From assembly GCF_000526215.1 (NCBI RefSeq), contig NZ_JAFQ01000004.1, positions 8,432,001 to 8,496,000 on the forward strand: 64,000 nucleotides of DNA. The letters are read 5' to 3'. Shown here one piece after another: positions 1 to 64,000 of the stretch; positions within the stretch are counted from its first letter, which is position 1; every line of letters starts with the position of its first letter. This stretch comes from Nocardia sp. BMG51109. Lineage in GTDB: Bacteria > Actinomycetota > Actinomycetes > Mycobacteriales > Mycobacteriaceae. A program made the translations under genes and the position numbers. The notes beneath the pieces were generated by a model that worked only from the letters and a program-made list of their open reading frames with translations, was not told the origin of the DNA and did not search any database.

Positions 1-234
1 GCCGGGTGTGTACGGATGCGCCTGCGCCTGCCGCCGGGCGGTCGTCGGCGGGCGCCTGCGCAGCGCGGCCGCCGCCACCCCGGCATTGTCGATGATCCGG
101 TTGACGATCATCTCGGCAACCTCGTCCGGCACGGCAACCGGGTCGGCGGCCACCTGCGCGATCCGGGTCGCCAGATGGTCGGGGCGGGGGAAATCATCGG
201 CCGCCGCGCGGGCACGTACGATATGAGGCTTCAT
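1..234 (-). CDS. prpD: 2-methylcitrate dehydratase PrpD, N-terminal part (cut by window edge)
   Basis: Partial gene: it starts with ATG at 234 on the minus strand and stays open for 78 codons to the window edge. The N-terminus (MKPHIVRARAAADDFPRPD) and the segment AEMIVNRIIDNAGVAAAAL match the start of MmgE/PrpD proteins. PrpD dehydrates 2-methylcitrate in the methylcitrate cycle, which disposes of propionyl-CoA from odd-chain fatty acids and cholesterol. It is divergent from a PrpR-type regulator, as in Mycobacterium, which supports the assignment. The catalytic part lies outside the window. Confidence 0.85.
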   Translation of the reverse strand, partial: MKPHIVRARAAADDFPRPDHLATRIAQVAADPVAVPDEVAEMIVNRIIDNAGVAAAALRRRPPTTARRQAQAHPYTPG

Positions 235-310
235 ACTTCGCACGCTACGCAGCGATGACTCGGGACAAAACGCCTCGCAATGGCAGATTTTTGTCGGCGA
301 GTACCGCCAT

Positions 311-328
311 AATTGCAAGGTTTGCGAA
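311..328. promoter_or_regulatory. Candidate PrpR/RamB-type binding sites between prpD and prpR
   Basis: The 116-base gap between prpD and prpR holds TTGCAA at 313-318 and TTTGCGAA at 321-328. Both are close to the TTTGCAAA-type motif known for mycobacterial PrpR and corynebacterial RamB. The position fits control of both divergent genes. It also argues against translation of prpR from the upstream ATG at 255, because that reading frame would run through these sites. The binding function is inferred. Confidence 0.45.
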
Positions 329-350
329 GCCAGTGGGTAGCATCGGCGGC

Positions 351-1811
351 GTGCGCAAGATGTATGCGGGTGCCCGACTACGGCGGTTGCGCGAGGAACG
401 GCGGATGACCCAGGCCGCACTGGCCAAGTCGCTGGAGCTGTCCCCCAGCTACCTCAATCAGCTCGAGCGCGATCAACGTCCGCTCACCATTCCGGTACTC
501 CTGAAACTGAACTCGACGTTCGATCTGGACGTGCAGTTCTTCGCCGCAGACTCGGACGCCCGGCTGGTCTCCGACCTGCACGAGGTGCTGGTGGAGGCCG
601 CCGGCGGCACCGCCCCGCCCGCCGCCGAGGTCGAGGATCTCGCCACCCGCCTGCCCGAGGTCGCCAAGACCATCGTCGCCATGCACCGCCGGTTGCGCGC
701 CGCAACCGACCAGCTGGACCTGCTATCCGCCAAGGTCGCGACCCCGACCGGCGCGCCCGGCGTGCCGATGCCGTACGAGGACGTCCGCGACTTCTTCTAC
801 GACCATCACAATCACATCGCCCAGCTGGACCTGGCCGCCGAGCGGCTGTTCGACGAATGCGGCCTGTCCATCGGGTCGCTGGATCGGCAACTGGCCCGCG
901 TCGCCGAGGAGAAGGCGGGCGTCACCGTGCTGGTGCGCGGCGACGGCGCCGACCCGGCCATTCCGAAACGCCATTTCGACCCCGAGACCCGCACGCTCAC
1001 GCTGGCCCGGCGGTTGCGGCCTGGACAGCGCGCCTTCCAGATCGCGACCACCCTGGCCTTCCTGCTGTACGGCCCGCTGATCGACGAGGTGGTCAGCGAC
1101 ACCCCCTCGCTGACCGGGGAATCGCGGGCGCTGGCCCGGGTCGGGCTGGCCAACTACTTCGCCGGCGCGCTGGTGCTGCCGTACGGGAAGTTCCTGCGGT
1201 CGGCCGAGGAGCTGCACTACGACATCGACCTGCTCGGCCTGCGCTTCGAGGTGGGTTTCGAAACCGTCTGCCACCGCCTGAGCACCCTGCAGCGGCAGGG
1301 GCAGCGCGGGGTGCCGTTCTTCTTCGTGCGCACCGACCGCGCCGGCAATATCTCCAAGCGCCAGTCCGCCACGGCGTTCCACTTCTCCCGCGTCGGCGGC
1401 AGCTGCCCGCTCTGGGTCGTGCACGAGGCGTTCGCCCACCCCGGCCGCATCCTCACCCAGGTGGCGTCGATGCCCGACGGGCGGCGCTATCTCTGGGTGG
1501 CCCGCACCGCCCACTCGGCGCCGCGCGGATACGGCACGGCGGCAAAGGAATTCGCCATCGGCCTGGGCTGCGACATCGAATACGCCGACCGCCTGGTGTA
1601 TTCCAAGGGCCTGCAACTCGACGACCCCTCGGCGGCCATCCCGATCGGCGCCGGATGCAAGGTGTGCGAGCGATCGTCCTGCCCGCAGCGCGCCTTTCCG
1701 CAGATCGGCCGCCCGCTGGCGGTCACCGAGAACACGTCGGTCGATCTGCCGTACCCCCGCGCATCCCGCCCACCCACGGTAGGCGCGGAACTACCGGTCT
1801 CGCCGCGCTGA
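351..1811 (+). CDS. prpR: Propionate-responsive transcriptional regulator PrpR (XRE + short-chain fatty acyl regulator domain)
   Basis: Predicted regulator of the methylcitrate cycle. An XRE helix-turn-helix covers about residues 6-60 (RLRREERRMTQ region, SPSYLNQLE recognition helix). It is followed by the long region typical of Rv1129c-like regulators (ARVGLANYFAGALVLPY, RQSATAFHFS, GLGCDIEYADRL). The C-terminus has the cysteine cluster GAGCKVCERSSCPQRAFP, which in M. tuberculosis PrpR carries an Fe-S cluster. Starting at GTG 351 gives 486 residues beginning MRKMYAG, the same length and N-terminal pattern as the mycobacterial protein. An in-frame ATG at 255 would add a non-conserved extension across the likely operator, and ATG 360 is also possible. 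It is divergent from prpD. Confidence 0.88.
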   Translation: MRKMYAGARLRRLREERRMTQAALAKSLELSPSYLNQLERDQRPLTIPVLLKLNSTFDLDVQFFAADSDARLVSDLHEVLVEAAGGTAPPAAEVEDLATRLPEVAKTIVAMHRRLRAATDQLDLLSAKVATPTGAPGVPMPYEDVRDFFYDHHNHIAQLDLAAERLFDECGLSIGSLDRQLARVAEEKAGVTVLVRGDGADPAIPKRHFDPETRTLTLARRLRPGQRAFQIATTLAFLLYGPLIDEVVSDTPSLTGESRALARVGLANYFAGALVLPYGKFLRSAEELHYDIDLLGLRFEVGFETVCHRLSTLQRQGQRGVPFFFVRTDRAGNISKRQSATAFHFSRVGGSCPLWVVHEAFAHPGRILTQVASMPDGRRYLWVARTAHSAPRGYGTAAKEFAIGLGCDIEYADRLVYSKGLQLDDPSAAIPIGAGCKVCERSSCPQRAFPQIGRPLAVTENTSVDLPYPRASRPPTVGAELPVSPR

Positions 1812-1828
1812 GGGGGGCGCCCCTGCTG

Positions 1829-2734
1829 TCAGCGTTTTCCGGTGCGGGTGGCGCCCACCGAGGCGGCCACGACGCAGGCGATGCCGCACCACTGCGGGAG
1901 GCCGAGGAGCTGGCCGAGGACGGCCAGGCCGGCGAGGGCGGCGACGGCGGGTTCGAGGCTCATGAGCACGCCGAAGACGCGGGGCGGGATGCGGCGCAGG
2001 GCCTCGAGCTCGACCGAGTACGGCAGCACCGAGGACAGGAGCGCGACGGCGAAACCCGCGAGCAGCACGGACGGTTCGAGCAGGGCGGTGCCCGCGCCGG
2101 CGATGCCGACCGGTGCCATCAGGATGCCGCCGAAGGCCATTGCCAGCGCCAAACCGCCACCGCCGCTGGTCTTTTCGCCGAGTTTGGCACCGGCCAGGAT
2201 GTAGCAGGCCCAGCAGGCCGCGGCGGCGAGAGCGAAGGCGACACCGCTCCACGCCACCGGCCCGTCGGCCTGGGTGAGCAACAGCACGCCGCCCCCGGCC
2301 AGCATCGCCCACACCGGGTCGGTCCAGCGACGCGATCCGGCCAGGGCGACCGCCAGCGGGCCGAGGAACTCGATGGTCACCGCCATGCCGAGCGGGATGC
2401 GGGCGATCGCCTCGTAGAAGAAGAAGTTCATCGCCGCCAGCACCGTGCCGTAGGCAATCACCACCGGCAGGGCGCGGCGCTCGATGCGCAGCGACGAGCG
2501 CCAGAACACCAGCAGCACGGCGCCCGCGAAGAACAGCCGCAGGCTCACCGCACCCGCGGGGCCCGTGGCGGCGAACAGCTTGTTGGCCACCGCCGCGCCG
2601 ACCTGGACGCTGACGATCCCCGTCAGCACCAGCATCGTCGGCGGAACGCCACCGATCCCCGTCCGCGCCGACAGCCGCGAGAACAGCTGCGTCACCGCGG
2701 GTTTCCGGCCCCATTCGAGGTCGATCGCTACCAC
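1829..2734 (-). CDS. EamA/RhtA-family amino-acid or metabolite exporter
   Basis: Integral membrane protein of about 301 residues with around ten hydrophobic segments and the two-fold EamA repeat. Recognisable motifs are NFFFYEAIARIPLGMAVTIE in the first half and SSVLPYSVELEALRRIP with MSLEPAVAALAGL in the second, typical of the RhtA/YedA-like DMT exporters that expel threonine, homoserine or related compounds. GTG at 2734 is preferred because GGGAGA lies about 5-10 bases before it; the frame is open to 2884 but that extension is Arg/Gly-rich and not membrane-like. The real substrate cannot be told from the sequence. It converges on prpR with a 17-base gap. Confidence 0.75.
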   Translation of the reverse strand: MVAIDLEWGRKPAVTQLFSRLSARTGIGGVPPTMLVLTGIVSVQVGAAVANKLFAATGPAGAVSLRLFFAGAVLLVFWRSSLRIERRALPVVIAYGTVLAAMNFFFYEAIARIPLGMAVTIEFLGPLAVALAGSRRWTDPVWAMLAGGGVLLLTQADGPVAWSGVAFALAAAACWACYILAGAKLGEKTSGGGGLALAMAFGGILMAPVGIAGAGTALLEPSVLLAGFAVALLSSVLPYSVELEALRRIPPRVFGVLMSLEPAVAALAGLAVLGQLLGLPQWCGIACVVAASVGATRTGKR

Positions 2735-2911
2735 CGGTTCTCCCTTCTCATCGCCGCCGCCGAGCCATCCCCCTGCGGGGCAGCATCGCACCCACCGTCG
2801 ACATGCTTCCACCCGGTATCGATTCCCCCGCCCCGCGCCTGCGGTGAGAGGTTTCGTTCGTCGCAGCCGGGCCGCATCGCTCACGGGAGGTCGCCGTCGG
2901 CCGGCCGTAGC

Positions 2912-3157
2912 ATGTCGCGCATGGACGGGTTTCTGTTGTTCTTACTGTCGGTCGGCCCGATCGTCCTGATCACCGGCGGCTTCGCCTGGGTGACGACCCG
3001 CGCTCGCCGCCGCGGGCTCGGTGTGTCGGTCATCGGACCGTTCCAGGACATCTGGGATCCGGGAGCCGGCCGCACCGTCCTCGAGATCGAGGTCCGAGCC
3101 GAGCTGCGAGCACCGGCACCCTCACCGGACGACCCGCCACACCCCTCCACACGCTGA
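2912..3157 (+). CDS. Small single-pass membrane protein, function unknown
   Basis: An 81-residue frame starting MSRMDGF, with one hydrophobic segment at about residues 5-26 (FLLFLLSVGPIVLITGGFAW) followed by a basic stop-transfer stretch (TTRARRRG), then a soluble tail containing VIGPFQDIWDPG and ending in a proline-rich stretch. GGGAGG at 2885-2890 is rather far upstream of the ATGs at 2912 and 2921, so the start is uncertain. The family is not recognised. The gene is isolated between a divergent exporter gene and the recG end. Confidence 0.5.
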   Translation: MSRMDGFLLFLLSVGPIVLITGGFAWVTTRARRRGLGVSVIGPFQDIWDPGAGRTVLEIEVRAELRAPAPSPDDPPHPSTR

Positions 3158-3574
3158 CAACCACATCGCACCCGACTTCCATCCGCTGCCGGAACCGATA
3201 TACGACCACCCCCGCAGCACCGGGTCTCCCACTCCGGCCCAGCCAGTCTCACTCGGGCGCCGAACCCAACCTCTACCGGTCCGACACACCAAACCCGTCA
3301 CCCGGCAAACCTCAACCCGGTCGCCGGGACACCACCCAGCGCACATCGTCCAGGCGCAACGCCGAGCCCGCCGCCCCGGCACCCGTCGATCCGGCGCACC
3401 CCGACTCCGTCATACCTGCGCGCTTCGGCCGGAATCCCACGGCCCGAGGCGGCACGGATCCCGGCCGAGAGCATGCCGGGAGGACGGTAGCTGGGCGGGG
3501 ACGTGCCGGTGACGGCAGGCAAGCCGGGCGTGCTGGGCCGACGGATTGCAGGTGGACGGATACGACGGAGCCGG
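3158..3574. other. 417-base gap between convergent genes; holds one palindromic element
   Basis: No coding frame here has a convincing start or family resemblance. The frames present are Arg/Pro/Ser-rich translations expected of GC-rich non-coding DNA. The only structure seen is the imperfect palindromic element at 3408-3486. Confidence 0.5.
3408..3486. repeat. Dispersed palindromic intergenic element, copy 1
   Basis: The left arm starts CGTCATACC and runs to CGGCCGGAATCC. The right arm runs from GGATCCCGGCCGAGAGCATG to the end GGACG and is an imperfect reverse complement of the left. Related copies are at 23868-23933, 42531-42616 and 45981-46055, all between genes. It could act as a hairpin at transcript ends or be a small non-autonomous repeat. 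Confidence 0.6.
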
Positions 3575-5851
3575 CTACGACTTGGCCAGGTATTCCAGGC
3601 GCTCGGCGTCGACGGCGGCGTGCATCATGGTGGCCAGGCCGGGGTGGTCGCGCAGGCCCGGGTCGGAGTCGACCACCTCTCGGGCCAATTGTTGTGCGGC
3701 GGTGATGACTTCGAGATCGTCCAGCAGTGACAGCAGGCGGAGGCTGCGGGCGGTGCCGGACTGGGCGGAGCCGAGCACGTCGCCCTCGCGGCGCTGGCGC
3801 AGATCCAGTACCGACAGCTCGAAGCCGTCGAGGGTGCCCGCGACCGCCTCGAGCCGAGCCATGGCGCCGCCCATCGGCGAGGTCTCGGTGATGAGCAGGC
3901 ACAGGCCCGGATGCTTGCCGCGGCCGATGCGCCCGCGGAGCTGATGCAGCTGGCTGACCCCGAACCGGTCGGCGTCCACGATCACCATCACGGTCGCATT
4001 GGGCACGTCCACGCCGACCTCGACGACCGTGGTGCACACCAGCACGTCGATCTCATCGTCGTTGAACGCGCGCATCACCCCGTCCTTCTCGTCGCTGGGC
4101 AGGCGCCCGTGCAAGAGCCCCACGCGCAGATCGGACAGCGGGCCGGAGCTCAGCGTCTCGAAGACGTCGACCGCCGCATGCGTGGTCGGCTCCTCCTTCT
4201 CCTCGTCCGCTTTCGCCTTGCGGCCCTTACCCTTTCCACCCGCGGCCGCGTCGGGCTCGTCGCCGATGCGCGAGCATACGACGTACGCCTGCCGGCCTGC
4301 CTCGACCTCCTCGCGAATGCGCTCCCACGCCCGATCCACCCAGGCCGGATGCATCTTGGCCGGAACGACCCGCGTGGTGATGGGCGAACGGCCGCGCGGC
4401 AGTTCGGTCAGCGTGGAGGTCTCCAGATCACCGAGAGTCGTCATCGCGATCGTGCGCGGGATCGGCGTGGCCGTCATCACCAGCAGGTGCGGGCTGACAC
4501 CGTCCTTCGCCTTGGCGCGCAACGCGTCCCGCTGCTCGACGCCGAAGCGGTGCTGCTCGTCGACGATCACCATGCCCAGGTCGTAGAACTCGACCGCGTC
4601 CTGGATCAGCGCGTGCGTGCCGATGACGATTCCCGCCTCGCCGGTGACCGCGTCCAGCAGGGCCGCCTTCTTCGCGCCCGCCGACATCGAGCCCGTCACC
4701 AGGACCACCTTGGTGGCGTTGTCGGCCGCACCCAGCTCGCCCGCGGCGCCGAGATCGCCGAGCATTCCGCGCAGCGACCGATAGTGCTGGGCGGCAAGCA
4801 CTTCCGTCGGCGCCAGCAGCGCGCACTGCTGACCGGCGTCGACCACCTGCAGCATCGCGTGCAGGGCCACGACCGTCTTGCCGGAGCCGACCTCGCCCTG
4901 CAGCAGCCGGTGCATCGGATGGTCGCGGGACAGGTCGCCGGAGATCTCGGCGATCACCTTCCGCTGCCCCGCCGTCAGTTCGAACGGCAGGCGCTGTCCG
5001 AAGGCCGCCGCGATACCGTCGGTGCGGGGCGGGCACGGGCGTGCCGATCGGTCCTCGGCGTCGTGGCGGCGTTCGGCGAGCACCAGTTGCAGGGCCAGCG
5101 CCTCGTCGAAACGCAAACGCTCCCTGGCCTGTTCGATATCGGACTTGTGCTCGGGCAGGTGGATCAGCCGCAGCGCGTCGGATATGGCCATCAGTCCGCG
5201 ATCGTCGCGAATGTCCCGCGGCAGTGGATCATCGATCGGATCCAGCTGGTCGAGGACCTGCCGCACGCATGCCAGCAGATCCCAGCTCTGCACCTTCGCC
5301 GTCGCCGGATACACCGGGATGTACTCGCGCTCGAAGAACGAGACATCCACTCCCCCGGCGCCCTTCGCGCTCTCCGCCAGCCCGCGCAGACTGCCGGAAC
5401 CGCGGACCGAGGTGAGGTTCTCCACCGACTCGCCCGCCTCGGGCATGATCAGATAGGACGGGTGCGACAGGTTCCACCGGTCCGGCCGCCAGTAGTGCAC
5501 GGTGCCCGACATCATCGCCCGAACACCCTGTTTGACAAGGTAACTCACCTTCCTGCCGTTGAAGAAGGTGATCTCGACCGGGCGGGATGAGCCGGCGTCC
5601 AGCTCGACCTTCAGCAGTTCGCCGCGGCGCTGGCGCATCGGCCGCAACTCGGCCTTGACCACTCGGCCGACCACGGTGATGTGCGCGCCCTCCTCCGGCT
5701 GCTCCTCCGTCAGGGGCTGCCCCTGCGTGGCGTAGCGCGCCGGGTAGTGCCGCAGCAGATCCTCGACGGTGTGCATGTCGAAGGCGTCGGCCAGCGATTC
5801 GGCCGCCTTCACACCCAGCACGTGGTCGAGCCGGTCGCCCAGTGTCGTCAT
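3575..5851 (-). CDS. recG: ATP-dependent DNA helicase RecG
   Basis: RecG remodels stalled replication forks and branch-migrates Holliday junctions. The 758-residue protein has the N-terminal wedge/OB region ([24 protein letters not shown]), Walker [13 protein letters not shown]-type box [10 protein letters not shown], motif [11 protein letters not shown], motif [11 protein letters not shown], and the C-terminal GxxxSG-like RecG tail. A Lys/Glu-rich insertion ([17 protein letters not shown]) lies in the second helicase lobe, where actinobacterial RecG proteins are variable. Its ATG overlaps the region of the stop codon of the upstream kinase gene (stop 5852-5854), so the two are co-transcribed. 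This matches the M. tuberculosis order Rv2973c-Rv2974c. Confidence 0.96.
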
Positions 5852-7726
5852 CTATTCCACCCCGATCTGCACCAGGTCGGCGGACTGTCCGCCGTCGTAG
5901 GTGACCACCTCGACGCCGGGAAAGGTCGCGGCGATGTACTCGGTGAGCGCCGCACCCAGCCCGGCCGGAACGTCGGCGCCCAGCAACAGCGTGACCAGTT
6001 CGCCGCCCAGGCCCAGCATCCGCCGCAGCAGCGTGCGGGCGGCCGTGCCGAGGTCGGGGTCGATCACGACGACGTCGTTGCCGACCAGGCCGAGGGCATC
6101 GCCCTGCTCGCAGGTGCCGACGATGGTCAGCGCCCGCTCCGCCGCCACCCGCAGCGCGCCCCACCGGGTGGCGGCGGCCGCCTCCGACATGGCGAACACG
6201 TCGTCGGCGGCGGTGCGGCCGGCGTCGTGCAGGGCGAGCGCCGCCAGGCCCTGCACCATCGACCCGCTCGGCAGCATCAGTACCTCCCGCTGACCGCCCC
6301 GCGCTGCGACGCTGACCGCGACCAGTTCGTGCGCGGGCAGGGCGCCGTTCGGCAGCACCACGACCTCGCGGTGCGGCATGTTCCGGATGGCGGACAGCAG
6401 CGTCTCGGTGGTCACCGCGCCGCGCAGGACCAGTGCACCGCCGTCCTCGAACAACCGGGCCGTGCCCGGACCCACCGCTACGGCGAGAATCCCGCGGTCG
6501 GCCGGGCCGGACGTCCCGAGCTGATTCGTGACCAGCCCCTCGATGCGGATACGACTCGGCGTGCCCGCGGCCAGCCCCGCCTCGACCGCCGCGCCCGCGT
6601 CGGCGCAGTGCACGTGCGCCGACCAGGTACCGGCGCCGTCGCCGACCACGACCACCGAATCACCCAGCCGCGCAAGAGATTCGCGCAGAGCGGCGATACG
6701 GTGTTCGTCGCTGCCGGAGAGCAGGTACATCACCTCGTACTGCGGGTGCGCGCCCGGCGCAGGACCGTTCGCACCCTCGTCCGGTGCACAGCCCTCGAGG
6801 GTCTGCGCCACATCCGCAGACGACGCGACGACAGCGATCGCCTCGCCGGACGACTCCCCTGCCCGATCGTCTTCGATCACCTCCGAGGAGCCGGTGCGCG
6901 CGGCGGTCCGACGTGCACCGGCACCCGCAGGAACCGACCCGGACTCGGCCTCTCCCACAGTCACCGACCCCGACATGTCCCGTGCGGGTATCGGCCCGGA
7001 GGCCGTGTACTCCTGGCGCGTCGGGAGCTGCCCTGTCACCTCTGTCACCAGCGCGTCCAGCAGTACCAGCAGGCCGCGTGCTCCCGCGTCCACCACTCCG
7101 GCGGCGCGCAAGATGTTCAGTTGCGACGGCGTATCGCCCAGCGCCTTCGCCGCGCCGTCGGCCGCCGCCAGCGCCACGGCCTCGAGCGTGTCCTCGGCGC
7201 AGTCCTCCGCTCGGTCGGCCGCGGCCTCCAGCACCGTCAGCATCGTCCCCTCGACCGGCTCGCTCAAGGCATCGCGGACCAGAACGGCGGCGCGGCGCAG
7301 GGCCCCGCGCAGCGTCTCGGCCGTCAGCGGCCCCGCCGCCGCGGCCTCGGCGACCCCGCGCAGCACCTGGGACAGGATGATGCCCGAATTCCCGCGCGCC
7401 CCAGCGGTTGCCGCACGCGCCATCGCACCCGCCACCATCAGCGACGAGGACCCGTCCCCCTCCGCCTGCTCGACCGCCTCGGCGGCCCCGACGGCGGCGC
7501 GCATGGTCGCGAGCATGTTGGTGCCGGTATCGGCGTCGGCCACCGGGAAGACGTTCAGCGCGTTGATCTCGTCGTGGTGCCGTACCAGTCCGTCCAGGCA
7601 GAGCCGACCCCACCGCGCGAGCGCGGCACCGTTCAGCTCCTCCCGGATCCCGGGCACGTCACCGTCCTTTCCCACCACAACCGATCCCACCGAACCGCCC
7701 GCCAGCCTAGTAGGCCCGACCGACAC
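5852..7726 (-). CDS. DAK2-domain protein (FakA/YloV-like fatty-acid kinase)
   Basis: Protein of about 624 residues with an N-terminal DhaL/DAK2 nucleotide-binding domain. The signature [17 protein letters not shown] supplies the Mg-binding aspartates, followed by [15 protein letters not shown]. The middle and C-terminal domains match the FakA/YloV architecture ([10 protein letters not shown] near the end). FakA phosphorylates fatty acids bound to a FakB/DegV partner, but no DegV gene is in this window, so the substrate is inferred. A variable Ser/Ala-rich linker sits near the middle. The M. tuberculosis counterpart is split into Rv2974c and Rv2975c; here it is one frame. Several in-frame starts exist downstream of 7726, so the N-terminus is uncertain by about 20 residues. 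Confidence 0.82.
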
Positions 7727-8077
7727 ATCCGCAGCGCAGTAACCTCATCGCACCACCGACCTCGATGTACCCGAAATCACGTCACCCGACCAATCGAGCA
7801 CGGCGGTCCGAGCCGCGACGGCAGATCCGACCGGACCGATCGAACGCCGACCCGACCGATCGGACGCCGGCCGCACCCGACCCGATCGGACACCCGTCGG
7901 CCCCGACCCGATTGGACATCGATAACGGCCCCCCGCTACCCTTGCAGGGTTGCCTCACGTGGCCGTCGGTCGGCCGCGTTCGTCGGCGGTATCCGCCGAC
8001 AGGCATTGACCAAGGTTTTAGGACTGGCCGTCCCGTGTGGGCGGCGGTCCCGACATGACACGAAGGAGTTCGCGACT
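7727..8077. promoter_or_regulatory. Divergent promoter region between the DAK2 gene and rpmB, with degenerate repeats
   Basis: No gene is seen in this 351-base gap. From about 7816 to 7923 there are four imperfect copies of a motif like CCGACCGATCGGAC, spaced roughly 25-30 bases apart. At 7982-8000 lies the inverted repeat GTCGGCGG-TAT-CCGCCGAC. The rpmB RBS is AAGGAG at about 8062. No clear -35/-10 pair was identified. Confidence 0.4.
7982..8000. repeat. Inverted repeat upstream of rpmB
   Basis: GTCGGCGG, three-base spacer, CCGCCGAC: eight-base perfect arms, about 78 bases before the rpmB start. It could be an operator or a leader hairpin in the rpmB mRNA. Confidence 0.4.
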
Positions 8078-8269
8078 ATGGCTGCCGTCTGCGACGTCTG
8101 CGCCAAAGGCCCCGGCTTCGGTAAGTCGGTTTCGCACTCGCACCGGCGCACCAACCGTCGCTGGAACCCGAACATCCAGACCGTCCGCGCGCAGGTCGCG
8201 CCGGGTAACACCCGTCGGATGAACGTCTGCACCTCCTGCCTGAAGGCGGGCAAGGTCGTTCGCGGCTGA
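8078..8269 (+). CDS. rpmB: 50S ribosomal protein L28, zinc-ribbon (C+) form
   Basis: 63-residue L28 ([40 protein letters not shown]). It keeps both CxxC pairs (CDVC and CTSC), so it is the zinc-binding housekeeping form and not the cysteine-free form usually under Zur control. An AAGGAG RBS precedes ATG 8078. A strong hairpin follows the stop, so it is a single-gene transcript. Confidence 0.96.
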
Positions 8270-8298
8270 GTGCTCGGCGGGCCGACCCCCACGCGAGA

Positions 8299-8339
8299 AC
8301 GGCGCCCCGGCGCACCCGACAGGGTGTCCGGGGCGCCGT
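8299..8339 (+). terminator. Terminator hairpin after rpmB
   Basis: Perfect 12-base arms ACGGCGCCCCGG (8299-8310) and CCGGGGCGCCGT (8328-8339), followed by GTCGTTG and no long U run. Such GC stems are common at actinobacterial transcript ends. Confidence 0.65.
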
Positions 8340-8396
8340 CGTCGTTGCCGGCCGAAGACCGGAGTGATTTCGGGAAGTGATTTCGGGAGGGGACAG

Positions 8397-8918
8397 ATGG
8401 CGGAACACGCCTGGCGGATCGCACCCCTGGCGGCGGAGCACACCCGCAGCCTCGCCGAATGCCATATCGCCTGCTGGCGGGAGGCGTACCGGGACCTGGT
8501 GCCGCAGCATGTGCTCGCGGCCTTCGACGTCGATCGCCGGGCCGACGGTTGGGAACGCATCCGGGTGCGACATCCCGGTTCCACGGTGGTCGCGCTGGTG
8601 GCCGACACCGTCGTCGGATTCGCCGGCGCCGGGCCACCTGGCGACGAAACACCGGTCACCGCTTGGGAACTGAGCGCCATGTACGTCCGGGCCACCTGGT
8701 ACGGCTCCGGTCTCGCCCACGACCTGATGCGCGCGGTCCTCCGCCCCGACACCGACACCTCGTTGTGGGTGTTCGAGGATAATCCGCGCGCCCAAGCCTT
8801 CTATCGCAAATACGGTTTCGAACTCGACGGCACGCGCCGCGTCGAGGACTTCACGCCCGCCATGCAGGTCCGCATGATCCGGCGCCGCGCGCCCGTCGCA
8901 CTCACTCGCCGCCGTTGA
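8397..8918 (+). CDS. GNAT-family N-acetyltransferase
   Basis: 173-residue acetyltransferase of unknown substrate. The GNAT core is visible: a WREAYRDLVP N-terminal helix, the acceptor-site strand ELSAMYVRATWYGSGLA (degenerate version of the acetyl-CoA pyrophosphate loop R/QxxGxG/A), and the C-terminal VFEDNPRAQAFYRKYGF motif that is typical of the family. GGGAGGGG ending just before ATG 8397 supports this start over an in-frame ATG at 8364. The last 17 bases overlap the convergent secreted-protein gene. Confidence 0.8.
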   Translation: MAEHAWRIAPLAAEHTRSLAECHIACWREAYRDLVPQHVLAAFDVDRRADGWERIRVRHPGSTVVALVADTVVGFAGAGPPGDETPVTAWELSAMYVRATWYGSGLAHDLMRAVLRPDTDTSLWVFEDNPRAQAFYRKYGFELDGTRRVEDFTPAMQVRMIRRRAPVALTRRR

Positions 8919-9180
8919 GGCAGTCCAGCTCGTTCTGCGCGCTGACACTCTGCAGCAGGCACAGGCCCCGGGCGTTCACGTTCGACGACAGCGAGGCCGA
9001 ACCGGTCTGCGGATCCCACAGCGCCAGCACCGGCGCGGCCTGTCCGGCGGGTGCCTCCTGCGGTACCGCGGGTGCGGGCTCCAGCCGAAGCGGCGCGGCC
9101 TGCGCGGCAACGGGTGCCCCGAATACGGCCGCACCGGCGGCGACGGTGACGACAGCACCACGCACGGATTTCATCTGCAT
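8902..9180 (-). CDS. Small secreted protein, function unknown
   Basis: 92 residues. The N-terminus MQMKSVRGAVV is followed by a hydrophobic run and AAQA-AP, a good Sec signal peptide with cleavage near residue 28. The mature part is Ala/Pro-rich and ends in a segment with two cysteines (GLCLLQSVSAQNELDCLNGG) that could form a disulphide. AGGAG eight bases before ATG 9180 supports this start; a second ATG is at 9174. It follows ung by 38 bases on the same strand, so it may be read from the thiL-ung transcript. No family recognised. Confidence 0.6.
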   Translation of the reverse strand: MQMKSVRGAVVTVAAGAAVFGAPVAAQAAPLRLEPAPAVPQEAPAGQAAPVLALWDPQTGSASLSSNVNARGLCLLQSVSAQNELDCLNGGE

Positions 9181-9218
9181 GCACTTTCTCCTGACTCGTT
9201 CGAGCGTCATCGCTCCGG

Positions 9219-9896
9219 TCAGGGCAGCCGCCAATCGACCGGAGCGGCACCTAATGTACCCAGCAATTCGTTCGTTCGTGAGAATGGCCTCGATCCGAAG
9301 AATCCACGCGAAGCGGACAGCGGTGAGGGATGCGCGGATTCGATGCAGGGCACGCCCTCCAGCATCGGCTTCAGCGTCGAGGCATCGCGGCCCCACAGGA
9401 TCGCCACCAGTGGCTGCTTGCGGGCGACGAGCGCGCGAATCGCCTGCTCCGTCACCGGCTCCCAGCCCTTGCCGCGATGCGAGGCGGGCTGGCCCGGCTG
9501 CACGGTGAGCACCCTGTTCAGCATCAGCACGCCCTGATCCGACCACGGCGACAGGTCACCGCACGTCGGCGTCGGATGGCCGAGATCCTTGGAGTACTCC
9601 GAGAAGATGTTGGCGAGGCTGCGCGGAACCGGCGAAACGTCCGGCGCCACCGAGAAACTCAGGCCCATGGCGTGGCCCGGCGTGGGGTACGGGTCCTGGC
9701 CGACGATCAGCACCCGGACCTTGTCGAAGGGACGCTGGAACGCGCGTAGCACGTTCTCGCCCTTCGGGAAGTAGCCGCGCCCGGCCGCGTTCTCGGCACG
9801 CAGGAATTCGCCCATCGCCGCTATCCGGTCGGCAACCGGTTCCAGCGCCTCGGCCCAGCCCGTATCGATGATCTCCGGCAGTGGTTTTGCGCCCAT
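9219..9896 (-). CDS. ung: Uracil-DNA glycosylase
   Basis: Family 1 uracil-DNA glycosylase, which removes uracil arising from cytosine deamination. It shows the water-activating motif [12 protein letters not shown] and the DNA-intercalation motif [18 protein letters not shown], plus [11 protein letters not shown]. The start at 9896 ([14 protein letters not shown]) gives 225 residues, the normal length and N-terminus of the mycobacterial family. An in-frame ATG at 9929, seven bases after the thiL stop, would add 11 residues. The protein lies directly downstream of thiL, as in M. tuberculosis. Confidence 0.95.
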
Positions 9897-9935
9897 GCCG
9901 AAACAACCTAGCGTGATGCGTTCGGCCATGAAAGC

Positions 9936-10904
9936 TCACCCGCCCTCCGTGAACGATTCCCAGCCGGACGGTCCCGTCCACGGTGCTCCGTCGACGGTCA
10001 CTCCCCCACCCGCCGCGACCCGTCCGACCGGCCGCCAGCCCTCGGGAAGATGTTGCCCGGCAGCGAAAGTGGCGGCGAAGGCGTGGTCCTCGCCGCCGGT
10101 GAGTGCCCAGTCGAGCACGTCGGCACCGAGCAATTCGGCCACCGGCTCCAGTGCCGGGTCGGCGAGCGCCGCCGAGTCGATGTCGGCGGCGACGCCGGAG
10201 GATTCGGCGATATGCCCGAGATCGGCGAGCAGGCCGTCGGAGACATCGATCAGCGCCGTGATCGCGGCCCCGGCGGGCATGCCCAGCACCGTGCCGTAGG
10301 ACGGCCGCGGAACCCGATGCGCGGCAACGACTTCGGGGAAGCTCTCGAGGTTCGCACCCGAGCCGAGCAGCGCCAGTCCAGCCGCCGACCAGCCCAGCCG
10401 CCCGGCCACCGCCACGATGTCGCCGGGGCGTGCCCCGGAACGCAACACCGGACGGTCCGGGGGGTCACCGAACGCGGTCACCGAGATCACCAGCAGCGGG
10501 CTGCGCACCACATCGCCGCCGGCGATCGAGCCTCCCGCGCGGCGCGCCTCGGACCACATACCGTCGACGAACCCGTCCACGAATTCGACCGGAGTGTCGG
10601 CGGGGCAGCCCAGCGACACCACGAACGCGCTCGGCGCCGCGCCCATCGCGACCACGTCGGCGGCGTTCTGCGCGATGGCCTTCCGCCCGATATCGCCGGG
10701 CGCCGACCAGTCGAGCCGGAAGTGGCGGTCCTGCACCAGCATGTCGGTGCTCACGACGTAGCGCCCGGCCGGCGCGGCCACGATCGCCGCGTCGTCGCCG
10801 GGGCCGAGCAGCACGCCGGCGCCCTGACCGCGGCCGGCGTTCATGCGCGCGATGAGGGCGAACTCGCCCAGTTCGCGCACCGTGCGCGGGATGCTGTCGG
10901 TGAT
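9936..10904 (-). CDS. thiL: Thiamine-monophosphate kinase
   Basis: ThiL makes thiamine diphosphate from thiamine monophosphate. Family motifs are LLGPGDDAAIV, VVSTDMLVQDRHFRLDW (metal-binding Asp), IAQNAADVVAMGA, LIDVSDGLLADLGHIA and LTGGEDHAF. The start is uncertain. GGAAGGAG (10918-10911) is followed after six bases by ATC at 10904, which would give 322 residues and fits the family. The only upstream ATG in frame, at 11000, adds 32 residues with no family resemblance and no visible RBS. The first downstream GTG falls inside the conserved N-terminal helix. The product supplies the cofactor of IolD encoded further along. Confidence 0.92.
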   Translation of the reverse strand: MTDSIPRTVRELGEFALIARMNAGRGQGAGVLLGPGDDAAIVAAPAGRYVVSTDMLVQDRHFRLDWSAPGDIGRKAIAQNAADVVAMGAAPSAFVVSLGCPADTPVEFVDGFVDGMWSEARRAGGSIAGGDVVRSPLLVISVTAFGDPPDRPVLRSGARPGDIVAVAGRLGWSAAGLALLGSGANLESFPEVVAAHRVPRPSYGTVLGMPAGAAITALIDVSDGLLADLGHIAESSGVAADIDSAALADPALEPVAELLGADVLDWALTGGEDHAFAATFAAGQHLPEGWRPVGRVAAGGGVTVDGAPWTGPSGWESFTEGG

Positions 10905-11094
10905 GGCGCTCTCCTTCCGATGGGCCGGCCGGCGCCGGGCGTGATCGACAGTACTGGCGTCGCCGGATGGTGCCCGTACACGACTGCCCGCTGCCGCCAT
11001 TCGCTACGCTCGGATCCGCATATCCATACCAGCGGCTACGACGGGCCGCCGACCGGCGGCCCCCGATCGAGGACGAGCGGAGAAGAACCCCCGG

Positions 11095-12168
11095 ATGAGC
11101 AGCGAGACGGACCGGCCCGACGGCGCAACCCCGTCCGAACAGGACCGATCAGCGGCCGCGACACCGGGAGGCGACCCCACCGCGAGCCCCCGCACCGCCG
11201 ACTCCCCGGGCAACGAAGACGCCGCTGCCGAGAACGCCGAGCCGGGGTGTGCCGATTCCCCGAGCACCGGCGAGACAGCTGCCGACGCCGCCGAAAGCAC
11301 CGCCGAGCCGAGCGGCACCGGCTCGGCCGCCACCGAACCCCGGCCCGCCGGCGGGTCGAAGGCCGGCGCCGCCGAAGGCACCAGCGCTCGACCGGCCGAA
11401 TCGGATACCGGCAAGACCGGCACCGATCCCGGAGACAACGCCGATCCCGGAGACAACGCCGATTCCGGAGACAGCGCTGATCCCGGAGACAGCGCTGATC
11501 CCGGAGACAGCGCTGATCCCGGAGACAGCGCTGATCCCGGAGACAACGCCGACGAGACAACCGCCCCGGACGACTCCGAATCCTCGTCCACCGACACCGG
11601 CGCAACGGGTACCGACGACGACTCCGAGACGCCCCGGTTCTCCCCCGCCCTCATCGCCACCGCCGTCGCGCTGCCGGTCGCCCTGATCGTCGCGGTTCTG
11701 GTGCTCGCGGTGCTGTCGCGGCAGAACCCGGCCCGCGAACCGCTGGCGCTGGGTTCCGTGCCGACTCCCGCTGCCGCCGGGCCGGTGTGTGCGGCGCTGA
11801 TGCCCGCCCTGCCCGGCGACCTCGGCGACTACAGCCGCGCCGAGCTGGCGCAACCAGCCCCGCCGGCCACCGTCGCCTGGCAGCTGCCCGACGGCGGCGA
11901 GCCGATCGTGCTGCGCTGCGGCATGGACCGTCCGCTGGAGTTCAACGGCGCGTCGGCGCTACAGGTGATCAACGGCGTCAACTGGTTCGAGGTGCGCGAC
12001 CAGACCTCGGGCGCCACCTCCGGCACCTGGTTCGCCGTCGACCGCGGCACCTACATCGCGGTCACCGTCGCCGACGACGCCGGACCGACCCCCTTGCAAG
12101 CCATTTCGGACGCGATCACCAAGACCGTCCCCGCCCAGCCGCTCGACCCAGGCCCCCTACCCAACTGA
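11095..12168 (+). CDS. DUF3515 membrane-anchored protein with acidic tandem-repeat N-terminus
   Basis: 357 residues. Residues 1-185 are low-complexity, Asp/Glu/Ser/Ala-rich, with seven DPGDNA/DPGDSA repeats. One membrane segment follows (SPALIATAVALPVALIVAVLVLAVL, split here only by position, about residues 183-207). The extracytoplasmic domain is DUF3515 (CAALMPALPGDLGDYSRAE, VLRCGMDRP, GTWFAVDRGTYIAVTV). This is the Rv2980 counterpart. Its role is unknown in the family; the fold is on the outer side of the membrane with the acidic tail inside. RBS-like GGACGAGCGGAG precedes ATG 11095. It is divergent from thiL. Confidence 0.75.
   Translation: MSSETDRPDGATPSEQDRSAAATPGGDPTASPRTADSPGNEDAAAENAEPGCADSPSTGETAADAAESTAEPSGTGSAATEPRPAGGSKAGAAEGTSARPAESDTGKTGTDPGDNADPGDNADSGDSADPGDSADPGDSADPGDSADPGDNADETTAPDDSESSSTDTGATGTDDDSETPRFSPALIATAVALPVALIVAVLVLAVLSRQNPAREPLALGSVPTPAAAGPVCAALMPALPGDLGDYSRAELAQPAPPATVAWQLPDGGEPIVLRCGMDRPLEFNGASALQVINGVNWFEVRDQTSGATSGTWFAVDRGTYIAVTVADDAGPTPLQAISDAITKTVPAQPLDPGPLPN
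11425..11550 (+). repeat. Tandem repeat, seven copies of 18 bp, inside the DUF3515 gene
   Basis: Seven consecutive 18-base units of the type GATCCCGGAGACARCGCY, differing at only a few positions, encode Asp-Pro/Ser-Gly-Asp-Asn/Ser-Ala hexapeptides. The length keeps the frame, so copy-number change would only lengthen or shorten the cytoplasmic acidic tail. Confidence 0.9.
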
Positions 12169-12530
12169 CACCGCTCCAGTCACCTCGCGGATGGGCGCCC
12201 CGTCCGGCGACTCGATACCGGAACCCACGCACGTCCCGAATCACCCGGAAACCTGGGCCTCCGTACCTGCCGAAGCACCGGTGTATCGCCAACCGCCCGG
12301 ACCGGGCGCACCTCGCCCGGAGTCAGGCGCGCCCCTTCCCACGGCCCGGCATCCAGCGACTCTGTACCGGACCCGCACGCCTCCCGCAACACCGCGGCCT
12401 GCCTCCGGCCCAGGGGATTCCGACCGCCTACCCGCCGAAATGACGAATACCGGCGAGCACCGGCCGCCTGACATCGATCGCCGGACGACGAATACCCGGC
12501 GATCAGTGCATGATCGGCCCATGATCGGGC
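12169..12530. other. 362-base gap between convergent genes
   Basis: No convincing gene. Frames across it are Pro/Arg-rich with no family likeness. It holds a short direct repeat, GACGAATACC plus GGCGA, at about 12442 and 12486, of unknown meaning. Confidence 0.4.
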
Positions 12531-12824
12531 TCAGTGGAGTCGGGCCGTCCCCGAACTCAGGTCGATATCCACCCGGCCCGGCGCGCCGTCGCCCGGACTC
12601 TCGCGATGCATGAGCACCGATTGGCGTTCCTCGAACTTGTGCCGCTCGGCCGAGTTGAACAGCGCGGCGAACTGCTCGAAGCCGATGGCCGCGGCACCGT
12701 TCCCATCCTGGTCGCGCATCCACGGCAACGCCGCGCGGCCGGTCATCCTTCGGTAGGCCACCTCCGCGAAGGCGACCCCGATAATGAGCAGCGCCAAGCC
12801 GGGAATGGTCATCGCGACGATCAC
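12531..12824 (-). CDS. DUF6191-type small membrane protein
   Basis: 97 residues with one N-terminal membrane segment (MTIPGLALLIIGVAFAEVAY) and a soluble tail with ALPWMRDQDG, IGFEQFAALFNSAERHKFEE and VDIDLSSGTARL, the pattern of small Nocardia and Streptomyces proteins grouped as DUF6191. ATG codons at 12824 and 12812 are both possible. It lies behind ddl's end on the same strand orientation, separated by 95 bases. Function unknown. Confidence 0.65.
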   Translation of the reverse strand: MIVAMTIPGLALLIIGVAFAEVAYRRMTGRAALPWMRDQDGNGAAAIGFEQFAALFNSAERHKFEERQSVLMHRESPGDGAPGRVDIDLSSGTARLH

Positions 12825-12919
12825 GCATCCAGATTACGCAGCGCATCCCGACACCGCACCGAGCCGAACGTCCCCGGCAACGTTTTCGGACTCGGTCGGC
12901 ACGCGCCGCCGGCGCCCGC

Positions 12920-14086
12920 TCAGCGCAGCCCGGTCCCCCGCGCGAGCGCCGTCTCGACCAGATTCGCGACCAGGGCCTGGTTGTCGACCCCGGTGGCCTC
13001 CCACATGCGGGGGAACATCGAGATCGCCGTCATGCCGGGGATGGTGTTGATCTCGTTGACCACCGGGCCGGCGTCGGTGACGAAGAAGTCGACGCGGGCC
13101 AGGCCCTGGCAGTCCAGCGCCCGGAACGCCCGCACGGCCAGCTCTCGGACCTGTTGGGCCACATCGTCGTTCAGCTTGGCCGGGATATCGAATTCGCACA
13201 CGTCGTCGAGGTATTTGGTGTCGAAGTCGTAGAAGCCGTTCGCGTCTCCGTCGCCGGGCATCCGGATCTCCGCCACCACACTGGCTTCCACGCGGCCGTC
13301 CGGGAATTCCAGGACGCCGCACTCGACCTCGCGGCCCACCACCGCCGCCTCCACGATCACCTTCGGATCGTGGCGCCGCGCCGCGCCGATGGCGTCGCCG
13401 AGTTCGGCCCAGTCGGACACCCTGGTGATGCCGATGGACGAGCCGCCCCGCGCGGGCTTCACGAAGACCGGCAGCCCCAGGCGCTCCCGATCCGCCTCGG
13501 CCACGCTCGCGACGCCCGGCCGCAGCACCACGTGCTCGCCGACCGGAAGCCCCTCGGCCGCCAGGAGTTTCTTCATGAACTCCTTGTCCATACCGGTGGC
13601 GCTGGCCAATACGCCGGGCCCGACGTAGGGCAGGCCCGCCAGCTCCAGCAGACCCTGCACGGTGCCGTCCTCACCGAACGGGCCGTGCAGCACCGGGAAC
13701 ACGACATCGACCGCACCCGGACCGGAATCGTCACCGAGCGCCAGCAGATTGCCCGCCCGGGTCGGATCGGCCGCCAGCACCAGCTCGGTGCCGGCCGAAT
13801 CCACCGCGGGCAGCGTCCGATCGGCGATGGCCAGCTCGCGCGCGTCCGAACCACCCAGCACCCAGGTGCCCTCGCGGGTGATGCCCACCGGCACCGCCTC
13901 GAACCGCGCGGGGTTCAGATTGCGCAGCACGAATCCGGCCGACACACACGACACGGCGTGCTCGTTGCTGCGCCCGCCGAACACGACCGCGACCCTGATC
14001 CGGCCACCGTCGGTACGGCCGGATTCGGCGGCGGCGGCGAATGTCACCGGTAAGGACTGCGCGCCCGTCGCCTTCGCATCGCTCAT
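12920..14086 (-). CDS. ddl: D-alanine--D-alanine ligase
   Basis: 388-residue ATP-grasp enzyme that makes the D-Ala-D-Ala end of peptidoglycan precursors. Seen: [20 protein letters not shown]-terminal motif, [52 protein letters not shown] (ATP-grasp loop), [21 protein letters not shown] (metal ligands). About 30 residues before VAVVFGG are non-conserved, and the RBS is weak, so the start is not certain. It is followed upstream by gpsA on the same strand, as in M. tuberculosis ddlA-gpdA2. Confidence 0.96.
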
Positions 14087-14120
14087 AAAGCGAACCGTAC
14101 CCGGACCGGCCGCCCGTCAA

Positions 14121-15116
14121 TCATTCCGGTTTCATCCGGCGCCCGAGCAATTGGCCGACGGCCTCGGCCACCGACAGGCCCTCGTGACACACCTGATGCA
14201 CCGCGGCGGTCAGCGGCATCTCGACCCCGTGCCGTTCGGCCAGCGCCCGGATCGAGGTGCACGACTTGACGCCCTCGGCGACCTGACCGTGCGTGGCCTC
14301 CTGCGCGGCCGCCATCGAACCGCCCGCACCCAGCACGTGCCCGAACGACCGGTTGCGCGACAGCTCCGAGGTACAGGTGGCCACCAGATCGCCGACCCCG
14401 GCCAGCCCGGCCAGCGTCACCGGATTGGCCCCCAGCGCCACCCCCAGCCGGATGATCTCGGCGAGCCCGCGGGTGATCAGGCTGGCGATCGAGTTGTCCC
14501 CCAACCCCATTCCCGAGGCGATGCCGCAGGCCAGGGCGATGACGTTCTTGGTGGCGCCGCCGATCTCGCAGCCGACCACATCGGTGTTGGTGTAGGGCCG
14601 GAAATAGCCGGTGGCGCAGGCGTGCTGCACGGCCTCGGCGCGCGCGGCGTCGGTGCACGCCACCACGGACGCGGCCGGCTGCTGCGCGGCGATCTCGCGC
14701 GCCAGGTTGGGGCCCGACAGCACGGCGATGCGGCTGGTCGCGGCGCCGGTCACCGTCGCGATCACCTCGCTCATCCGCAGCAGCGTGCCGGTCTCGATGC
14801 CCTTGGCCAGGCTCAGCAGGGTCGCGTCGGCGGCGATGGCGTCACGCCAGATCTCCAGGTTGGCGCGCAGCGACTGCGAGGGCACGGCCAGCGCCACCGT
14901 GTCGGCGCCGTCGAGCGCAGCCCGGTAGTCGTCGGTGGCCGCGATGCCCGGCAGTTCGACATCGGGCAGGTAGACCGGGTTGCGATGCTCGGTGGCCAGG
15001 GCCTTGGCCACCTCGGGCCGTCGGGCCCACACCGTCACCTCGGTGCCCGCGTCGTTCAACACCTTCGCGAACGCGGTGCCCCACGACCCCGCGCCCATCA
15101 CTGCCGCCCTAGTCAT
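14121..15116 (-). CDS. gpsA: Glycerol-3-phosphate dehydrogenase [NAD(P)+]
   Basis: 331-residue enzyme that reduces dihydroxyacetone phosphate to sn-glycerol 3-phosphate for phospholipid synthesis. It begins [20 protein letters not shown] (Rossmann GxGxxG), followed by [32 protein letters not shown] (catalytic Lys), and [17 protein letters not shown] 15116 fits the family start; the same frame runs open to 15785 without resemblance. 35 bases separate it from ddl. Confidence 0.95.
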
Positions 15117-15348
15117 GCAGTCAATATGCCATCCGGGCACCACCTCCGCGCCGGATCGATGGTCACCGACACGCCCGGCCACCGGGCGCCGGGGCCGCCG
15201 AATCGCCATTCCTGCCGGGCGTTTGCCGCCGCACGGCCCGGGCCCGCGCACCGCGCTCGGCGGGACCGCCAGTAGCACCCGTCCGACCGTACGGTTCGAC
15301 TTTCCGGCATGACCTTCACCACTGCGCCGCGCGTGGGACGATTGGCAC

Positions 15349-16107
15349 ATGCGTCCGGATAGCGTCCACGCCGTGATCGCGGTCAAGAATCTCGATCGGG
15401 CCAAGAGCCGACTCGCCGACCGGTTGCCGCCCGGCCACCGCTCGCGGCTGGTGCTCGCCATGCTGTCGGACACCGTGACCGCCGCGGCGGCGGCCGGCCT
15501 GGGCTCGGTGACGGTGGTGACGCCCGATCCGGAGGTCGCCGCGACGGTCCGGGCGCTCGGCGCCGCCGTCCACCCCGATCCGGTCGGTAGCATCGATGCC
15601 GACCACGCACCTACGAACGGTGACCCGTCCTGCAGCGAGGCGGGCGCCGCGGACCACGGGCTCAACGCCGCGCTCACCGCCGGCGCGGCCGCGCTCCGCG
15701 ATCGGCACGGCGCGGTCGATCTGCTTGCGCTACAGGCGGATCTGCCCGCACTGTGCCCCGGCGAGCTGTCCGACATGCTGGCCACCGCTCCCGCCGGCCG
15801 CGCGATCGTCGCCGATCACTCGGGCCGCGGCACCGCGGCACTGCTCGTGCGCGACGGCCGCGCCCCGCTGGCGCCGTTGTTCGGCGAGGAGTCGGCCCGC
15901 CGCCACATCGACTCGGGCGCAAAGGATCTGACCGGTGACTGGCCGGGCCTGCGGCTGGACGTCGACACCGCGGCGGACCTGCACCGGGCCGCGGAGCTCG
16001 GGGTGGGGCCGGCGACCGCCGCCGTATTGCGGGCCATCGGATGGCCCGAACCTGTTCACCGAGATCTCATGCGGAGGTATGCGGCGAATCACATGTGTGC
16101 TGGATGA
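15349..16107 (+). CDS. cofC: 2-phospho-L-lactate/phosphoenolpyruvate guanylyltransferase (F420 biosynthesis)
   Basis: 252 residues, CofC/FbiD family. It activates phosphoenolpyruvate (in mycobacteria) or phospholactate with GTP, the first committed step of the F420 side chain. Motifs: [20 protein letters not shown] (nucleotide-binding N-terminus), [36 protein letters not shown] (metal-binding Asp), [22 protein letters not shown]. It is the Rv2983 (fbiD) counterpart, in the same place between gpsA and ppk. The product feeds the F420-dependent enzymes encoded elsewhere in the window. Confidence 0.93.
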
Positions 16108-16175
16108 TCGCCAGAACGGCGTCACACGTTGTCGAAACGGCGGTGTCGCACGCGGCGCCGCTCGACCGGTAAGGA

Positions 16176-18359
16176 ATGATCGTGACCGTGAGTGAACCGG
16201 AAACTGTCCAGCAGCAACAGCCCCGACTGCCGGCAGCTCCGCCGGCGGCCACACCGCCGCCCACCGCCACCGCGACGCCGCAGTTGCCCGCCGATCGCTA
16301 CCTCAACCGGGAGCTGAGCTGGCTGGACTTCAACGCCCGCGTGATGGCGCTCGGCGAGGACACCTCGGAGCCGTTGCTCGAACGCGCCAAGTTCCTCGCC
16401 ATTTTCGCCTCGAACCTCGACGAGTTCTACATGGTCCGGGTCGCCGGGCTCAAGCGCCGCGCCGAGGCCGGGTTGTCCGTGCGCTCGGCCGACGGGCTGA
16501 CTCCCACCGAACAGCTCGAGCTGATCGCCAAGCGCACCCAGGACCTGGCGGCGCGGCACGCCCGGGTGTTCCTCGACCAGGTGCGCCCGGCGCTGCTGGA
16601 CGAGGGCATCGCCATCATCGGCTGGTCGGATCTGGATGCCGACGAGCGGCGGCGGCTGTCGGGGTACTTCCAGGACCAGGTCTTCCCGGTGCTCACCCCG
16701 CTGGCGGTCGATCCGGCCCACCCGTTCCCCTACATCAGCGGGCTGAGCCTCAATCTCGCTGTCACCGTGCGCGATTCCGACACCGGCGGCGAGCACTTCG
16801 CGCGGGTGAAGGTGCCCGACAACGTCGATCGGTTCGTGCGGGTGCGCCGCAGCACCGCCGAGGGCGCGGCGGCCAGGCTCGCGGCCTTCCTGCCGATGGA
16901 GGACCTGATCGCCGCGCACCTCGATCAGCTGTTCCCGGGAATGGATGTGGTGGAACATCATTCGTTCCGCATCACGCGCAACGCCGACTTCGAGGTGGAC
17001 GAGGACCGCGACGAGGATCTGCTGCAGGCGCTCGAGCGCGAGCTGGCGCGGCGGCGCTTCGGTTCGCCGGTGCGCCTGGAGGTCTCCGACGATATGACCG
17101 AGCACATGCTCGATCTGCTGCTGCGCGAGCTGGACGTCGATCCCGCCGACGTGATCCAGGTGCCGGGCCTGCTGGACCTGTCCTGCCTGTGGCAGGTGTA
17201 CGGGGCGGACCGGCCGCAGCTCAAGGACGCACCCTACGTCCCGGCGACGCCCTCGGCATTCGGCGAAAGGGAGACGCCCCGAAACGTTTTCGCCGCGCTG
17301 CGCGAGGCCGATGTGCTGGTGCACCACCCCTACGACTCGTTCTCCACCAGCGTGCAGCGGTTCATCGAACAGGCCGCTGCCGACCCGAAGGTGCTCGCGA
17401 TCAAGCAGACGCTGTACCGCACCTCGGGCGACTCCCCCATCGTCAATGCCCTCATCGACGCGGCCGAGGCCGGTAAGCAGGTGGTGGCGCTCGTGGAGAT
17501 CAAGGCCCGGTTCGACGAGCAGGCCAACATCAAGTGGGCGCGCCAGCTGGAACAGGCCGGCGTGCACGTCGTCTACGGCCTCATCGGCCTCAAGACGCAC
17601 TGCAAGACCTGCCTGGTGGTGCGGCGCGAGGGCGCCACCATCCGCCGCTACTGCCACATCGGCACCGGCAACTACAACCCGAAGACGGCGCGGTTGTACG
17701 AGGATGTCGGATTGCTCACCGCCGCACCGGAAATCGGCGCCGACCTCACCGACCTGTTCAACTCGCTGACCGGGTACTCGCGCAAGGCCCACTACCGCAA
17801 CCTGCTGGTCGCCCCGTCCAGCGTGCGCTCCGGGATCGTCGAGCGCATCCACCGCGAGACCGAGCTGGCCCGCCAGGGCCGACCGGCCCGAATCCGGTTG
17901 AAGGCCAACGCGATCGTCGACGAGCAGATCATCGACGCCCTCTACCTGGCCTCGCAGGCCGGTGTGCCGGTGCAGATCGTGGTGCGCGGCATCTGCGGGC
18001 TGCGCCCCGGCGTGACCGGCATGAGCGAGCATATCGAGGTGCGCTCGATTCTCGGTCGCTTCCTGGAACATTCGCGAATTCTGCACTTCCGGGCGCAGGA
18101 CGAGTTCTGGATCGGCAGCGCCGACATGATGCACCGCAACCTGGACCGCCGCGTGGAGGTCATGGCCCAGGTGCGCGACCGCAAGCTGTGCGAACAGCTG
18201 GAGGAGATGTTCGACTCGGCGCTGCATCCCTCGACCCGCTGCTGGGTGCTCGAGCCCGACGGCGGCTGGCAGGCCCAGCCCGATTCGGGCCTCGACGGCG
18301 AACAGGTTCGCGACCACCAGGAGTTCATGATGCGGTTACGGCGACCGGACCAGCAGTGA
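16176..18359 (+). CDS. ppk: Polyphosphate kinase
   Basis: 727-residue PPK1, which makes inorganic polyphosphate from ATP. The first ~40 residues are Gln/Pro/Ala-rich and dispensable-looking; the conserved part starts at [17 protein letters not shown]. Further motifs: [61 protein letters not shown] (catalytic His), [19 protein letters not shown]. The stop is eight bases from mutT1, so the two form an operon, as Rv2984-Rv2985 do. Confidence 0.96.
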
Positions 18360-18367
18360 GTCGTTCG

Positions 18368-19321
18368 ATGACACGGGATTCCGAGGACACCGGGTTCTCC
18401 GATCCCCCTGTCAAGGCCAATATCTTCGCCGCCGGCGCCGTGCTGTGGCGGCGCGCGACGGGCGGCGGCGCGATCGAGGTGGCGCTGGTGCACCGCCCGA
18501 AGTACAACGACTGGTCGCTGCCGAAGGGCAAGATCGATCCCGGCGAGACACCGATGGTCACGGCGGTGCGGGAGGTGGCCGAGGAGACCGGCCTGGACTG
18601 CCACCTGGGCCGCTATCTCGGCTATGTGACCTATCCGGTCACCGGCCATCGCAAACTCAAGCGGGTGGACTACTGGTCCGCCACGGTCACCGGCGGCGAG
18701 TTCGCCCCCAACGCGGAGGTGAACCAGTTGCGCTGGCATCCGGTCGACAGCGTGATGGACGAGTTGTCGTATCCGATGGACCGCTCCATGGTGCGCAATT
18801 TCCTGCGGCTGCCGCCCGACACCAGCACGCTGCTGCTGGTGCGGCACGGCAAGGCGGGCCGTCGCAGCCGTTTCAAGGGTCCCGACGACGAACGCCCGCT
18901 CGAGTCGGCGGGCCGCGACCAGGCCCGGATACTTGCCCCGAGTCTGCTGGCATTCGGTGCCACCGAGGTGTACTCGGCGCCACCGCTGCGCTGTGTGCAG
19001 ACCGTGGACCCGTTGGCGGAGTCCCTCGGCGTGCCGATCGGCCGGGAATCGCTGCTGTCCGAAACCGGTTATGCCGCAGCCCCGGACGCCGCCCTGGACC
19101 GCGTCCGGGAACTGGCTTCCACCCCGGTCACGCGGGTGATCTGCAGTCAGGGCAAGGTGATTCCGCCGCTGCTGCAACAGTGGGCCGAAATCGACGGTGT
19201 CACACTCCCTCCCGCGCGCAATCGCAAGGGAAGCGTCTGGGCGCTGTCGGTTGCCGGCGGGCGGCTGCTGGCGGCCGACCACCTGGACCGGGCGCTGCGG
19301 GTGCGCAGCCACACCGAATAG
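18368..19321 (+). CDS. mutT1: 8-oxo-(d)GTP hydrolase MutT1, Nudix plus histidine-phosphatase domains
   Basis: 317 residues. The N-terminal Nudix domain (about 20-150) has the complete box from GKIDPGETP to REVAEETG. The C-terminal histidine phosphatase domain (about 155-310) has the LLVRHGKAG catalytic motif. This two-domain form matches mycobacterial MutT1, which hydrolyses 8-oxo-(d)GTP and sanitises the nucleotide pool. ATG 18368 lies eight bases after ppk. A strong bidirectional hairpin follows at 19413. Confidence 0.93.
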   Translation: MTRDSEDTGFSDPPVKANIFAAGAVLWRRATGGGAIEVALVHRPKYNDWSLPKGKIDPGETPMVTAVREVAEETGLDCHLGRYLGYVTYPVTGHRKLKRVDYWSATVTGGEFAPNAEVNQLRWHPVDSVMDELSYPMDRSMVRNFLRLPPDTSTLLLVRHGKAGRRSRFKGPDDERPLESAGRDQARILAPSLLAFGATEVYSAPPLRCVQTVDPLAESLGVPIGRESLLSETGYAAAPDAALDRVRELASTPVTRVICSQGKVIPPLLQQWAEIDGVTLPPARNRKGSVWALSVAGGRLLAADHLDRALRVRSHTE

Positions 19322-19412
19322 CCGCCCGGGACAGCGGGTTCCGCGGGCGCCCGCCGACAACCCCTCTGGCGCAACCGAACCGCAGACACGGCACCACCGA
19401 ACCGCAGACACG

Positions 19413-19445
19413 AAGCGGCCCCGGCCTGCAGGGCCGGGGCCGCTT
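19413..19445. terminator. Bidirectional terminator hairpin between mutT1 and hupB
   Basis: Perfect 14-base arms AAGCGGCCCCGGCC (19413-19426) and GGCCGGGGCCGCTT (19432-19445) with a five-base loop. It sits between two convergent genes and can serve both. A direct repeat containing ACCGCAGACACG precedes it. Confidence 0.75.
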
Positions 19446-19470
19446 TCGCGTGGTGCGTCGGTCGACGCCG

Positions 19471-20133
19471 TCAGCGCCGCGTGGTCCGCTTCGTGGCGGT
19501 CCGCTTGGCGGCGCTCTTCTTCGCCGGCGCCTTCTTGGCCGCGGTCTTCTTGGCCGTGGCCTTGGCCGCCGTCTTCTTGGCCGGGGCCTTCTTGGCGGCG
19601 GTCTTCTTCGCCGTCGTCTTCTTGGCCACCGTCTTCTTGGCGGCGGGGGCCTTCTTCGCGGTCGTCTTCTTGGCGACCGTCTTCTTGGCCGGGGCCTTCT
19701 TGGCGGCGGTCTTCTTCGCCGTCGTCTTCTTGGCGGCGGTCTTCTTCGCCGTCGTCTTCTTGGCCGCGGTCTTCTTGGCGGCCGTCTTCTTGGCCGCACC
19801 CGACACCGGCGCTGCGACACCACGTTTCACGGCCGGACCGGCCGCGGCGATCTTCTGCTTGCCCGCGATGATCGCCTTGAACTGCGCACCCGGCCGGAAA
19901 GCCGGCACCGAAGTGGGCTTCACCTTGACGGTTTCGCCGGTACGGGGGTTACGCGCCACCCGTGCCGCCCGCTTACGCTGTTCGAACACACCGAATCCGG
20001 TGATGGTGACACTCTGACCCTTGTTCACCGCGCGCACGATCGTGTCGACAATCTGCTCGACTGCCGCAGTGGCCGTGCGCCTGTCAGTACCCAACTTTTC
20101 GGTCAGAACGTCGATCAGTTCCGCCTTGTTCAT
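19471..20133 (-). CDS. hupB: HU-type nucleoid protein HupB with lysine/alanine-rich tail
   Basis: 220 residues. Residues 1-95 are a standard HU domain ([35 protein letters not shown] with the DNA-binding arm). The rest is a histone-H1-like tail of about 115 residues made of KKTAAKK/KKAPAKK/KKTTAKK units ending KRTTRR. This is the mycobacterial/nocardial HupB (Hlp, MDP1) form that compacts DNA. RBS GGAGG lies six bases before the ATG. The repeated tail makes the DNA very repetitive (GTCTTCTTGGC units on the plus strand). Confidence 0.95.
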
Positions 20134-20209
20134 TGAATCCTCCGCAGACTAATGGCCCGTCGTCGGACCGACTAGGTACCACGGTAAACCCTCAATGGGC
20201 AAGAGTCTA

Positions 20210-20242
20210 TGTGCCACGCCAAATTTCATGTGGCGTGGCACA
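20210..20242 (-). terminator. Hairpin between leuD and hupB
   Basis: Perfect 12-base arms TGTGCCACGCCA (20210-20221) and TGGCGTGGCACA (20231-20242) around a nine-base loop. It lies 48 bases after the leuD stop and about 77 bases before the hupB start, so it probably ends the leuCD transcript. Confidence 0.6.
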
Positions 20243-20289
20243 CGCGCAGCAACCGTGATTGGTAGCTCCCAGCTAACACCCGGGACTGT

Positions 20290-20898
20290 TTACGCCTGCG
20301 AAATAGCGTCCGGAATGGTCGTCGGTTTCCAAGCCGGCCTTGCCTTTTCGAAGGCGTCGATGGCGTCTTCCCGCCGGAGTGTCAGGCCGATGTCGTCCAG
20401 ACCCTCGAGCAGCCGCCACCTGGTGTAGTCGTCAATATCGAAGGGCAACACGGCGGTTCCGGCGGTCACCGTGCGCGCCTCGAGGTCCACGATCAATTCC
20501 AGGCCGGGACGTTCCTCGAGCAACTTCCAGAGCAATTCGACATCGTGTTGTGACATCTGGGCCGCCACCAGGCCGCCCTTACCGGCGTTGCCTCGGAAGA
20601 TGTCGGCGAAGCGGGCGGAGATCACGACCCGGAAGCCGTAGTCCATGAGCGCCCAAACCGCATGCTCTCGTGAGGAACCCGTGCCGAAATCCGGACCTGC
20701 GACCAGGACAGACCCCCGGTTGTAGGGCTCGGTGTTCAGAATGAAGGCCGGATCCGAGCGCCAGGCCGAGAACAGGCCGTCCTCGAATCCGGTTCGGCTG
20801 ACCCGCTTCAGATAGACCGCGGGGATGATCTGGTCGGTGTCGACGTTGGATCGGCGCAGCGGCACGCCGATCCCCTTGTGTACCTTGAACGGTTCCAT
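20290..20898 (-). CDS. leuD: 3-isopropylmalate dehydratase small subunit
   Basis: 202-residue swivel-domain subunit of isopropylmalate isomerase (leucine pathway, second step). Seen: [53 protein letters not shown] and [21 protein letters not shown]. The gene follows leuC by 34 bases on the same strand, and the two proteins work as a heterodimer. Confidence 0.96.
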
Positions 20899-20932
20899 GG
20901 GTTCTCCTCCAAAGTCTGTGTAAATCGGCCGA

Positions 20933-22357
20933 TCAGTTCAGATCCGCAGGTGAGGACAGCGTTCCGCGCACCGCCGTGGCCGCGGCGACCAGCGGCGAAA
21001 CCAGGTGCGTACGGCCGCCTTTGCCCTGCCTGCCCTCGAAGTTGCGGTTGGATGTCGAGGCGCATCGCTGACCGGGGGAAAGTTGATCGGGATTCATGCC
21101 CAGGCACATCGAGCAGCCGGCCTGCCGCCATTCCGCGCCGGCCGCGGTGAAAATCTCGCCCAGCCCCTCGGATTCGGCCTGTGCGCGCACCCGCATCGAG
21201 CCCGGAACGATCATCAGGCGCACGCCCTCGGCCACCTTGCGACCGTCCAATACCCCGGCCACGGCGCGCAGATCCTCGATCCGCCCATTGGTGCACGAGC
21301 CCACGAATACGGTGTCGACCCGGACCGCGCGAAGCGGAGTTCCGGGCTCCAAATCCATGTATCGCAGTGCCTTCTCGGCGGATTCTCGCGCGGTTTCGTC
21401 GACGATATCGTCCGGATTCGGCACGGAATCGCCCAGCGGCGCCCCCTGCCCCGGATTGGTTCCCCAGGTGACGAACGGGGTCAGCGTCGAGGCGTCGATA
21501 TGCACCTCGGCGTCGAATTCGGCGCCCTCGTCGGTCTTCAGCGCCTCCCACGCCGCCACCGCCGCATCCCAGTCCGCGCCCTGCGGTGCGTGCGGGCGGC
21601 CCTGCAGGAAGGCGTAGGTGACCTCGTCGGGGGCGACCATGCCCGCCCGGGCGCCGGCCTCGATGGACATGTTGCACATCGTCATCCGCGCCTCCATGGA
21701 CATGGCGCGCACGGCCTCGCCCCGGTACTCCAGCACATACCCCTGGCCGCCGCCGGTGCCGATCCTCGCTATCACCGCCAGGATCACGTCCTTGCTCGTG
21801 ACGCCCGGCGGCAGCTGCCCGTCGATATTGATCGCCATGGTCTTGAACGGCCTCAGCGACAGCGTCTGGGTGGCCAGCACGTGCTCGACCTCGCTGGTGC
21901 CGATGCCCATCGCGATCGCGCCGAACGCGCCGTGCGTGGAGGTGTGCGAATCGCCGCACACCACGGTCATCCCCGGCTGGGTCAGGCCCAGCTGCGGGCC
22001 GACCACGTGCGCGATGCCCTGCTCGATATCGCCCATCGGGTACAGCCGGACCCCGAACTCGGCGCAGTTGCGCCGCAGCGTCTCGACCTGGGTGCGGGAA
22101 ACCGGGTCCGCGATCGGCTGGTCGATGTCCACGGTCGGGACGTTGTGGTCCTCGGTGGCGATGGTGAGGTCGGTCCGGCGGACCGGACGGCCGGCCGCGC
22201 GCAGGCCGTCGAAGGCCTGCGGACTGGTCACCTCGTGCACCAGGTGCAGGTCGATGTAGAGGAGATCGGGTTCGCGCGCGTCGCCCTCTCCCTCGCCGTA
22301 CGCGACGACGTGCTGGTCCCAGACCTTCTCCGCCAGGGTGCGTGGCCGATCGGCCAT
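20933..22357 (-). CDS. leuC: 3-isopropylmalate dehydratase large subunit
   Basis: 474-residue aconitase-family subunit that isomerises 2-isopropylmalate to 3-isopropylmalate. It has [38 protein letters not shown] (first Fe-S cysteine), [15 protein letters not shown] and [13 protein letters not shown] (the two others), and the [19 protein letters not shown] end motif. It starts the leuCD operon and is divergent from the IclR regulator; the 187-base gap carries the control region. Confidence 0.97.
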
Positions 22358-22507
22358 CTCTGCTCACCTTTCGCTCGATGCTCCGCGCCGAATATGGGCT
22401 GACGGCGCGGCTACGGTTGGCGCGTCCCGGACTGTGGCGATCTCGCGATGTGGATGTCTCCCGATCCGGAGATCCTCGCGATGGGGCGGTCCGAGGGGAG
22501 ATCCGAT

Positions 22508-22544
22508 TTGGAGATCTCAGTATGCGAGACGCTAATATCGTTCT
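22508..22544 (+). promoter_or_regulatory. Probable leaderless promoter of the IclR gene; overlapping repeats near leuC
   Basis: A good -10 box TAATAT (22533-22538) ends six bases before the ATG at 22545, so transcription would begin at or within a base or two of the start codon. The -35 is weak (TTGGAG at 22508-22513). No Shine-Dalgarno sequence is present. TATGCGAGAC (22521-22530) and TATGAGACAG (22543-22552) form a degenerate direct repeat around the -10, a possible regulator site. Confidence 0.55.
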
Positions 22545-23246
22545 ATGAGACAGCATAGCGGCATCGGAGTGCTCGACAAAGCCATGGCCGTGCTCTACGC
22601 GGCGGCCGAGCAGCCGTGCGGCCTCAACGAGCTGTGCACCCGCACCGGACTGCCCCGCGCCACCGCGCACCGGCTGGCGGTGGGCCTGGAGGTGCACCGG
22701 ATGCTCACCCGGGACGCCAACGGCCTGTGGCGGCCCGGTCCGGCCCTGTCGGAGCTGGGCACCACCGCCGCCGACCCGCTGCTGGACGCCGCCAACGCGG
22801 TACTGCCGCGGCTGCGCGAGATCACCGGCGAGAGCGTGCAGCTCTACCGGCTGGACGGCCACTCGCGGGTCTGCGTCGCCGCGCTGGAACCGACCTCGGG
22901 CCTGCGCGACACCGTGCCGGTGGGCGCGCGCCTGCCGCTGTCCGCGGGTTCCGCGGCCAAGGTACTCCTGGCCTGGGCGGACGCCGAGCTGCAGCACGGC
23001 GTGCTGAACGACGCCGTCTTCGGCGAGCGGGCGCTGGCCGAGGTGCGCCGCCGCGGCTGGGCGCAGAGCGCCGCCGAGCGGGCGGCCGGCGTGGCCAGCG
23101 TCTCCGCGCCCGTGCGCGACTCGTCCGGCGCGGTGGTGGCCGCGGTGTCCGTCTCGGGCCCGATCGATCGGATGGGCCGCCGCCCCGGGGCGCGCTGGGC
23201 CGCCGATCTGGTCGCCGCGGCCGACGCCCTGCACAAGCGCCTGTAG
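22545..23246 (+). CDS. IclR-family regulator, LtbR-like, divergent from leuCD
   Basis: 233 residues: N-terminal winged helix (SGIGVLDKAMAVLYAAAEQP, LPRATAHRLAVGLE recognition helix) and C-terminal effector domain (SVQLYRLDGHSRVC, LPLSAGSAAKVLLAW, AGVASVSAPVRDSSGAVVAA). The place next to leuC is that of LtbR of Corynebacterium glutamicum, which represses leuCD and leuB, and of Rv2989; leucine control is inferred from this. The transcript looks leaderless. Confidence 0.85.
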   Translation: MRQHSGIGVLDKAMAVLYAAAEQPCGLNELCTRTGLPRATAHRLAVGLEVHRMLTRDANGLWRPGPALSELGTTAADPLLDAANAVLPRLREITGESVQLYRLDGHSRVCVAALEPTSGLRDTVPVGARLPLSAGSAAKVLLAWADAELQHGVLNDAVFGERALAEVRRRGWAQSAAERAAGVASVSAPVRDSSGAVVAAVSVSGPIDRMGRRPGARWAADLVAAADALHKRL

Positions 23247-23309
23247 CGGCGCCTCGTCCGCCGCGGCGCACTGTGACGTCGGCCATACGCCGTAAAGTAC
23301 AGTCGGCCC

Positions 23310-23810
23310 ATGGGAGCTAATCAACGTGCGCAGATCGTGATGTCCGACGCGGAGATCACCGAGTTCCTCACCGACAGCCGCATCATCACGCTGGCCACCC
23401 TGGGCCGCGCCGGCCTGCCGCACCTCACCGCCATGTGGTACGGGCTGGTCGACGGGGAGATCTGGTTCGAGACCAAGGCCAAATCGCAGAAGGCGGTCAA
23501 CATCCGCCGCGATCCGCGGGTCACGGTGCTGGTGGAGGCCGGCGACACCTACGACCAGTTGCGCGGGGTCTCCATCGAGGGCCGCGCCGAGATCGTCGAC
23601 GATGCCGAGGCGCTGTTCCGGGTGGGGGTCAGCGTGTGGGAGCGCTACACCGGCCCGTACAGCGAGGAGGCCCGCCCGATGGTGGAGGCGATGCTGAACA
23701 AGCGGACCGCGATCCGGGTGGTCCCCGAGCGCACCCGCAGCTGGGACCACCGCAAACTGGGCCTACCCGAGATGCCGCCGGGCGGCAGCACCTGGCCCCC
23801 ACAGAACTGA
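23310..23810 (+). CDS. PPOX-class F420-binding protein (Rv2991-like)
   Basis: 166-residue split-barrel flavin/deazaflavin-binding protein. Seen: MSDAEITEFLTDSRIITLAT, GLPHLTAMWYGLVDGEIWFET, KAVNIRRDPRVTVLVEAGD and GVSIEGRAEIVDD, the core of the PPOX family with the K(S)xKAxNIRRDP phosphate-binding signature. It is the counterpart of M. tuberculosis Rv2991 by sequence style and position. The substrate is unknown. Translation could begin at ATG 23310 or at the ATG ten codons later. Confidence 0.8.
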   Translation: MGANQRAQIVMSDAEITEFLTDSRIITLATLGRAGLPHLTAMWYGLVDGEIWFETKAKSQKAVNIRRDPRVTVLVEAGDTYDQLRGVSIEGRAEIVDDAEALFRVGVSVWERYTGPYSEEARPMVEAMLNKRTAIRVVPERTRSWDHRKLGLPEMPPGGSTWPPQN

Positions 23811-23867
23811 GCCCCACCCTCTCGTCGTTCCGGCCCACTTCCCCTCGTCATCCGGCCTGCCGACCGT

Positions 23868-23933
23868 CGTCATCCCGGCATGCTTGTGACCAGAATCCAC
23901 CGTGAGATCCCGGCCGACGCACACCGCGACGAC
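23868..23933. repeat. Dispersed palindromic intergenic element, copy 2
   Basis: Left arm CGTCATCCCGGCATGCTTGT and onward to AGAATCCAC; right arm GATCCCGGCCGACGCACACC followed by GCGACGAC. The arms are diverged reverse complements. Second-best preserved left arm among the four copies; see 3408-3486. Confidence 0.55.
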
Positions 23934-24055
23934 AAGAAGACCGACCCACAGGCACGACAAGGACACCGAGCACCCGGCACGACGAGAGGACCGAGCACCG
24001 CCTCGAACGAGGGCGCCGACCACCACCTCACGCCACCACAGGATGGGGGGTCCGG

Positions 24056-24100
24056 GGGGCGAAGCCCCGCCGGGCAGGGGCTTGGGGGCCGCGCCCCCAA
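24056..24100. repeat. Nested GC-rich palindromes
   Basis: GGGGC-GAA-GCCCC at 24056-24068 and the 19-base palindrome TTGGGGGC-CGC-GCCCCCAA at 24082-24100 lie just beyond the tRNA-Glu terminator. They may be a second transcript-end structure or a short repeat family. Confidence 0.4.
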
Positions 24101-24115
24101 AAGACATAGCGAAAC

Positions 24116-24147
24116 GAAAAAGGCCCATGCCCCATGGGCATGGGCCT
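24116..24147 (-). terminator. Rho-independent terminator of the tRNA-Glu transcript
   Basis: Perfect 11-base arms AGGCCCATGCC (24121-24131) and GGCATGGGCCT (24137-24147); on the minus strand the stem is followed by TTTTTCGTTT. It lies ten bases beyond the tRNA 3' end. Confidence 0.85.
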
Positions 24148-24157
24148 CTCATTCGTG

Positions 24158-24230
24158 TAGCCCCGACGGGATTCGAACCCGCGCTACCGCCTTGAGAGGG
24201 CGGCGTCCTAGGCCGCTAGACGACGGGGCC
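24158..24230 (-). tRNA. tRNA-Glu (anticodon CTC)
   Basis: 73-base cloverleaf. Acceptor stem GGCCCCG pairs with CGGGGCT (closing G-U), as in mycobacterial tRNA-Glu. Anticodon stem-loop CCGCC-CTCTCAA-GGCGG gives anticodon CTC. T arm GCGGG-TTCGAAT-CCCGT. CCA is not encoded. Together with tRNA-Gln it stands beside gltX, the enzyme that charges tRNA-Glu. Confidence 0.95.
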
Positions 24231-24259
24231 AGGTGGATGTACTCCGAAGACGTACTCCG

Positions 24260-24331
24260 CTGGGGTACCAGGACTCGAACCTAGAATGGCTGAACCAGAA
24301 TCAGCTGTGTTGCCAATTACACCATACCCCA
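24260..24331 (-). tRNA. tRNA-Gln (anticodon CTG)
   Basis: 72-base cloverleaf with acceptor TGGGGTA/TACCCCA and anticodon loop TTCTGGT (anticodon CTG). In actinobacteria lacking GlnRS, this tRNA is charged with Glu by GltX and then amidated by GatCAB. It is 29 bases upstream of tRNA-Glu on the same strand, probably one transcript. Confidence 0.94.
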
Positions 24332-24424
24332 ATGACCTGGGCTTTCAGCCGCCTCCCCGGCCGGGAGGCGGCCTCGTTCCGGGCCGGGTGAAAGATTACC
24401 AAACCCTCACCGGAAAACTACAAA

Positions 24425-25894
24425 TCAGCTGGTCAGACCGGCTGCCGCGGCCCGCAGCCGGGACATGGTGACCGCCCGGCCCAGCAACTCCAGCGACTCG
24501 TACAGCGGCGGGCTGATGTGCGAACCCGTCACCGCGACCCGCACCGGCCCGAATGCCTTGCGCGGTTTCAGGCCCAGATCGTCCACCAGCGCCGTTTTCA
24601 GCGCCTCTTCGAGGGCAGCCGCCGACCATTCCGCAACGCCGTCCAGAGCGGCGTCGGCGGCCGCCAACACCGGGGCGGCGTCAGGGCCGAGATTCTTTTG
24701 TGCCGCGGCCGGATCGACCGTGAACTCCTCGGCCGGGACGAACAGGAACTTCAGCAGTTCCCAGGCATCGCCGAGTACCACGATCCGGGTCTGCACCAAC
24801 GCGGCCGCGGTCTCGAAAAGCTTCTCGTCCACTTCCGCGCCGATGTGCCCCTGCGCGGTCAGGTACTCGCGCAGCCGGTGGGCGAAATCGCCCGGCTCCA
24901 GCAAACGAATGTGCTCGGCGTTGATCGCGTCGGCCTTCTTCTGGTCGAAGCGCGCCGGATTCGAATTTACTTTCGATATGTCGAACGCCTCGACCATCTC
25001 CGCCATCGAGAAGACGTCGCGGTCGTCCGCGAGGCTCCAACCCAGCAAAGCGAGGTAATTCAGCAAACCCTCAGGGATGAATCCTCGGTCGCGGTGGACG
25101 AACAGATTGGACTCCGGATCGCGCTTGGACAACTTCTTGTTGCCCTGCCCCCGGACGAGCGGCAGATGCCCGAATTGCGGAGTGAACTCGGCCACCCCGA
25201 TCCGCCGCAATGCCTCGTACAGCGCGATCTGCCGCGGAGTGGACGAGAGCAGGTCCTCACCGCGCAACACGTGGGTGATCTTCATCAGGGCGTCGTCGAG
25301 CGGGTTGACCAGCGTGTACAGCGGCTCACCGGTGCCCCGGGTGAGCGCGAAATCGGGCACCGCCCCGGCCTCGAAGGTGGTTTCGCCGCGCACCAGATCG
25401 TGCCAGCCGATGGCCTTGTCGGGCATGCGCAACCGGACCACCGCCGGGCGGCCCTCGGCCTTGTACGCGGCGATCCGCTCCGCCGTCAGGTCGCGATCGA
25501 AGTTGTCGTAGCCCAGCTTCGGATCGCGTCCGGCGGCACGATGACGGGCCTCGACTTCCTCTGGCGTGGAGAAGGATTCGTAGGCCTCCCCGGCCTCCAG
25601 CAAACGCCGCACCGCGTCGAGATGAAGGTCGCGCCGCAGCGACTGCCGGTACGGCTCGTACGGTCCGCCGACCTCCGGACCCTCGTCCCAGGTGAGCCCG
25701 AGCCAGCGCAGCGCGTCCAGCAGCGCGCCGTAGGATTCCTCGGAATCGCGTGCGGCATCGGTATCTTCGATGCGGAACACGAAGCTGCCGCCGTGGTGGC
25801 GGGCGTACGCCCAGTTGAACAGCGCCGACCGGATCAGGCCGACATGCGGCGTGCCGGTCGGCGACGGGCAGAAGCGGACCCGTACGTCAGACAT
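24425..25894 (-). CDS. gltX: Glutamyl-tRNA synthetase
   Basis: 489-residue class I synthetase. The HIGH-like motif is in [20 protein letters not shown], and the KMSKS-like motif is [24 protein letters not shown] and the C-terminal anticodon-binding region are normal. AGAAGGAAG directly before ATG 25894 supports this start, and the in-frame ATG at 25912 would overlap the upstream gene. It charges tRNA-Glu, and tRNA-Gln non-discriminatingly if GlnRS is absent. It overlaps or abuts the FAH-family gene upstream, so it is likely an operon with it. Confidence 0.97.
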
Positions 25895-25908
25895 CTTCCT
25901 TCTCTCGA

Positions 25909-26685
25909 TCAACGTTTGGCGGCAACGGGATTGGTGAGGGTGCCGATGCCCTCGACCGTTACGGAGACGGATTGCCCATCCTTCATCGGCCCTACACCTT
26001 CCGGTGTGCCCGTGAGGATCACGTCACCCGGCAGCAGCGTCATCACCGTGCTGACCCATTCGATCAGCTTCGGAATATCGTGCAGCAGAAGTGAAGTGCG
26101 GCTGCGCTGGCGGACGTCGCCGTCCAGCTCGGTGCTGATCTCCAGGTCGGCCGGGTCGACGGCGGTGTCGATCCACGGGCCCAGCGGGCAGAAGGTGTCG
26201 TAGCCCTTGCCGCGCGTCCACTGGCCGTCGTGCCGCTGCTGGTCGCGGGCGGTCACGTCGTTGGCGACGGTGTAGCCCAGGATCACCTCACGGGCGCGGG
26301 CGGCGGGCACGTCCTTGCACGGGCGGCCGATCACGACGGCCAGTTCGCCCTCGTAATCGACCTGAGACGAACTCGGCGGCAGCACAATTGGGACATTCGG
26401 CCCAACGATGGCGGTGTTGGGCTTGAGGAAGATCACCGGATCCGCGGGCGCCTCACCGCCCATCTCCTGGACATGGCCGGCGTAGTTCTTGCCGACGCAC
26501 ACCACCTTGCTGGCGAGGATCGGGGCCAGCAGCCGCACGTCGGCGAGCGGCCAGCTGCGGCCGGTGAACGTCGGTGTTCCGAACGGATGTTCGGCGATTT
26601 CCTTGGCGGTGCTCTCGTCGGCGCTCGATCCCTCGATGCTGACGAACGCGACCCCATCCGGACTGGCAACTCGACCTAGGCGCAT
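25909..26685 (-). CDS. Fumarylacetoacetate hydrolase-family protein
   Basis: 258 residues, FAH fold. Motifs: [45 protein letters not shown] (metal-binding Glu residues), [40 protein letters not shown]. Family members hydrolyse or decarboxylate 2-oxo acid derivatives (fumarylpyruvate, HHDD, oxaloacetate); the substrate here cannot be told. It is the Rv2993c counterpart, upstream of gltX. Confidence 0.9.
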
Positions 26686-26854
26686 GACTCGACAGTCTAT
26701 CCATCTGGTGATATACGCCGGACCGGGTGGTCTGCACGGGGCCCGGGCAGGTGTTCCGGGGCGGCGAATCCGGCCCGGGGCCGGGGTGTACCGTGAGGGT
26801 CATGTTCACAGGGTAGGAACATATTCCCAATATATGAGAAGCAGAGGTGAGGGT

Positions 26855-28048
26855 ATGACCGCCGCGGCCCAGATACACGCGACCCGCCGGTGGATCATGC
26901 TCGCCCTCGGCGTCTTCGCGCAGAGCTCGAGCGCCGTCATCGTGCACGGCGCACCGTTCCTCCTGCCGGCCCTGACCGAACGCGGAATGCCCTTGGCAAC
27001 AGCGGGTCTGCTGGTGGCGATGCCGACCGTGGGGCTGGTGTGCACCCTGATCGCGTGGGGGTACGCCGTGGACCGGGTCGGTGAGCGGACGGTCCTGGTC
27101 GCCGGACCGGTGGTGATGTGCGTGGCGGGCGTGGCGGCCACGATGGTCACCGGCTACGCGGCGCTCGGGGCGCTGCTGTTCGTCGCCGGCATGGGCGCCG
27201 GTTCCACGAACGGCGCCAGCGGGCGGGTCATCGTCGGCTGGTTCCCGCCGCATCAGCGCGGACTCGCGATGGGCATCCGGCAGACCGCGCAGCCGCTGGG
27301 CGTGGCGATCGGCGCGCTCACCATCCCGGCCGTCGCTGCGGCGCACGGGTTTTCCACCGCGATCCTGGTACCGGCGGTGATGGCGGGCGTGGCCGCGGTG
27401 GGGTGCGGGTTCGGAATCATCGACCCGCCGCGTCCGTCGGCGGCCGGCAATACGCACCCGGACAATCCGTACCGCGGCGACACCACCCTGTGGCGCATTC
27501 ACGCCGTCTCTGTGCTGCTGGTGATTCCGCAGGCGACGGTGTGGACGTTCGCGCTGCTGTGGTTGCATCGCGATGCCGGGCTGTCGCTGCCGGTGGCGGG
27601 TGCGGTGGTCACCGGCACCCAGCTGCTGGGCGCCGCGGGCCGGATCGGCGCCGGGGTCTGGTCGGACCGGGTGGGCAGCCGGCTGCGCCCGCTGCGCACG
27701 GTCGCCGTCGCGGCGGCAATCTCGATGTGTGCCTTGGCGATCGCGTCCTGGCTGCACTGGTGGTGGGCGGCGCTCCCGATCCTGGCGGTGGCCTCGATCG
27801 TCACCGTCGCCGACAACGGCCTGGCCTTCACCGCCGTCGCCGAGATCGCCGGCCCCTACTGGAGCGGCCGCGGCCTGGGCATCCAGAACACCGGCCAGAA
27901 CCTGGCCTCCGCCGCCATCGCCCCCGTCTTCGGCGCCCTGATCACCGCCGCCGGCTTCCCCACCACCTACCTGGTCACGGCCGTAATCGCCACCGCCGCA
28001 ATCCCCTTGGTCCCCCTCGCCCGCCACGGGAGAACAACCATTTCCTGA
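26855..28048 (+). CDS. Major facilitator superfamily transporter (Rv2994-like)
   Basis: 397-residue, twelve-segment MFS protein. The conserved loop between segments 2 and 3 is GYAVDRVGERTV, and the equivalent loop in the second half is GVWSDRVGSRLRPLR. ATG 26855 follows GAGGTGAGGG; upstream frames are not membrane-like. The substrate is unknown. It is divergent from the FAH-family gene, in the place of Rv2994. Confidence 0.85.
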   Translation: MTAAAQIHATRRWIMLALGVFAQSSSAVIVHGAPFLLPALTERGMPLATAGLLVAMPTVGLVCTLIAWGYAVDRVGERTVLVAGPVVMCVAGVAATMVTGYAALGALLFVAGMGAGSTNGASGRVIVGWFPPHQRGLAMGIRQTAQPLGVAIGALTIPAVAAAHGFSTAILVPAVMAGVAAVGCGFGIIDPPRPSAAGNTHPDNPYRGDTTLWRIHAVSVLLVIPQATVWTFALLWLHRDAGLSLPVAGAVVTGTQLLGAAGRIGAGVWSDRVGSRLRPLRTVAVAAAISMCALAIASWLHWWWAALPILAVASIVTVADNGLAFTAVAEIAGPYWSGRGLGIQNTGQNLASAAIAPVFGALITAAGFPTTYLVTAVIATAAIPLVPLARHGRTTIS

Positions 28049-28163
28049 CCGCTGGTTGAATACCCAGGGGTAGTTGGAATTTCGCCATCCTCACGATGGG
28101 ACCCGATACGAACAGCATTCGTCCAGACCGCTGGACACGGCCGGAGGACATCGACCCGACCGG

Positions 28164-28763
28164 TCAGTGACCGAGGAGTTCGGCAGGATCGAAAGTGACA
28201 GGAAATACAGTGTCCGCCTTCACATCTGCCCTGAACTCCGATCCGGCCGCAACAATGGGCTCACACTTGTACGACGAGCCATCCAGCACGAACCTGTGAA
28301 CGCGTACGTCAGGACGCTGCTCTACGAGCCAGTACTGCGGGATTCCCAGCGCAGCGTACTCGTGGACCTTCCGAACTCGATCGGTACGCTCGCTTGCGCT
28401 GCCGGGTGACACCACCTCGACGGCAAGCAGCAACTCCGTACCGGGAATCAGCTTCGGCATCTCCTCAGCGAGAAGCGCGTGCGCCAGATCTGTCGACACC
28501 ACAACGACATCCGGTTTCCGCACACCGCTCGGGGTACTCACTTCCCACTCGCCCCCATCGAGTGCCACAACCAAACCGTCGCCGGCGGCTTCGACGATGC
28601 GCGCCAGACGCCGAGCGATCCAGTTGTGTCGATACCCCGCCGCCACCTCGATCAACCACCCGTCCTCGAGCTCGAAACCCTTGCCATCTTCCGGAAGATC
28701 ATGCAGATCGAGGACTGTGTACGGCCCGAAGTCAGCGATACAGGGCACCTTTTCCGCTGTCAT
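28164..28763 (-). CDS. Uma2-family (DUF820) PD-(D/E)XK nuclease-fold protein
   Basis: 199 residues. Uma2 pattern: YTVLDLHDLPEDGKGFELEDGWLIE, NWIARRLARIV, RKPDVVVVS (Asp of the PD motif), LAVEVVSPGSASERTDRVRK (Glu and basic residue), KVHEYAALGIPQYWLV. The nuclease-like core residues are present, but the cellular role of this widespread family is not established. ATG 28763 is preferred to 28787 because the extra residues are not conserved. It has no counterpart in the mycobacterial block and so is an insertion between the MFS gene and leuB. Confidence 0.85.
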   Translation of the reverse strand: MTAEKVPCIADFGPYTVLDLHDLPEDGKGFELEDGWLIEVAAGYRHNWIARRLARIVEAAGDGLVVALDGGEWEVSTPSGVRKPDVVVVSTDLAHALLAEEMPKLIPGTELLLAVEVVSPGSASERTDRVRKVHEYAALGIPQYWLVEQRPDVRVHRFVLDGSSYKCEPIVAAGSEFRADVKADTVFPVTFDPAELLGH

Positions 28764-28937
28764 GCCGCCTCCAGTTCGATAAGACACACAGACGAGGCCA
28801 CCCGACGGATGTAGTCCTCACACTAGACACATTAGACGTTAGTGCACCCATCGGGCGCAGGTCTTCACCCCTGGCTCAGACGGGAACATCCTGCAAAGAC
28901 TCTGCCGACGCGGCCGCATCTCCCTGGAATCGGCAGC

Positions 28938-29945
28938 TCACACCGCGCCCGCGATGCGTTCGCCGATCTCCACCGTGGACGCCGGGCCGGTGCGGGAGGC
29001 GAGGTCCTTGGCGATGGCGGATTCGATGCGGGTGGCCTCTTCGGGCTTGCCGAGGTGGGTGAGCAGCAACGACAGCGAGAGGATGGCGGCGGTGGGGTCG
29101 GCCTTGGACTGGCCGGCGATATCGGGGGCGCTGCCGTGTACGGGCTCGAACATGCTCGGGTTGGTGCCGGAGGCGTCGATATTGCCGGAGGCGGCCAGGC
29201 CGATGCCGCCCGAGACCGCGGCGGCCAGGTCGGTGATGATGTCGCCGAACAGGTTGTCGGTGACGATCACGTCGAAGCGGCCCGGGTCGTTGACCATGTG
29301 GATGGTGGCGGCGTCGATGTGCTGGTAGGCGACCTCGATATCGGGGAACTCGGCGCCGACCTCGGTCACGGTGCGCTGCCACAGCGCGCCGGCGAAGCTC
29401 AGCACGTTGGTCTTGTGCACCAGGGTCAAATGACGACGCCTCCGCTGTGCTTTATCAAAGGCGTAGCGCACCACGCGCTCGATGCCGAACCGGGTGTTGG
29501 TGCTGACCTCGGTGGCGACCTCGTGCGGCGTCTCCACCCGGATGGCGCCGCCGGTGCCGGTGTAGGGCCCCTCGGTGCCCTCGCGCACGACCACGAAGTC
29601 GATATCCGGATCGCCCGACAGCGGGCTGGTCACGCCGGGAAACAGCTTGGAGGGCCGCAGGTTCACGTGATGGTCGAGCGCGAAGCGCGTGCGCAGCAGC
29701 AGGCCCCGCTCCAGCACCCCGCTCGGCACCGACGGATCGCCGATCGCGCCCAGCAGGATCGCGTCGTGCTGTTTCAGCTCGGGCAGCACCGAATCCGGCA
29801 GCACCTCACCGGTCGCGTGGTATCGCTTGGCACCGAGGTCGTAGTGCGTCTTCTCGACGCCCGGGACGACCGCGTCGAGCACCTTCAGCGCCTCGGCGAT
29901 GACCTCGGGACCGATACCGTCACCCGGGATGACAGCCAGCTTCAT
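28938..29945 (-). CDS. leuB: 3-isopropylmalate dehydrogenase
   Basis: 335-residue NAD-dependent enzyme of the third leucine step. It begins [79 protein letters not shown] and [14 protein letters not shown] are present. ATG 29945 is the family start. It stands some 6.5 kb from leuCD, the usual actinobacterial arrangement near serA. Confidence 0.96.
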
Positions 29946-30090
29946 GTGACCAAAGCTCCATTCGTTCGTGCGCCTGCCCGACGCCTGCCCAAGCACCGCC
30001 ACCCTATCCGGCATCCCGATCACCCTGTTCACCAGGGCAAGCCGGTCTCGCATAGTGGATTCGCGGCCCGCGGACGACTGATGAGCCCCG

Positions 30091-30132
30091 AAAAGCACTG
30101 CGCGCGGACCCCGGTGCGGGATCCGCGCGCAG
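30091..30132 (-). terminator. Terminator hairpin after serA
   Basis: Perfect arms CTGCGCGCGGA (30098-30108) and TCCGCGCGCAG (30122-30132); on the minus strand the stem is followed by TGCTTTTCGG. Sixteen bases beyond the serA stop. Confidence 0.75.
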
Positions 30133-30147
30133 CGACGACGGGCAGGG

Positions 30148-31746
30148 TCAGCTCAGGTCGACCTGGGCCACCTTGGCGGCGCCGACGGTCTCGGCGATCG
30201 CGGCCTGCACGTCGGCGGGGACTTCCTTGTTGATACGTAGTACTACTGTCGCGCCTTCCTGATCGACATCCTGGCTCAGCTGTGCGGCCTGGATGTCGAC
30301 CCCGGCCTCGCCCAGCTTGGTGCCGATCCGGCCCAGCGCGCCGGGGCGGTCCTCGTAGTTCAGCACCGCCAGGTTCAGGCCCTCGGCGCGCATGTCGTAG
30401 TTGCGGCCGTTGATGTTGACGATCTTCTGCACCTGCCGCGGCTCGGTCAGGGTGCCGGCCACATTGCGGGTGCGGCCGTCGCCGAACACCGCGCGCAGGT
30501 CGACCAGGCTGCGATGCGACGGGCTCTCCGAGACCGTGGTGACCGACGCGTCGATGCCGCGGTCACGGGCCAGCTGCGGCGCGTTGACGAACGTGACCGG
30601 GTCCTCGACCAGCGCCGAGAAGATGCCGCGCAGCGCGGAAAGTTCCAGCACCGCAACGTCTTCGCTGGACAGCTCGCCGCGCACCACGACCTCCAGGCTC
30701 ACCGGCAGCTCGTTGGCCAGGGCGCCCAGCAGCACACCCTGCTTGCGCACGATCTCCAGCCACGGCGCGACCTCCTCGCCGACCGTGCCGCCGGTGACGT
30801 TCACCGCACCGGGCACGAATTCGCCGGCCAGCGCGAGCAGCACCGACTTGGCGACGTCGGTACCGGCCCGGTCCTGCGCCTCGGCCGTCGACGCGCCCAG
30901 GTGCGGGGTGACGACGACCTGCGGCAGCTCGAACAGCGGGCTGTCGGTGCACGGTTCGGTCTCGTACACGTCGATGCCGGCACCGCGGACGTGGCCGGAG
31001 GTGATGGCGTCGGCGAGGGCCTGCTCGTCGATGAGCCCGCCGCGGGCGGCGTTCACGATGATGACGCCCTGCTTGGTCAGCGCCAGCTTCTCCTTCGACA
31101 GCAGGCCCTTGGTCTCCGGGGTCTTCGGCAGGTGCACCGAGATCAGGTCGGCGCGCCGCAACAGCTCGTCCAGCGACACCAGCTCGATGCCCAGCTGCGC
31201 GGCGCGCGCGGCCGAGACGTAGGGGTCGTAAGCGATGATCTTGGTCTCGAACGCGGCCAGCCGCGCCGCGAACAGCTGCCCGATCCGGCCCAGGCCGACC
31301 ACGCCGACGGTCTTGCCGAAGATCTCGACACCGGTGAACTTGCTGCGCTTCCAGGTGTGCTCGCGCAGCGTGGCGTCGGCCGCGGGGATCTGGCGGGCGG
31401 CGGCGAGCAGCAGCGTGACGGCGTGCTCGGCGGCGGTGTGGATGTTGGAGGTCGGCGCGTTGACGACCATGACGCCGCGCTCGGTGGCCGCGGGGACCTC
31501 GACGTTGTCCAGGCCGACGCCGGCGCGGGCGACGATCTTCAGATTCTTCCCGGCCTCGAGCACCTCGGCGTCGACGGTCGTGGCCGAACGCACCAGCAGC
31601 GCGTCCGCCTCCGGCACGGCGGCCAGGAGCTCGGCTCGGTTGGGGCCGTCGACCCAGCGAACCTCGACACCGTCACCGAGCGCATCGACGGTCGACTGGG
31701 CGAGCTTGTCGGCGATGAGAACAACAGGACGGCCATGTTGGCTCAC
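30148..31746 (-). CDS. serA: D-3-phosphoglycerate dehydrogenase
   Basis: 532 residues, first enzyme of serine synthesis. Substrate and NAD domains ([51 protein letters not shown]), then the intervening regulatory domain typical of mycobacterial SerA, then a C-terminal ACT domain ([20 protein letters not shown]). The start is GTG 31746, with AGGAG about ten bases upstream. The long, ACT-containing form is normally feedback-inhibited by serine. Confidence 0.96.
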
Positions 31747-31847
31747 TGTGGGGCACTCCTGAGAAAAGTGGGATCGGCATTTACCGCGGCCCAGCTTAAT
31801 GGCCCCGGTTCGAGCGCGGGGTACCGGCCGGTAGTCATGCGTCCCGG

Positions 31848-33872
31848 CTATCCGGCAAGCACCCCGCCGAACCGCTCGTCCTCCGACCCGCGCATGGCGT
31901 ACACCCGGGCGAGGAAGTCACGGTGCGCCCGCAACGTCGAATCGAGCAGTTCGCGCCAGGTCCGGCGGTCGATCCGGGCGTCGCTGTCCAGCGACGACAG
32001 CGAGGCCGGATGCAGCTTGTCGATGTGGTCGACGATGAACGTCAGCCGCCGGCGCGGGAACTGGGTACCGATGCTCGGGTTGTCGTCGAGGAAGGTGTCG
32101 AGCGCGTACAGGTAGTTGACGGCGCGGTTGTACTCCTCGTCGGTGAGGTGGTAGTCCATCCGCTTGATCTCCACGATCCACAGCTCGCCGGCGTCGTGCA
32201 GCAGCACGAAATCCGGTTCGCGCTTCTCGCTGCCGATCGAGGACGTGATCAGGGTGACCCCGAACTTCTGCGCGTACCAGCGCTCGAAGCTGGCCCGCAC
32301 GCGCTTGAGCGATTCGTTCATCCCGAGCGGCGTCCACTCCGGGGCCAGCAGCCACGGCGCCCGCTCGATCAGCTCCTGGAACGGCCGCTCCAGCGAGCGG
32401 CGGTCGTCGATCAGCGTGCTCAGCCGGTCCACCACGGCGACCCGCTCGCTGGCGATCTGGCCCAGCGAGTAGATCTCGGCCACCCGGGCCCGCTCGAACA
32501 GCGCCACCACCACGTCCAGCTGCGGATCGGCGTCGTCGGCGATCTCCTTCAACGTCTCCAGCAGGCTGCGCTGCGGGCCCAGCGACAGCGCCAGCCGCAC
32601 AATGCTTTCCACATATCCGGCCTCTTCCAGGGCGGCACGGTCCTTGTTCGCCACCAGGATTCGGGCGGCATCGACCACCGCGTCCCGAAACATGCTGTCG
32701 CCGGGGGCGATCGATTCCAGCACGTCGTACAGGCGGGACTTCTCCACGAACTCGGTCCAGACCCGCCGCCGGATCGACCGCTCGCCCCTCCGGCCGATCT
32801 GCTTGATCAGATCGTGGCCCCAGACGGCCAGCGCCGCGCCGCGGGGCGAATTCCACATGATGTCCTGGCGGTCGGAGCGGACCAGGTCCTCGTCCTCGTC
32901 GAGCCAGTCCACGTGGATGGCCCCGACCAGGTACGAGCGCAACTTGAACTCGCCGGTGAACCGGTCGGAGATGCCGAAGTCCCGGGTCTGCGCGACGATC
33001 TTGCCACGCGCGTAGATCCGCACGCCGGCCATCGCCTCGTCCCGGTAGGGGTGCTTGGAGTAGGCGATCCACCCCGACACCGGCAGCGTCTGGCGGCCGA
33101 GGCGGACGGGCCTGCGCACCACGTCGACCCGGGTCTCCTCCATCACGTCGATCGGCAGATCGCTGAGGATGAAGCTCTCCCCGGCGACCAGGCCGTTGTG
33201 CACCTCGACCCGCCAGTCCGGGCGTTCGATGCCGAATCGCGCCGCCAGCTGCCGATTCAGCTCCGGCCCCGAGTTCACCCGCTTGCGGATGAAGTCCCGC
33301 AGGATGACCGTGGTGCCCCGGTCCGGGCTCGTAGTGCCGTCGCGCGCACCGATCTTCGGGTAGTAGTCGCTCTCGGTGTCGGAGAGCATGTCGTAGAGAT
33401 CCATCACGATGTGCGACACCGGCCAGCCCTCGGCCGCACGGTCGCCGGGCCCGCTGCCCGCGGAGATCACCTCGATGGTCCGGCAGATGCCGAAGGCCGC
33501 CAGCTTCCCGATCCCCTTGCGCCCCATGACCGGTCGCCCGCGTTCGCGGGACAGATCCGAGCCGGTGCGCTGCCGGCGATCCGAGCCGACCATCAGATAG
33601 TGCTCGTTCACCTCGGCGGCGGTCATGCCGTGGCCGTTGTCGGTGACGACGATCTCGAACTGCGGTTCCTCGGCGGCCCGCACGGTGCCCGCCAGCGTGA
33701 CGCCCCAGGGCAGGGTCACTGCCACCTCGGTGGCGTCGGCGTCGTAGGAGTTGGCGATGAGTTCGGCCAGAACCGCCGAAACTCGGTCGTAGAGTTTGAT
33801 TCCCAGTTTGTCGATGGCCAGCCGACTGATCCGCATCGTGTACTTGTGACCGGCCTGCACGTCGCTGTACAT
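31848..33872 (-). CDS. GHKL-type ATPase fused to a Shedu-like PD-(D/E)XK nuclease domain; candidate defence protein
   Basis: 674 residues, not a housekeeping family. N-terminus: GHKL (Hsp90/MutL/MORC-type) ATP-binding fold, with N box ELIANSYDADATEV (Glu37, Asn41), G1 box DNGHGM (78-83) and G2 box GRKGIGK (117-123). The middle (about 180-490) follows the transducer-like and helical region of paraMORC-type ATPases. C-terminus: FQELIERAPWLL at 498, then EPDF (552-555) and WIVEIKR with Glu568 and Lys570, the layout of the PD-(D/E)XK domain in Shedu/DUF4263 nucleases. It is alone: serA lies 101 bases downstream, the csp gene upstream on the same strand. GC content looks like the neighbours, so transfer is not obvious from composition. 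The start is uncertain by a few codons (ATG 33872, MYSDVQAGHKYTMRISR). Function is inferred from domains only. Confidence 0.75.
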   Translation of the reverse strand: MYSDVQAGHKYTMRISRLAIDKLGIKLYDRVSAVLAELIANSYDADATEVAVTLPWGVTLAGTVRAAEEPQFEIVVTDNGHGMTAAEVNEHYLMVGSDRRQRTGSDLSRERGRPVMGRKGIGKLAAFGICRTIEVISAGSGPGDRAAEGWPVSHIVMDLYDMLSDTESDYYPKIGARDGTTSPDRGTTVILRDFIRKRVNSGPELNRQLAARFGIERPDWRVEVHNGLVAGESFILSDLPIDVMEETRVDVVRRPVRLGRQTLPVSGWIAYSKHPYRDEAMAGVRIYARGKIVAQTRDFGISDRFTGEFKLRSYLVGAIHVDWLDEDEDLVRSDRQDIMWNSPRGAALAVWGHDLIKQIGRRGERSIRRRVWTEFVEKSRLYDVLESIAPGDSMFRDAVVDAARILVANKDRAALEEAGYVESIVRLALSLGPQRSLLETLKEIADDADPQLDVVVALFERARVAEIYSLGQIASERVAVVDRLSTLIDDRRSLERPFQELIERAPWLLAPEWTPLGMNESLKRVRASFERWYAQKFGVTLITSSIGSEKREPDFVLLHDAGELWIVEIKRMDYHLTDEEYNRAVNYLYALDTFLDDNPSIGTQFPRRRLTFIVDHIDKLHPASLSSLDSDARIDRRTWRELLDSTLRAHRDFLARVYAMRGSEDERFGGVLAG

Positions 33873-34049
33873 GGTTCGGGTTCTCCCGGTCCCCGTCGGG
33901 CAGCCGCCGTTCAGCTACCGCTGCCACCATCGTTCACGGCCCTATCGACCAGGGGCTGAACGGAAAACGACCAGGTCGTCACGACCAGGTCCCGGTGTTT
34001 GCTGCCAGTCTCGGAACGGTTACCGACCGGTCCCGACCCGGAGACGCAC

Positions 34050-34082
34050 AAGGGCCCCGCACCGAAAAGGTGCCGGGCCCTT
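34050..34082 (-). terminator. Terminator hairpin after the first csp gene
   Basis: AAGGGCCC-C-GCACC (34050-34063 approximately) pairs with GGTGC-C-GGGCCCTT (to 34082) with one internal mismatch position and loop GAAAA. It follows the csp stop at 34101 on the minus strand. Confidence 0.7.
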
Positions 34083-34100
34083 GGAAAGTCGTGGATCAGA

Positions 34101-34307
34101 TCACGCGATCACGCGGACGCCCTGGGCCTGCGGGCCCTTCTGGCCCTGGCCGATCTCGAACTCCACACGCTGACCTTCATCGAGGGAACGGAAGCCCGTC
34201 CCGGCCACAGCCGAGTAGTGCACGAACACGTCGGGACCACCGTTGTCCTGCGCGATGAACCCGAAGCCCTTCTCGCTGTTGAACCACTTCACTACGCCTT
34301 GCGCCAT
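34101..34307 (-). CDS. Cold-shock protein (CspA family)
   Basis: 68-residue cold-shock domain: [20 protein letters not shown] with RNP1 (KGFGFI) and RNP2-type DVFVHYSAV. These proteins bind single-stranded RNA/DNA and melt mRNA secondary structure. RBS AGAAGG lies just before the ATG. The unit is monocistronic: a long 5' leader upstream and a hairpin downstream. Confidence 0.95.
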
Positions 34308-34619
34308 TTCATACCTTCTGTTGACGAGCCGAGCCGGCCAATCCATACGGCAGACCCGGTCTCAACAGTCCACACTGCCACGCGCGGTCGCGGATTCGCC
34401 ACTGTGATCGCGCTCGGGCAGGGGGTTGCGGGTGGTCTGCTACCAATCTTGTTATCCCACAGTGATTATCGTAGTTATCGTACCGTTATAGCGCATCTTC
34501 GGGCTGGGCATGGATCAGGGCCGGCGACATACCATGCTCCGTACGATATGGGTCCGGCCCCGAACGGAGAACCGTCCGGGGCCGGACCCAGGGGCTGCTC
34601 ACCCCGCCGTCGTACGAGG
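34308..34619 (-). promoter_or_regulatory. 5' region of the first csp gene, with hairpin of the upstream peptide gene
   Basis: No further gene seen in this 312-base stretch. Its far end is AT-rich for this genome (GATTATCGTAGTTATCGTAC at about 34461-34480), a likely promoter area that would give a leader of about 150 bases, as is usual for cold-shock mRNAs. The bases just before the ATG (GGCTCGGCTCG, then AGAAGGTATGA) are shared with the second csp gene. Confidence 0.4.
34550..34589 (-). terminator. Hairpin after the 38-residue peptide gene
   Basis: Perfect 13-base arms GGGTCCGGCCCCG (34550-34562) and CGGGGCCGGACCC (34577-34589), 14-base loop, about 30 bases beyond the stop of the peptide gene. 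No U run. Confidence 0.65.
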
Positions 34620-34736
34620 TCAGCCCCCGAACGAGCCGGTCCACAGGGTGTCGAGCAGGCCGTGGAAGGCCGAGCCGAACGTGTCGAACAGACCGCCCAG
34701 AGCGGCGCTACCGGTGTCGATGATAACGGGGATCAT
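34620..34736 (-). CDS. 38-residue amphipathic peptide (possible small envelope/porin-like peptide)
   Basis: A short frame with strong signs of being translated: AAGGAG nine bases before ATG 34736, its own AT-rich upstream region, and a strong hairpin after the stop. The product starts MIPVIIDTGSAALGGLFDTF and continues GSAFHGLLDTLWTGSFGG. It has no signal peptide, no Cys or Lys, and alternates small/hydroxyl residues with Leu/Phe/Trp so that it would form an amphipathic helix. Size and style recall the signal-less PorA/PorH peptides of Corynebacterium, which are O-mycoloylated on Ser/Thr and sit in the mycolate outer membrane. The resemblance is general, not an identified homology. Confidence 0.6.
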   Translation of the reverse strand: MIPVIIDTGSAALGGLFDTFGSAFHGLLDTLWTGSFGG

Positions 34737-34783
34737 AGAATGTTTCTCCTTTACAAATCCCGGTCGAACTGGCTGACAACCGT

Positions 34784-34811
34784 TATATACGCCGCGGATA
34801 AATAGCCGTTA
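34784..34811 (-). promoter_or_regulatory. Possible promoter of the 38-residue peptide gene
   Basis: On the minus strand a TATATA box (34789-34784) lies in the AT-richest stretch of the area, about 45 bases before the peptide ATG; an acceptable -35 is not evident. Function inferred from position only. Confidence 0.35.
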
Positions 34812-34871
34812 GCCGCATTAGCTGAAAAGTGACTCCCGCAACACCATTAGGGGAGTGTGGGCCAGGCCACA

Positions 34872-35084
34872 CTACCGGTGCCGGAGCACGCGCACGCCCT
34901 TGGCCTCGGGTCCCGCCTTGGCGCGACGGATCTCGAACTCCACCCGCTCGCCCTCCGCCAGCGACCGGAAGCCCGAACCCTCGACCTCGGTGTAGTCGAC
35001 GAAGACATCCGGGCCGCCGCCGTCGGCGGTGATGAAACCGAACCCCTTCTCACTGTCGAACCACTTGACCGTGCCGTGCGCCAT
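34872..35084 (-). CDS. Cold-shock protein (CspA family), second copy
   Basis: 70-residue cold-shock domain ([39 protein letters not shown]). It differs from the first copy at roughly a third of positions, and the conserved DVFVH histidine is Asp here. Its leader (GGCTCGGCTCG then AGAAGGTATGA) begins immediately after the iolD stop at 35116, so it may be read from the inositol operon as well as on its own. A small seven-base hairpin AGTGTGG/CCACACT overlaps its stop. Confidence 0.92.
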   Translation of the reverse strand: MAHGTVKWFDSEKGFGFITADGGGPDVFVDYTEVEGSGFRSLAEGERVEFEIRRAKAGPEAKGVRVLRHR

Positions 35085-35115
35085 CTCTCATACCTTCTCG
35101 CCTGCGAGCCGAGCC

Positions 35116-36954
35116 TCACCGGGTGATCCGCACCTGGCCGGGCTTGGCAGCATCGTAGGCCGCGCGGCCGGACAGGTGCGCGGGGACACCGACCTCCCAC
35201 CAGGCGCCGGATTCGGTCCAGGTCGACGGCTGGGTGCGCACGACCACCACGGCGGGGCGCGACTCGGCCAGCGCCGCGGCCCGCGCACCCGCGTAGGCCG
35301 CCCGGAACTCGGCCACGTCGGCGGCGGTGAACACGGAACAGCCCAGCGCCCGGGCATGGGCGGCGAAATCCACCCGGGGCGGTTCGGCGTGGTTGGAGCG
35401 GCACTGGCCGTAGAAGTTGTTGAAGGCGTTGCCGCCCTGATCCTGCTGCAACCGGGCGATGACCGCGTAACCCTCGTTGTCGCACACGACCGCCACCAGC
35501 GGGTGACCGGCGAACGCCGCCGAGTACAGCTCGGAGTTGAGCATCAGGTAGGAGCCGTCGCCGAGCATGGTGGTGACCAGGCCGCGGCGGTGCGCCATCG
35601 CCGCGCCCCACGCGCCGGCCACCTCGTATCCCATGCAGGAGAATCCGTATTCGACGTCCATGGTCGGCTCGCCGCCCACCGCGCGCCAACCGCCGACGAG
35701 CTCGCCGGGCAGGCCGCCGGATGCCGCCATCACGTAGTCGGTGGGTTCGCTGAGATCGTTGACGGCGCCGACGATCTGGGCATAGCTGGGAATTCCTCCC
35801 TCCGGGGCGCGCAGCTTGGTGATGTAGGCGTCCCATTCGCGGCGCACATCGGCCGCGCGGGAACTCCACGACGGATCCGCCCGCCAGTCGGCCAGCCGCG
35901 GTGCCAGATCCTCCAGTGCCGCACCGGCATCGGCGACCACATCGAGCGCGCGGTGCTTGACGGCGTCGAAGCGGGCGGTATTGACGGAGACCAGCCGGAC
36001 ACCGGGCGTGAATACCGTCCAGGACGCGGTCGTGAAGTCCTGCAACCGGGTTCCCACGGCGAAAATCAGATCCGCCTCGGCGGCAAGGGCATTCGCCGAG
36101 GCCGAGCCGGTGATGCCCAGGGGCCCGGCGTACAGCGGGTGATCGTGCGGAATCAGGGTGCGGCCGGCCGTGGTCTCGGCGACCGGGATGCCGTGCCGCT
36201 GCGCCAGTTCCAGCGCCCGCATACCGGCGCCCGAGTAGCGCACTCCCCCGCCCAGCACCAGCAGCGGCCGATGCGCCGCGCGCAGAGCGCGGGCCGCCTC
36301 CGCGAGCACGTCGCGATCGGGCCGCGGCCGGGCGATCCGATGCACGACCGGATCGAAGAGCGCGGCCGGGAAATCGCTGGTCTCGGCCTGCACGTCCTGC
36401 GGCAGCGCCAGCGTCACCGGGCCCACGTCGGCCGGGTCGGTCAGCACCCGCGCCACCTGCGGCAGGGTCGCCATCAGCTGCTCGGGCCGGGTGATGCGGT
36501 CGAAGTAGCGGCTGACCGGGCGAAAGGCGTCGTTCGCCGTCACCGTCGGATCGCCGAAGTTCTCCACCTGCTGCAGAACCGGGTCGGGGGCACGACCGAC
36601 GAACGTGTCGGCCGGAAGCAACAGCAGCGGAAGGCGATCGGCGTGCGCGACACCGGCCGCCGTCACCATGTTCAGCGCACCGGGACCGATGGACGAGGTC
36701 GCCGCCCCCACCTGCCGCCGGTGCGTGGCCTTCGCCAGCCCGACCGCAGCCAGCGCCATGCCCTGCTCGGTGTGCCCGCGCCACACCGGAACCACATCGC
36801 GCCGTTCCTCCAGCGCGGTCCCCATCCCGAGCACGTTGCCGTGCCCGAAAATCGCGAAAACCGCCGGGAACAGCGGGACCTCACGACCGTCCAGCGTCTC
36901 CGAATGCTGAGCGATCATCCAGGCGACGAGCGCTTGTGCGGTGGTCAGTTTCAT
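35116..36954 (-). CDS. iolD: 3D-(3,5/4)-trihydroxycyclohexane-1,2-dione acylhydrolase
   Basis: 612-residue ThDP-dependent enzyme of myo-inositol breakdown that opens the ring of the trihydroxycyclohexanedione. It begins MKLTTAQALVAWMIAQHSET; the ThDP-activating Glu is in WRGHTEQGMALAAVG, and the ThDP/Mg motif is TMLGDGSYLMLNSELYSAAF. FGHGNVLGMGTALEE and CDNEGYAVIARLQ also match IolD. RBS AAGGGG precedes ATG 36954. It is the last catabolic gene of an operon starting at 41170. Confidence 0.92.
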   Translation of the reverse strand: MKLTTAQALVAWMIAQHSETLDGREVPLFPAVFAIFGHGNVLGMGTALEERRDVVPVWRGHTEQGMALAAVGLAKATHRRQVGAATSSIGPGALNMVTAAGVAHADRLPLLLLPADTFVGRAPDPVLQQVENFGDPTVTANDAFRPVSRYFDRITRPEQLMATLPQVARVLTDPADVGPVTLALPQDVQAETSDFPAALFDPVVHRIARPRPDRDVLAEAARALRAAHRPLLVLGGGVRYSGAGMRALELAQRHGIPVAETTAGRTLIPHDHPLYAGPLGITGSASANALAAEADLIFAVGTRLQDFTTASWTVFTPGVRLVSVNTARFDAVKHRALDVVADAGAALEDLAPRLADWRADPSWSSRAADVRREWDAYITKLRAPEGGIPSYAQIVGAVNDLSEPTDYVMAASGGLPGELVGGWRAVGGEPTMDVEYGFSCMGYEVAGAWGAAMAHRRGLVTTMLGDGSYLMLNSELYSAAFAGHPLVAVVCDNEGYAVIARLQQDQGGNAFNNFYGQCRSNHAEPPRVDFAAHARALGCSVFTAADVAEFRAAYAGARAAALAESRPAVVVVRTQPSTWTESGAWWEVGVPAHLSGRAAYDAAKPGQVRITR

Positions 36955-36999
36955 GCGGATCGCCCCTTACCGGTCCGGATCGGTCGCGCGCCGGCTCGC

Positions 37000-37815
37000 T
37001 CATTGCGGCACCACCCGGTCCAATTCGTGTTGCAGCGCTTCGAGTTCCGCGCCGCCGGCCATCTGCCTGGTCAGCTCCGCCAGGTCGATCTCGGACTTCT
37101 CGTAGGTGCCGAGCACGCCGCCGCGCTCGAGCAGCAGGAACCGGTCGCCGACCGGGTAGGCGTGATGCGGGTTGTGCGTGATGAGGACGACGCCCACGCC
37201 GCGGTCGCGGGCCTGCACCACGTAACGCAGCACGACACCGGTCTGCTTGACGCCCAGCGCCGCCGTCGGCTCGTCGAGGATCAGCACCTTGGCGCCGTGG
37301 TGGACCGCGCGGGCGATGGCGACGCACTGCCGCTGACCGCCGGACAGCGTGCCGACCGGCTGATCCATGTCGCGCAGGTCTATGCCCATGTCCGCCAGCG
37401 CCTTCCGGGTGGTGTCGACGGCCTTGCGCCGGTCCAGCAGCCGGAACGGGCCGATGCCGACGGTGGGTTCCGCGCCGAGCACGAAGTTGCGCCACACGCT
37501 CATCAGCGGCACCACGGCCAGATCCTGGTACACGGTGGCGATACCGAGATCCAATGCCGCACGCGGAGAGCCGAATACGGTCGGTTTCCCGTCGACCCTC
37601 AGCTCCCCGGTGTCGTGCCGGTGCACGCCGGAGAGGATCTTGATCAGGGTCGACTTGCCCGCGCCGTTGTCTCCGAGCACGCAGGTGACCTCGCCCGGAT
37701 CGACCACCATGGACACGTCCCGCAGCGCCACCACGCCGCCGTAACTCTTTCCGATGCCGTGCGTTTCGATCAGTGGCGTCTCGACATGTGAGGGCTCGTT
37801 CGGCGGAACCGTCAT
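37000..37815 (-). CDS. Sugar/inositol ABC transporter, ATP-binding protein
   Basis: 271 residues with one ABC domain (many sugar ABC ATPases have two). Walker [11 protein letters not shown] loop [10 protein letters not shown], signature LSGGQRQ, Walker [13 protein letters not shown], His switch ITHNPHHAY. It energises the permease whose stop overlaps its ATG (ATGA at 37815-37812), showing translational coupling. Substrate inferred as inositol or a related cyclitol from the iol neighbours. Confidence 0.92.
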
Positions 37816-38864
37816 CGTCGCACCCTTTCCGCCCGCTTCTTGAACGCGTTGTTGACCAGCACCGCCGAGAGCAGCAGCACGCCGAGGAACAACATGAACC
37901 AGTCGCTGTCCCAGCGCGCGAACACGATGCCCTGCCGGGCCATGCCGAAGATCAGCGCGCCGATCGCCGCGCCGACCACCGATCCGAAACCACCGGTGAG
38001 CAGGCAGCCCCCGACGACGGCGGCGATGATGTACTGGAACTCCAGCCCTACCCCCTGGTTGGCCTGCACGCCGGCGAACCGCAGGATGTTGCAGGAACCG
38101 ACCACCCAGCCCGCGAACGCGGTGGTCATGAAGAGGACGATCTTCGTCCGCACCACGGGCACACCGACGGCGCGCGCACCCGGCAGGACCCCGCCGACCG
38201 CGAACACCCAGTTGCCGAACCTGGTGCGCATCAGCACCAGCGCCGCAATCGCGGTGAGTGCGATCCACCACACCACCGAGGCCTGGATCCGGGCCTCGCC
38301 GAGGTCGGTGGTCGACGCGAAAATCCAACCGGCCGAGTCGTATCCGGACGACGATCGGATCCCGGACACCTGCACGGTATCGGTGACCAGCCGGGTCACA
38401 CCGAGGTTGATCCCTTGCAGGGCAAGGAAGGTGCCGAGCGTGACGATGAAACTCGGTAGCCCGGTGCGCATCACCAGCCAGCCGTTGAACGCGCCGACGG
38501 CCAGCGCGAACAGCAGCGACACCAGCAGCGCGGGCCACACGTTCCAGCCGGCGTGCACCGCCAGCAGCGCGGTGACCAGCGCGGTCGAGGCCGTCATGAC
38601 CCCGGCCGACAGGTCGAACTCGCCGCCGATCATCAACAGCGCCACGGCGATCGCCATGATGCCCAGCGTGGAGGCGTCGTCGAGCCAGGTGGCGACGCCG
38701 AGCGGGCTGAGGAACTCCTCGGTGATCACCGAGAAGAACACGAACACCAGCACGGCGCCGAGCGCGGAGCCGATCTCCGGCCGCACGATCAGCCGGTTCA
38801 CCAGCGAGGACCGCACCCCGGACGCCGGTGGCGCCGCCTCGGAAACGGTTGTGGAAGCACTCAT
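37812..38864 (-). CDS. Sugar/inositol ABC transporter, permease
   Basis: 350-residue membrane protein of the BPD_transp_2 (RbsC-like) type, about nine hydrophobic segments. Family marks: [54 protein letters not shown] loop (EAA-type coupling region), [16 protein letters not shown]. It begins at ATG 38864, 17 bases after the binding-protein gene. Confidence 0.92.
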
Positions 38865-38880
38865 TCCGCCACTCCTGTCC

Positions 38881-40257
38881 TCACCGGGTGCCCTGTGCCA
38901 CGAGCCCGGCGATGGCGTCGACGGTGCCGGAGTCGACGAAGGCCGGACCGGTCTGCACCGCCCGGCCACCGCCGACGGCGTTCAGATTGGCCCGGTACAG
39001 CCGCAGCATCGTCACCGGCAGGTAGCCCTGCTCGTATTGCTGCTGGTCGACGGCGAACAGCAGCGCGCCGGCCCGGATCGCGTCCACCACATCGGAATTC
39101 AGGTCGAAGGTGGCCACCGCCGCGGCCGACCGCGACTCCCGCACCGCCGCGACGGCGCGCGCGGCGATCTGCGAGTTCAGCGTCAGCACCGCATCGATCG
39201 ACCGGTCGGCCTCCAGCGCGCCCTTGATGCGGGCCTGCGCGTCGGTCGGGTTGTTGATGTCGACCTGCAGGGTGGTGGCGTTGCCGTACCCCTGCATGGC
39301 GCCACCGCAGCGCTCGGCCGCCCCGACGTTGCCTGCCTCGTGAATCACGCAGAGCGGCTTGGCCTTTCCGGCCTGCCGCAGCCGGGCGCCGGCGGCCTCG
39401 CCCGCCGACCGTTCGCTCTGGCCGACGTGGCCGATCGCCCCGAACCTCGCGCTCTCGGCCTCGCCGGAGTTGATGGTCACCACCGGGATTCCCGCGGCGA
39501 CGGCGCGTTCGACGGACGGGCGCAGCGCATCCGGATTCGCCATCGACACCACCAGCCCGTCCACGCGCTGCGCCACCGCGTTGTCGATGAGCTTGGCCTG
39601 CTGTCCCGGATCGCCCGCGGAGTTGTAGTCGACGCGGACGCCCAGATCCTTACCCGCGGCCTGGGCGCCGTTCTGCACCACGTTCCAGAACGCGTCGCCG
39701 GGCGTGCCGTGGGTAACCACGGCGACGGACTCGAACTTCCCCGCCGCCACCGGCGTCCGGTCATTCGGCACCGGCACATCGGCGCCCGGCCCGCTGCACG
39801 CGGCCAGCACCATCCCGCCGGCGAGTACCGGCAGCACCCGACGCAGAAATCCACCGCGCCCCGGCTCGCCGGAACACCCATTGCGCGAAGTAGCCCGCGT
39901 GGACTCCCGCGCACCCCGGCCGCTCCGTGCGCGGCCGAACCGAAGGCCCCGGGCAGTCGCGGGGACCGCCTCGTGCGACTCCCGGCCGACACGCCTGCGC
40001 GCGATGCCACCAGAACCTCGGCCCAGCGGTGATGCGATGCCCGCGCGACGGCGCTCGGCGCGCGCATCGCGGAGCCGATGCTCGAACGCTCCGACTTCCT
40101 CGGCCTCTTCGCCTCGCACATCGACGAGTTCACCGGCGGCTGCCCCTGTGCCCTGATGGCGGTCGCTGCGGCCGGAACGCGGGCCCGCCGGGGCTCGGCG
40201 GGTCGTCTCGCGCGGCTCTTCGCCGTTCCGGGCGGGTGGTTGCGACGTCGCTGTCAT
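38881..40257 (-). CDS. Sugar/inositol ABC transporter, substrate-binding lipoprotein (N-terminus problematic)
   Basis: Periplasmic-binding-protein fold (Peripla_BP_4): VAVVTHGTPGDAFWNVVQNG, VDGLVVSMANPDALRP, GIPVVTINSGE, IGHVGQSERSAGEAAG. The lipobox LAAC of a normal lipoprotein signal (RRVLPVLAGGMVLAAC) is present, but with the only ATG in frame (40257, preceded by AGGTGG and 11 bases after the upstream stop) the lipid-accepting Cys would be residue 154, behind an Arg/Glu-rich stretch with no family likeness. Either a non-standard start lies near 39860, a frameshift or sequence error exists upstream, or the extension is real. From the lipobox on, length and motifs are normal. Confidence 0.82.
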   Translation of the reverse strand: MTATSQPPARNGEEPRETTRRAPAGPRSGRSDRHQGTGAAAGELVDVRGEEAEEVGAFEHRLRDARAERRRAGIASPLGRGSGGIARRRVGRESHEAVPATARGLRFGRARSGRGARESTRATSRNGCSGEPGRGGFLRRVLPVLAGGMVLAACSGPGADVPVPNDRTPVAAGKFESVAVVTHGTPGDAFWNVVQNGAQAAGKDLGVRVDYNSAGDPGQQAKLIDNAVAQRVDGLVVSMANPDALRPSVERAVAAGIPVVTINSGEAESARFGAIGHVGQSERSAGEAAGARLRQAGKAKPLCVIHEAGNVGAAERCGGAMQGYGNATTLQVDINNPTDAQARIKGALEADRSIDAVLTLNSQIAARAVAAVRESRSAAAVATFDLNSDVVDAIRAGALLFAVDQQQYEQGYLPVTMLRLYRANLNAVGGGRAVQTGPAFVDSGTVDAIAGLVAQGTR

Positions 40258-40267
40258 GGGCTACCAC

Positions 40268-41170
40268 CTAGATTCGGGCGAACTCCGGCGCGGCGCCGAG
40301 GGGCACCAGATAGCGCAGGCTGCGGGCGGCGTCGCGGCTCGGGCCGTCGGCGGTCTCGCCGGGCGCCAGCGCCGTATCCTGTTCGATCACATACCAACCC
40401 CGGTAACCCGCGGCCCGGACATGCCGCACCAGGGCCTCGATATCGACATCCCCCTCCCCCAGCGGGGCGTACAGACCCCGCCGCACGGCCCGGCTGTATT
40501 CCATTGTTCCGCCGCGGATCTCGGCGGCGAGGGCGTTTCGGACATCCTTGAGGTGAATGTGACCGATCCGATCGCCGTGCCGCCGCGCCAGATCCACCGG
40601 ATCGGCGCCGCCGACGAGCAGATGGCCGGTATCGAGGCAGAGGTCCAGGTCGGAATCGGCGAGGAAGCGCTCCACCTCGGCCGCCGTTTCCACGTGGGTG
40701 CCGACGTGCGGATGCAGCACGGTGCGCAGGCCGTTCTCGGCGGCGATATCCCGGGCGGCCGATACGGCGCCGACGAGCGTGCGCCACTCGTAGCCGCTCA
40801 GCGGCGGGCGCGCATCGTAACCGGGCGCACCGGTGGCCGCCGCGAGCACCAGCACCTCCGCGCCGGTGGCGGCGAACCGGGCGGCGCTGGTGCGCACCGC
40901 CTCCAGCGCACGGCCGGGCTCGCGATGTAACGGCAGCGCCAGGAAGCCGCCGACCGCGGCGATCCGGTACGCACCCAGCAGCTCACGCACGGCCGCCGGA
41001 TCCTCCGGAAGGTAACCGGGCGGGCCGAATTCGGTCGCGGTGATTCCGAGCGCGGCCATCTCGGACAGGACGGTGCTCGCATCCAGCACCCGGCCCCAGC
41101 CCGGTACTTCGCAGACTCCCCAGGATATCGGCGCGGCGGCGATGCGAAGCTGGTGCAGCGGTTCGGTCAT
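40268..41170 (-). CDS. Inosose dehydratase-like TIM-barrel protein (IolE family)
   Basis: 300 residues, xylose-isomerase-like TIM barrel. It begins RIAAAPISWGVCEVPGWG, the IolE signature. ITATEFGPPGYLPED, TVLHPHVGTHVETAAEVERFL (metal ligands), LCLDTGHLLVGGADPV and HIHLKDV follow. IolE dehydrates 2-keto-myo-inositol to the substrate of IolD. It is the first gene of the operon, and its upstream region carries the LacI-type operator. Confidence 0.85.
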   Translation of the reverse strand: MTEPLHQLRIAAAPISWGVCEVPGWGRVLDASTVLSEMAALGITATEFGPPGYLPEDPAAVRELLGAYRIAAVGGFLALPLHREPGRALEAVRTSAARFAATGAEVLVLAAATGAPGYDARPPLSGYEWRTLVGAVSAARDIAAENGLRTVLHPHVGTHVETAAEVERFLADSDLDLCLDTGHLLVGGADPVDLARRHGDRIGHIHLKDVRNALAAEIRGGTMEYSRAVRRGLYAPLGEGDVDIEALVRHVRAAGYRGWYVIEQDTALAPGETADGPSRDAARSLRYLVPLGAAPEFARI

Positions 41171-41503
41171 CGGACTTCTCCGGCCTGTCGGTATGCGAAT
41201 CCGAGCGCTCCGACCTTGGAGCGCTCCAACTATGTAACCTGCGTCACTGCGGTGTCAAGGACCCCGACCCTACCGCGAATCAGCTGTTCTACCTGGAACG
41301 ACAGGCCATAACCGGTGGTCTGCGACAGAATGTTTCGGTAGCCGGCCACGACAACTCGTCGCCGGTCGTGTGCTCCGCTACCGGACCATCCGCACGGTGA
41401 AAACCGCTACGGCGCACGGTCTTCGGACCATACGCCGGACACGGATACGGACGGATGCGACCGTGGACGACATGACGCCCCTCGGATCGACAGGAGTTCA
41501 GGC
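41171..41503. promoter_or_regulatory. 333-base divergent control region of the inositol cluster
   Basis: It lies between the iolE-like gene (minus) and iolG (plus). The left third holds the promoter and operator described separately. The remainder (41260-41503) has no gene; a possible operator for iolG was not found, and a weak GAC-rich stretch precedes the iolG RBS-like AGGAGTTCAGGC. Confidence 0.5.
41203..41258 (-). promoter_or_regulatory. LacI-family operators overlapping the inositol operon promoter
   Basis: TTGGAGCGCTCCAA (41216-41229) is a perfect 14-base palindrome of the LacI-family type (CebR-like TGGGAGCGCTCCCA is the well-known actinobacterial example). A second GAGCGCTC core lies at 41203-41210, 16 bases away. 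On the minus strand TTGACA (41258-41253), an 18-base spacer and CATAGT (41234-41229) form a good promoter whose start region is covered by the palindrome. A repressor there would block the whole iolE-to-iolD operon. The regulator gene is not in the window. Confidence 0.75.
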
Positions 41504-42511
41504 ATGACCCTCAGGGTGGGCCTCGCCGGCACGGGACGCATCGGCGTCTCGCACGCCGAAACCTTGGCCGGTCTTCCGGGCGTATCCGGTGTGGTGGTCG
41601 CCGACGCCGATCCCGAGCGCGCCCGGGCGACCGCCACCAAGCTCGGCGTCGAGTTCGCGCCCGACGTCGACGCCCTGTTCGACTCCGGTATCGCCGGGCT
41701 GGTGATCGCCACCGCCACCGACTCGCATCCCGAACTCATCGTCGCGGCCGTCGACCGCGGCCTCCCGGTGTTCTGCGAGAAGCCGGTCGCGGCCGATATC
41801 ACCGGCACCCTCGCGGTCGTCGACTACCTCGAAAACCGCACGGTGCCGGTGCAGATCGGCTTCCAGCGCCGCTTCGACGCCGGCTACACCGCGGCCCGCG
41901 CCGCGGTCGCGTCCGGCCGGCTGGGCTGGCTGCACACCCTGCGGGCCACCACGCTCGACCCGGCTCCGCCGCCGGCGGAATACATTCCGCGCTCCGGTGG
42001 CCTGTTCCGCGACTGCGGCGTGCACGATTTCGACATCATCCGCTGGGTCACCGGGCGGGAGGTGACCGAGGTGTTCGTGCAGGGCGCCAACCGGGGCGCG
42101 AGGTTCTTCGCCGACGCCGACGACGTCGACACCGCGTCGGTGCTGATGCGGCTGGACGACGGTGCGCTGGCGACGGTTTCGCTGGGCCGCTACAACGGGG
42201 CGGGGTACGACGTCCGGCTCGAGGTGCTCGGTTCCGAGGGCAATGCGATTGTCGGACTGGATGATCGGGCCCCGCTGCGTTCGGTCGAACCGGAGTATCC
42301 GGCCGCGCCGCTGCCGCCGTATCCGGGCTTCATGGACAGGTTCCGCCGGGCCTACACCGCGGAGCTGTCGGTCTTCGTCGATGTCGTTGCCGGGCGGGCC
42401 GACAACCCCTGTGGTCCACGGGATGCCCTGGAAGCGTTCTACATCGCCGAGGCGTGCGAGCTGTCCGGCCGAGAGCGGCGCCCGATCGCGATCGACGACG
42501 TGCGCCGCTGA
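41504..42511 (+). CDS. iolG: Gfo/Idh/MocA-family oxidoreductase, probable inositol 2-dehydrogenase
   Basis: 335 residues. Rossmann start VGLAGTGRIGVSHAETLAGL; FCEKPVAADI (catalytic Lys of the EKP motif); IGFQRRFDAGY; GGLFRDCGVHDFDIIRWVTG (catalytic Asp and His). It would oxidise myo-inositol (or a related cyclitol) to the ketone used by the IolE-like protein. The AGGAG before ATG 41504 is about nine bases away. It is divergent from the iolE operon. Confidence 0.85.
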   Translation: MTLRVGLAGTGRIGVSHAETLAGLPGVSGVVVADADPERARATATKLGVEFAPDVDALFDSGIAGLVIATATDSHPELIVAAVDRGLPVFCEKPVAADITGTLAVVDYLENRTVPVQIGFQRRFDAGYTAARAAVASGRLGWLHTLRATTLDPAPPPAEYIPRSGGLFRDCGVHDFDIIRWVTGREVTEVFVQGANRGARFFADADDVDTASVLMRLDDGALATVSLGRYNGAGYDVRLEVLGSEGNAIVGLDDRAPLRSVEPEYPAAPLPPYPGFMDRFRRAYTAELSVFVDVVAGRADNPCGPRDALEAFYIAEACELSGRERRPIAIDDVRR

Positions 42512-42530
42512 TCGCGCGCGAGCTCCGGCC

Positions 42531-42616
42531 CGTCCCCTTGCCCTTCCAACGTGCTTGTGGACACAATCCATCAGTGCCGGTGATGGATACCGGCCAAGAG
42601 CATGCCAGGGATGACG
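42531..42616. repeat. Dispersed palindromic intergenic element, copy 3
   Basis: Right arm TGATGGATACCGGCCAAGAG continuing to CATGCCAGGGATGACG (ending 42616). The left arm is more decayed but keeps ATCCATCA, which pairs with TGATGGAT around a seven-base loop. See 3408-3486. Confidence 0.55.
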
Positions 42617-42716
42617 TTTTTTGGGGGGCTGGGGAGCGTTGCTGTACCGACTGTGCGAGTACCGGCGTTCGCACCGCCGACCGTCGTACCCGGGGGTGAG
42701 AAGTGAATACTTCCGG

Positions 42717-44198
42717 ATGAAGATGCCCTCTGCGGCACCGACGGGACAGGATCGCTTCACGTCCGTGCGACACCTGTTCACAGTGTTCATAACGGCCTTG
42801 GCCGTGGCGATGAGCGGGGCCGGAATCACCGCCTGTTCCGGCGCACAGGGCCGGGCCTCGGATTTCGATTGGCGGCCGTGCCCCGAGAACGCCGAAGTGG
42901 AGTGCGCGACCCTCGCGGTGCCGGTCGACTGGTCCGATCCCGGCGGGCAGACCATCGAGATGGCCGTGGCGCGCAAGCGAACCCGGGAGGCCGACCGCCT
43001 CGGCACGCTCGTCTCCCTGCCCGGCGGCCCCGGCACCTCCGGAGTGGACGAGGTGCTGCACGGCGACCGGCTGAGCCCCGAACTACATCGACGGTTCGAT
43101 ATCGTCAGCCTCGATCCGCGCGGGGTCGGGCGCAGCCATCCGGTGCGGTGCGATGCCGGCCTGGCCACCGTCCAGCCGAATCTCGTGCCCGACACCGGCG
43201 GCCGACTGGCAGAGGTCGTCTCTTACGCACGGGATCTCGCGGACAGCTGCCGGGAGCACACCGGCCCGCTCGTCGACCATCTGGACAGCGCGAGCGTGGC
43301 CCGCGACGTCGACGCGCTGCGAAAGGCACTCGGCGAGACCACGATCAGCATCTACGGCCGGTCCCACGGCACCGCGTCCGGCCAGGCCTATCTCGAACTG
43401 TTCCCCCGGCAGGTCCGCGCGATGGTGCTCGACGGCGCCGTCGACCACAATCTCTCCGGTCCCGACTACCTCGCCTCCGAGGCCCGGGCTGCCCGGGACA
43501 CGTTCGCCGAGTTCGTGTCCTGGTGTGATCGCGAATCCACCTGCGCTCTGCACGGCAGGGATATTCCCGCTCTGTACGACTCACTCTACGACCGCGCGGC
43601 CCACGGTCTCCTGTCGAGCCCGACCGGAAAACGGCAGGACCCGCTGGTGCTGAGCCAGGTCTCCACCCAGCCTCTCTACAAACCCGACTGGCCCCGCCTC
43701 GCGGAGGACCTCCGGGCACGGGCCGAGCGACCGCTGACACCGATGGCCGCTCCCGCTCCCCGGCGCAATGGGCAGCCGCAACCGTGGCCACTGACGATCA
43801 TGTGTGCCGATCAGCAACTCGGCATCCGCGACCAGGCGCACTGGGAGCAGTTGTGGGCCATGCACAAAGAGAGTGCGGGGCCGCTGCGGTCCCACTTCGC
43901 CTGGGTCGCCACCAGCCTCTGCACCGCCCTGCCGCCGGCACCGAATCCGCCACACCCGCCGCGTATCACCGACGCCCCGACCACGCTCCTGATGAACGCG
44001 CGGTTCGATCCGACGACCCCGCACGAATGGGCCACCCACGTGGCCGCCGATACGCCGCATTCGGTGCTGCTGACCTACGACGGCTGGGGGCACGGCGTCT
44101 ACGGCCGCACCGCGTGCACGACCGGGGCCGCCGACCGGTACTTCATAGATCTGGTTGTGCCGCAACCGGATACGCACTGCCCGGCGGTTTCCCCGTGA
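42717..44198 (+). CDS. Secreted alpha/beta hydrolase with TAP-like C-terminal domain (tripeptidyl-aminopeptidase type)
   Basis: 493 residues. The N-terminus is basic then hydrophobic (HLFTVFITALAVAMSGAGITACSG) with a lipobox-like ITAC, so it is exported and perhaps a lipoprotein. Catalytic core: SLPGGPGTSG oxyanion loop, DPRGVGRSHPV, nucleophile IYGRSHGTASGQAYLEL (GxSxG as GRSHG), late Asp in MNARFDPTTP and His in YDGWGHGVYG. It resembles SlpD/Tap-type peptidases and the Rv2223c/Rv2224c group. Starts at GTG 42696 or ATG 42717 are both possible. Confidence 0.8.
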   Translation: MKMPSAAPTGQDRFTSVRHLFTVFITALAVAMSGAGITACSGAQGRASDFDWRPCPENAEVECATLAVPVDWSDPGGQTIEMAVARKRTREADRLGTLVSLPGGPGTSGVDEVLHGDRLSPELHRRFDIVSLDPRGVGRSHPVRCDAGLATVQPNLVPDTGGRLAEVVSYARDLADSCREHTGPLVDHLDSASVARDVDALRKALGETTISIYGRSHGTASGQAYLELFPRQVRAMVLDGAVDHNLSGPDYLASEARAARDTFAEFVSWCDRESTCALHGRDIPALYDSLYDRAAHGLLSSPTGKRQDPLVLSQVSTQPLYKPDWPRLAEDLRARAERPLTPMAAPAPRRNGQPQPWPLTIMCADQQLGIRDQAHWEQLWAMHKESAGPLRSHFAWVATSLCTALPPAPNPPHPPRITDAPTTLLMNARFDPTTPHEWATHVAADTPHSVLLTYDGWGHGVYGRTACTTGAADRYFIDLVVPQPDTHCPAVSP

Positions 44199-44206
44199 GC
44201 GAGCGG

Positions 44207-45802
44207 CTACTTCTCGATGTTCTCGAAATCGAACAGGCCGCTCCAGGTCAGCGGCGCCTGCTTCACGCTGTCGGACCGGCCCGCGTTCGAAATGTAGTTG
44301 AGCACGGGGATATCGGCCATGTCGCGGATCAGCACCGTCTGCGCCTGCGCGATCTTCCCGTACGACTCGTCGGGGGTCGGGGCCGCCTGCGCGGCCGCGA
44401 TCGCCGCGTCGAACTCCGGCGAGGAGTAGTCGATATCGTTGGTCTCCGAACCGGAAAGATATTGGGAGGTCAGGAATTCCAGCATCGACGGATAGTCGCC
44501 CTGCCAGCCGTACCGGAACGCCTTGCCGATGGTGTGCGAATGCACCAGATCCCGGATCTGCTTGAAGGTCGGGTACGGCGTCGCGACCGCATCGATCCCG
44601 AGGGTGTTCTTGATGCTGTTGGCCACCGCCTCGAGCCATGCCTGGTGGCCGCCGTCGGAGTTGTAGGCGATCTCGAAACGCCCCGACCACGGCGCGATCG
44701 CCTCGGCCTGCGCCCACACCTTCTTCGCCTCGTCCGGGTTGTACTGGAGGGTCCCCACTCCCGGCAGGTCGTCCCGGAAACCGGGCAGCGTGGAGGCGGT
44801 GTAGTCGCGCGCCGGAATCTTGGTGCCGTGCCAGATGGTGTCGCAGATCTGCTGCCGGTTGATCGCCATCGAGATCGCCTTGCGGCGCAGCAGCCCCTCC
44901 TCGCCGCCGAAGTGCGGCAGGTTCGGCTGGATGCCGAGGTGTTCGTTCTGCGCGGTCGGCTTGTTGATGGCCCGGTCGCCCAGATCCTCCTGGTAGGTGG
45001 CCAGGGCGCTCTCCGGCATCGTGTCGAGCGCATCGAGATTGCCGGCCAGCAGGTCGGCGTAGGCGGTGTCGTAGGACTGGTACATCGCGAACCGCAGGCC
45101 CTTGTTCTTGGCCGGGCGGCCGCCGTGATAGTCGGGGTTGGTCGAAAGTTCGATCTTGCTGTTGTGCTCCCAGGTGTCGAACTTGTAGGGACCGTTGCCG
45201 ATCGGGTGCTCACCGAAGGCCTTCATATCCCGGTAGGCCGATTCGGGCAGCGGATAGAACGGCGCGAAGCCCAGGGAGAGTTCGAAATCGATGGAGGGCT
45301 GGGTGAGATCGACGGTGAAGGTGTGGTCATCGACCACCTTCAGCCCCGACATCGTCTGCGCCCTGGGCGGATCCGCGGAGACGTCGTCGTACCCGGCGAT
45401 CGAGGTGAACACCCAGTTCTGCAATTGGCCGTTGGTGCTGAGGGCGCCGTAGTTCCAGGCGTCGACGAACGACTTCGCCGTCACGGGTGTGCCGTCGGTG
45501 AACGTCCAGTCCGGCTTGATCTCGATCGTGTAGTGCTGGTGATCGGCGGTCTCGATCGACTGCGCCATCTCGTCGTGCGCCCGGCCGTCCGCGTCGTAGT
45601 ACTTCAGTCCCGCGAACAGCCGGTCCACCACCCGGCCGCCCATATTCTCGTTGGTGTTGGTCGGCACCAGCGGATTCTGCGGCTCGGCGCCGTTCACGGT
45701 CACCAGCTCGGTGTCACTGCCGCTCGTCGAGCATCCGGTCAGCGCCAGGCCCGCGGCCAGCACCGCGGCGGCGGTCAACGCGCCCATTCGTAGGAATCGC
45801 AA
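44207..45802 (-). CDS. Oligopeptide ABC transporter substrate-binding lipoprotein (OppA/DppA family)
   Basis: 531 residues. Lipoprotein signal RFLRMGALTAAAVLAAGLALTGC with lipobox LTGC. SBP_bac_5 fold: VDRLFAGLKYYDADGRAHDEMAQSIE, WTFTDGTPVTAKSFVDAWNYG, PIGNGPYKFDTWE, YHGGRPAKNKGLRF, RRKAISMAINRQQICDTIW. TTG 45802 is chosen as start because AGGAG stands ten to six bases before it and gives a standard signal peptide; ATG at 45787 is the alternative. No permease or ATPase genes adjoin, so it is a solitary binding protein. It converges on the hydrolase gene with an eight-base gap. Confidence 0.9.
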   Translation of the reverse strand: MRFLRMGALTAAAVLAAGLALTGCSTSGSDTELVTVNGAEPQNPLVPTNTNENMGGRVVDRLFAGLKYYDADGRAHDEMAQSIETADHQHYTIEIKPDWTFTDGTPVTAKSFVDAWNYGALSTNGQLQNWVFTSIAGYDDVSADPPRAQTMSGLKVVDDHTFTVDLTQPSIDFELSLGFAPFYPLPESAYRDMKAFGEHPIGNGPYKFDTWEHNSKIELSTNPDYHGGRPAKNKGLRFAMYQSYDTAYADLLAGNLDALDTMPESALATYQEDLGDRAINKPTAQNEHLGIQPNLPHFGGEEGLLRRKAISMAINRQQICDTIWHGTKIPARDYTASTLPGFRDDLPGVGTLQYNPDEAKKVWAQAEAIAPWSGRFEIAYNSDGGHQAWLEAVANSIKNTLGIDAVATPYPTFKQIRDLVHSHTIGKAFRYGWQGDYPSMLEFLTSQYLSGSETNDIDYSSPEFDAAIAAAQAAPTPDESYGKIAQAQTVLIRDMADIPVLNYISNAGRSDSVKQAPLTWSGLFDFENIEK

Positions 45803-46117
45803 CGCCCTCTCCTGTTCTCGAGACAAGCGAGGAATCCGGTGCGGCCCTCCGGGATCGCCGACACCCCGCCCGATCACCTCGGCATGTGTGGGACAGTAGA
45901 CCTGTCCAGGGCTCTTGTCAGCGCATCGCTGCCCCTGTGCCGTCGCGGGCAGCTCTCCATCCGGGCTCTCACAGGCGCCTCGTCACCCCGGCGCACCGGT
46001 GGTCGGGATCTACATCGTGCCGCTGGATTCCGGCCACAAGCACGCCGGAATGACGAGAACGGGACACACCGGACGGGCGCGAACGGAGGACGCCCTGAAG
46101 GACGGAAAGGACGGGGC
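45803..46117. other. 315-base gap with a palindromic element
   Basis: No gene is seen. It holds the fourth copy of the dispersed palindrome (45981-46055). The promoter of the OppA-like gene must lie near 45810-45900 but no convincing boxes were found. Confidence 0.4.
45981..46055. repeat. Dispersed palindromic intergenic element, copy 4
   Basis: Begins CGTCACCCCGGCG and ends CACGCCGGAATGACG; inner parts GGTCGGGATC and GATTCCGGCC pair across the centre. Related to the copies at 3408, 23868 and 42531. Confidence 0.55.
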
Positions 46118-46921
46118 TCACCCCAGGATGCCGACTCCGCCGTACCAGCCGGACCGGCCCGTGGGTGTTACGTCCTCCTCCGGGTGCCATTCGGTGACGT
46201 CCACCAAGCCGGGCGCTACGAGGGTGAAATCGCCGAACAGGTCCTCGATTCGGGCGCGGGTACGGGGGTTCGTGGTGGTGGGGGTCTGGCGGGACATGGC
46301 GACGATGCGTTTCGCGTAGTCCTCCCGGCCCTCGTGGGTGAAGTGGGAGATCGCCAGAAAGCTGCCCGGCGCCAACGCGTTTCGCAGTCGCTCGATCACG
46401 GACCGGGGCCGCGCGCTGTCGGGGACGAAATGCAGCACCGACACCAGGAGCACGGCGATCGGCCGGGTGAAATCGAGCAGCGCGCGGACCTCCGGGTCGG
46501 CGAGGATCGGCTCGATATCGGTGAGGTCACCGCGGACGGCCGTCGCGTCGGGATTCTCCGCAAGCAGCTGCCGGCTGACCCGCACCGCCACCGGATCGAT
46601 GTCGACATAGGCGACCCGCGTCCCGGGGACCAGCCGTTGCGCGATCTCGTGCACGTTCCCCGCGGTCGGGATGCCGGACCCGAGATCCAGGAACTGCCCG
46701 ACGCCCCGCTCCGTCACGAGGTGGGTGATCACCCGCCGCAGGAATGCGCGGTTGTCGCGGGCGCCCTGGGCCACCTCCGGCATCGTCTCGGATACCCAGT
46801 CCGCCAGCTTGCGGTCGACCTCGAAATTGTTGAACCCGCCGAGCACGTAGTCGTACATCCGGGCCGAACTGGGCACGTTCGGGTCGATATCGTCGGGCGA
46901 CCAATCGGGCGTGCGCGGCAC
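46118..46921 (-). CDS. SAM-dependent methyltransferase, DUF574 family
   Basis: 267 residues from GTG 46921 (AGGAGG four bases upstream; an ATG at 46978 is the alternative). The DUF574 pattern is clear: DIDPNVPSSARMYDYVLGGFNNFEVDR, NRAFLRRVITHLVTERGV, FLDLGSGIPTAGNVHEIAQ (SAM motif I), VAYVDIDPVAV, LLVSVLHFVPD and ISHFTHEG. The family is abundant in Streptomyces and Nocardia, with unknown substrates. Confidence 0.9.
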   Translation of the reverse strand: MPRTPDWSPDDIDPNVPSSARMYDYVLGGFNNFEVDRKLADWVSETMPEVAQGARDNRAFLRRVITHLVTERGVGQFLDLGSGIPTAGNVHEIAQRLVPGTRVAYVDIDPVAVRVSRQLLAENPDATAVRGDLTDIEPILADPEVRALLDFTRPIAVLLVSVLHFVPDSARPRSVIERLRNALAPGSFLAISHFTHEGREDYAKRIVAMSRQTPTTTNPRTRARIEDLFGDFTLVAPGLVDVTEWHPEEDVTPTGRSGWYGGVGILG

Positions 46922-47020
46922 ACAACCTCCTCGGGACGGGATCGGCTCACCCGCGAGCCGCCTGATACCACCCATCATCCATCACCCGCGCGACCGGAAC
47001 GGGCCACGTCGGTCCGGTGG

Positions 47021-47548
47021 CTACCGTCCCGCGATCTCGCGCCGCGGACTTTCCGGAAAGTTCTCCTCGTCGAACAACACCCAGTGCTGCACGGCGATCT
47101 CGTACAGCCGCGAGGCGGCGTCGGGCATGGCGCCGAGCACACCGGCGGCATTCGGCCACCGAGCCGCGAACGCCCGCTTCTCGGCCTCGATCCCGGCGCC
47201 CGGCAGTTCCACCGCGCGTCCGGTGAACGAGAGCCCGCGCCCCGTCAGGCCGAGTTCGGCCGGCGGATCGTGCAGAATCGCCCCGCCGACCGCCGGGTTG
47301 CGACGGAGGTTCGCCGAGTGGATCCGATCGGTGCGCGAGATGAAGTGCAACCGATCCGGATCGAACGACGGCACATACCAGACCGTGCACACCACCGGCG
47401 AACCATCCGCGCGGACCGTCGCCACTTGCATCAGCCCGCCGTCGCCGACGTAGTCCTCCACCAGCTCCCGCTCGCCCACAATCCGCACCCTAGCTCGTGG
47501 GGTGGTGCGGTCGAACGCCGAAGGCCGTCTCCGCACCGTCCCGCTCAT
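47021..47548 (-). CDS. Pyridoxamine 5'-phosphate oxidase-family (PPOX) protein
   Basis: 175 residues, split-barrel fold: VEDYVGDGGLMQVATVRADGSPVVCTVWYVPSFD, LHFISRTDRIHSANLRRNPAVGGAI, GRGLSFTGRAVELP. The cofactor may be FMN or F420; substrate unknown. ATG 47548 overlaps the stop of the upstream gene (ATGA, 47548-47545), so the two are coupled. Confidence 0.8.
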   Translation of the reverse strand: MSGTVRRRPSAFDRTTPRARVRIVGERELVEDYVGDGGLMQVATVRADGSPVVCTVWYVPSFDPDRLHFISRTDRIHSANLRRNPAVGGAILHDPPAELGLTGRGLSFTGRAVELPGAGIEAEKRAFAARWPNAAGVLGAMPDAASRLYEIAVQHWVLFDEENFPESPRREIAGR

Positions 47549-48024
47549 CGGGTGCGTTCGCCCTCGGCGGCCAGTGCGGTGGCGAGATCGCCGAGCCGGC
47601 CGAAGGCGCGGGCGAAGCCGATGTGGTCGGCGTAGTCGCGCGATTCGACGATCACGCCCGCGCGCACCCGGACCACGAAGATGCACGGCAGCGCGAACGA
47701 GCCGCCGTCGGCCGTTCCGCGATAAGCGAATTCGACGATCACCACCTCCGGGTCCCTGGTCTCGTGCACGACGACGTCGTCCGGCCCGAACTCGGCCACG
47801 CCTCCGCCGCGGGCCGATTCGGCGAAGTGTTCCCACAGTTCGACCCGGGTGCGCAGCGGTGTATCGCCCAGCGGCGCGAACGGATGCCGGACGTCGGTCT
47901 CCTCGGCGTAGTAGCCGGCCAGCTCGTCCAGCAGCGCGGTCCGCTCCTCGTCGTCGAGCCCACCCACGACGAGGCGGCTCACACCGGCGGTGACCGCGCG
48001 GATGACATCGGCGGGTGTGCTCAT
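47545..48024 (-). CDS. SnoaL/NTF2-like protein
   Basis: 159 residues, cone-like alpha+beta barrel: LLDELAGYYAEETDVRHPFAPLGDTPLRTRVELWEHFAE at the start, then VVIVEFAYRGTADGGSFALPCIFVVRVRAGVIVESRDYADH, typical of polyketide-cyclase-like and isomerase-like proteins. Ligand unknown. It is the first gene of a two-gene operon divergent from a TetR gene. Confidence 0.8.
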   Translation of the reverse strand: MSTPADVIRAVTAGVSRLVVGGLDDEERTALLDELAGYYAEETDVRHPFAPLGDTPLRTRVELWEHFAESARGGGVAEFGPDDVVVHETRDPEVVIVEFAYRGTADGGSFALPCIFVVRVRAGVIVESRDYADHIGFARAFGRLGDLATALAAEGERTR

Positions 48025-48048
48025 TCCACTCTCCTGAGCGAGGTCAAT

Positions 48049-48084
48049 ACTCCGGTTACTGTAGCGAAGTGCCGACTCCGGTTA
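48049..48084. promoter_or_regulatory. Direct repeats, probable TetR operator
   Basis: ACTCCGGTTA occurs at 48049-48058 and at 48075-48084 (26 bases apart) in the 99-base gap between the SnoaL gene and the TetR gene, so a single regulator could control both. Binding is inferred. Confidence 0.5.
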
Positions 48085-48123
48085 AAGTGGTTTCGCCCCA
48101 TCGCCCACGAGAGGACATTCCCG

Positions 48124-48675
48124 GTGCGACACGACGCGCGGCAGAACCGCGAGCGGATCCTCGCCGCCGCCGAATCGGTGTTCGGGGAACAGGGGGCGGC
48201 GGGGTCCACCGAGGAGGTCGCACGGCGGGCCGAAGTGGGCATCGCGACCGTGTTCCGGCATTTCCCGACGAAGGCCGATCTGCTCGAGGCCACGCTGCTG
48301 GCCCATTTCGCCGACCTCTCCGGCCGCGCCGAGAGCCTGTCCGCCGACCGCGATCCCTTCGACGCCCTGCGCGAGCTCATCCGGGTGATGATCGAACGCG
48401 GCGCCACCAAGCTCACGCTGGTCTCCTTACTGGGCACCGACGGCCAGGTGCCCCCGTCGGTCCGCACCGCCTCGCACAACCTACGCGGAACCGTCGACGC
48501 CGTGCTGGCGCGCGCCCGGGACGCCGGTGCCGTGCGGCCGGCGGTCACCGTCGACGAGATCTACCTCCTCATCCGAGGACTGTCCCAGATCACGGCCTCC
48601 GAACCCACGGATGCCGAAACACTCGGCCGCGCAATAGATATCGTCCTCGCCGGAATCCGCGCCGATAGCACGTAG
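48124..48675 (+). CDS. TetR-family regulator
   Basis: 183 residues from GTG 48124. N-terminal helix-turn-helix NRERILAAAESVFGEQGAAGSTEEVARRAEVGIATVFRHFPTK (key residues TVFRHF), then a ligand domain (LIRVMIERGATKLTLVSLLG). It is divergent from the SnoaL-PPOX operon, its likely target. Confidence 0.88.
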   Translation: MRHDARQNRERILAAAESVFGEQGAAGSTEEVARRAEVGIATVFRHFPTKADLLEATLLAHFADLSGRAESLSADRDPFDALRELIRVMIERGATKLTLVSLLGTDGQVPPSVRTASHNLRGTVDAVLARARDAGAVRPAVTVDEIYLLIRGLSQITASEPTDAETLGRAIDIVLAGIRADST

Positions 48676-48885
48676 CGTCCCGGCGCTCCTGCCGGCCAAC
48701 TGCTGTCCGACATCATCTCGCGACGCTGCCACCGTGCGAAGCACCCGACACCGCTGTGCGACGTTCACGCGCTGCCCCGTACGAAATATACGGCGCCACG
48801 CTGTTCGGAAACGCGCGGTACCACCGCTATCTGAACGCGGCACCGCCACAGTTCGGCATAGGCGGCACCGCCGCGGTGGACTCGA

Positions 48886-49740
48886 CTACCTCAGGCCGAA
48901 TCGGTCGGCGAATTCCGACATCTGGTCGCGCTGCTGATCGAGATCAGGGGCGGCGAAGTTCACCACCACCCGCGTGACGCCGTGCTCGGCCAGTTCCCCG
49001 ACCTGTTCCGCGGAGAGATCGCTCGGACCCCAGCGCGTGTACTCCAGGGCGGCGGGGTCGCGGCCGGCCTCCGCGGCGGTCTTGCGGGCCAGCTCGAACT
49101 GCTCGTCGCGCTCCTGCTCGGTCAGCATTCCCCCGAGGAAGAACCCGTCGCCGCGCAGCCCGACGCGCCGCGCCGCCGCGCGACTGGATCCCCCGACGTG
49201 GATCGGAAGCTCGGTGACCCCGTGCGGTTTCGGATAGCTGCACAGCTTGTCGAAGTCGAAGAATTCGCCGTGGTGGTCGACGCCGGCCGGGCCGCCCGAC
49301 CACAGCAGACGGAGCACGTCGATCGCCTCGTCGGCGCGGCGGCCGCGGGTCGCGAAGTCGACGCCCACCGCCTTCGCCTCGCCGGGCATGATGCCCAGCC
49401 CGACGGTCAGCAGCCGCATCCTGCCCTTGGACAGGACGTCCACCGTCGCAAGGCGTTTGGCCAAGACCACCGGATGCCGGTACGGCAGCAGCAGGACACC
49501 GGTGCCGAGCAGAATCCGATTCGTCGCCGCCGCAACGAAACTCAGGCAGTCCAGCGGATCGAGGTAGGGAAGCGTCGGGGGCAGTTCGCCGTTCCCGTTC
49601 TTCGCGCCGGGAGACAGCACGACGTGGTCCGGCACGTACAACGCCTCGAAACCACAGCTCTCCGCGTGCTCGGCGAACCCCGCCAGCCGGTCGGGATCGG
49701 TCCCGTCGACCGGCGTCGCGTAGTTGACGGCGAATTTCAC
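48886..49740 (-). CDS. LLM-class F420-dependent oxidoreductase
   Basis: 284 residues, luciferase-like TIM barrel: MKFAVNYATPVDGTDPDRLAGFAEHAE, ALYVPDHVVLSPG, LDPLDCLSFVAAATNRILLGTGVLLLPYRHPVVLAKRLATVDVLS, RLLTVGLGIMPGEAKAVG, LPIHVGGSSRAAARRVG. Typical of the F420-dependent group. GTG 49740 is preferred because GAGGAG lies six to ten bases before it; ATG 49755 would place the RBS inside the gene. Substrate unknown. Confidence 0.87.
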   Translation of the reverse strand: MKFAVNYATPVDGTDPDRLAGFAEHAESCGFEALYVPDHVVLSPGAKNGNGELPPTLPYLDPLDCLSFVAAATNRILLGTGVLLLPYRHPVVLAKRLATVDVLSKGRMRLLTVGLGIMPGEAKAVGVDFATRGRRADEAIDVLRLLWSGGPAGVDHHGEFFDFDKLCSYPKPHGVTELPIHVGGSSRAAARRVGLRGDGFFLGGMLTEQERDEQFELARKTAAEAGRDPAALEYTRWGPSDLSAEQVGELAEHGVTRVVVNFAAPDLDQQRDQMSEFADRFGLR

Positions 49741-49802
49741 GAAATCTCCTCGCATCGGCGCCGACGCACCCGCTACGGGCCGTCGAGCGACTTCGAATCG
49801 GG

Positions 49803-50192
49803 TCAGAACAGCTGGGTGAACTCACATTGCGGCGGCGCAGGCTCGGCCATCGCGTCCACCAGGCGATCGCTCAGATTCCGCCGCACGGCGGCGAGATTAT
49901 CCATGGCCTCGTCGACCTCGGCCAGCTTGCGGCGCAAGGATTCGACCGATTCCGGGCATTCGTCACCGTTGCGATGCCCCGCACGCAAGCAGGTGACGAA
50001 CGGGCGGGTGTCCTCCAGCCCGAACCCGAGTTCGAGCAGTGCGCGAATCTTGCGGACGATGTGCAACTCCTGCTCGTCGTACACCCGATAACCGTTGCCG
50101 GACCGCTCCGCCCGCAGCAACCCGTGCTGCTCGTAGTACCGCAATGTGCGGGCGCTCGTACCCGCGCGATCGGCCAGCTCCCCGATCAGCAT
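49803..50192 (-). CDS. MerR-family regulator
   Basis: 129 residues. N-terminal winged helix MLIGELADRAGTSARTLRYYEQHGLLRAERSGNGYRVY; then a dimerisation helix with FVTCLRAGHRNGDECPESVESLRRKLAEVD. The two cysteines (in TCLRA and ECPES) are a mark of one MerR subgroup that often lies next to thioredoxin genes; no thioredoxin gene is here. Its own promoter has the 19-base spacer of MerR-type promoters (50222-50252). Confidence 0.88.
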   Translation of the reverse strand: MLIGELADRAGTSARTLRYYEQHGLLRAERSGNGYRVYDEQELHIVRKIRALLELGFGLEDTRPFVTCLRAGHRNGDECPESVESLRRKLAEVDEAMDNLAAVRRNLSDRLVDAMAEPAPPQCEFTQLF

Positions 50193-50221
50193 GCATCTCT
50201 CCTCGCTCTGTCGCCGTCACG

Positions 50222-50252
50222 ACGCTAAACCTTGACACCGGCGTGAAGGCAA
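50222..50252 (-). promoter_or_regulatory. MerR-type promoter with 19-base spacer
   Basis: On the minus strand TTGCCT (50252-50247), a 19-base spacer and TAGCGT (50227-50222). The spacer holds the near-palindrome CCTTCACGCC-GGTGTCAAGG. Long spacers with a central dyad are the hallmark of promoters activated by MerR proteins through DNA distortion. It is 30 bases before the merR-type ATG, indicating autoregulation. Confidence 0.7.
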
Positions 50253-50550
50253 CAACGGATTCGCCAGTCACCGACGAGCCCGGTACCGATGGGGTGGTCA
50301 CGCACCATGCCTGGCAAACCTCGGCATCGGTAGCCGACAGACGCACGGCATCGGTGGCCGATGACACGCACGGCACGGGCGAGCCGCGCGATGCCCCTGC
50401 CGCGCTCGGCATCCGCGTGCGCGACCTCGGCGAATCCGGCCACCGCGACCGGCATCCCCTGCTACGAGATGCCCGGCACCGACGGCCGACGCGACGCTCC
50501 GCACCGGCAATCGACACGACGCTCCGCACCGGCCGCGGGCATAGACAGCA
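50253..50550. other. 298-base gap, short direct repeats only
   Basis: No gene seen. GGCATCGGT-x-GCCGA occurs twice near 50325-50365, and GACGCTCCGCACCGG occurs twice near 50490-50535. Meaning unknown. Confidence 0.4.
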
Positions 50551-51144
50551 TCAGCGCACCGCCGAACGGAGCCGGTCGAAGGCGGAAGCGACAGCGTCGG
50601 TCAGGCGGTGCGGATCGTTGTCGGCGGCGGTGCGCCCGGCGTAGAAGCATGCCAAGCCGAGTTCCGCTGCCAGGGAGGCTGTTTCGGACTCGGCTCCGGC
50701 CTCGACCAGCAGCGCGGTGATCTGGCCGACGTAGTGCCGCTGCTTGGCGAGGCTGCGGGCACGCAATTCCGGCTCACCGGCCACGAGGCGTTCGTGCGCG
50801 ATATAGGCGTCGGGCCGTGCCACCAGATCCGAGACGAACCCGACCACCAGCGTCCGGACGACATCCAGCGCGGCGGGCAGACCGGCGCCGATCGGCTCGG
50901 GCGCCGCGGCGGCGAACCCGGACCAGTCGGGATGCCCGTCGCCGAAGACGACCTCCTGTTTGTCGCCGAAGTAGCGAAAGAACGTCGCCCGGCCGACCTC
51001 GGCGCGCGCGGCGATATCGGTGACCGTGACGGCACCGTAGCCGCGCTCGGCGAACAGCTCGTGCGCCGCCTCGACGATCGCCTGCCGCACCCGCCGCTGC
51101 TTGCGTTCGCGCAGGGAGGGCTCGGGGTGCTGCGGCCGACTCAC
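50551..51144 (-). CDS. TetR-family regulator
   Basis: 197 residues. Helix-turn-helix RQAIVEAAHELFAERGYGAVTVTDIAARAEVGRATFFRYFGDKQE; C-terminal domain of the AcrR-like type (SDLVARPDAYIAHERLVA). It is divergent from a secreted SnoaL-like gene with a clear palindrome between them. Confidence 0.9.
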   Translation of the reverse strand: MSRPQHPEPSLRERKQRRVRQAIVEAAHELFAERGYGAVTVTDIAARAEVGRATFFRYFGDKQEVVFGDGHPDWSGFAAAAPEPIGAGLPAALDVVRTLVVGFVSDLVARPDAYIAHERLVAGEPELRARSLAKQRHYVGQITALLVEAGAESETASLAAELGLACFYAGRTAADNDPHRLTDAVASAFDRLRSAVR

Positions 51145-51179
51145 TCCGCCAGTCTAGCCAACCGATACCGGAACCCTTA

Positions 51180-51207
51180 TGATACTCAGTATCAGTAGAT
51201 ACTCAGT
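51180..51207. promoter_or_regulatory. TetR operator palindrome
   Basis: TGATACT-C-AGTATCA (51180-51194) is a perfect 15-base dyad, followed by a repeated half, GATACTCAGT, at 51198-51207. It lies between the TetR gene (start 51144) and the SnoaL-like gene (start 51222), in position to control both. Confidence 0.75.
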
Positions 51208-51221
51208 CTCTTGGAGTTCCC

Positions 51222-51722
51222 ATGGGCATTCGCCTCACCGCCGTCCTGCTCGCCGTCCTCGTCGCCGCGGTGTCCCCCACAAATGCTGCGGCACAAGACC
51301 ATTCACCGGAACACGCCGCCGTCGACCGATCCCACCGCTTCCTGGATGCGTTGCGGCACAAGGACCTCCCGGCGATCGAAGGCATGCTCACCGAATCGGC
51401 AACGCTGACGGTGCCGTTGTCGTTCGACGGCGGCCAGGCCCCCGCCGGCCGATTCGTCGGCCGCGACCAGGTTCTCGGATATGTCGGCGGCGTCTTCACC
51501 GCCATGGCCACCATCGAATTCACCGATGTGCGGATCAGCGTGACCGATGGCGGCCGAACGTCGTTCGTCCAGGCCAACGGCGACTTCACCACGGCCGACG
51601 CCCGCCCGTACCGCAACGTGTATCTCTTCCGCACCGAGTGGGATGGCGACCACCTGCTCGCCATCGAGGAATACGGCAATCCGGTCACCTACTGCCGGAC
51701 GTTCGGCGGTCCGGGCTGCTGA
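51222..51722 (+). CDS. Secreted SnoaL-like protein
   Basis: 166 residues. Sec signal MGIRLTAVLLAVLVAAVSP with cleavage near NAAA-QDH; then an NTF2-like domain (HRFLDALRHKDLPAIEGMLTE, YVGGVFTAMATIEFTDVRIS, YLFRTEWDGDHLLAIEEYGNPV) ending with two cysteines (YCRTFGGPGC). Function unknown. The RBS TTGGAG is close before ATG 51222. Confidence 0.78.
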   Translation: MGIRLTAVLLAVLVAAVSPTNAAAQDHSPEHAAVDRSHRFLDALRHKDLPAIEGMLTESATLTVPLSFDGGQAPAGRFVGRDQVLGYVGGVFTAMATIEFTDVRISVTDGGRTSFVQANGDFTTADARPYRNVYLFRTEWDGDHLLAIEEYGNPVTYCRTFGGPGC

Positions 51723-51821
51723 TCTCGTACACCGCCGGCCGGTGGCAAAGATGCTCGGCCACAGGCGGTTTGGTCGGCACAGACCTTCCCCGGCGAGTGG
51801 TGAGGCCGCGGATACCACACG

Positions 51822-52988
51822 GTGAGTAAGAATGCGTGGGTGCACGCATTCACCATCGCCACTGCCGAGGAGACGCTGATCGACCTGCGCGACCGGCTGG
51901 CACGCACGCGGTTTCGCGTCGACCTGCCGGACGAGGATTGGGAGCGGGGTACGCCGCAGCCTTGGCTGCGGCGGCTCGTCGAGCATTGGCTGCACCGCTA
52001 CGATTGGCGTCGCACCGAGGCCGAACTGAACGCCATACCCCAGGTCATCGGTACCTTCGCGGGGTTGAAGGTGCATGCCTTCGTGGCGCGCTCCCGGCAC
52101 GAGCACGCCACACCGCTGTTGCTGTGCCACGGCTGGCCGGGCTCGGTGATGGAGTTCTTGGACTGCGTTCCCGCACTGACGGATCCGACCGCGTACGGCG
52201 GGCGCGCCGAAGACGCCTTCCACGTGGTCTTGCCATCGATGCCCGGCTTCGCGCTGTCCGGACCGACCATCGCACCCGGCGTCGACGTTCCCGCCATCGC
52301 CGACTCCTTCGCCGTGCTGATGGGCGAACTCGGATATCCCCGATTCCTGGCCCAGGGCGGGGACTGGGGCGCCTTCGTCGTCCGGCAGCTGGGCCTCACC
52401 CGGCCCGACCGGCTACTGGGGGCGCACATCAACTTTCCTTGGGCCGTGGCACCGCCCGGGCTCGCCGATCCGCTGGCCGAAGCCACACCGCTGGAACGCG
52501 CTGCGCTCGAACACAATACGCGGGTCTATGGCGCCGACAACGGCTATTACCTCCAGCAGGCCACCCGCCCGCACAGCATCGGCCCGGCGTTGGAGGACTC
52601 CCCCGCCGGGCTCGCGGCCTGGCTGCTGGAGAAGTTCCACACCTGGTCCGATACCCGCGGGGGCCTGCCGTTCACGGTGGACCGGCTGCTGGACAACACG
52701 ATGTTGTACTGGCTCACCGGCACCGCCACGTCCGCCGCGAGGCTCTACGCGGAGTCGGAATGGTACGGCGCCGACGCCACGGTATGGGGCAGCAGGGTGG
52801 AAACTCCCACCGGCATCGCGCTCTATCCGCGGGAGAAGACCAGGGCGCCACGCCGATGGTGCGACCGTCAGTGGAACGTGATCCACTGGGCGGAGCAGCC
52901 GCGGGGCGGCCACTTCGCCGCCTTCGAACAGCCCGGCCTCTTCACCTCCGACCTCCGGGATTTCGCGCGGAAACTGGAATCTCCGTGA
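51822..52988 (+). CDS. Epoxide hydrolase (alpha/beta fold, EHN domain)
   Basis: 388 residues beginning at GTG 51822. N-terminal EHN domain (DLRDRLARTRFRVDLPDEDWERGTP, LVEHWLHRYDWRRTEAELN), then the alpha/beta core with oxyanion motif CHGWPGSVMEFL, nucleophile Asp in QGGDWGAFVVRQL, and catalytic His in PRGGHFAAFEQP. It resembles actinobacterial EphA/microsomal-type epoxide hydrolases. Substrate unknown. Confidence 0.9.
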   Translation: MSKNAWVHAFTIATAEETLIDLRDRLARTRFRVDLPDEDWERGTPQPWLRRLVEHWLHRYDWRRTEAELNAIPQVIGTFAGLKVHAFVARSRHEHATPLLLCHGWPGSVMEFLDCVPALTDPTAYGGRAEDAFHVVLPSMPGFALSGPTIAPGVDVPAIADSFAVLMGELGYPRFLAQGGDWGAFVVRQLGLTRPDRLLGAHINFPWAVAPPGLADPLAEATPLERAALEHNTRVYGADNGYYLQQATRPHSIGPALEDSPAGLAAWLLEKFHTWSDTRGGLPFTVDRLLDNTMLYWLTGTATSAARLYAESEWYGADATVWGSRVETPTGIALYPREKTRAPRRWCDRQWNVIHWAEQPRGGHFAAFEQPGLFTSDLRDFARKLESP

Positions 52989-53106
52989 GCTGCCGCCAGG
53001 CCCGGGCCATCGCAGCCGAGATCGCCGACCGTCCCCGGCCTGCGGAGGTCATCGCGGAGATCACTGTTCGGATCGAGTCACCGTCGTCCCACGAAAGTCG
53101 CCGCGA

Positions 53107-53685
53107 ATGACTACACCGCACGATCGCGCCCGACCACCGGATCTGCGCGCGCTGCCGCGGCTCGGAAATGCGCTCGCCGTCCTGCGCCCGTGGACCGACG
53201 ACGACCTGCCGGCCATCGCCGAAGCCGCCGCCGATCCCTACATACCGCTGATCACGACCGTCCCCGCCCGTTACACGCCCGAGCAAGGGGCTACCTGGTT
53301 ACAACGCCAATCCGACCAGGCGGCAGGGGGACGGGGATGCCCGCTCGCGATCGTCTCCGTGACATCCGCCGAGGTCGTCGGCATGGCCACCATCAACGCC
53401 ATCGACTGGACCCACCGCCGAGGCAATATCGGGTACTGGGTCCTCGATCGCCACCGCGGCAACGGCTACGCCGAGGCCGCCGTCACCCTCCTCATCGACC
53501 TCGCGGCAGAACTCGGACTCCTCCGGCTGCAAGCCCTCGTGGAGCCCGGTAACCACGCCTCCCAAGCCGTCTGCCACGCATGCGGATTCGTTCCGGAAGG
53601 CGTCCTCCGCGGTTACCAGCGCATCGGTGACACCCACCGCGACATGATCATGTTCGGCCTGGTCCTCCGCCCTCGGCCGGAGTAA
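53107..53685 (+). CDS. GNAT acetyltransferase, RimJ/RimL type
   Basis: 192 residues: LAVLRPWTDDDLPAIAEAAAD, GYWVLDRHRGNGYAEAAVTLLIDLA (acetyl-CoA loop RxxGxG as RHRGNG), LQALVEPGNHASQAVCHACGFVPEGVLRGY and THRDMIMFGLVL, as in ribosomal-protein N-acetyltransferase-like enzymes. Target unknown. It follows the epoxide hydrolase by 118 bases. Confidence 0.88.
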   Translation: MTTPHDRARPPDLRALPRLGNALAVLRPWTDDDLPAIAEAAADPYIPLITTVPARYTPEQGATWLQRQSDQAAGGRGCPLAIVSVTSAEVVGMATINAIDWTHRRGNIGYWVLDRHRGNGYAEAAVTLLIDLAAELGLLRLQALVEPGNHASQAVCHACGFVPEGVLRGYQRIGDTHRDMIMFGLVLRPRPE

Positions 53686-53712
53686 CGTCCATCCGTCGGC
53701 ACCCCGGCCCCG

Positions 53713-54231
53713 CTAGATGTATTCCGGCAACTCCTTGTCGCCGGAGACAGTTGCGGGACGATCGAGCGCCTTGGCGAGGTGAACGAGCTGATGGGCGCCC
53801 GCGGGCGTGCGCTCGATCTCGCGGTAGCCGAAACGTTCGCAGAGCCGGATATTGCTCCGGCTGTGCTCGCCCGTGAACAGCCTCATTTCCGCAACCGACT
53901 CGGGGACAAGGAATTCGACGGCCCGCAGCAGAACCGAACCGAGACCGTTGCCCTGCCGGTCCGGCGCGACGACCAACCGCCCGACATGACTCACGCGCCC
54001 CTCCACCCGCATCCGGACCGCGGCGACCAATCGTGCCCCGTCCCGGATTCCGTACGCCGTCACGTCAGGCGATGCCAACTCGTCCAGCAGGTCGCGCAAC
54101 GTCTGCGTCAGCGGGGGCAGCAGCACGTCGTCGTGCACCTGCGCCTCGGTGATGTAGGCGGCCCGCTGCAAGGTGAGAATCTCCCCGGCGTCGGCTTTCT
54201 TCAGCGCGACGACGGTAGGTTTCGCGATCAC
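53713..54231 (-). CDS. GNAT acetyltransferase
   Basis: 172 residues: RLVAAVRMRVEGRVSHVGRLVVAPDRQGNGLGSVLLRAVE contains the acetyl-CoA loop RQGNGLG, followed by LFTGEHSRSNIRLCERFGYREIERTP. Substrate unknown. It converges on the RimJ-like gene with a 27-base gap. Confidence 0.87.
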   Translation of the reverse strand: MIAKPTVVALKKADAGEILTLQRAAYITEAQVHDDVLLPPLTQTLRDLLDELASPDVTAYGIRDGARLVAAVRMRVEGRVSHVGRLVVAPDRQGNGLGSVLLRAVEFLVPESVAEMRLFTGEHSRSNIRLCERFGYREIERTPAGAHQLVHLAKALDRPATVSGDKELPEYI

Positions 54232-54272
54232 TCGTCCACCGTAACGCCCATAGTCCAGGGGTTTTCGCTCCC

Positions 54273-54719
54273 TTATGCCGGATTCGAGTAGATCCGGGTG
54301 GGCGTGATGAGAACCGCGGCGCGGCGTTCGTCGCGCATCACCCGGTCGTAGGTGGGCCAGTCGTCGTGCGTCCCGCCGGCCGCCATGAAGACGGCGCGCA
54401 ACAGGAGCCGCAGCTGCTCGTCATCGACCTCGGGATGCGGATCGTCGGGCCCGATCAACTGGGCCGCACCTTCCACGGTGACCCACTGCCAACCGCTCCG
54501 GACGGTCACCGCGATGGCCGAATTCGCCCGCAGATGGGCGAGTTTCGCAGTGCCACCCCGCGCCACGAACCCCGCCGAGTCGAACCCGGTCAGCGGATGA
54601 GGCAGGACACCGGCATTGACGACGCTGGCTTGCGGCGAGCCGTCGGCCCGGATGGTGACAACGACGCAGAGCCCGTGCTCGGGCGCCGCCAGATCTGCGA
54701 AGGTGGTCAGGTCGGTCAT
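54273..54719 (-). CDS. PPOX-class F420-dependent protein
   Basis: 148 residues: MTDLTTFADLAAPEHGLCVVVTIRADGSPQASVVNAGVL, LAHLRANSAIAVTVRSGWQWVTVEGAAQLIGPDD, ERRAAVLITPTRIYSNPA. This is the Rv2074/Rv1155-type split barrel; the last motif (RIYSNP) is usual in F420-binding members. ATG 54719 fits the family start. Confidence 0.82.
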   Translation of the reverse strand: MTDLTTFADLAAPEHGLCVVVTIRADGSPQASVVNAGVLPHPLTGFDSAGFVARGGTAKLAHLRANSAIAVTVRSGWQWVTVEGAAQLIGPDDPHPEVDDEQLRLLLRAVFMAAGGTHDDWPTYDRVMRDERRAAVLITPTRIYSNPA

Positions 54720-54766
54720 GCTCACATTCTCCCCGCCGACTGGCTGTCCGTACCGGACGACACGAA

Positions 54767-55207
54767 TCAGCCGTCTTCCGGAGCCGGGCTCAACAATACG
54801 AGCGGTATCTCCCGCTCGGTCCTGCGCTGGTACCGGGCATACCCCCGCCAAGCCGCAACGACCCGCGGCCACAATTCCGCGCGTTCGTCGGCGGTCGCCA
54901 CGCGGGCAAGCATCGTCCGCACCGGACCGTTCCGCAGGGACACCTCCACTCGCGGGTTGTCCCGAAGATTCAGGAACCACGCCGGATGCACCGAATCCCC
55001 CGCCCGCGAACCCACGACCACGATCGTCTCGCCGTCGACGACCGCGGCGAAAAGCATGACCGGACGTCGGCGCCCGGTTTTGCGCCCGACCGTCGTGAGT
55101 TCGAGCGTGGGCATCCCCAACAGCCGGGTGCCCACAAGCCCCTTCGTCAGACCGATCCCCGTGCGGTGCACCGCATTCTGAACCTTCAACCGAGTCTCAC
55201 TGACCAT
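54767..55207 (-). CDS. Deazaflavin (F420)-dependent nitroreductase-family protein, Ddn-like
   Basis: 146 residues: TTVGRKTGRRRPVMLFAAVVDGETIVVVGSRAGDSVHPAWFLNLRDNPRVEV is the signature of the Ddn/Rv1558 family (F420-binding K-S/T-G and W-Y/F-LNL motif), and ELWPRVVAAWRGYARYQRRTEREIPLV closes it. Ddn reduces quinones and activates nitroimidazoles in M. tuberculosis. It lies 47 bases upstream of a PPOX gene of the same strand, so the two may form an operon. Confidence 0.88.
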   Translation of the reverse strand: MVSETRLKVQNAVHRTGIGLTKGLVGTRLLGMPTLELTTVGRKTGRRRPVMLFAAVVDGETIVVVGSRAGDSVHPAWFLNLRDNPRVEVSLRNGPVRTMLARVATADERAELWPRVVAAWRGYARYQRRTEREIPLVLLSPAPEDG

Positions 55208-55310
55208 CGGCGACCGGGAGCCCGCACCGCCACGGAGGGACTCCCTACCTCCTCACTCCGCATCCCCGCGCCCGCCCCCACCGGACGAACACCCGATCAC
55301 ACTGTCCAGC

Positions 55311-55385
55311 ATCGCGGTGCGGTCGACAAGCCTCCATCGCAGTGCGGTCGACGAGCCTCCATCGCGGTGCGATCGACGAGCCTCC
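55311..55385. repeat. Tandem repeat, three copies of 25 bp
   Basis: Three adjoining 25-base units of the type ATCGCGGTGCGGTCGACRAG plus CCTCC (55311-55335, 55336-55360, 55361-55385), with one to three differences. They end about 20 bases before the stop of the alpha/beta hydrolase gene, between its 3' end and that of the Ddn-like gene's upstream region. Confidence 0.85.
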
Positions 55386-55406
55386 GTATCGCCCCGGGTC
55401 GCCTCG

Positions 55407-56369
55407 TCAATGCGTGCGAAGGAAGCGGAGGACGAGATCGGTGACCTCGGCCGGGGTGTCGACGTGCGCAAAGTGGGAAGACCGGTCGAGCCGGCACAGC
55501 TCGGCATCGGGGATCAGCTCCGCCAGACGCTCACCGACGCCGGGCGGCACGAGTGGGTCCTGGTTGGCGTAGATCAGTTGCAGCGGAACCGGAAACGGCT
55601 CACCACGACTGCGGCGGCGAGCGAGTTCCCGGTCGAAATCGGCGAATCCGGCCGGGGCCATCACATCACGCAGGTAGTCGACGAACGCACCGACGCCCTC
55701 GTCACCGGTGAACGGATCCCCGTACCGGTGCACCTCTTCGAGCGATTTCAGCGTTTCGTCGTAGTAGTGCACGCTGCGATGCGCCCAGCGAGCAGGGTCA
55801 CGCCGAATCCACCAGCGCAGCACGGCTTCCGCACCCGGCAACGACGACAGCGCCGGGTGCAGCGCGTGCAGACGCGACATCGGAACCCCTGGCGAATGGA
55901 TATTCACCATCGCGTAGAAGGCGCTCGGATCCCGCAACGCCTGGCGCATGGCGAGATTCCCGCCCAGCGAATTGGCCACCACAGGACATCCGCGTATTTC
56001 CAACCGCACCTGGAATTCACCGATCCAGGAGGCCAGCGCCTCCGGCGCCAGGCGGCGTCGTGCCGGAGCGCTACTGGACCCGGCACCGGGCAGATCCGGG
56101 ATGATGAGCCGATAGTGCTGCCCGAGCCCGTCGAGGACGTACCGCCACGAATAGCTGCTCGTCATCAAACCGTGCAGGAGCAGCAGCGGTTCACCGGCAC
56201 CGTATTCGCGATAGTGAATGCGCAACGGCCCCAACGTATCCGACTCCATCCGGAGTTCGTGCGCGGTCGAGTCGAAGTACGGATGCGGGCGGGCCGGCCG
56301 TTCCGGCAGGTTCGCGAACGGCAGTCGCCGGAACGGCCGCAACGACACCTCACGAGTTGACGCGGTCAT
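55407..56369 (-). CDS. Alpha/beta hydrolase
   Basis: 320 residues: LLLLHGLMTSSYSWRYVLDGL, LIIPDLPGAGSSS, nucleophile elbow VVANSLGGNLAMR (ANSLG, with Ala for the first Gly of GxSxG), late Asp in YANQDPLVPPGV and His in DRSSHFAHVDTP. Close in type to haloalkane dehalogenase-like and Rv-type esterases, but the nucleophile is Ser, so an esterase or lipase role is more likely. It is divergent from a TetR gene with paired operators. Confidence 0.82.
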   Translation of the reverse strand: MTASTREVSLRPFRRLPFANLPERPARPHPYFDSTAHELRMESDTLGPLRIHYREYGAGEPLLLLHGLMTSSYSWRYVLDGLGQHYRLIIPDLPGAGSSSAPARRRLAPEALASWIGEFQVRLEIRGCPVVANSLGGNLAMRQALRDPSAFYAMVNIHSPGVPMSRLHALHPALSSLPGAEAVLRWWIRRDPARWAHRSVHYYDETLKSLEEVHRYGDPFTGDEGVGAFVDYLRDVMAPAGFADFDRELARRRSRGEPFPVPLQLIYANQDPLVPPGVGERLAELIPDAELCRLDRSSHFAHVDTPAEVTDLVLRFLRTH

Positions 56370-56390
56370 CGAGACTCCCCTCTTCGACTT

Positions 56391-56462
56391 CTTGTAATCA
56401 TTACAAGAAGTTCAATACCCGGTAAGCTACCGTGGTGACCGACTTTTTGCAATGACTACAAG
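56391..56462. promoter_or_regulatory. Paired TetR operators between hydrolase and TetR genes
   Basis: CTTGTAAT-C-ATTACAAG (56391-56407) is a perfect 17-base palindrome 22 bases before the hydrolase start. A second, imperfect copy TTTGCAATGACTACAAG (56446-56462) overlaps the ATG of the TetR gene at 56452. One regulator dimer per site would shut both genes. Confidence 0.8.
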
Positions 56463-57102
56463 AACGGTGTGGATGGACCCACGTAAACAGCGAACGATCG
56501 AGACGCTGCTGCAGGCGGCGGAGGAGATCTTCAGCGAGCGGCCGGTCGCGGAGGTGACCGTGGAGGAGATCGCCGAGCACGCGGGCGTGGCCGTCGGCTC
56601 GATCTACAACCATTTCGGGTCGAAGGCCGGGCTCCACGCCGCCGTCGTCGAGCGCGTCCTCGACACCGACCGCCACTTCATGGATCTGGCCTTCACCCCG
56701 GATCGCGGCCCCGCCGAACAGGTCTACGCGGTCGCCGAACAGTATCTCCAGCTCTATTTGCAATACCCGGAGTACTTCCGCATGCTCGCCTTCCCGGGCG
56801 ACCCGGGTCAGTACCCCGCGGGGCGAGACCTGCTGGACCGCATGGCCACCCAGATCACCGAACAGAACAACCGACTCGCCCGAGCCATCCAACAGGGCAT
56901 CGACGCCGGCATCGCCCGACCGGTCGACCCCACCAAGGTAGCGATGGCCCTCCTGGCCGCCTGGAACGGCATAATCAGCCTGCACTGGCGCCCGGACAGC
57001 CTCCGCCACAACGAATCCGAACTCCGGGAGCTACTGGCAGCCGCGACGGATGTCATCGCCCACGGACTACTGCGTGCCGAAAACAGCCCTTCGGCAACGT
57101 AA
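56452..57102 (+). CDS. TetR-family regulator
   Basis: 216 residues: RKQRTIETLLQAAEEIFSERPVAEVTVEEIAEHAGVAVGSIYNHFGSKAGL is a standard helix-turn-helix. The C-terminal part (YLQLYLQYPEYFRMLAFPG, LARAIQQGIDAGIARPVDP) is a TetR ligand domain. ATG 56452 lies inside an operator; ATG 56473 (MDPRKQR) is an alternative start that would free it. Confidence 0.9.
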   Translation: MTTRTVWMDPRKQRTIETLLQAAEEIFSERPVAEVTVEEIAEHAGVAVGSIYNHFGSKAGLHAAVVERVLDTDRHFMDLAFTPDRGPAEQVYAVAEQYLQLYLQYPEYFRMLAFPGDPGQYPAGRDLLDRMATQITEQNNRLARAIQQGIDAGIARPVDPTKVAMALLAAWNGIISLHWRPDSLRHNESELRELLAAATDVIAHGLLRAENSPSAT

Positions 57103-57161
57103 GTGCGCTCAATACCGTTCACCTCCGGCAACATCCGCACCCCGCGCCGAGACGAACGGTT

Positions 57162-58030
57162 TCAGAGGGTGGATTGATATGGCCGATCGAGGACGACGTC
57201 AGACTCGTCGGCGAGGCGGGTCAGGCGGGTTACCTCGGCCTCGGTCAGGTTCTCGGCGACTTCAGCCGCGGCGATGTTGGCGCGCAGGTGGCCCGGGTTC
57301 GCCGTGCCTGGAATGACGACCATGACAGGGGAGCGGCGCAGCAGCCAGGCCAACGCGACCTGGGCCGGTGCCGCGCCGAGGCGTTCCGCGGGAGCGGCCA
57401 GCTCCTCGTATCTGGTGAGCCGTCCGGAGGCCAGCGGGAAGTAGGGGACGAACGTGATGCCCTGCGCTTCGCAGTCGGCGAGGACCCGGACGCCGCTGCG
57501 GTCGAGCAAGTTGAAACGGTTCTGCACGGCGGCGATCGGCGTGATCCGCTGGGCACGGGCCAGCGTCTCCGGGGATGCGCCGGACAGGCCGATGCGGCGG
57601 ATAAGTCCCTGATCGCGCAGTTCGGCGAGCACGCCGAGCGAATCCTCCAAGGGCACCTGGCCCTGAGCTCCCCGGGTGTCGCCGTCGAGCGCAGGTACGT
57701 CAGCTCGCTGACTTCCGTTCCCAGGTCGGCCAGCGCCTCGTGGACCTGCCTGCGGACCGTGTCGGGATGGTCGGTGATGACCCAGGACCCGTCCGGTCCG
57801 CGTCCGGCGCCCACCTTGTTGCCGACGATCACCCCTTCGGGGATCGGCCGCAGTGCCTCCCCGATCAGCCGGTTCACCGTACGCGGCCCGTAGGCATTCG
57901 CGGTGTCGAAGAACGTCACTCCCAGCTCGACCGCCAGGCGGAGCACGCGCCGTGCCGACTCGGGGTCCTCCGGTAGCCCCCACACATTCGGCCCGGCGAG
58001 CTGCATAGCTCCATATCCGACACGGATCAC
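57162..58030 (-). pseudogene. Aldo/keto reductase, frameshifted
   Basis: The N-terminal half reads in one frame from GTG 58030 (AGGAG six bases upstream): IRVGYGAMQLAGPNVWGLPED, FFDTANAYGPRTVNRLIGEAL, VGNKVGAG. The C-terminal half reads in another frame: VPLEDSLGVLAELRDQGLIRRIGLSG, AAVQNRFNLLDRSGVRVL, LAWLLRRSPVMVVIPGTANPGHLRANIAA, ending at 57162. The frames cross near 57680-57690, between TYLRS and DGDTRGAQ; adding one base there restores a full aldo/keto reductase of about 290 residues. It is either a real inactivating deletion or a sequencing error. It is divergent from a TetR gene. Confidence 0.8.
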
Positions 58031-58044
58031 TGGCTTCTCCTGAT

Positions 58045-58096
58045 GTATCACTGCTACGCGATTATGTGTATCGATGTTGCATCAGTGATACGCGAT
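58045..58096. promoter_or_regulatory. Probable TetR operator upstream of the reductase and TetR genes
   Basis: GTATCACTG (58045-58053) and CAGTGATAC (58083-58091) are perfect nine-base inverted repeats. TACGCGAT is repeated directly at 58055-58062 and 58089-58096. They fill the 85-base divergent gap. Confidence 0.6.
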
Positions 58097-58115
58097 ATTC
58101 CGTAGCATTGCAACG

Positions 58116-58823
58116 ATGGACGACGAGAAAGCCCGTACCCGCCAGCGGATCCTCGAGGTGGCGACCGGCATCCTGGAGCGGGGCGGCGCTGAGGCGGTTT
58201 CCACCCGCTCGGTGGCCGCAGCGGCCGGGATCCGCGCCGCATCTCTGTACCAGCTCTTCGGCGACAAGGACGGCCTCCTCGCCGCCCTGGCCATTCACGG
58301 CTTCGACCTCTACCTGGCCGAGAAGCAGGCCCTGGCGCACATCGGCGACCCGGTCGGCGACATGCGCCATGCCTGGGACATGCACGTCGACTTCGGCCTG
58401 CGCCACCCCGCGCTCTACGTCCTGATGTACGGCACCGACCGCCCCGGTCGCCGCCCGCCCGCCGCCGACGAGGCCCGCGAACTCCTGCTGAAATTCCTTG
58501 ACCGCATGGCCGCCGCGGGCCGTCTCCGGCTCCCACCCGCATTGGCCGCCCGCCTGCTACTGGCCTCCATCACGGGCGTCACCTTGTCGCTGATCGGCGT
58601 TCCTCCCGAGGACCGAGACCCAGAGGTCTCCGCGAGAATGCGCGATACCCTCATCGACTCTCTGGCCGCCGACCATCCGCAACCCCCGGACGCGGATCCC
58701 GGTCTCGCGCCCCGGGCTCTCGCCCTCGATGCCGCTCTCGGCGCCGCGGACGAGGACGAGCTCCCGCTCCGTCCGGCCGAGACCGCCCTTCTCCGTGAGT
58801 GGCTCAACCAGCTCGCCCGCTGA
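58116..58823 (+). CDS. TetR-family regulator
   Basis: 235 residues: TRQRILEVATGILERGGAEAVSTRSVAAAAGIRAASLYQLFGDKDGLLAALA is the helix-turn-helix; MRHAWDMHVDFGLRHPALYVLMYG is typical of the TetR_C ligand domain of this group. It is long for the family because of an Asp/Pro/Arg-rich C-terminal part. Probable repressor of the (now broken) aldo/keto reductase. Confidence 0.88.
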   Translation: MDDEKARTRQRILEVATGILERGGAEAVSTRSVAAAAGIRAASLYQLFGDKDGLLAALAIHGFDLYLAEKQALAHIGDPVGDMRHAWDMHVDFGLRHPALYVLMYGTDRPGRRPPAADEARELLLKFLDRMAAAGRLRLPPALAARLLLASITGVTLSLIGVPPEDRDPEVSARMRDTLIDSLAADHPQPPDADPGLAPRALALDAALGAADEDELPLRPAETALLREWLNQLAR

Positions 58824-59094
58824 GCCGGCCTGGGCACCAGACAGCGAGGCGGGCGGGAAAGGCCAGGACCACGACGACCCCGCCCACCTCGACGGGCTCA
58901 CCGATGCGGTGCCCCGAGCGCGGATGATCGCTGCCCAGGCCGCGGGCCGCGCCGGTCAGCCCGAGATCTGGCAGAGCCCCCAGGTCAGAAGTCCCCCACC
59001 AGGCGAGCTGCACCCAAATGACATCAGCGGGCGCAAGGCCTCACGGAACCGCGAGCGGAGTTCCGATCCGGGTCACGGTCAGTGGGGTGATCAT
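58804..59094 (-). pseudogene. Small membrane-protein gene with in-frame stop
   Basis: ATG 59094, with GGAGAA seven bases upstream, starts MITPLTVTRIGTPLAVP and then meets TGA at codon 18. The same frame continues for 79 codons as GLAPADVIWVQLAWWGTSDL, then EPVEVGGVVVVLAFPARLAVW, which looks like two or three membrane segments of a small DUF6463-like protein. Its end overlaps the TetR stop. It is probably decayed; the family is a guess. Confidence 0.4.
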
Positions 59095-59122
59095 GCCGAT
59101 TTCTCCTCGTACAGTGGGGCTT

Positions 59123-59914
59123 TCACCGGTTGCCGAGATCGAGCAGGGCGGCCAGCAGTTCCTCGGGCGCCTCGATCTGCGGCAGGTGGCCGGTGCGCGG
59201 AAGCAGGGTGAACGTCGACATCGGGATGGCGGCGGCATAAGCCTTTCCGTACTCCGGATCGGCGATGCGATCGCTCTCGCCCCACACCACATGGACCGGA
59301 ATGTCCAGGCCGCCAAGGCGTTCGGCCAGTGTCGGATCCGACATCGCCGGGCCGGTATAGCCGATCAGCGCCTGCACATCGGGACTCGGGCCGGTGCCGC
59401 CTCCCCCCGGCGGAACGGGCGCCTTGCTCGGGTCGTGGTAGGAGTGCGCCAGGAGCTCGTCCCGCGAGAAGCCGCTGACGTCGGCCATCGGATGCCCCGG
59501 AACCTCGATGCCGATCCCGTCGACGATCACCGCGCCGCTGACGCGCGGACTGTTCCGCAGGGCGATCTCGGCGGCCAGCCATCCCCCGAAGGAGTTGCCG
59601 ATCACGGTCACGTCCGTGAGGTCGAGCTGATCCAGCATCGTCACGTACGCCCGAGCCAGCTCGGAAACGCCGGTCAGCCCATCGGATTTCGGCGTACCGC
59701 CGAAGCCGGGATGGGTAGGCAGCAGCACCCGGGAGTGCGTCCGCTCGGCCAGCAGATCGGCGAAACCGGACATCGTCTGCACGCCCCCTCCACCGTGCAG
59801 CAGCAGGAACGGCCGGGTGCGGTCACGGTCCTGGACGGTGACCTCGGCGGAGCCGACCTGGAGAGTGCGGGTGCGGGTAGGCCGAAGACTGCCGGCCACG
59901 ATCGGAGTACTCAT
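59123..59914 (-). CDS. Alpha/beta hydrolase
   Basis: 263 residues: FLLLHGGGGVQTMSGFADLLAE, VLLPTHPGFGGTPKSDGL, nucleophile VTVIGNSFGGWLAAEIAL (GNSFG), late Asp in VVWGESDRIADPEYG and His in LPRTGHLPQIEAPEE: a complete triad. Substrate unknown. It is divergent from a MarR gene. Confidence 0.87.
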   Translation of the reverse strand: MSTPIVAGSLRPTRTRTLQVGSAEVTVQDRDRTRPFLLLHGGGGVQTMSGFADLLAERTHSRVLLPTHPGFGGTPKSDGLTGVSELARAYVTMLDQLDLTDVTVIGNSFGGWLAAEIALRNSPRVSGAVIVDGIGIEVPGHPMADVSGFSRDELLAHSYHDPSKAPVPPGGGGTGPSPDVQALIGYTGPAMSDPTLAERLGGLDIPVHVVWGESDRIADPEYGKAYAAAIPMSTFTLLPRTGHLPQIEAPEELLAALLDLGNR

Positions 59915-59937
59915 CGTCTTCTTCTCTCTGTAGAAGC

Positions 59938-59986
59938 TATATCAGGAACCTTATATAAGCTACCTGATATAAGCAACCTGATTCAC
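59938..59986. promoter_or_regulatory. Probable MarR operators between hydrolase and MarR genes
   Basis: TATATCAGG (59938-59946) and CCTGATATA (59963-59971) are perfect inverted repeats. CTTATATAAG is a ten-base palindrome at 59950-59959. TATAAGCTACCTGAT and TATAAGCAACCTGAT follow each other directly (about 59954-59983). Several dimers could bind side by side. Confidence 0.65.
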
Positions 59987-60004
59987 CCGGGTAAGCTCTC
60001 CGCC

Positions 60005-60436
60005 ATGACCTACCGCCCCGCCGACGTAGCCCTGGCCGTGAAGCGCCTGCAGTACCGCCACCACCGCGCCCTGAACCAAGCGCTGGCGCCCCTGGGCCTC
60101 TCGCTCGTGCAGTGGGACACGTTGCGCCACTTGCACCGCCACCCCGACGCCTCACTACACGACCTAGCAGTCCTGACCTTCCAAACCGACCAATCCTTCG
60201 GCCCCCTGGCCACCCGAATGGCCGCCCGCGGCCTGATAGAACGAGTCCCAGGACCAGGCCGAGCCGTACGCCACCGCCTCACCGAGGAGGGCGCCCGGTT
60301 GCGCGCCGCCGGCCAGGAAGCTGCGGACAAGGTCGTCGAGTCGTCCTTCAGCGCACTGTCGCCCGACCAGCTGGACCAGCTGGGTGAGCTGCTGGATGCG
60401 GCCCTCGGGCCCGACCCGAGCGGGCTTGGCCGATAG
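60005..60436 (+). CDS. MarR-family regulator
   Basis: 143 residues with a central winged helix: LGLSLVQWDTLRHLHRHPDASLHDLAVLTFQTDQSFGPLATRMAARGLIERVPGPGRAVRHRLTEEG. ATG 60005. It likely controls itself and the divergent hydrolase gene. Confidence 0.9.
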   Translation: MTYRPADVALAVKRLQYRHHRALNQALAPLGLSLVQWDTLRHLHRHPDASLHDLAVLTFQTDQSFGPLATRMAARGLIERVPGPGRAVRHRLTEEGARLRAAGQEAADKVVESSFSALSPDQLDQLGELLDAALGPDPSGLGR

Positions 60437-60461
60437 GCTGCCTTGAGCAGGGTGAGCGGAC

Positions 60462-60602
60462 ATGGGGGAACAATGGCCGATGTCCTGGACACGAGACCTC
60501 GACCGAGAGAACCGGTTTCGAAGGTTGGCGAATCGCCGAAGGGGGAATCGAGCTATGGGTCTTCAGGACGAAACAGTTGAAGGCTGGGAACCAATTCGAT
60601 GA
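60462..60602 (+). CDS. Short ORF translationally coupled to the following lipoprotein gene
   Basis: 46 residues starting MGEQWPMSWTRDLDRENRF, arginine-rich, ending GWEPIR. Its TGA overlaps the lipoprotein ATG as ATGA (60599-60602), and GGGTGAGCGG precedes ATG 60462. The coupling suggests a real but small, possibly shortened, upstream gene. No family recognised. Confidence 0.35.
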   Translation: MGEQWPMSWTRDLDRENRFRRLANRRRGNRAMGLQDETVEGWEPIR

Positions 60603-61690
60603 AACGCCTAGCCCAGGTTGTTCTGTGTGCGCTGTGCTTGACCGGTCTGGCCGCGTGCGGCGATGCGGCCGATGCCGCACAGTCCGCCGCCGGCGAGATG
60701 GTGAACCATGGCGCGACATCCGGCGGCGTCGATAAGGCTGCGGTCCACAGCTTGCTTACCGGCCACAGTCCTCGGGAGGACGTCTCGGCTGACGAGGTTC
60801 TCGACAATCTGATGCACCGTCACTGGGACGATGGCGGCGCCGCCATGGGCGCCCTGTTTTCTTGGATCGGATCCGACGCGAAGTCACCTGATCCGGCGAC
60901 TGCCACCCGCGCCGGCGAATCAGCCTCCGGGTTGGCCGGATACGTCAGCAGTCACGTGGACGAATTGCTGAATCTCGACGGCCCGCGCACCGAGTCGATA
61001 GGGCAAGTGAGCCCCGAAGCGGTACGACAAATCGCGGCGGCCCTGCAGCCGTACATCGCAAACTTGGCCGGAGCCCAGGCGGCAGGAGTCGCAGCTCCGG
61101 CATTCGCCTCGCCGGTCGGCGACGATCCGACGTACCACGAAGCCGTCAATGTCTTCGCGGTCGTCTCTACCGACAGGGACGCCGCCCAGAAATTCGCCGA
61201 CGCGGCCTTCTCCACCGCAAGTCAGATCGCCGATACGTGGGTCGCTGCCGAATTGGATCAACACGCTGCCGCCGTCACACCGAACCAATACGGGGTCCTG
61301 TGCCGGTTGCTCGATCGCGGGCTGAGCGTCGAGGCAGACGACCGCACCCGGGACAAATTCGGCGATGATCCGCCGGCGCAGAGCGACAAGCGTGAACAGC
61401 CCTATGTCAACTACCTTCGGACGGGTTACGCCCTCCCCGAACTCGACCTCGTGAAGGCGTTGCAGAATCACGAGGGCTTCGTGGACCACGACATTCGCTA
61501 CGCGTACTTGTTCGACCCGAGCGGGCAGCTACGGGACGTTCTTTCGCTCATGGATTCGAATACGGTCCCCGCGGATAAGGTCCAGGCCGATCTTCCCAAC
61601 ATCCTGAACGGGTCGAACCACGGAATGATGAAGAAGCCCTACCTCGACTTCGTTGGTAGGTACAGAGATGGATGGGATGCCGTCAGGTAA
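60599..61690 (+). CDS. Lipoprotein with helical secretion-effector-like domain, function unknown
   Basis: 363 residues. Signal MKRLAQVVLCALCLTGLAAC with lipobox LAAC at residues 17-20. The rest is soluble and mostly helical: AAVHSLLTGHSPREDVSADEVLDNLMHRHWDDGGAAMGALFSWIG, ASGLAGYVSSH, VRQIAAALQPYIANLAGAQ, FVDHDIRYAYLFDPSGQL, GRYRDGWDAVR. It resembles the large mycobacterial/nocardial proteins with TPR-like helical regions that are found near type VII secretion substrates, but no such system is in this window. The start is fixed by the lipobox and by ATGA coupling with the short ORF. Confidence 0.7.
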   Translation: MKRLAQVVLCALCLTGLAACGDAADAAQSAAGEMVNHGATSGGVDKAAVHSLLTGHSPREDVSADEVLDNLMHRHWDDGGAAMGALFSWIGSDAKSPDPATATRAGESASGLAGYVSSHVDELLNLDGPRTESIGQVSPEAVRQIAAALQPYIANLAGAQAAGVAAPAFASPVGDDPTYHEAVNVFAVVSTDRDAAQKFADAAFSTASQIADTWVAAELDQHAAAVTPNQYGVLCRLLDRGLSVEADDRTRDKFGDDPPAQSDKREQPYVNYLRTGYALPELDLVKALQNHEGFVDHDIRYAYLFDPSGQLRDVLSLMDSNTVPADKVQADLPNILNGSNHGMMKKPYLDFVGRYRDGWDAVR

Positions 61691-62131
61691 TCCACGGCCC
61701 CACTGGATCTGATCCCGTTCGGGTCGGCCTGGCATGGGAACCTCTCGAACGGCCTCGCACCCCGTCGAGTCACCATAATCGACGCTTCATTTCACAGCCG
61801 TCGTGATCGGTCTGGTACCAGCCGACCGGCCGCTTCGAGCGCGCGGAGTGCGGCCGCCTTCACCGAGCAATCGGCGGGACGACATTCCAAGTGCAACTGC
61901 ATATCTCGGTGCTCAGCAGCCATGCTCGGTCGCTGGTCCCGGCAGCACGGTTCGATGCCGACAGCCAAATATCAAGGTGCGCAACCCGCTTCGCTGTCGG
62001 ATGCTTATCCGGGTCTCCGGTCATGGAGCGCTGAGTTCCGGGCCATAGGTAGGCCCCTCCACTTACCGCCACGGCGCAGATACCGAGAATCGAAAGCACC
62101 AACCAGACCGCCTGCCAACCCTACACCGGCC
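61691..62131. other. 441-base stretch with at most one weak frame
   Basis: After the lipoprotein stop no hairpin terminator was identified. The only frame with protein-like features is 61860-62102 on the minus strand, listed separately with low confidence. Confidence 0.35.
61860..62102 (-). CDS. Hypothetical small membrane protein (weak)
   Basis: 80 residues starting VLSILGICAVAVSGGAYLW (one hydrophobic segment), then a polar tail with two late cysteines (STEICSCTWNVVPPIAR). It begins at a GTG without a clear RBS, 29 bases downstream of the resolvase-like gene on the same strand. It could be a real short gene or chance. Confidence 0.3.
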   Translation of the reverse strand: MVLSILGICAVAVSGGAYLWPGTQRSMTGDPDKHPTAKRVAHLDIWLSASNRAAGTSDRAWLLSTEICSCTWNVVPPIAR

Positions 62132-62557
62132 TCACCCCGCCTCGGCGACACCATCGGGACGAGGCGGCATGGCGACGACCGTGTCCTCGACGCGCCGCTC
62201 TCCCCGACCGGAACCTCCGACCCGCGTGAAAGTTTCCGCAGGGTCGGCCGTCTCCACGTCGCACACCGCACGGACCCGGCTCGGATCCCCGCCCAGATGG
62301 CCGAGATTCGGCACGATGACAGCCGCGACGTTGTAACCACGGGCCTTCGCGAGCAACCGCTCCATCGGATCATCGACGTCGGAACGACGATGCACCACAA
62401 TCCGCACCAGGAAATACCCACGGTCCGTCGCGTGCTTGCGGATCAGCTGCTCGTTCGACAACCACCCGGGCAAAGTGCGATCGACATAACCGATGACCCG
62501 CGGCGGCCCCTCCGGCGGCACATCTACCGCGGACACATACGTGTAGAGCATCGTCAT
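62132..62557 (-). CDS. Resolvase-like (serine-recombinase fold) protein without obvious catalytic motifs
   Basis: 141 residues: RVIGYVDRTLPGWLSNEQLIRKHATDRGYFLVRIVVHRR, then DVDDPMERLLAKARGYNVAAVIVPNLGHLGGDPSRVRAVCDVETADPAETFTRV. The alternation matches the N-terminal fold of serine recombinases, but the catalytic Tyr-x-Arg-x-Ser start and the Arg pair of active enzymes are not recognisable. Similar orphan proteins are common beside XRE regulators in Nocardia and Streptomyces. Start at ATG 62557 (or 62551). Confidence 0.6.
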   Translation of the reverse strand: MTMLYTYVSAVDVPPEGPPRVIGYVDRTLPGWLSNEQLIRKHATDRGYFLVRIVVHRRSDVDDPMERLLAKARGYNVAAVIVPNLGHLGGDPSRVRAVCDVETADPAETFTRVGGSGRGERRVEDTVVAMPPRPDGVAEAG

Positions 62558-63052
62558 ACCGACCCCCACCGCTCGCAGCCGAATCCCATTCCGCTCCCCT
62601 CTCCTGGATGCTTGGCAAGCACCCGCCGCCGGGGACATTCACCGACCGGGGCACAGTCCGGTCGGTGCGCTGAGCGGTCCGGGCATCTACCCGGCGGCGG
62701 GGCCGGTACGAGCGTCGTCCGAAATCGGGTGCGGCAGAAGGTACGCAACCGTCACGGAACCTCTACGCTGCATCTACGGCCCGACGGGCAGACCGAGGCG
62801 GCCGCAACAAGAGTCGCGAGCTGGCCAGGTAAGCAGCTCGCTTGCTTCAAGAATCCGAAGGCCGAGTGACGCGAATTCGCCGACTTACTCGGCTTCAGCG
62901 GGGTTCCGGTCCGCAAGCGGGGGCCTGGGGGAAGGTTCGTCAGCTCCTCGACGAAACATCTCCGACCAGCTGGTTCAAACTCCGTCGCAAATCCTGCCCA
63001 AAGTTATACGCTCTCGCTACAAGGCAGTTCTCTGCGCGAACCGGGGGTAGTG
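62558..63052. other. 495-base gap between divergent genes; nothing recognised
   Basis: No gene is supported. Frames here are Arg/Gly/Pro-rich. It must hold the promoters of the resolvase-like protein and the XRE regulator, but no clear boxes or dyads were found. Confidence 0.4.
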
Positions 63053-64000
63053 ATGATCGTCAGCACGTGGACACGTGTGGAAGTCCGAGCACTCCGCACG
63101 GCCGCCCTACGGCTGACGCAGGAGCAGTTCGCCGAGCGCCTCGGATACCAGCCTCCGACCGTGCGCAAGTGGGAGAGGACCACCCGGCAACGGCCCGTCC
63201 GAGGCGAATCCGCACAAGCGCTCGACACCCAGCTGGCCCGACTCACCGACGAGCAGCGCGCCCGCTTCCGCGCGACTGTCGAGAACGAGTACGCGGCTGT
63301 ACCCAAGTTGCACGATCGGCGGCCTGCTGCCGAACAACGCGATAGCCTGGCTGTTGAGAGTCGATACAGCGTCCAGGAAGTCGAGGACGACGTGAAGCGA
63401 CGCGAGTTCGGGATTCTATTTGGCGCAGCCCTCATCGCAGCGGGCGACGATTCCTCACTGACGCAGGGTCGCATCGGTACGGCTGACGCGCGACGACTGT
63501 CCGAAAGCGTGGCAGATTTCGCGCAGCGTGAGCAGGCGATCGGCGGCGTCACCCTCGTCAGGACTGCCGTCGAAGGGCTGGAGAGGGCCAAATCTCTCCT
63601 GGAGACCTGCACCTTCAGCGAACAAGCGGGCCGCGAATTCATGAGCGCCACGGGCGAACTCGCGACGATCGCCGGCTGGATGGCGTACGACAGCGACATG
63701 CACCCAGTCGCGCGACAGTGCTACGCCGACGCATTCGCGCTGGCGAATCAGGCCGGCGACGACGAACTGACAACCCACGTCTGCCTCAATGCGGCCCACC
63801 AGTCAATTGCGCTCAGCCGCGCAGGAAGCAGTAACCCACACCGTGTTCTCGGGCATCTCCACCGCGCCCGATGCCTGACCAGTGGCCAGCCCCCAGGACG
63901 GGTTCATGCTTTGATCGCGACCCGTGAAGCACTCGCCTACGGACTACTCGGTGACCGCCGAGCGTTCGAACGGGCGATCAGCACGGCATGGCGGGAACTT
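63053..64000 (+). CDS. XRE-family regulator with TPR-like C-terminal region (cut by window edge)
   Basis: Open for 316 codons from ATG 63053 (GTG 63050 also possible) to the window edge, so it is partial. N-terminal helix-turn-helix: VRALRTAALRLTQEQFAERLGYQPPTVRKWER. It is followed by EVEDDVKRREFGILFGAALIAAG and a helical repeat region: LATIAGWMAYDSDMHPVARQCYADAFALANQAGDDELTTHVCLNAAHQSIAL. This is the layout of the large actinobacterial regulators that pair a Cro/C1-type HTH with TPR-type sensing. It may be co-inherited with the divergent resolvase-like gene. Confidence 0.8.
   Translation, partial: MIVSTWTRVEVRALRTAALRLTQEQFAERLGYQPPTVRKWERTTRQRPVRGESAQALDTQLARLTDEQRARFRATVENEYAAVPKLHDRRPAAEQRDSLAVESRYSVQEVEDDVKRREFGILFGAALIAAGDDSSLTQGRIGTADARRLSESVADFAQREQAIGGVTLVRTAVEGLERAKSLLETCTFSEQAGREFMSATGELATIAGWMAYDSDMHPVARQCYADAFALANQAGDDELTTHVCLNAAHQSIALSRAGSSNPHRVLGHLHRARCLTSGQPPGRVHALIATREALAYGLLGDRRAFERAISTAWREL

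Follow-up and report, generated by a model that had tools for sequence, protein, structure and literature searches.

The window analyzed here, a 64,000-nucleotide stretch from Nocardia sp. BMG51109, carries on its reverse strand a gene for a 674-residue protein that lies between serA and a cold-shock-protein gene (csp).

31848..33872 (minus strand): solitary gene for a GHKL-S5 ATPase joined to a PD-(D/E)XK-type nuclease, paraMORC3- or BbrUII/HgiDII-like, 674 aa
32766..33872 (minus strand): GHKL ATPase and transducer (S5) module of MORC/Hsp90-like fold, residues 1–369
32403..32765 (minus strand): helical connector from predicted secondary structure, residues 370–490, limits approximate
31893..32402 (minus strand): predicted PD-(D/E)XK nuclease domain, residues 491–660, with E495, Q499, W507, D554, E568, and K570
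30148..31746 (minus strand): serA (phosphoglycerate dehydrogenase), the conserved flank 101 bp downstream; TIGR01327, 612.1 bits, cut-off 454
34101..34304 (minus strand): csp, conserved upstream flank; NF049933, 110.7 bits against a cut-off of 120, hence assigned at the family level only
35116..36954 (minus strand): iolD, conserved upstream flank; TIGR04377, 792.7 bits, cut-off 715
31838..34037 (no strand): approximate span of the DNA missing at the empty site of locus L084, where 33 bases (73 in L082) lie between the flanking blocks

The open reading frame at 31848..33872 exists as described in a sequence-only reading of the window, which had proposed a stand-alone GHKL ATPase fused to a Shedu-like nuclease, and it has strong coding character (GC of 0.67/0.44/0.93 by codon position). 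The GHKL boxes are also where that reading had placed them: Pfam HATPase_c_3 matches residues 32–141 (3.2e-19), and the seven box residues E37, N41, D78, G80, G82, G120, and G122 are kept in 27 of the 27 Nocardia copies examined. Modeling supports a MORC-like ATPase as the N-terminal half, and a search with the whole protein returns weak TRAP1 (Hsp90) matches with E values of 0.086 and worse. The S5 motif of MORC proper, GhXhhpXXRhl, is departed from at residues 283–293, which by eye read GVRIYARGKIV, with K for R and A in the polar place.

The C-terminal part harbors both the PD…EIK motif and the upstream FQELIERAPWLL helix on which the proposal of a nuclease had been based. In a 42-row family alignment that reaches down to 36% identity, E495, Q499, P506, W507, P553, D554, E568, and K570 are invariant, and the ATP-binding and nuclease residues in general are invariant or nearly so. 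The model secondary structure of the C-terminus (helix 495–504, strands 556–560 and 563–569, helix 578–597, and strand 607–613) fits a restriction-enzyme fold as a prediction at the motif level, the structural rows spanning residues 1–369; no meaningful match emerged when solved structures were searched with a profile of the nuclease domain. A distance of 533 residues separates the glutamate of the ATPase from the lysine of the nuclease. A single polypeptide combines a MORC-like ATPase with an intact PD-(D/E)XK-type motif, probably for use in DNA conflict.

The top named profile is NCBIfam NF050001, which describes the BbrUII/HgiDII restriction enzymes, with 243.7 bits against a curated cut-off of 550. 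It aligns to the 674-residue protein in two stretches (model positions 1–200 and 244–597 of 659), whereas the relatives L024, L027, and L028 cover model positions 1–649/650 in one. PADLOC calls the protein REase_II (3.6e-33). The Shedu-like character claimed for the C-terminus shows weakly across the family, 38 of whose 42 members match SduA_C at E ≤ 0.1 (best 2.7e-5), and less so in the protein itself, whose own match (residues 494–580, 15.4 bits, E 0.022) is below the Pfam cut-off of 27. Profile scores place it nearer to the BbrUII/HgiDII restriction enzymes than to SduA_C.

HgiDII and BbrUII cut the SalI site. The Nocardia protein shares with this group an N-terminal GHKL ATPase, identical catalytic residues in the same order, and homology over most of its length. 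The loci that exceed the NF050001 cut-off (L049 and L050) have an adjacent C5 methylase; in contrast, the Nocardia protein is 26% identical to that of L049, and no methylase lies beside its gene.

Two published descriptions concern this architecture, and the fusion, which is not a new idea, is already contained in both. ParaMORC3 proteins are described as GHKL and S5 domains followed by a restriction-fold nuclease with an E-D-ExK motif; paraMORCs occur mostly in restriction-modification operons, and a standalone paraMORC3 subset is noted, mainly in proteobacteria and Bacteroidetes (Iyer, Abhiman and Aravind 2008, PMC2292703). The Nocardia protein agrees with this description in its GHKL domain with conserved ATP motifs, its S5/transducer domain, and, at the motif level, its C-terminal E-D-ExK; the Nocardia clade, the methylase loss, and the chromosomal site are additions to it. 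VcSduA of Vibrio cholerae, reported in 2025 and filed under Shedu type I-D, protects against phages, and E27A and K557A each abolish defense, such that both active sites are needed, while host viability is kept; control of the nuclease by the ATPase is a hypothesis already published for this protein (PMC12137116). VcSduA, like the Nocardia protein, is the product of a single gene with an N-terminal GHKL domain and a C-terminal PD-(D/E)XK domain (DUF4263), and its E27–K557 spacing of 530 compares with 533. The two are likened here by description, and SduA_C is below cut-off in the Nocardia protein. The GHKL-nuclease fusion, its architecture, and its anti-phage role are therefore already published, and the new part is the evolutionary contrast set out below.

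A scan of 40 loci (29 from Nocardia and 11 others) reveals a C5 methylase gene adjoining the nuclease gene in all 11 loci outside the genus. It is divergent and upstream in L023, L024, and L040, and downstream, touching or overlapping, in L027, L028, L030, L032, L035, and L037 (Pfam PF00145 in both arrangements); the methylases of L031 and L033 were found by tblastn. Five relatives found by profile (L049, L050, L051, L052, and L054) have a C5 methylase as well. Outside Nocardia, identities to the Nocardia protein are 55–66% among the relatives listed. Three Streptomyces proteins are 58–60% identical to it, and the linked methylases of three Streptomyces species share 69–82% identity with each other. 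A class-wide genome search at 1e-30 matched 5 of 394 genomes, two of which are Nocardia. On the Rhodospirillales contig (L028:9965-16328), two GHKL-nuclease genes of the family face each other around one C5 methylase.

The family also matches 21 plasmid records and one of 50,697 phage records. Of the 11 plasmids inspected from these 21, seven (L100–L103 and L108–L110) have a C5 methylase gene adjoining the match, and a methylase is listed under the match for plasmids H2, H3, and H15. For L104, L105, L106, and L107, no methylase is annotated in the stretch shown, a soft absence, as the PLSDB gene tables are incomplete. L104 encodes a relative that passes the SduA_C cut-off (28.2 against 27) and is 26% identical to the Nocardia protein. 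In the phage record, Escherichia phage PhiR44_1, a gene annotated ParaMORC3 adjoins a Dcm (C5 methylase) gene (L099:3992-7040). This phage is presumably P2-like, and P2-like phages often hold defense cargo.

None of the 29 Nocardia loci has a C5 methylase adjacent to the gene, some flanks being short (e.g., 650 bases upstream in L004). With 13 methylase queries at 1e-3, tblastn finds a C5 methylase in two of these loci (L005 and L013), about 6 kb off and at 29–44% identity. Eight further carrier loci (L113–L120), partly of the same species, yield no methylase beyond one discounted match, a possible remnant in L117. This match (77 residues, 3.5e-4) lies on the strand opposite to the GHKL gene, which it overlaps, and is taken as an artifact, because the query residues concerned, 1–73 of the L051 open reading frame, lie ahead of the methylase domain (92–424) and are also partly antisense to the GHKL gene of L051 itself. 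The Streptomyces partner methylase, searched against 148 Nocardia genomes, has matches in 93 at 1e-10, with no close ortholog among the 148 (best 37% near full length and 43% over part). A constant partner of another kind was likewise sought in 27 Nocardia loci with a rough gene caller, and no gene is always adjacent; the recurring families, namely csp (20 loci), a 269-aa gene (17 loci), and serA, occur on either side at varying distance.

The Nocardia gene is restriction-enzyme-like and has neither a nearby nor an orthologous methylase, which likens it to the solitary restriction endonucleases surveyed by Ershova et al. (2012, PMC3488263). That survey lists 272 such genes; for 57 of them a distant methylase is predicted, 99 are probably fragments, and orphan methylases are noted as able to protect. 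In contrast to the survey, the state described here is common to a whole Nocardia clade, represented by the window and by 26 full-length loci, each from a record of its own. The main text of the survey (PMC3488263) does not mention Nocardia, HgiDII, or BbrUII, and no report of a methylase-less Nocardia clade was found in the literature, as judged from titles and the openings of abstracts.

The alternative that survives best is a restriction-modification system that has been split, in which sites lacking methylation would be cut by the nuclease, and the chromosome would be protected by a methylase encoded elsewhere, most likely a widespread Dcm-like C5 enzyme with a Vsr-like neighbor. The separated systems predicted by Ershova et al. 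provide a precedent, a C5 methylase match of some kind is present in 148 of 148 Nocardia genomes searched, and 15 of 41 carriers, the window's genome included, have a single PF00145 match among the matches listed (a hand count, with carrier G088 outside the sample). The one C5 methylase match of the window's genome, at C4:1993222, is a 385-aa Dcm-like open reading frame (L111:2569-3726), near which a 154-aa open reading frame gives a Vsr-like match. However, this methylase resembles the Streptomyces partner in its catalytic half only (35% over residues 7–172). Matches of the same kind (model positions 2–165) occur, among the matches listed, in many Nocardia genomes, carriers and non-carriers, so there is no co-occurrence with the nuclease gene. 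A split system is on this evidence rather unlikely. A version that relies on an N6/N4 methylase was rejected, as matches (weak ones included) show no association with the gene (19 of 41 carriers against 48 of 107 non-carriers); PF01555 methylases are absent from the window's genome.

Three further observations concern methylation in the genus. Avoidance of the SalI-type site was considered and rejected, the observed/expected ratio being 1.00 for carrier loci (595 kb) and 1.03 for non-carrier loci (183 kb), although the specificity of the Nocardia protein may differ from the SalI type, which gives these ratios little weight. The Dcm/Vsr-like pair of the window's genome is of a kind widespread in Nocardia, with no nuclease gene recognized nearby. 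One carrier has a second, distant GHKL-nuclease (28–30% identity; L112, G102:C2:594000-604000), separated from the first by about 34 kb and accompanied by a nearby C5 methylase match, which suggests that the genus is not hostile to a nuclease-methylase pair.

The gene is present in 42 of 150 Nocardia genomes and has no match in the other 108. This distribution shows an accessory and patchy gene. Near-full-length matches account for 36 of the 42, two of them with a stop codon in the match, and the remaining six are broken or partial, in G141 perhaps owing to a contig edge. The six damaged matches and the two with stop codons indicate that the gene is often lost or damaged, which counts against the explanation favored below.

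The sequence-only reading had also placed the gene exactly where the gene order shared with mycobacteria ends. Such an end is not confirmed within Nocardia, where the order continues on both sides: csp, iolD, an ABC transporter, a binding protein, and iolE upstream, and serA, leuB, and gltX downstream. In 29 of 42 carriers the gene shares its strand with serA and lies upstream of it by no more than 6 kb, and in 3 it is far from serA; the other 10 are undecided, nine having the gene on another contig than serA and one having no serA row. The serA region offers two slots, one on either side of csp, and L019–L021 share a different site. In four of 15 non-carrier regions, the blocks on the serA side and the csp side are less than 200 bases apart (33 in L084, 73 in L082, 139 in L092, and 188 in L090). 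The blocks that match the window end at 31837 in L084 and 31802 in L082, and they resume at 34038 and 34032, respectively. Other non-carriers hold longer, unrelated DNA at the site (e.g., about 1.25 kb in L080), L088 retains a decayed remnant, and the L081 region is too short to tell. The continuing gene order and the nearly joined flanks of non-carriers identify an accessory gene in a conserved neighborhood. A resident but dispensable gene, subject to loss and some relocation, fits a defense gene.

Selective constraint was assessed in 27 Nocardia copies, i.e., 26 of the 29 loci and the window, with L029, L036, and L039 (broken or partial) left out; L013, one of the 27, has an internal stop. 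All 20 motif residues checked, with E495, D554, E568, and K570 among them, are unchanged in 27 of 27 copies. The median uncorrected pN/pS is 0.22, equal to that of serA (231 pairs). The protein changes faster than SerA (median dN 0.109 against 0.074), which also counts against the explanation favored below. Distances of the two genes are correlated (Mantel r 0.66, 0 of 5000 permutations, n = 22).

These values bear on the possibility that the gene is a relic or has been repurposed, its nuclease being harmless to the cell, either inactive without its methylase or put to some other use on DNA, with drift removing the gene from the genus. The 108 genomes without a match, the six carriers with pieces, and the L088 remnant are in keeping with such drift, and PaeR7I, as cited by Ershova et al. 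(PMC3488263), is a nuclease that does not restrict without its methylase. Between 11 Nocardia rows and 23 other rows from the actinobacterial side there are four fixed differences at the 90% level (P126A, A321V, V473I, and T493S, with the other residue first), of which P126A, just after the ATP-lid motif, could be read in the same sense. However, invariant motifs and a pN/pS equal to that of serA, in a count from which broken copies are excluded, are not expected of a relic, and this alternative is unlikely.

The direction of change is addressed by the phylogeny. A maximum-likelihood tree built from 33 rows places the six Nocardia rows as the sister of Streptomyces (93/96, not starred), and both are inside a 19-row clade (100/100) whose 13 non-Nocardia rows represent 12 loci, each with a methylase. 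Relatives at 60–66% identity include the proteins P0061–P0074. A further protein, P0060, is 66% identical to the Nocardia protein and belongs to the sister group of Nocardia (0.84, FastTree). Its N-terminal 245 residues were searched in six frames against 120 loci (1.32 Mb), and all matches to E 0.02 are the antisense strand of C5 methylase genes beside family members: L051 and L097 (one genome), L040, L027, L023, L031, L037, and L035, from 5e-15 (with composition correction) to 0.02. An earlier search had matched four of five divergent methylase regions, the L024 methylase being unmatched; L052, matched there, is not listed in the 120-locus search. With the same query, no match below 0.2 came from three upstream stretches of Nocardia. 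As the P0060 N-terminus reads as the antisense of C5 methylase genes, its contig evidently carries a divergent methylase. More generally, false N-terminal extensions of this type, being antisense readings, can reveal neighbors when the contig is missing.

With a methylase placed at P0060, the data are read most simply as a loss that occurred on the Nocardia stem, and the stand-alone state looks like a derived one in the Nocardia clade. The nearest non-Nocardia relatives whose neighbors are seen or deduced belong to two-gene systems, in which they form the nuclease part and a C5 methylase the other. A primary single-gene Shedu type I-D defense gene, solitary from the start and free of a restriction-modification past, is improbable: it would account for the architecture and spacing shared with VcSduA, the weak SduA_C matches of the family, and the plasmid relatives L104 (above the SduA_C cut-off) and L105 with no methylase gene in the stretch shown, but the Nocardia branch lies within a group of methylase-linked relatives, a methylase is evidently present in its nearest outgroup, and the Nocardia protein is far less similar to that of L104 than to the other non-Nocardia relatives listed (26% against 55–66%). 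The sequence-only reading was thus right that the gene stands alone in the Nocardia loci seen, while its single-gene Shedu-type system finds no support in the methylase-linked relatives or the BbrUII/HgiDII score.

The explanation favored here, with a probability of roughly 0.55, is that the protein derives from the nuclease half of a paraMORC3/BbrUII-like restriction-modification system, that the C5 methylase of this system disappeared on the branch leading to one Nocardia clade, and that the gene has been kept for a solitary anti-phage nuclease. Direct observation covers the family assignment, the catalytic motifs, the presence of a methylase next to the examined relatives outside Nocardia, the lack of one beside the Nocardia gene, and the selective constraint. 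Action as a solitary anti-phage nuclease is the most likely role to be proposed from the sequence data.

Mechanistically, a restriction-modification nuclease with a C5-cytosine methylase partner would have lost that partner on the Nocardia stem. ATP binding may close the protein, as a dimer, into a clamp around DNA in the manner of MORC and MutL proteins, and the engaged clamp alone would let the C-terminal PD-(D/E)XK domain cut. Foreign and self DNA would then be told apart by a cue other than the cognate methyl mark, as the single-gene VcSduA would also need. Self-tolerance could come from the Dcm-like methylase of the window's genome, which does not track the nuclease gene, or, alternatively, be decided by the ATPase gate and not by methylation. 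Tentatively, and with odds against it, a methylation-guarded restriction enzyme may have become a methylation-free immune nuclease on the Nocardia stem with almost no sequence change, the sampled rows having four fixed differences of which one adjoins the ATP lid, and discrimination between self and non-self would have passed from DNA modification to the ATPase clamp. If true, this would show how restriction-modification can lead naturally to Shedu-like immunity conferred by a single gene.

Similar nucleases with and without a protecting methylase, both with active sites that appear intact, form a pair for asking by what means a GHKL-gated nuclease spares the chromosome of its own cell. How self-DNA is spared in the methylase-less Nocardia carriers is a testable question raised by the contrast with the methylase-linked relatives. 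The comparison also links three names, BbrUII/HgiDII restriction enzymes, paraMORC3, and type I-D Shedu, which are kept apart by the libraries searched.

Several minor features surround the gene. A candidate RNA element at 34107–34330, conserved in other Nocardia, is the csp gene, and Rfam at the gathering threshold yields two tRNAs only in the whole window. The longest open reading frame of this part, 34847–36784 (645 aa), has no family match and was discarded in favor of iolD, which occupies another frame. At 34884–35087, 777 bases from csp, lies a stretch with 73% DNA identity to csp. Such csp-like stretches occur near the GHKL gene in many Nocardia, with the gene on either side in different species. 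Between the two cold-shock stretches of the window, at 34549–34590, is a near-perfect inverted repeat with 19-base arms and a 4-base loop, perhaps a terminator. Finally, a gene for a putative nuclease of the Uma2 type (28164–28787; PF05685, 2.1e-20) is found between leuB and gltX.
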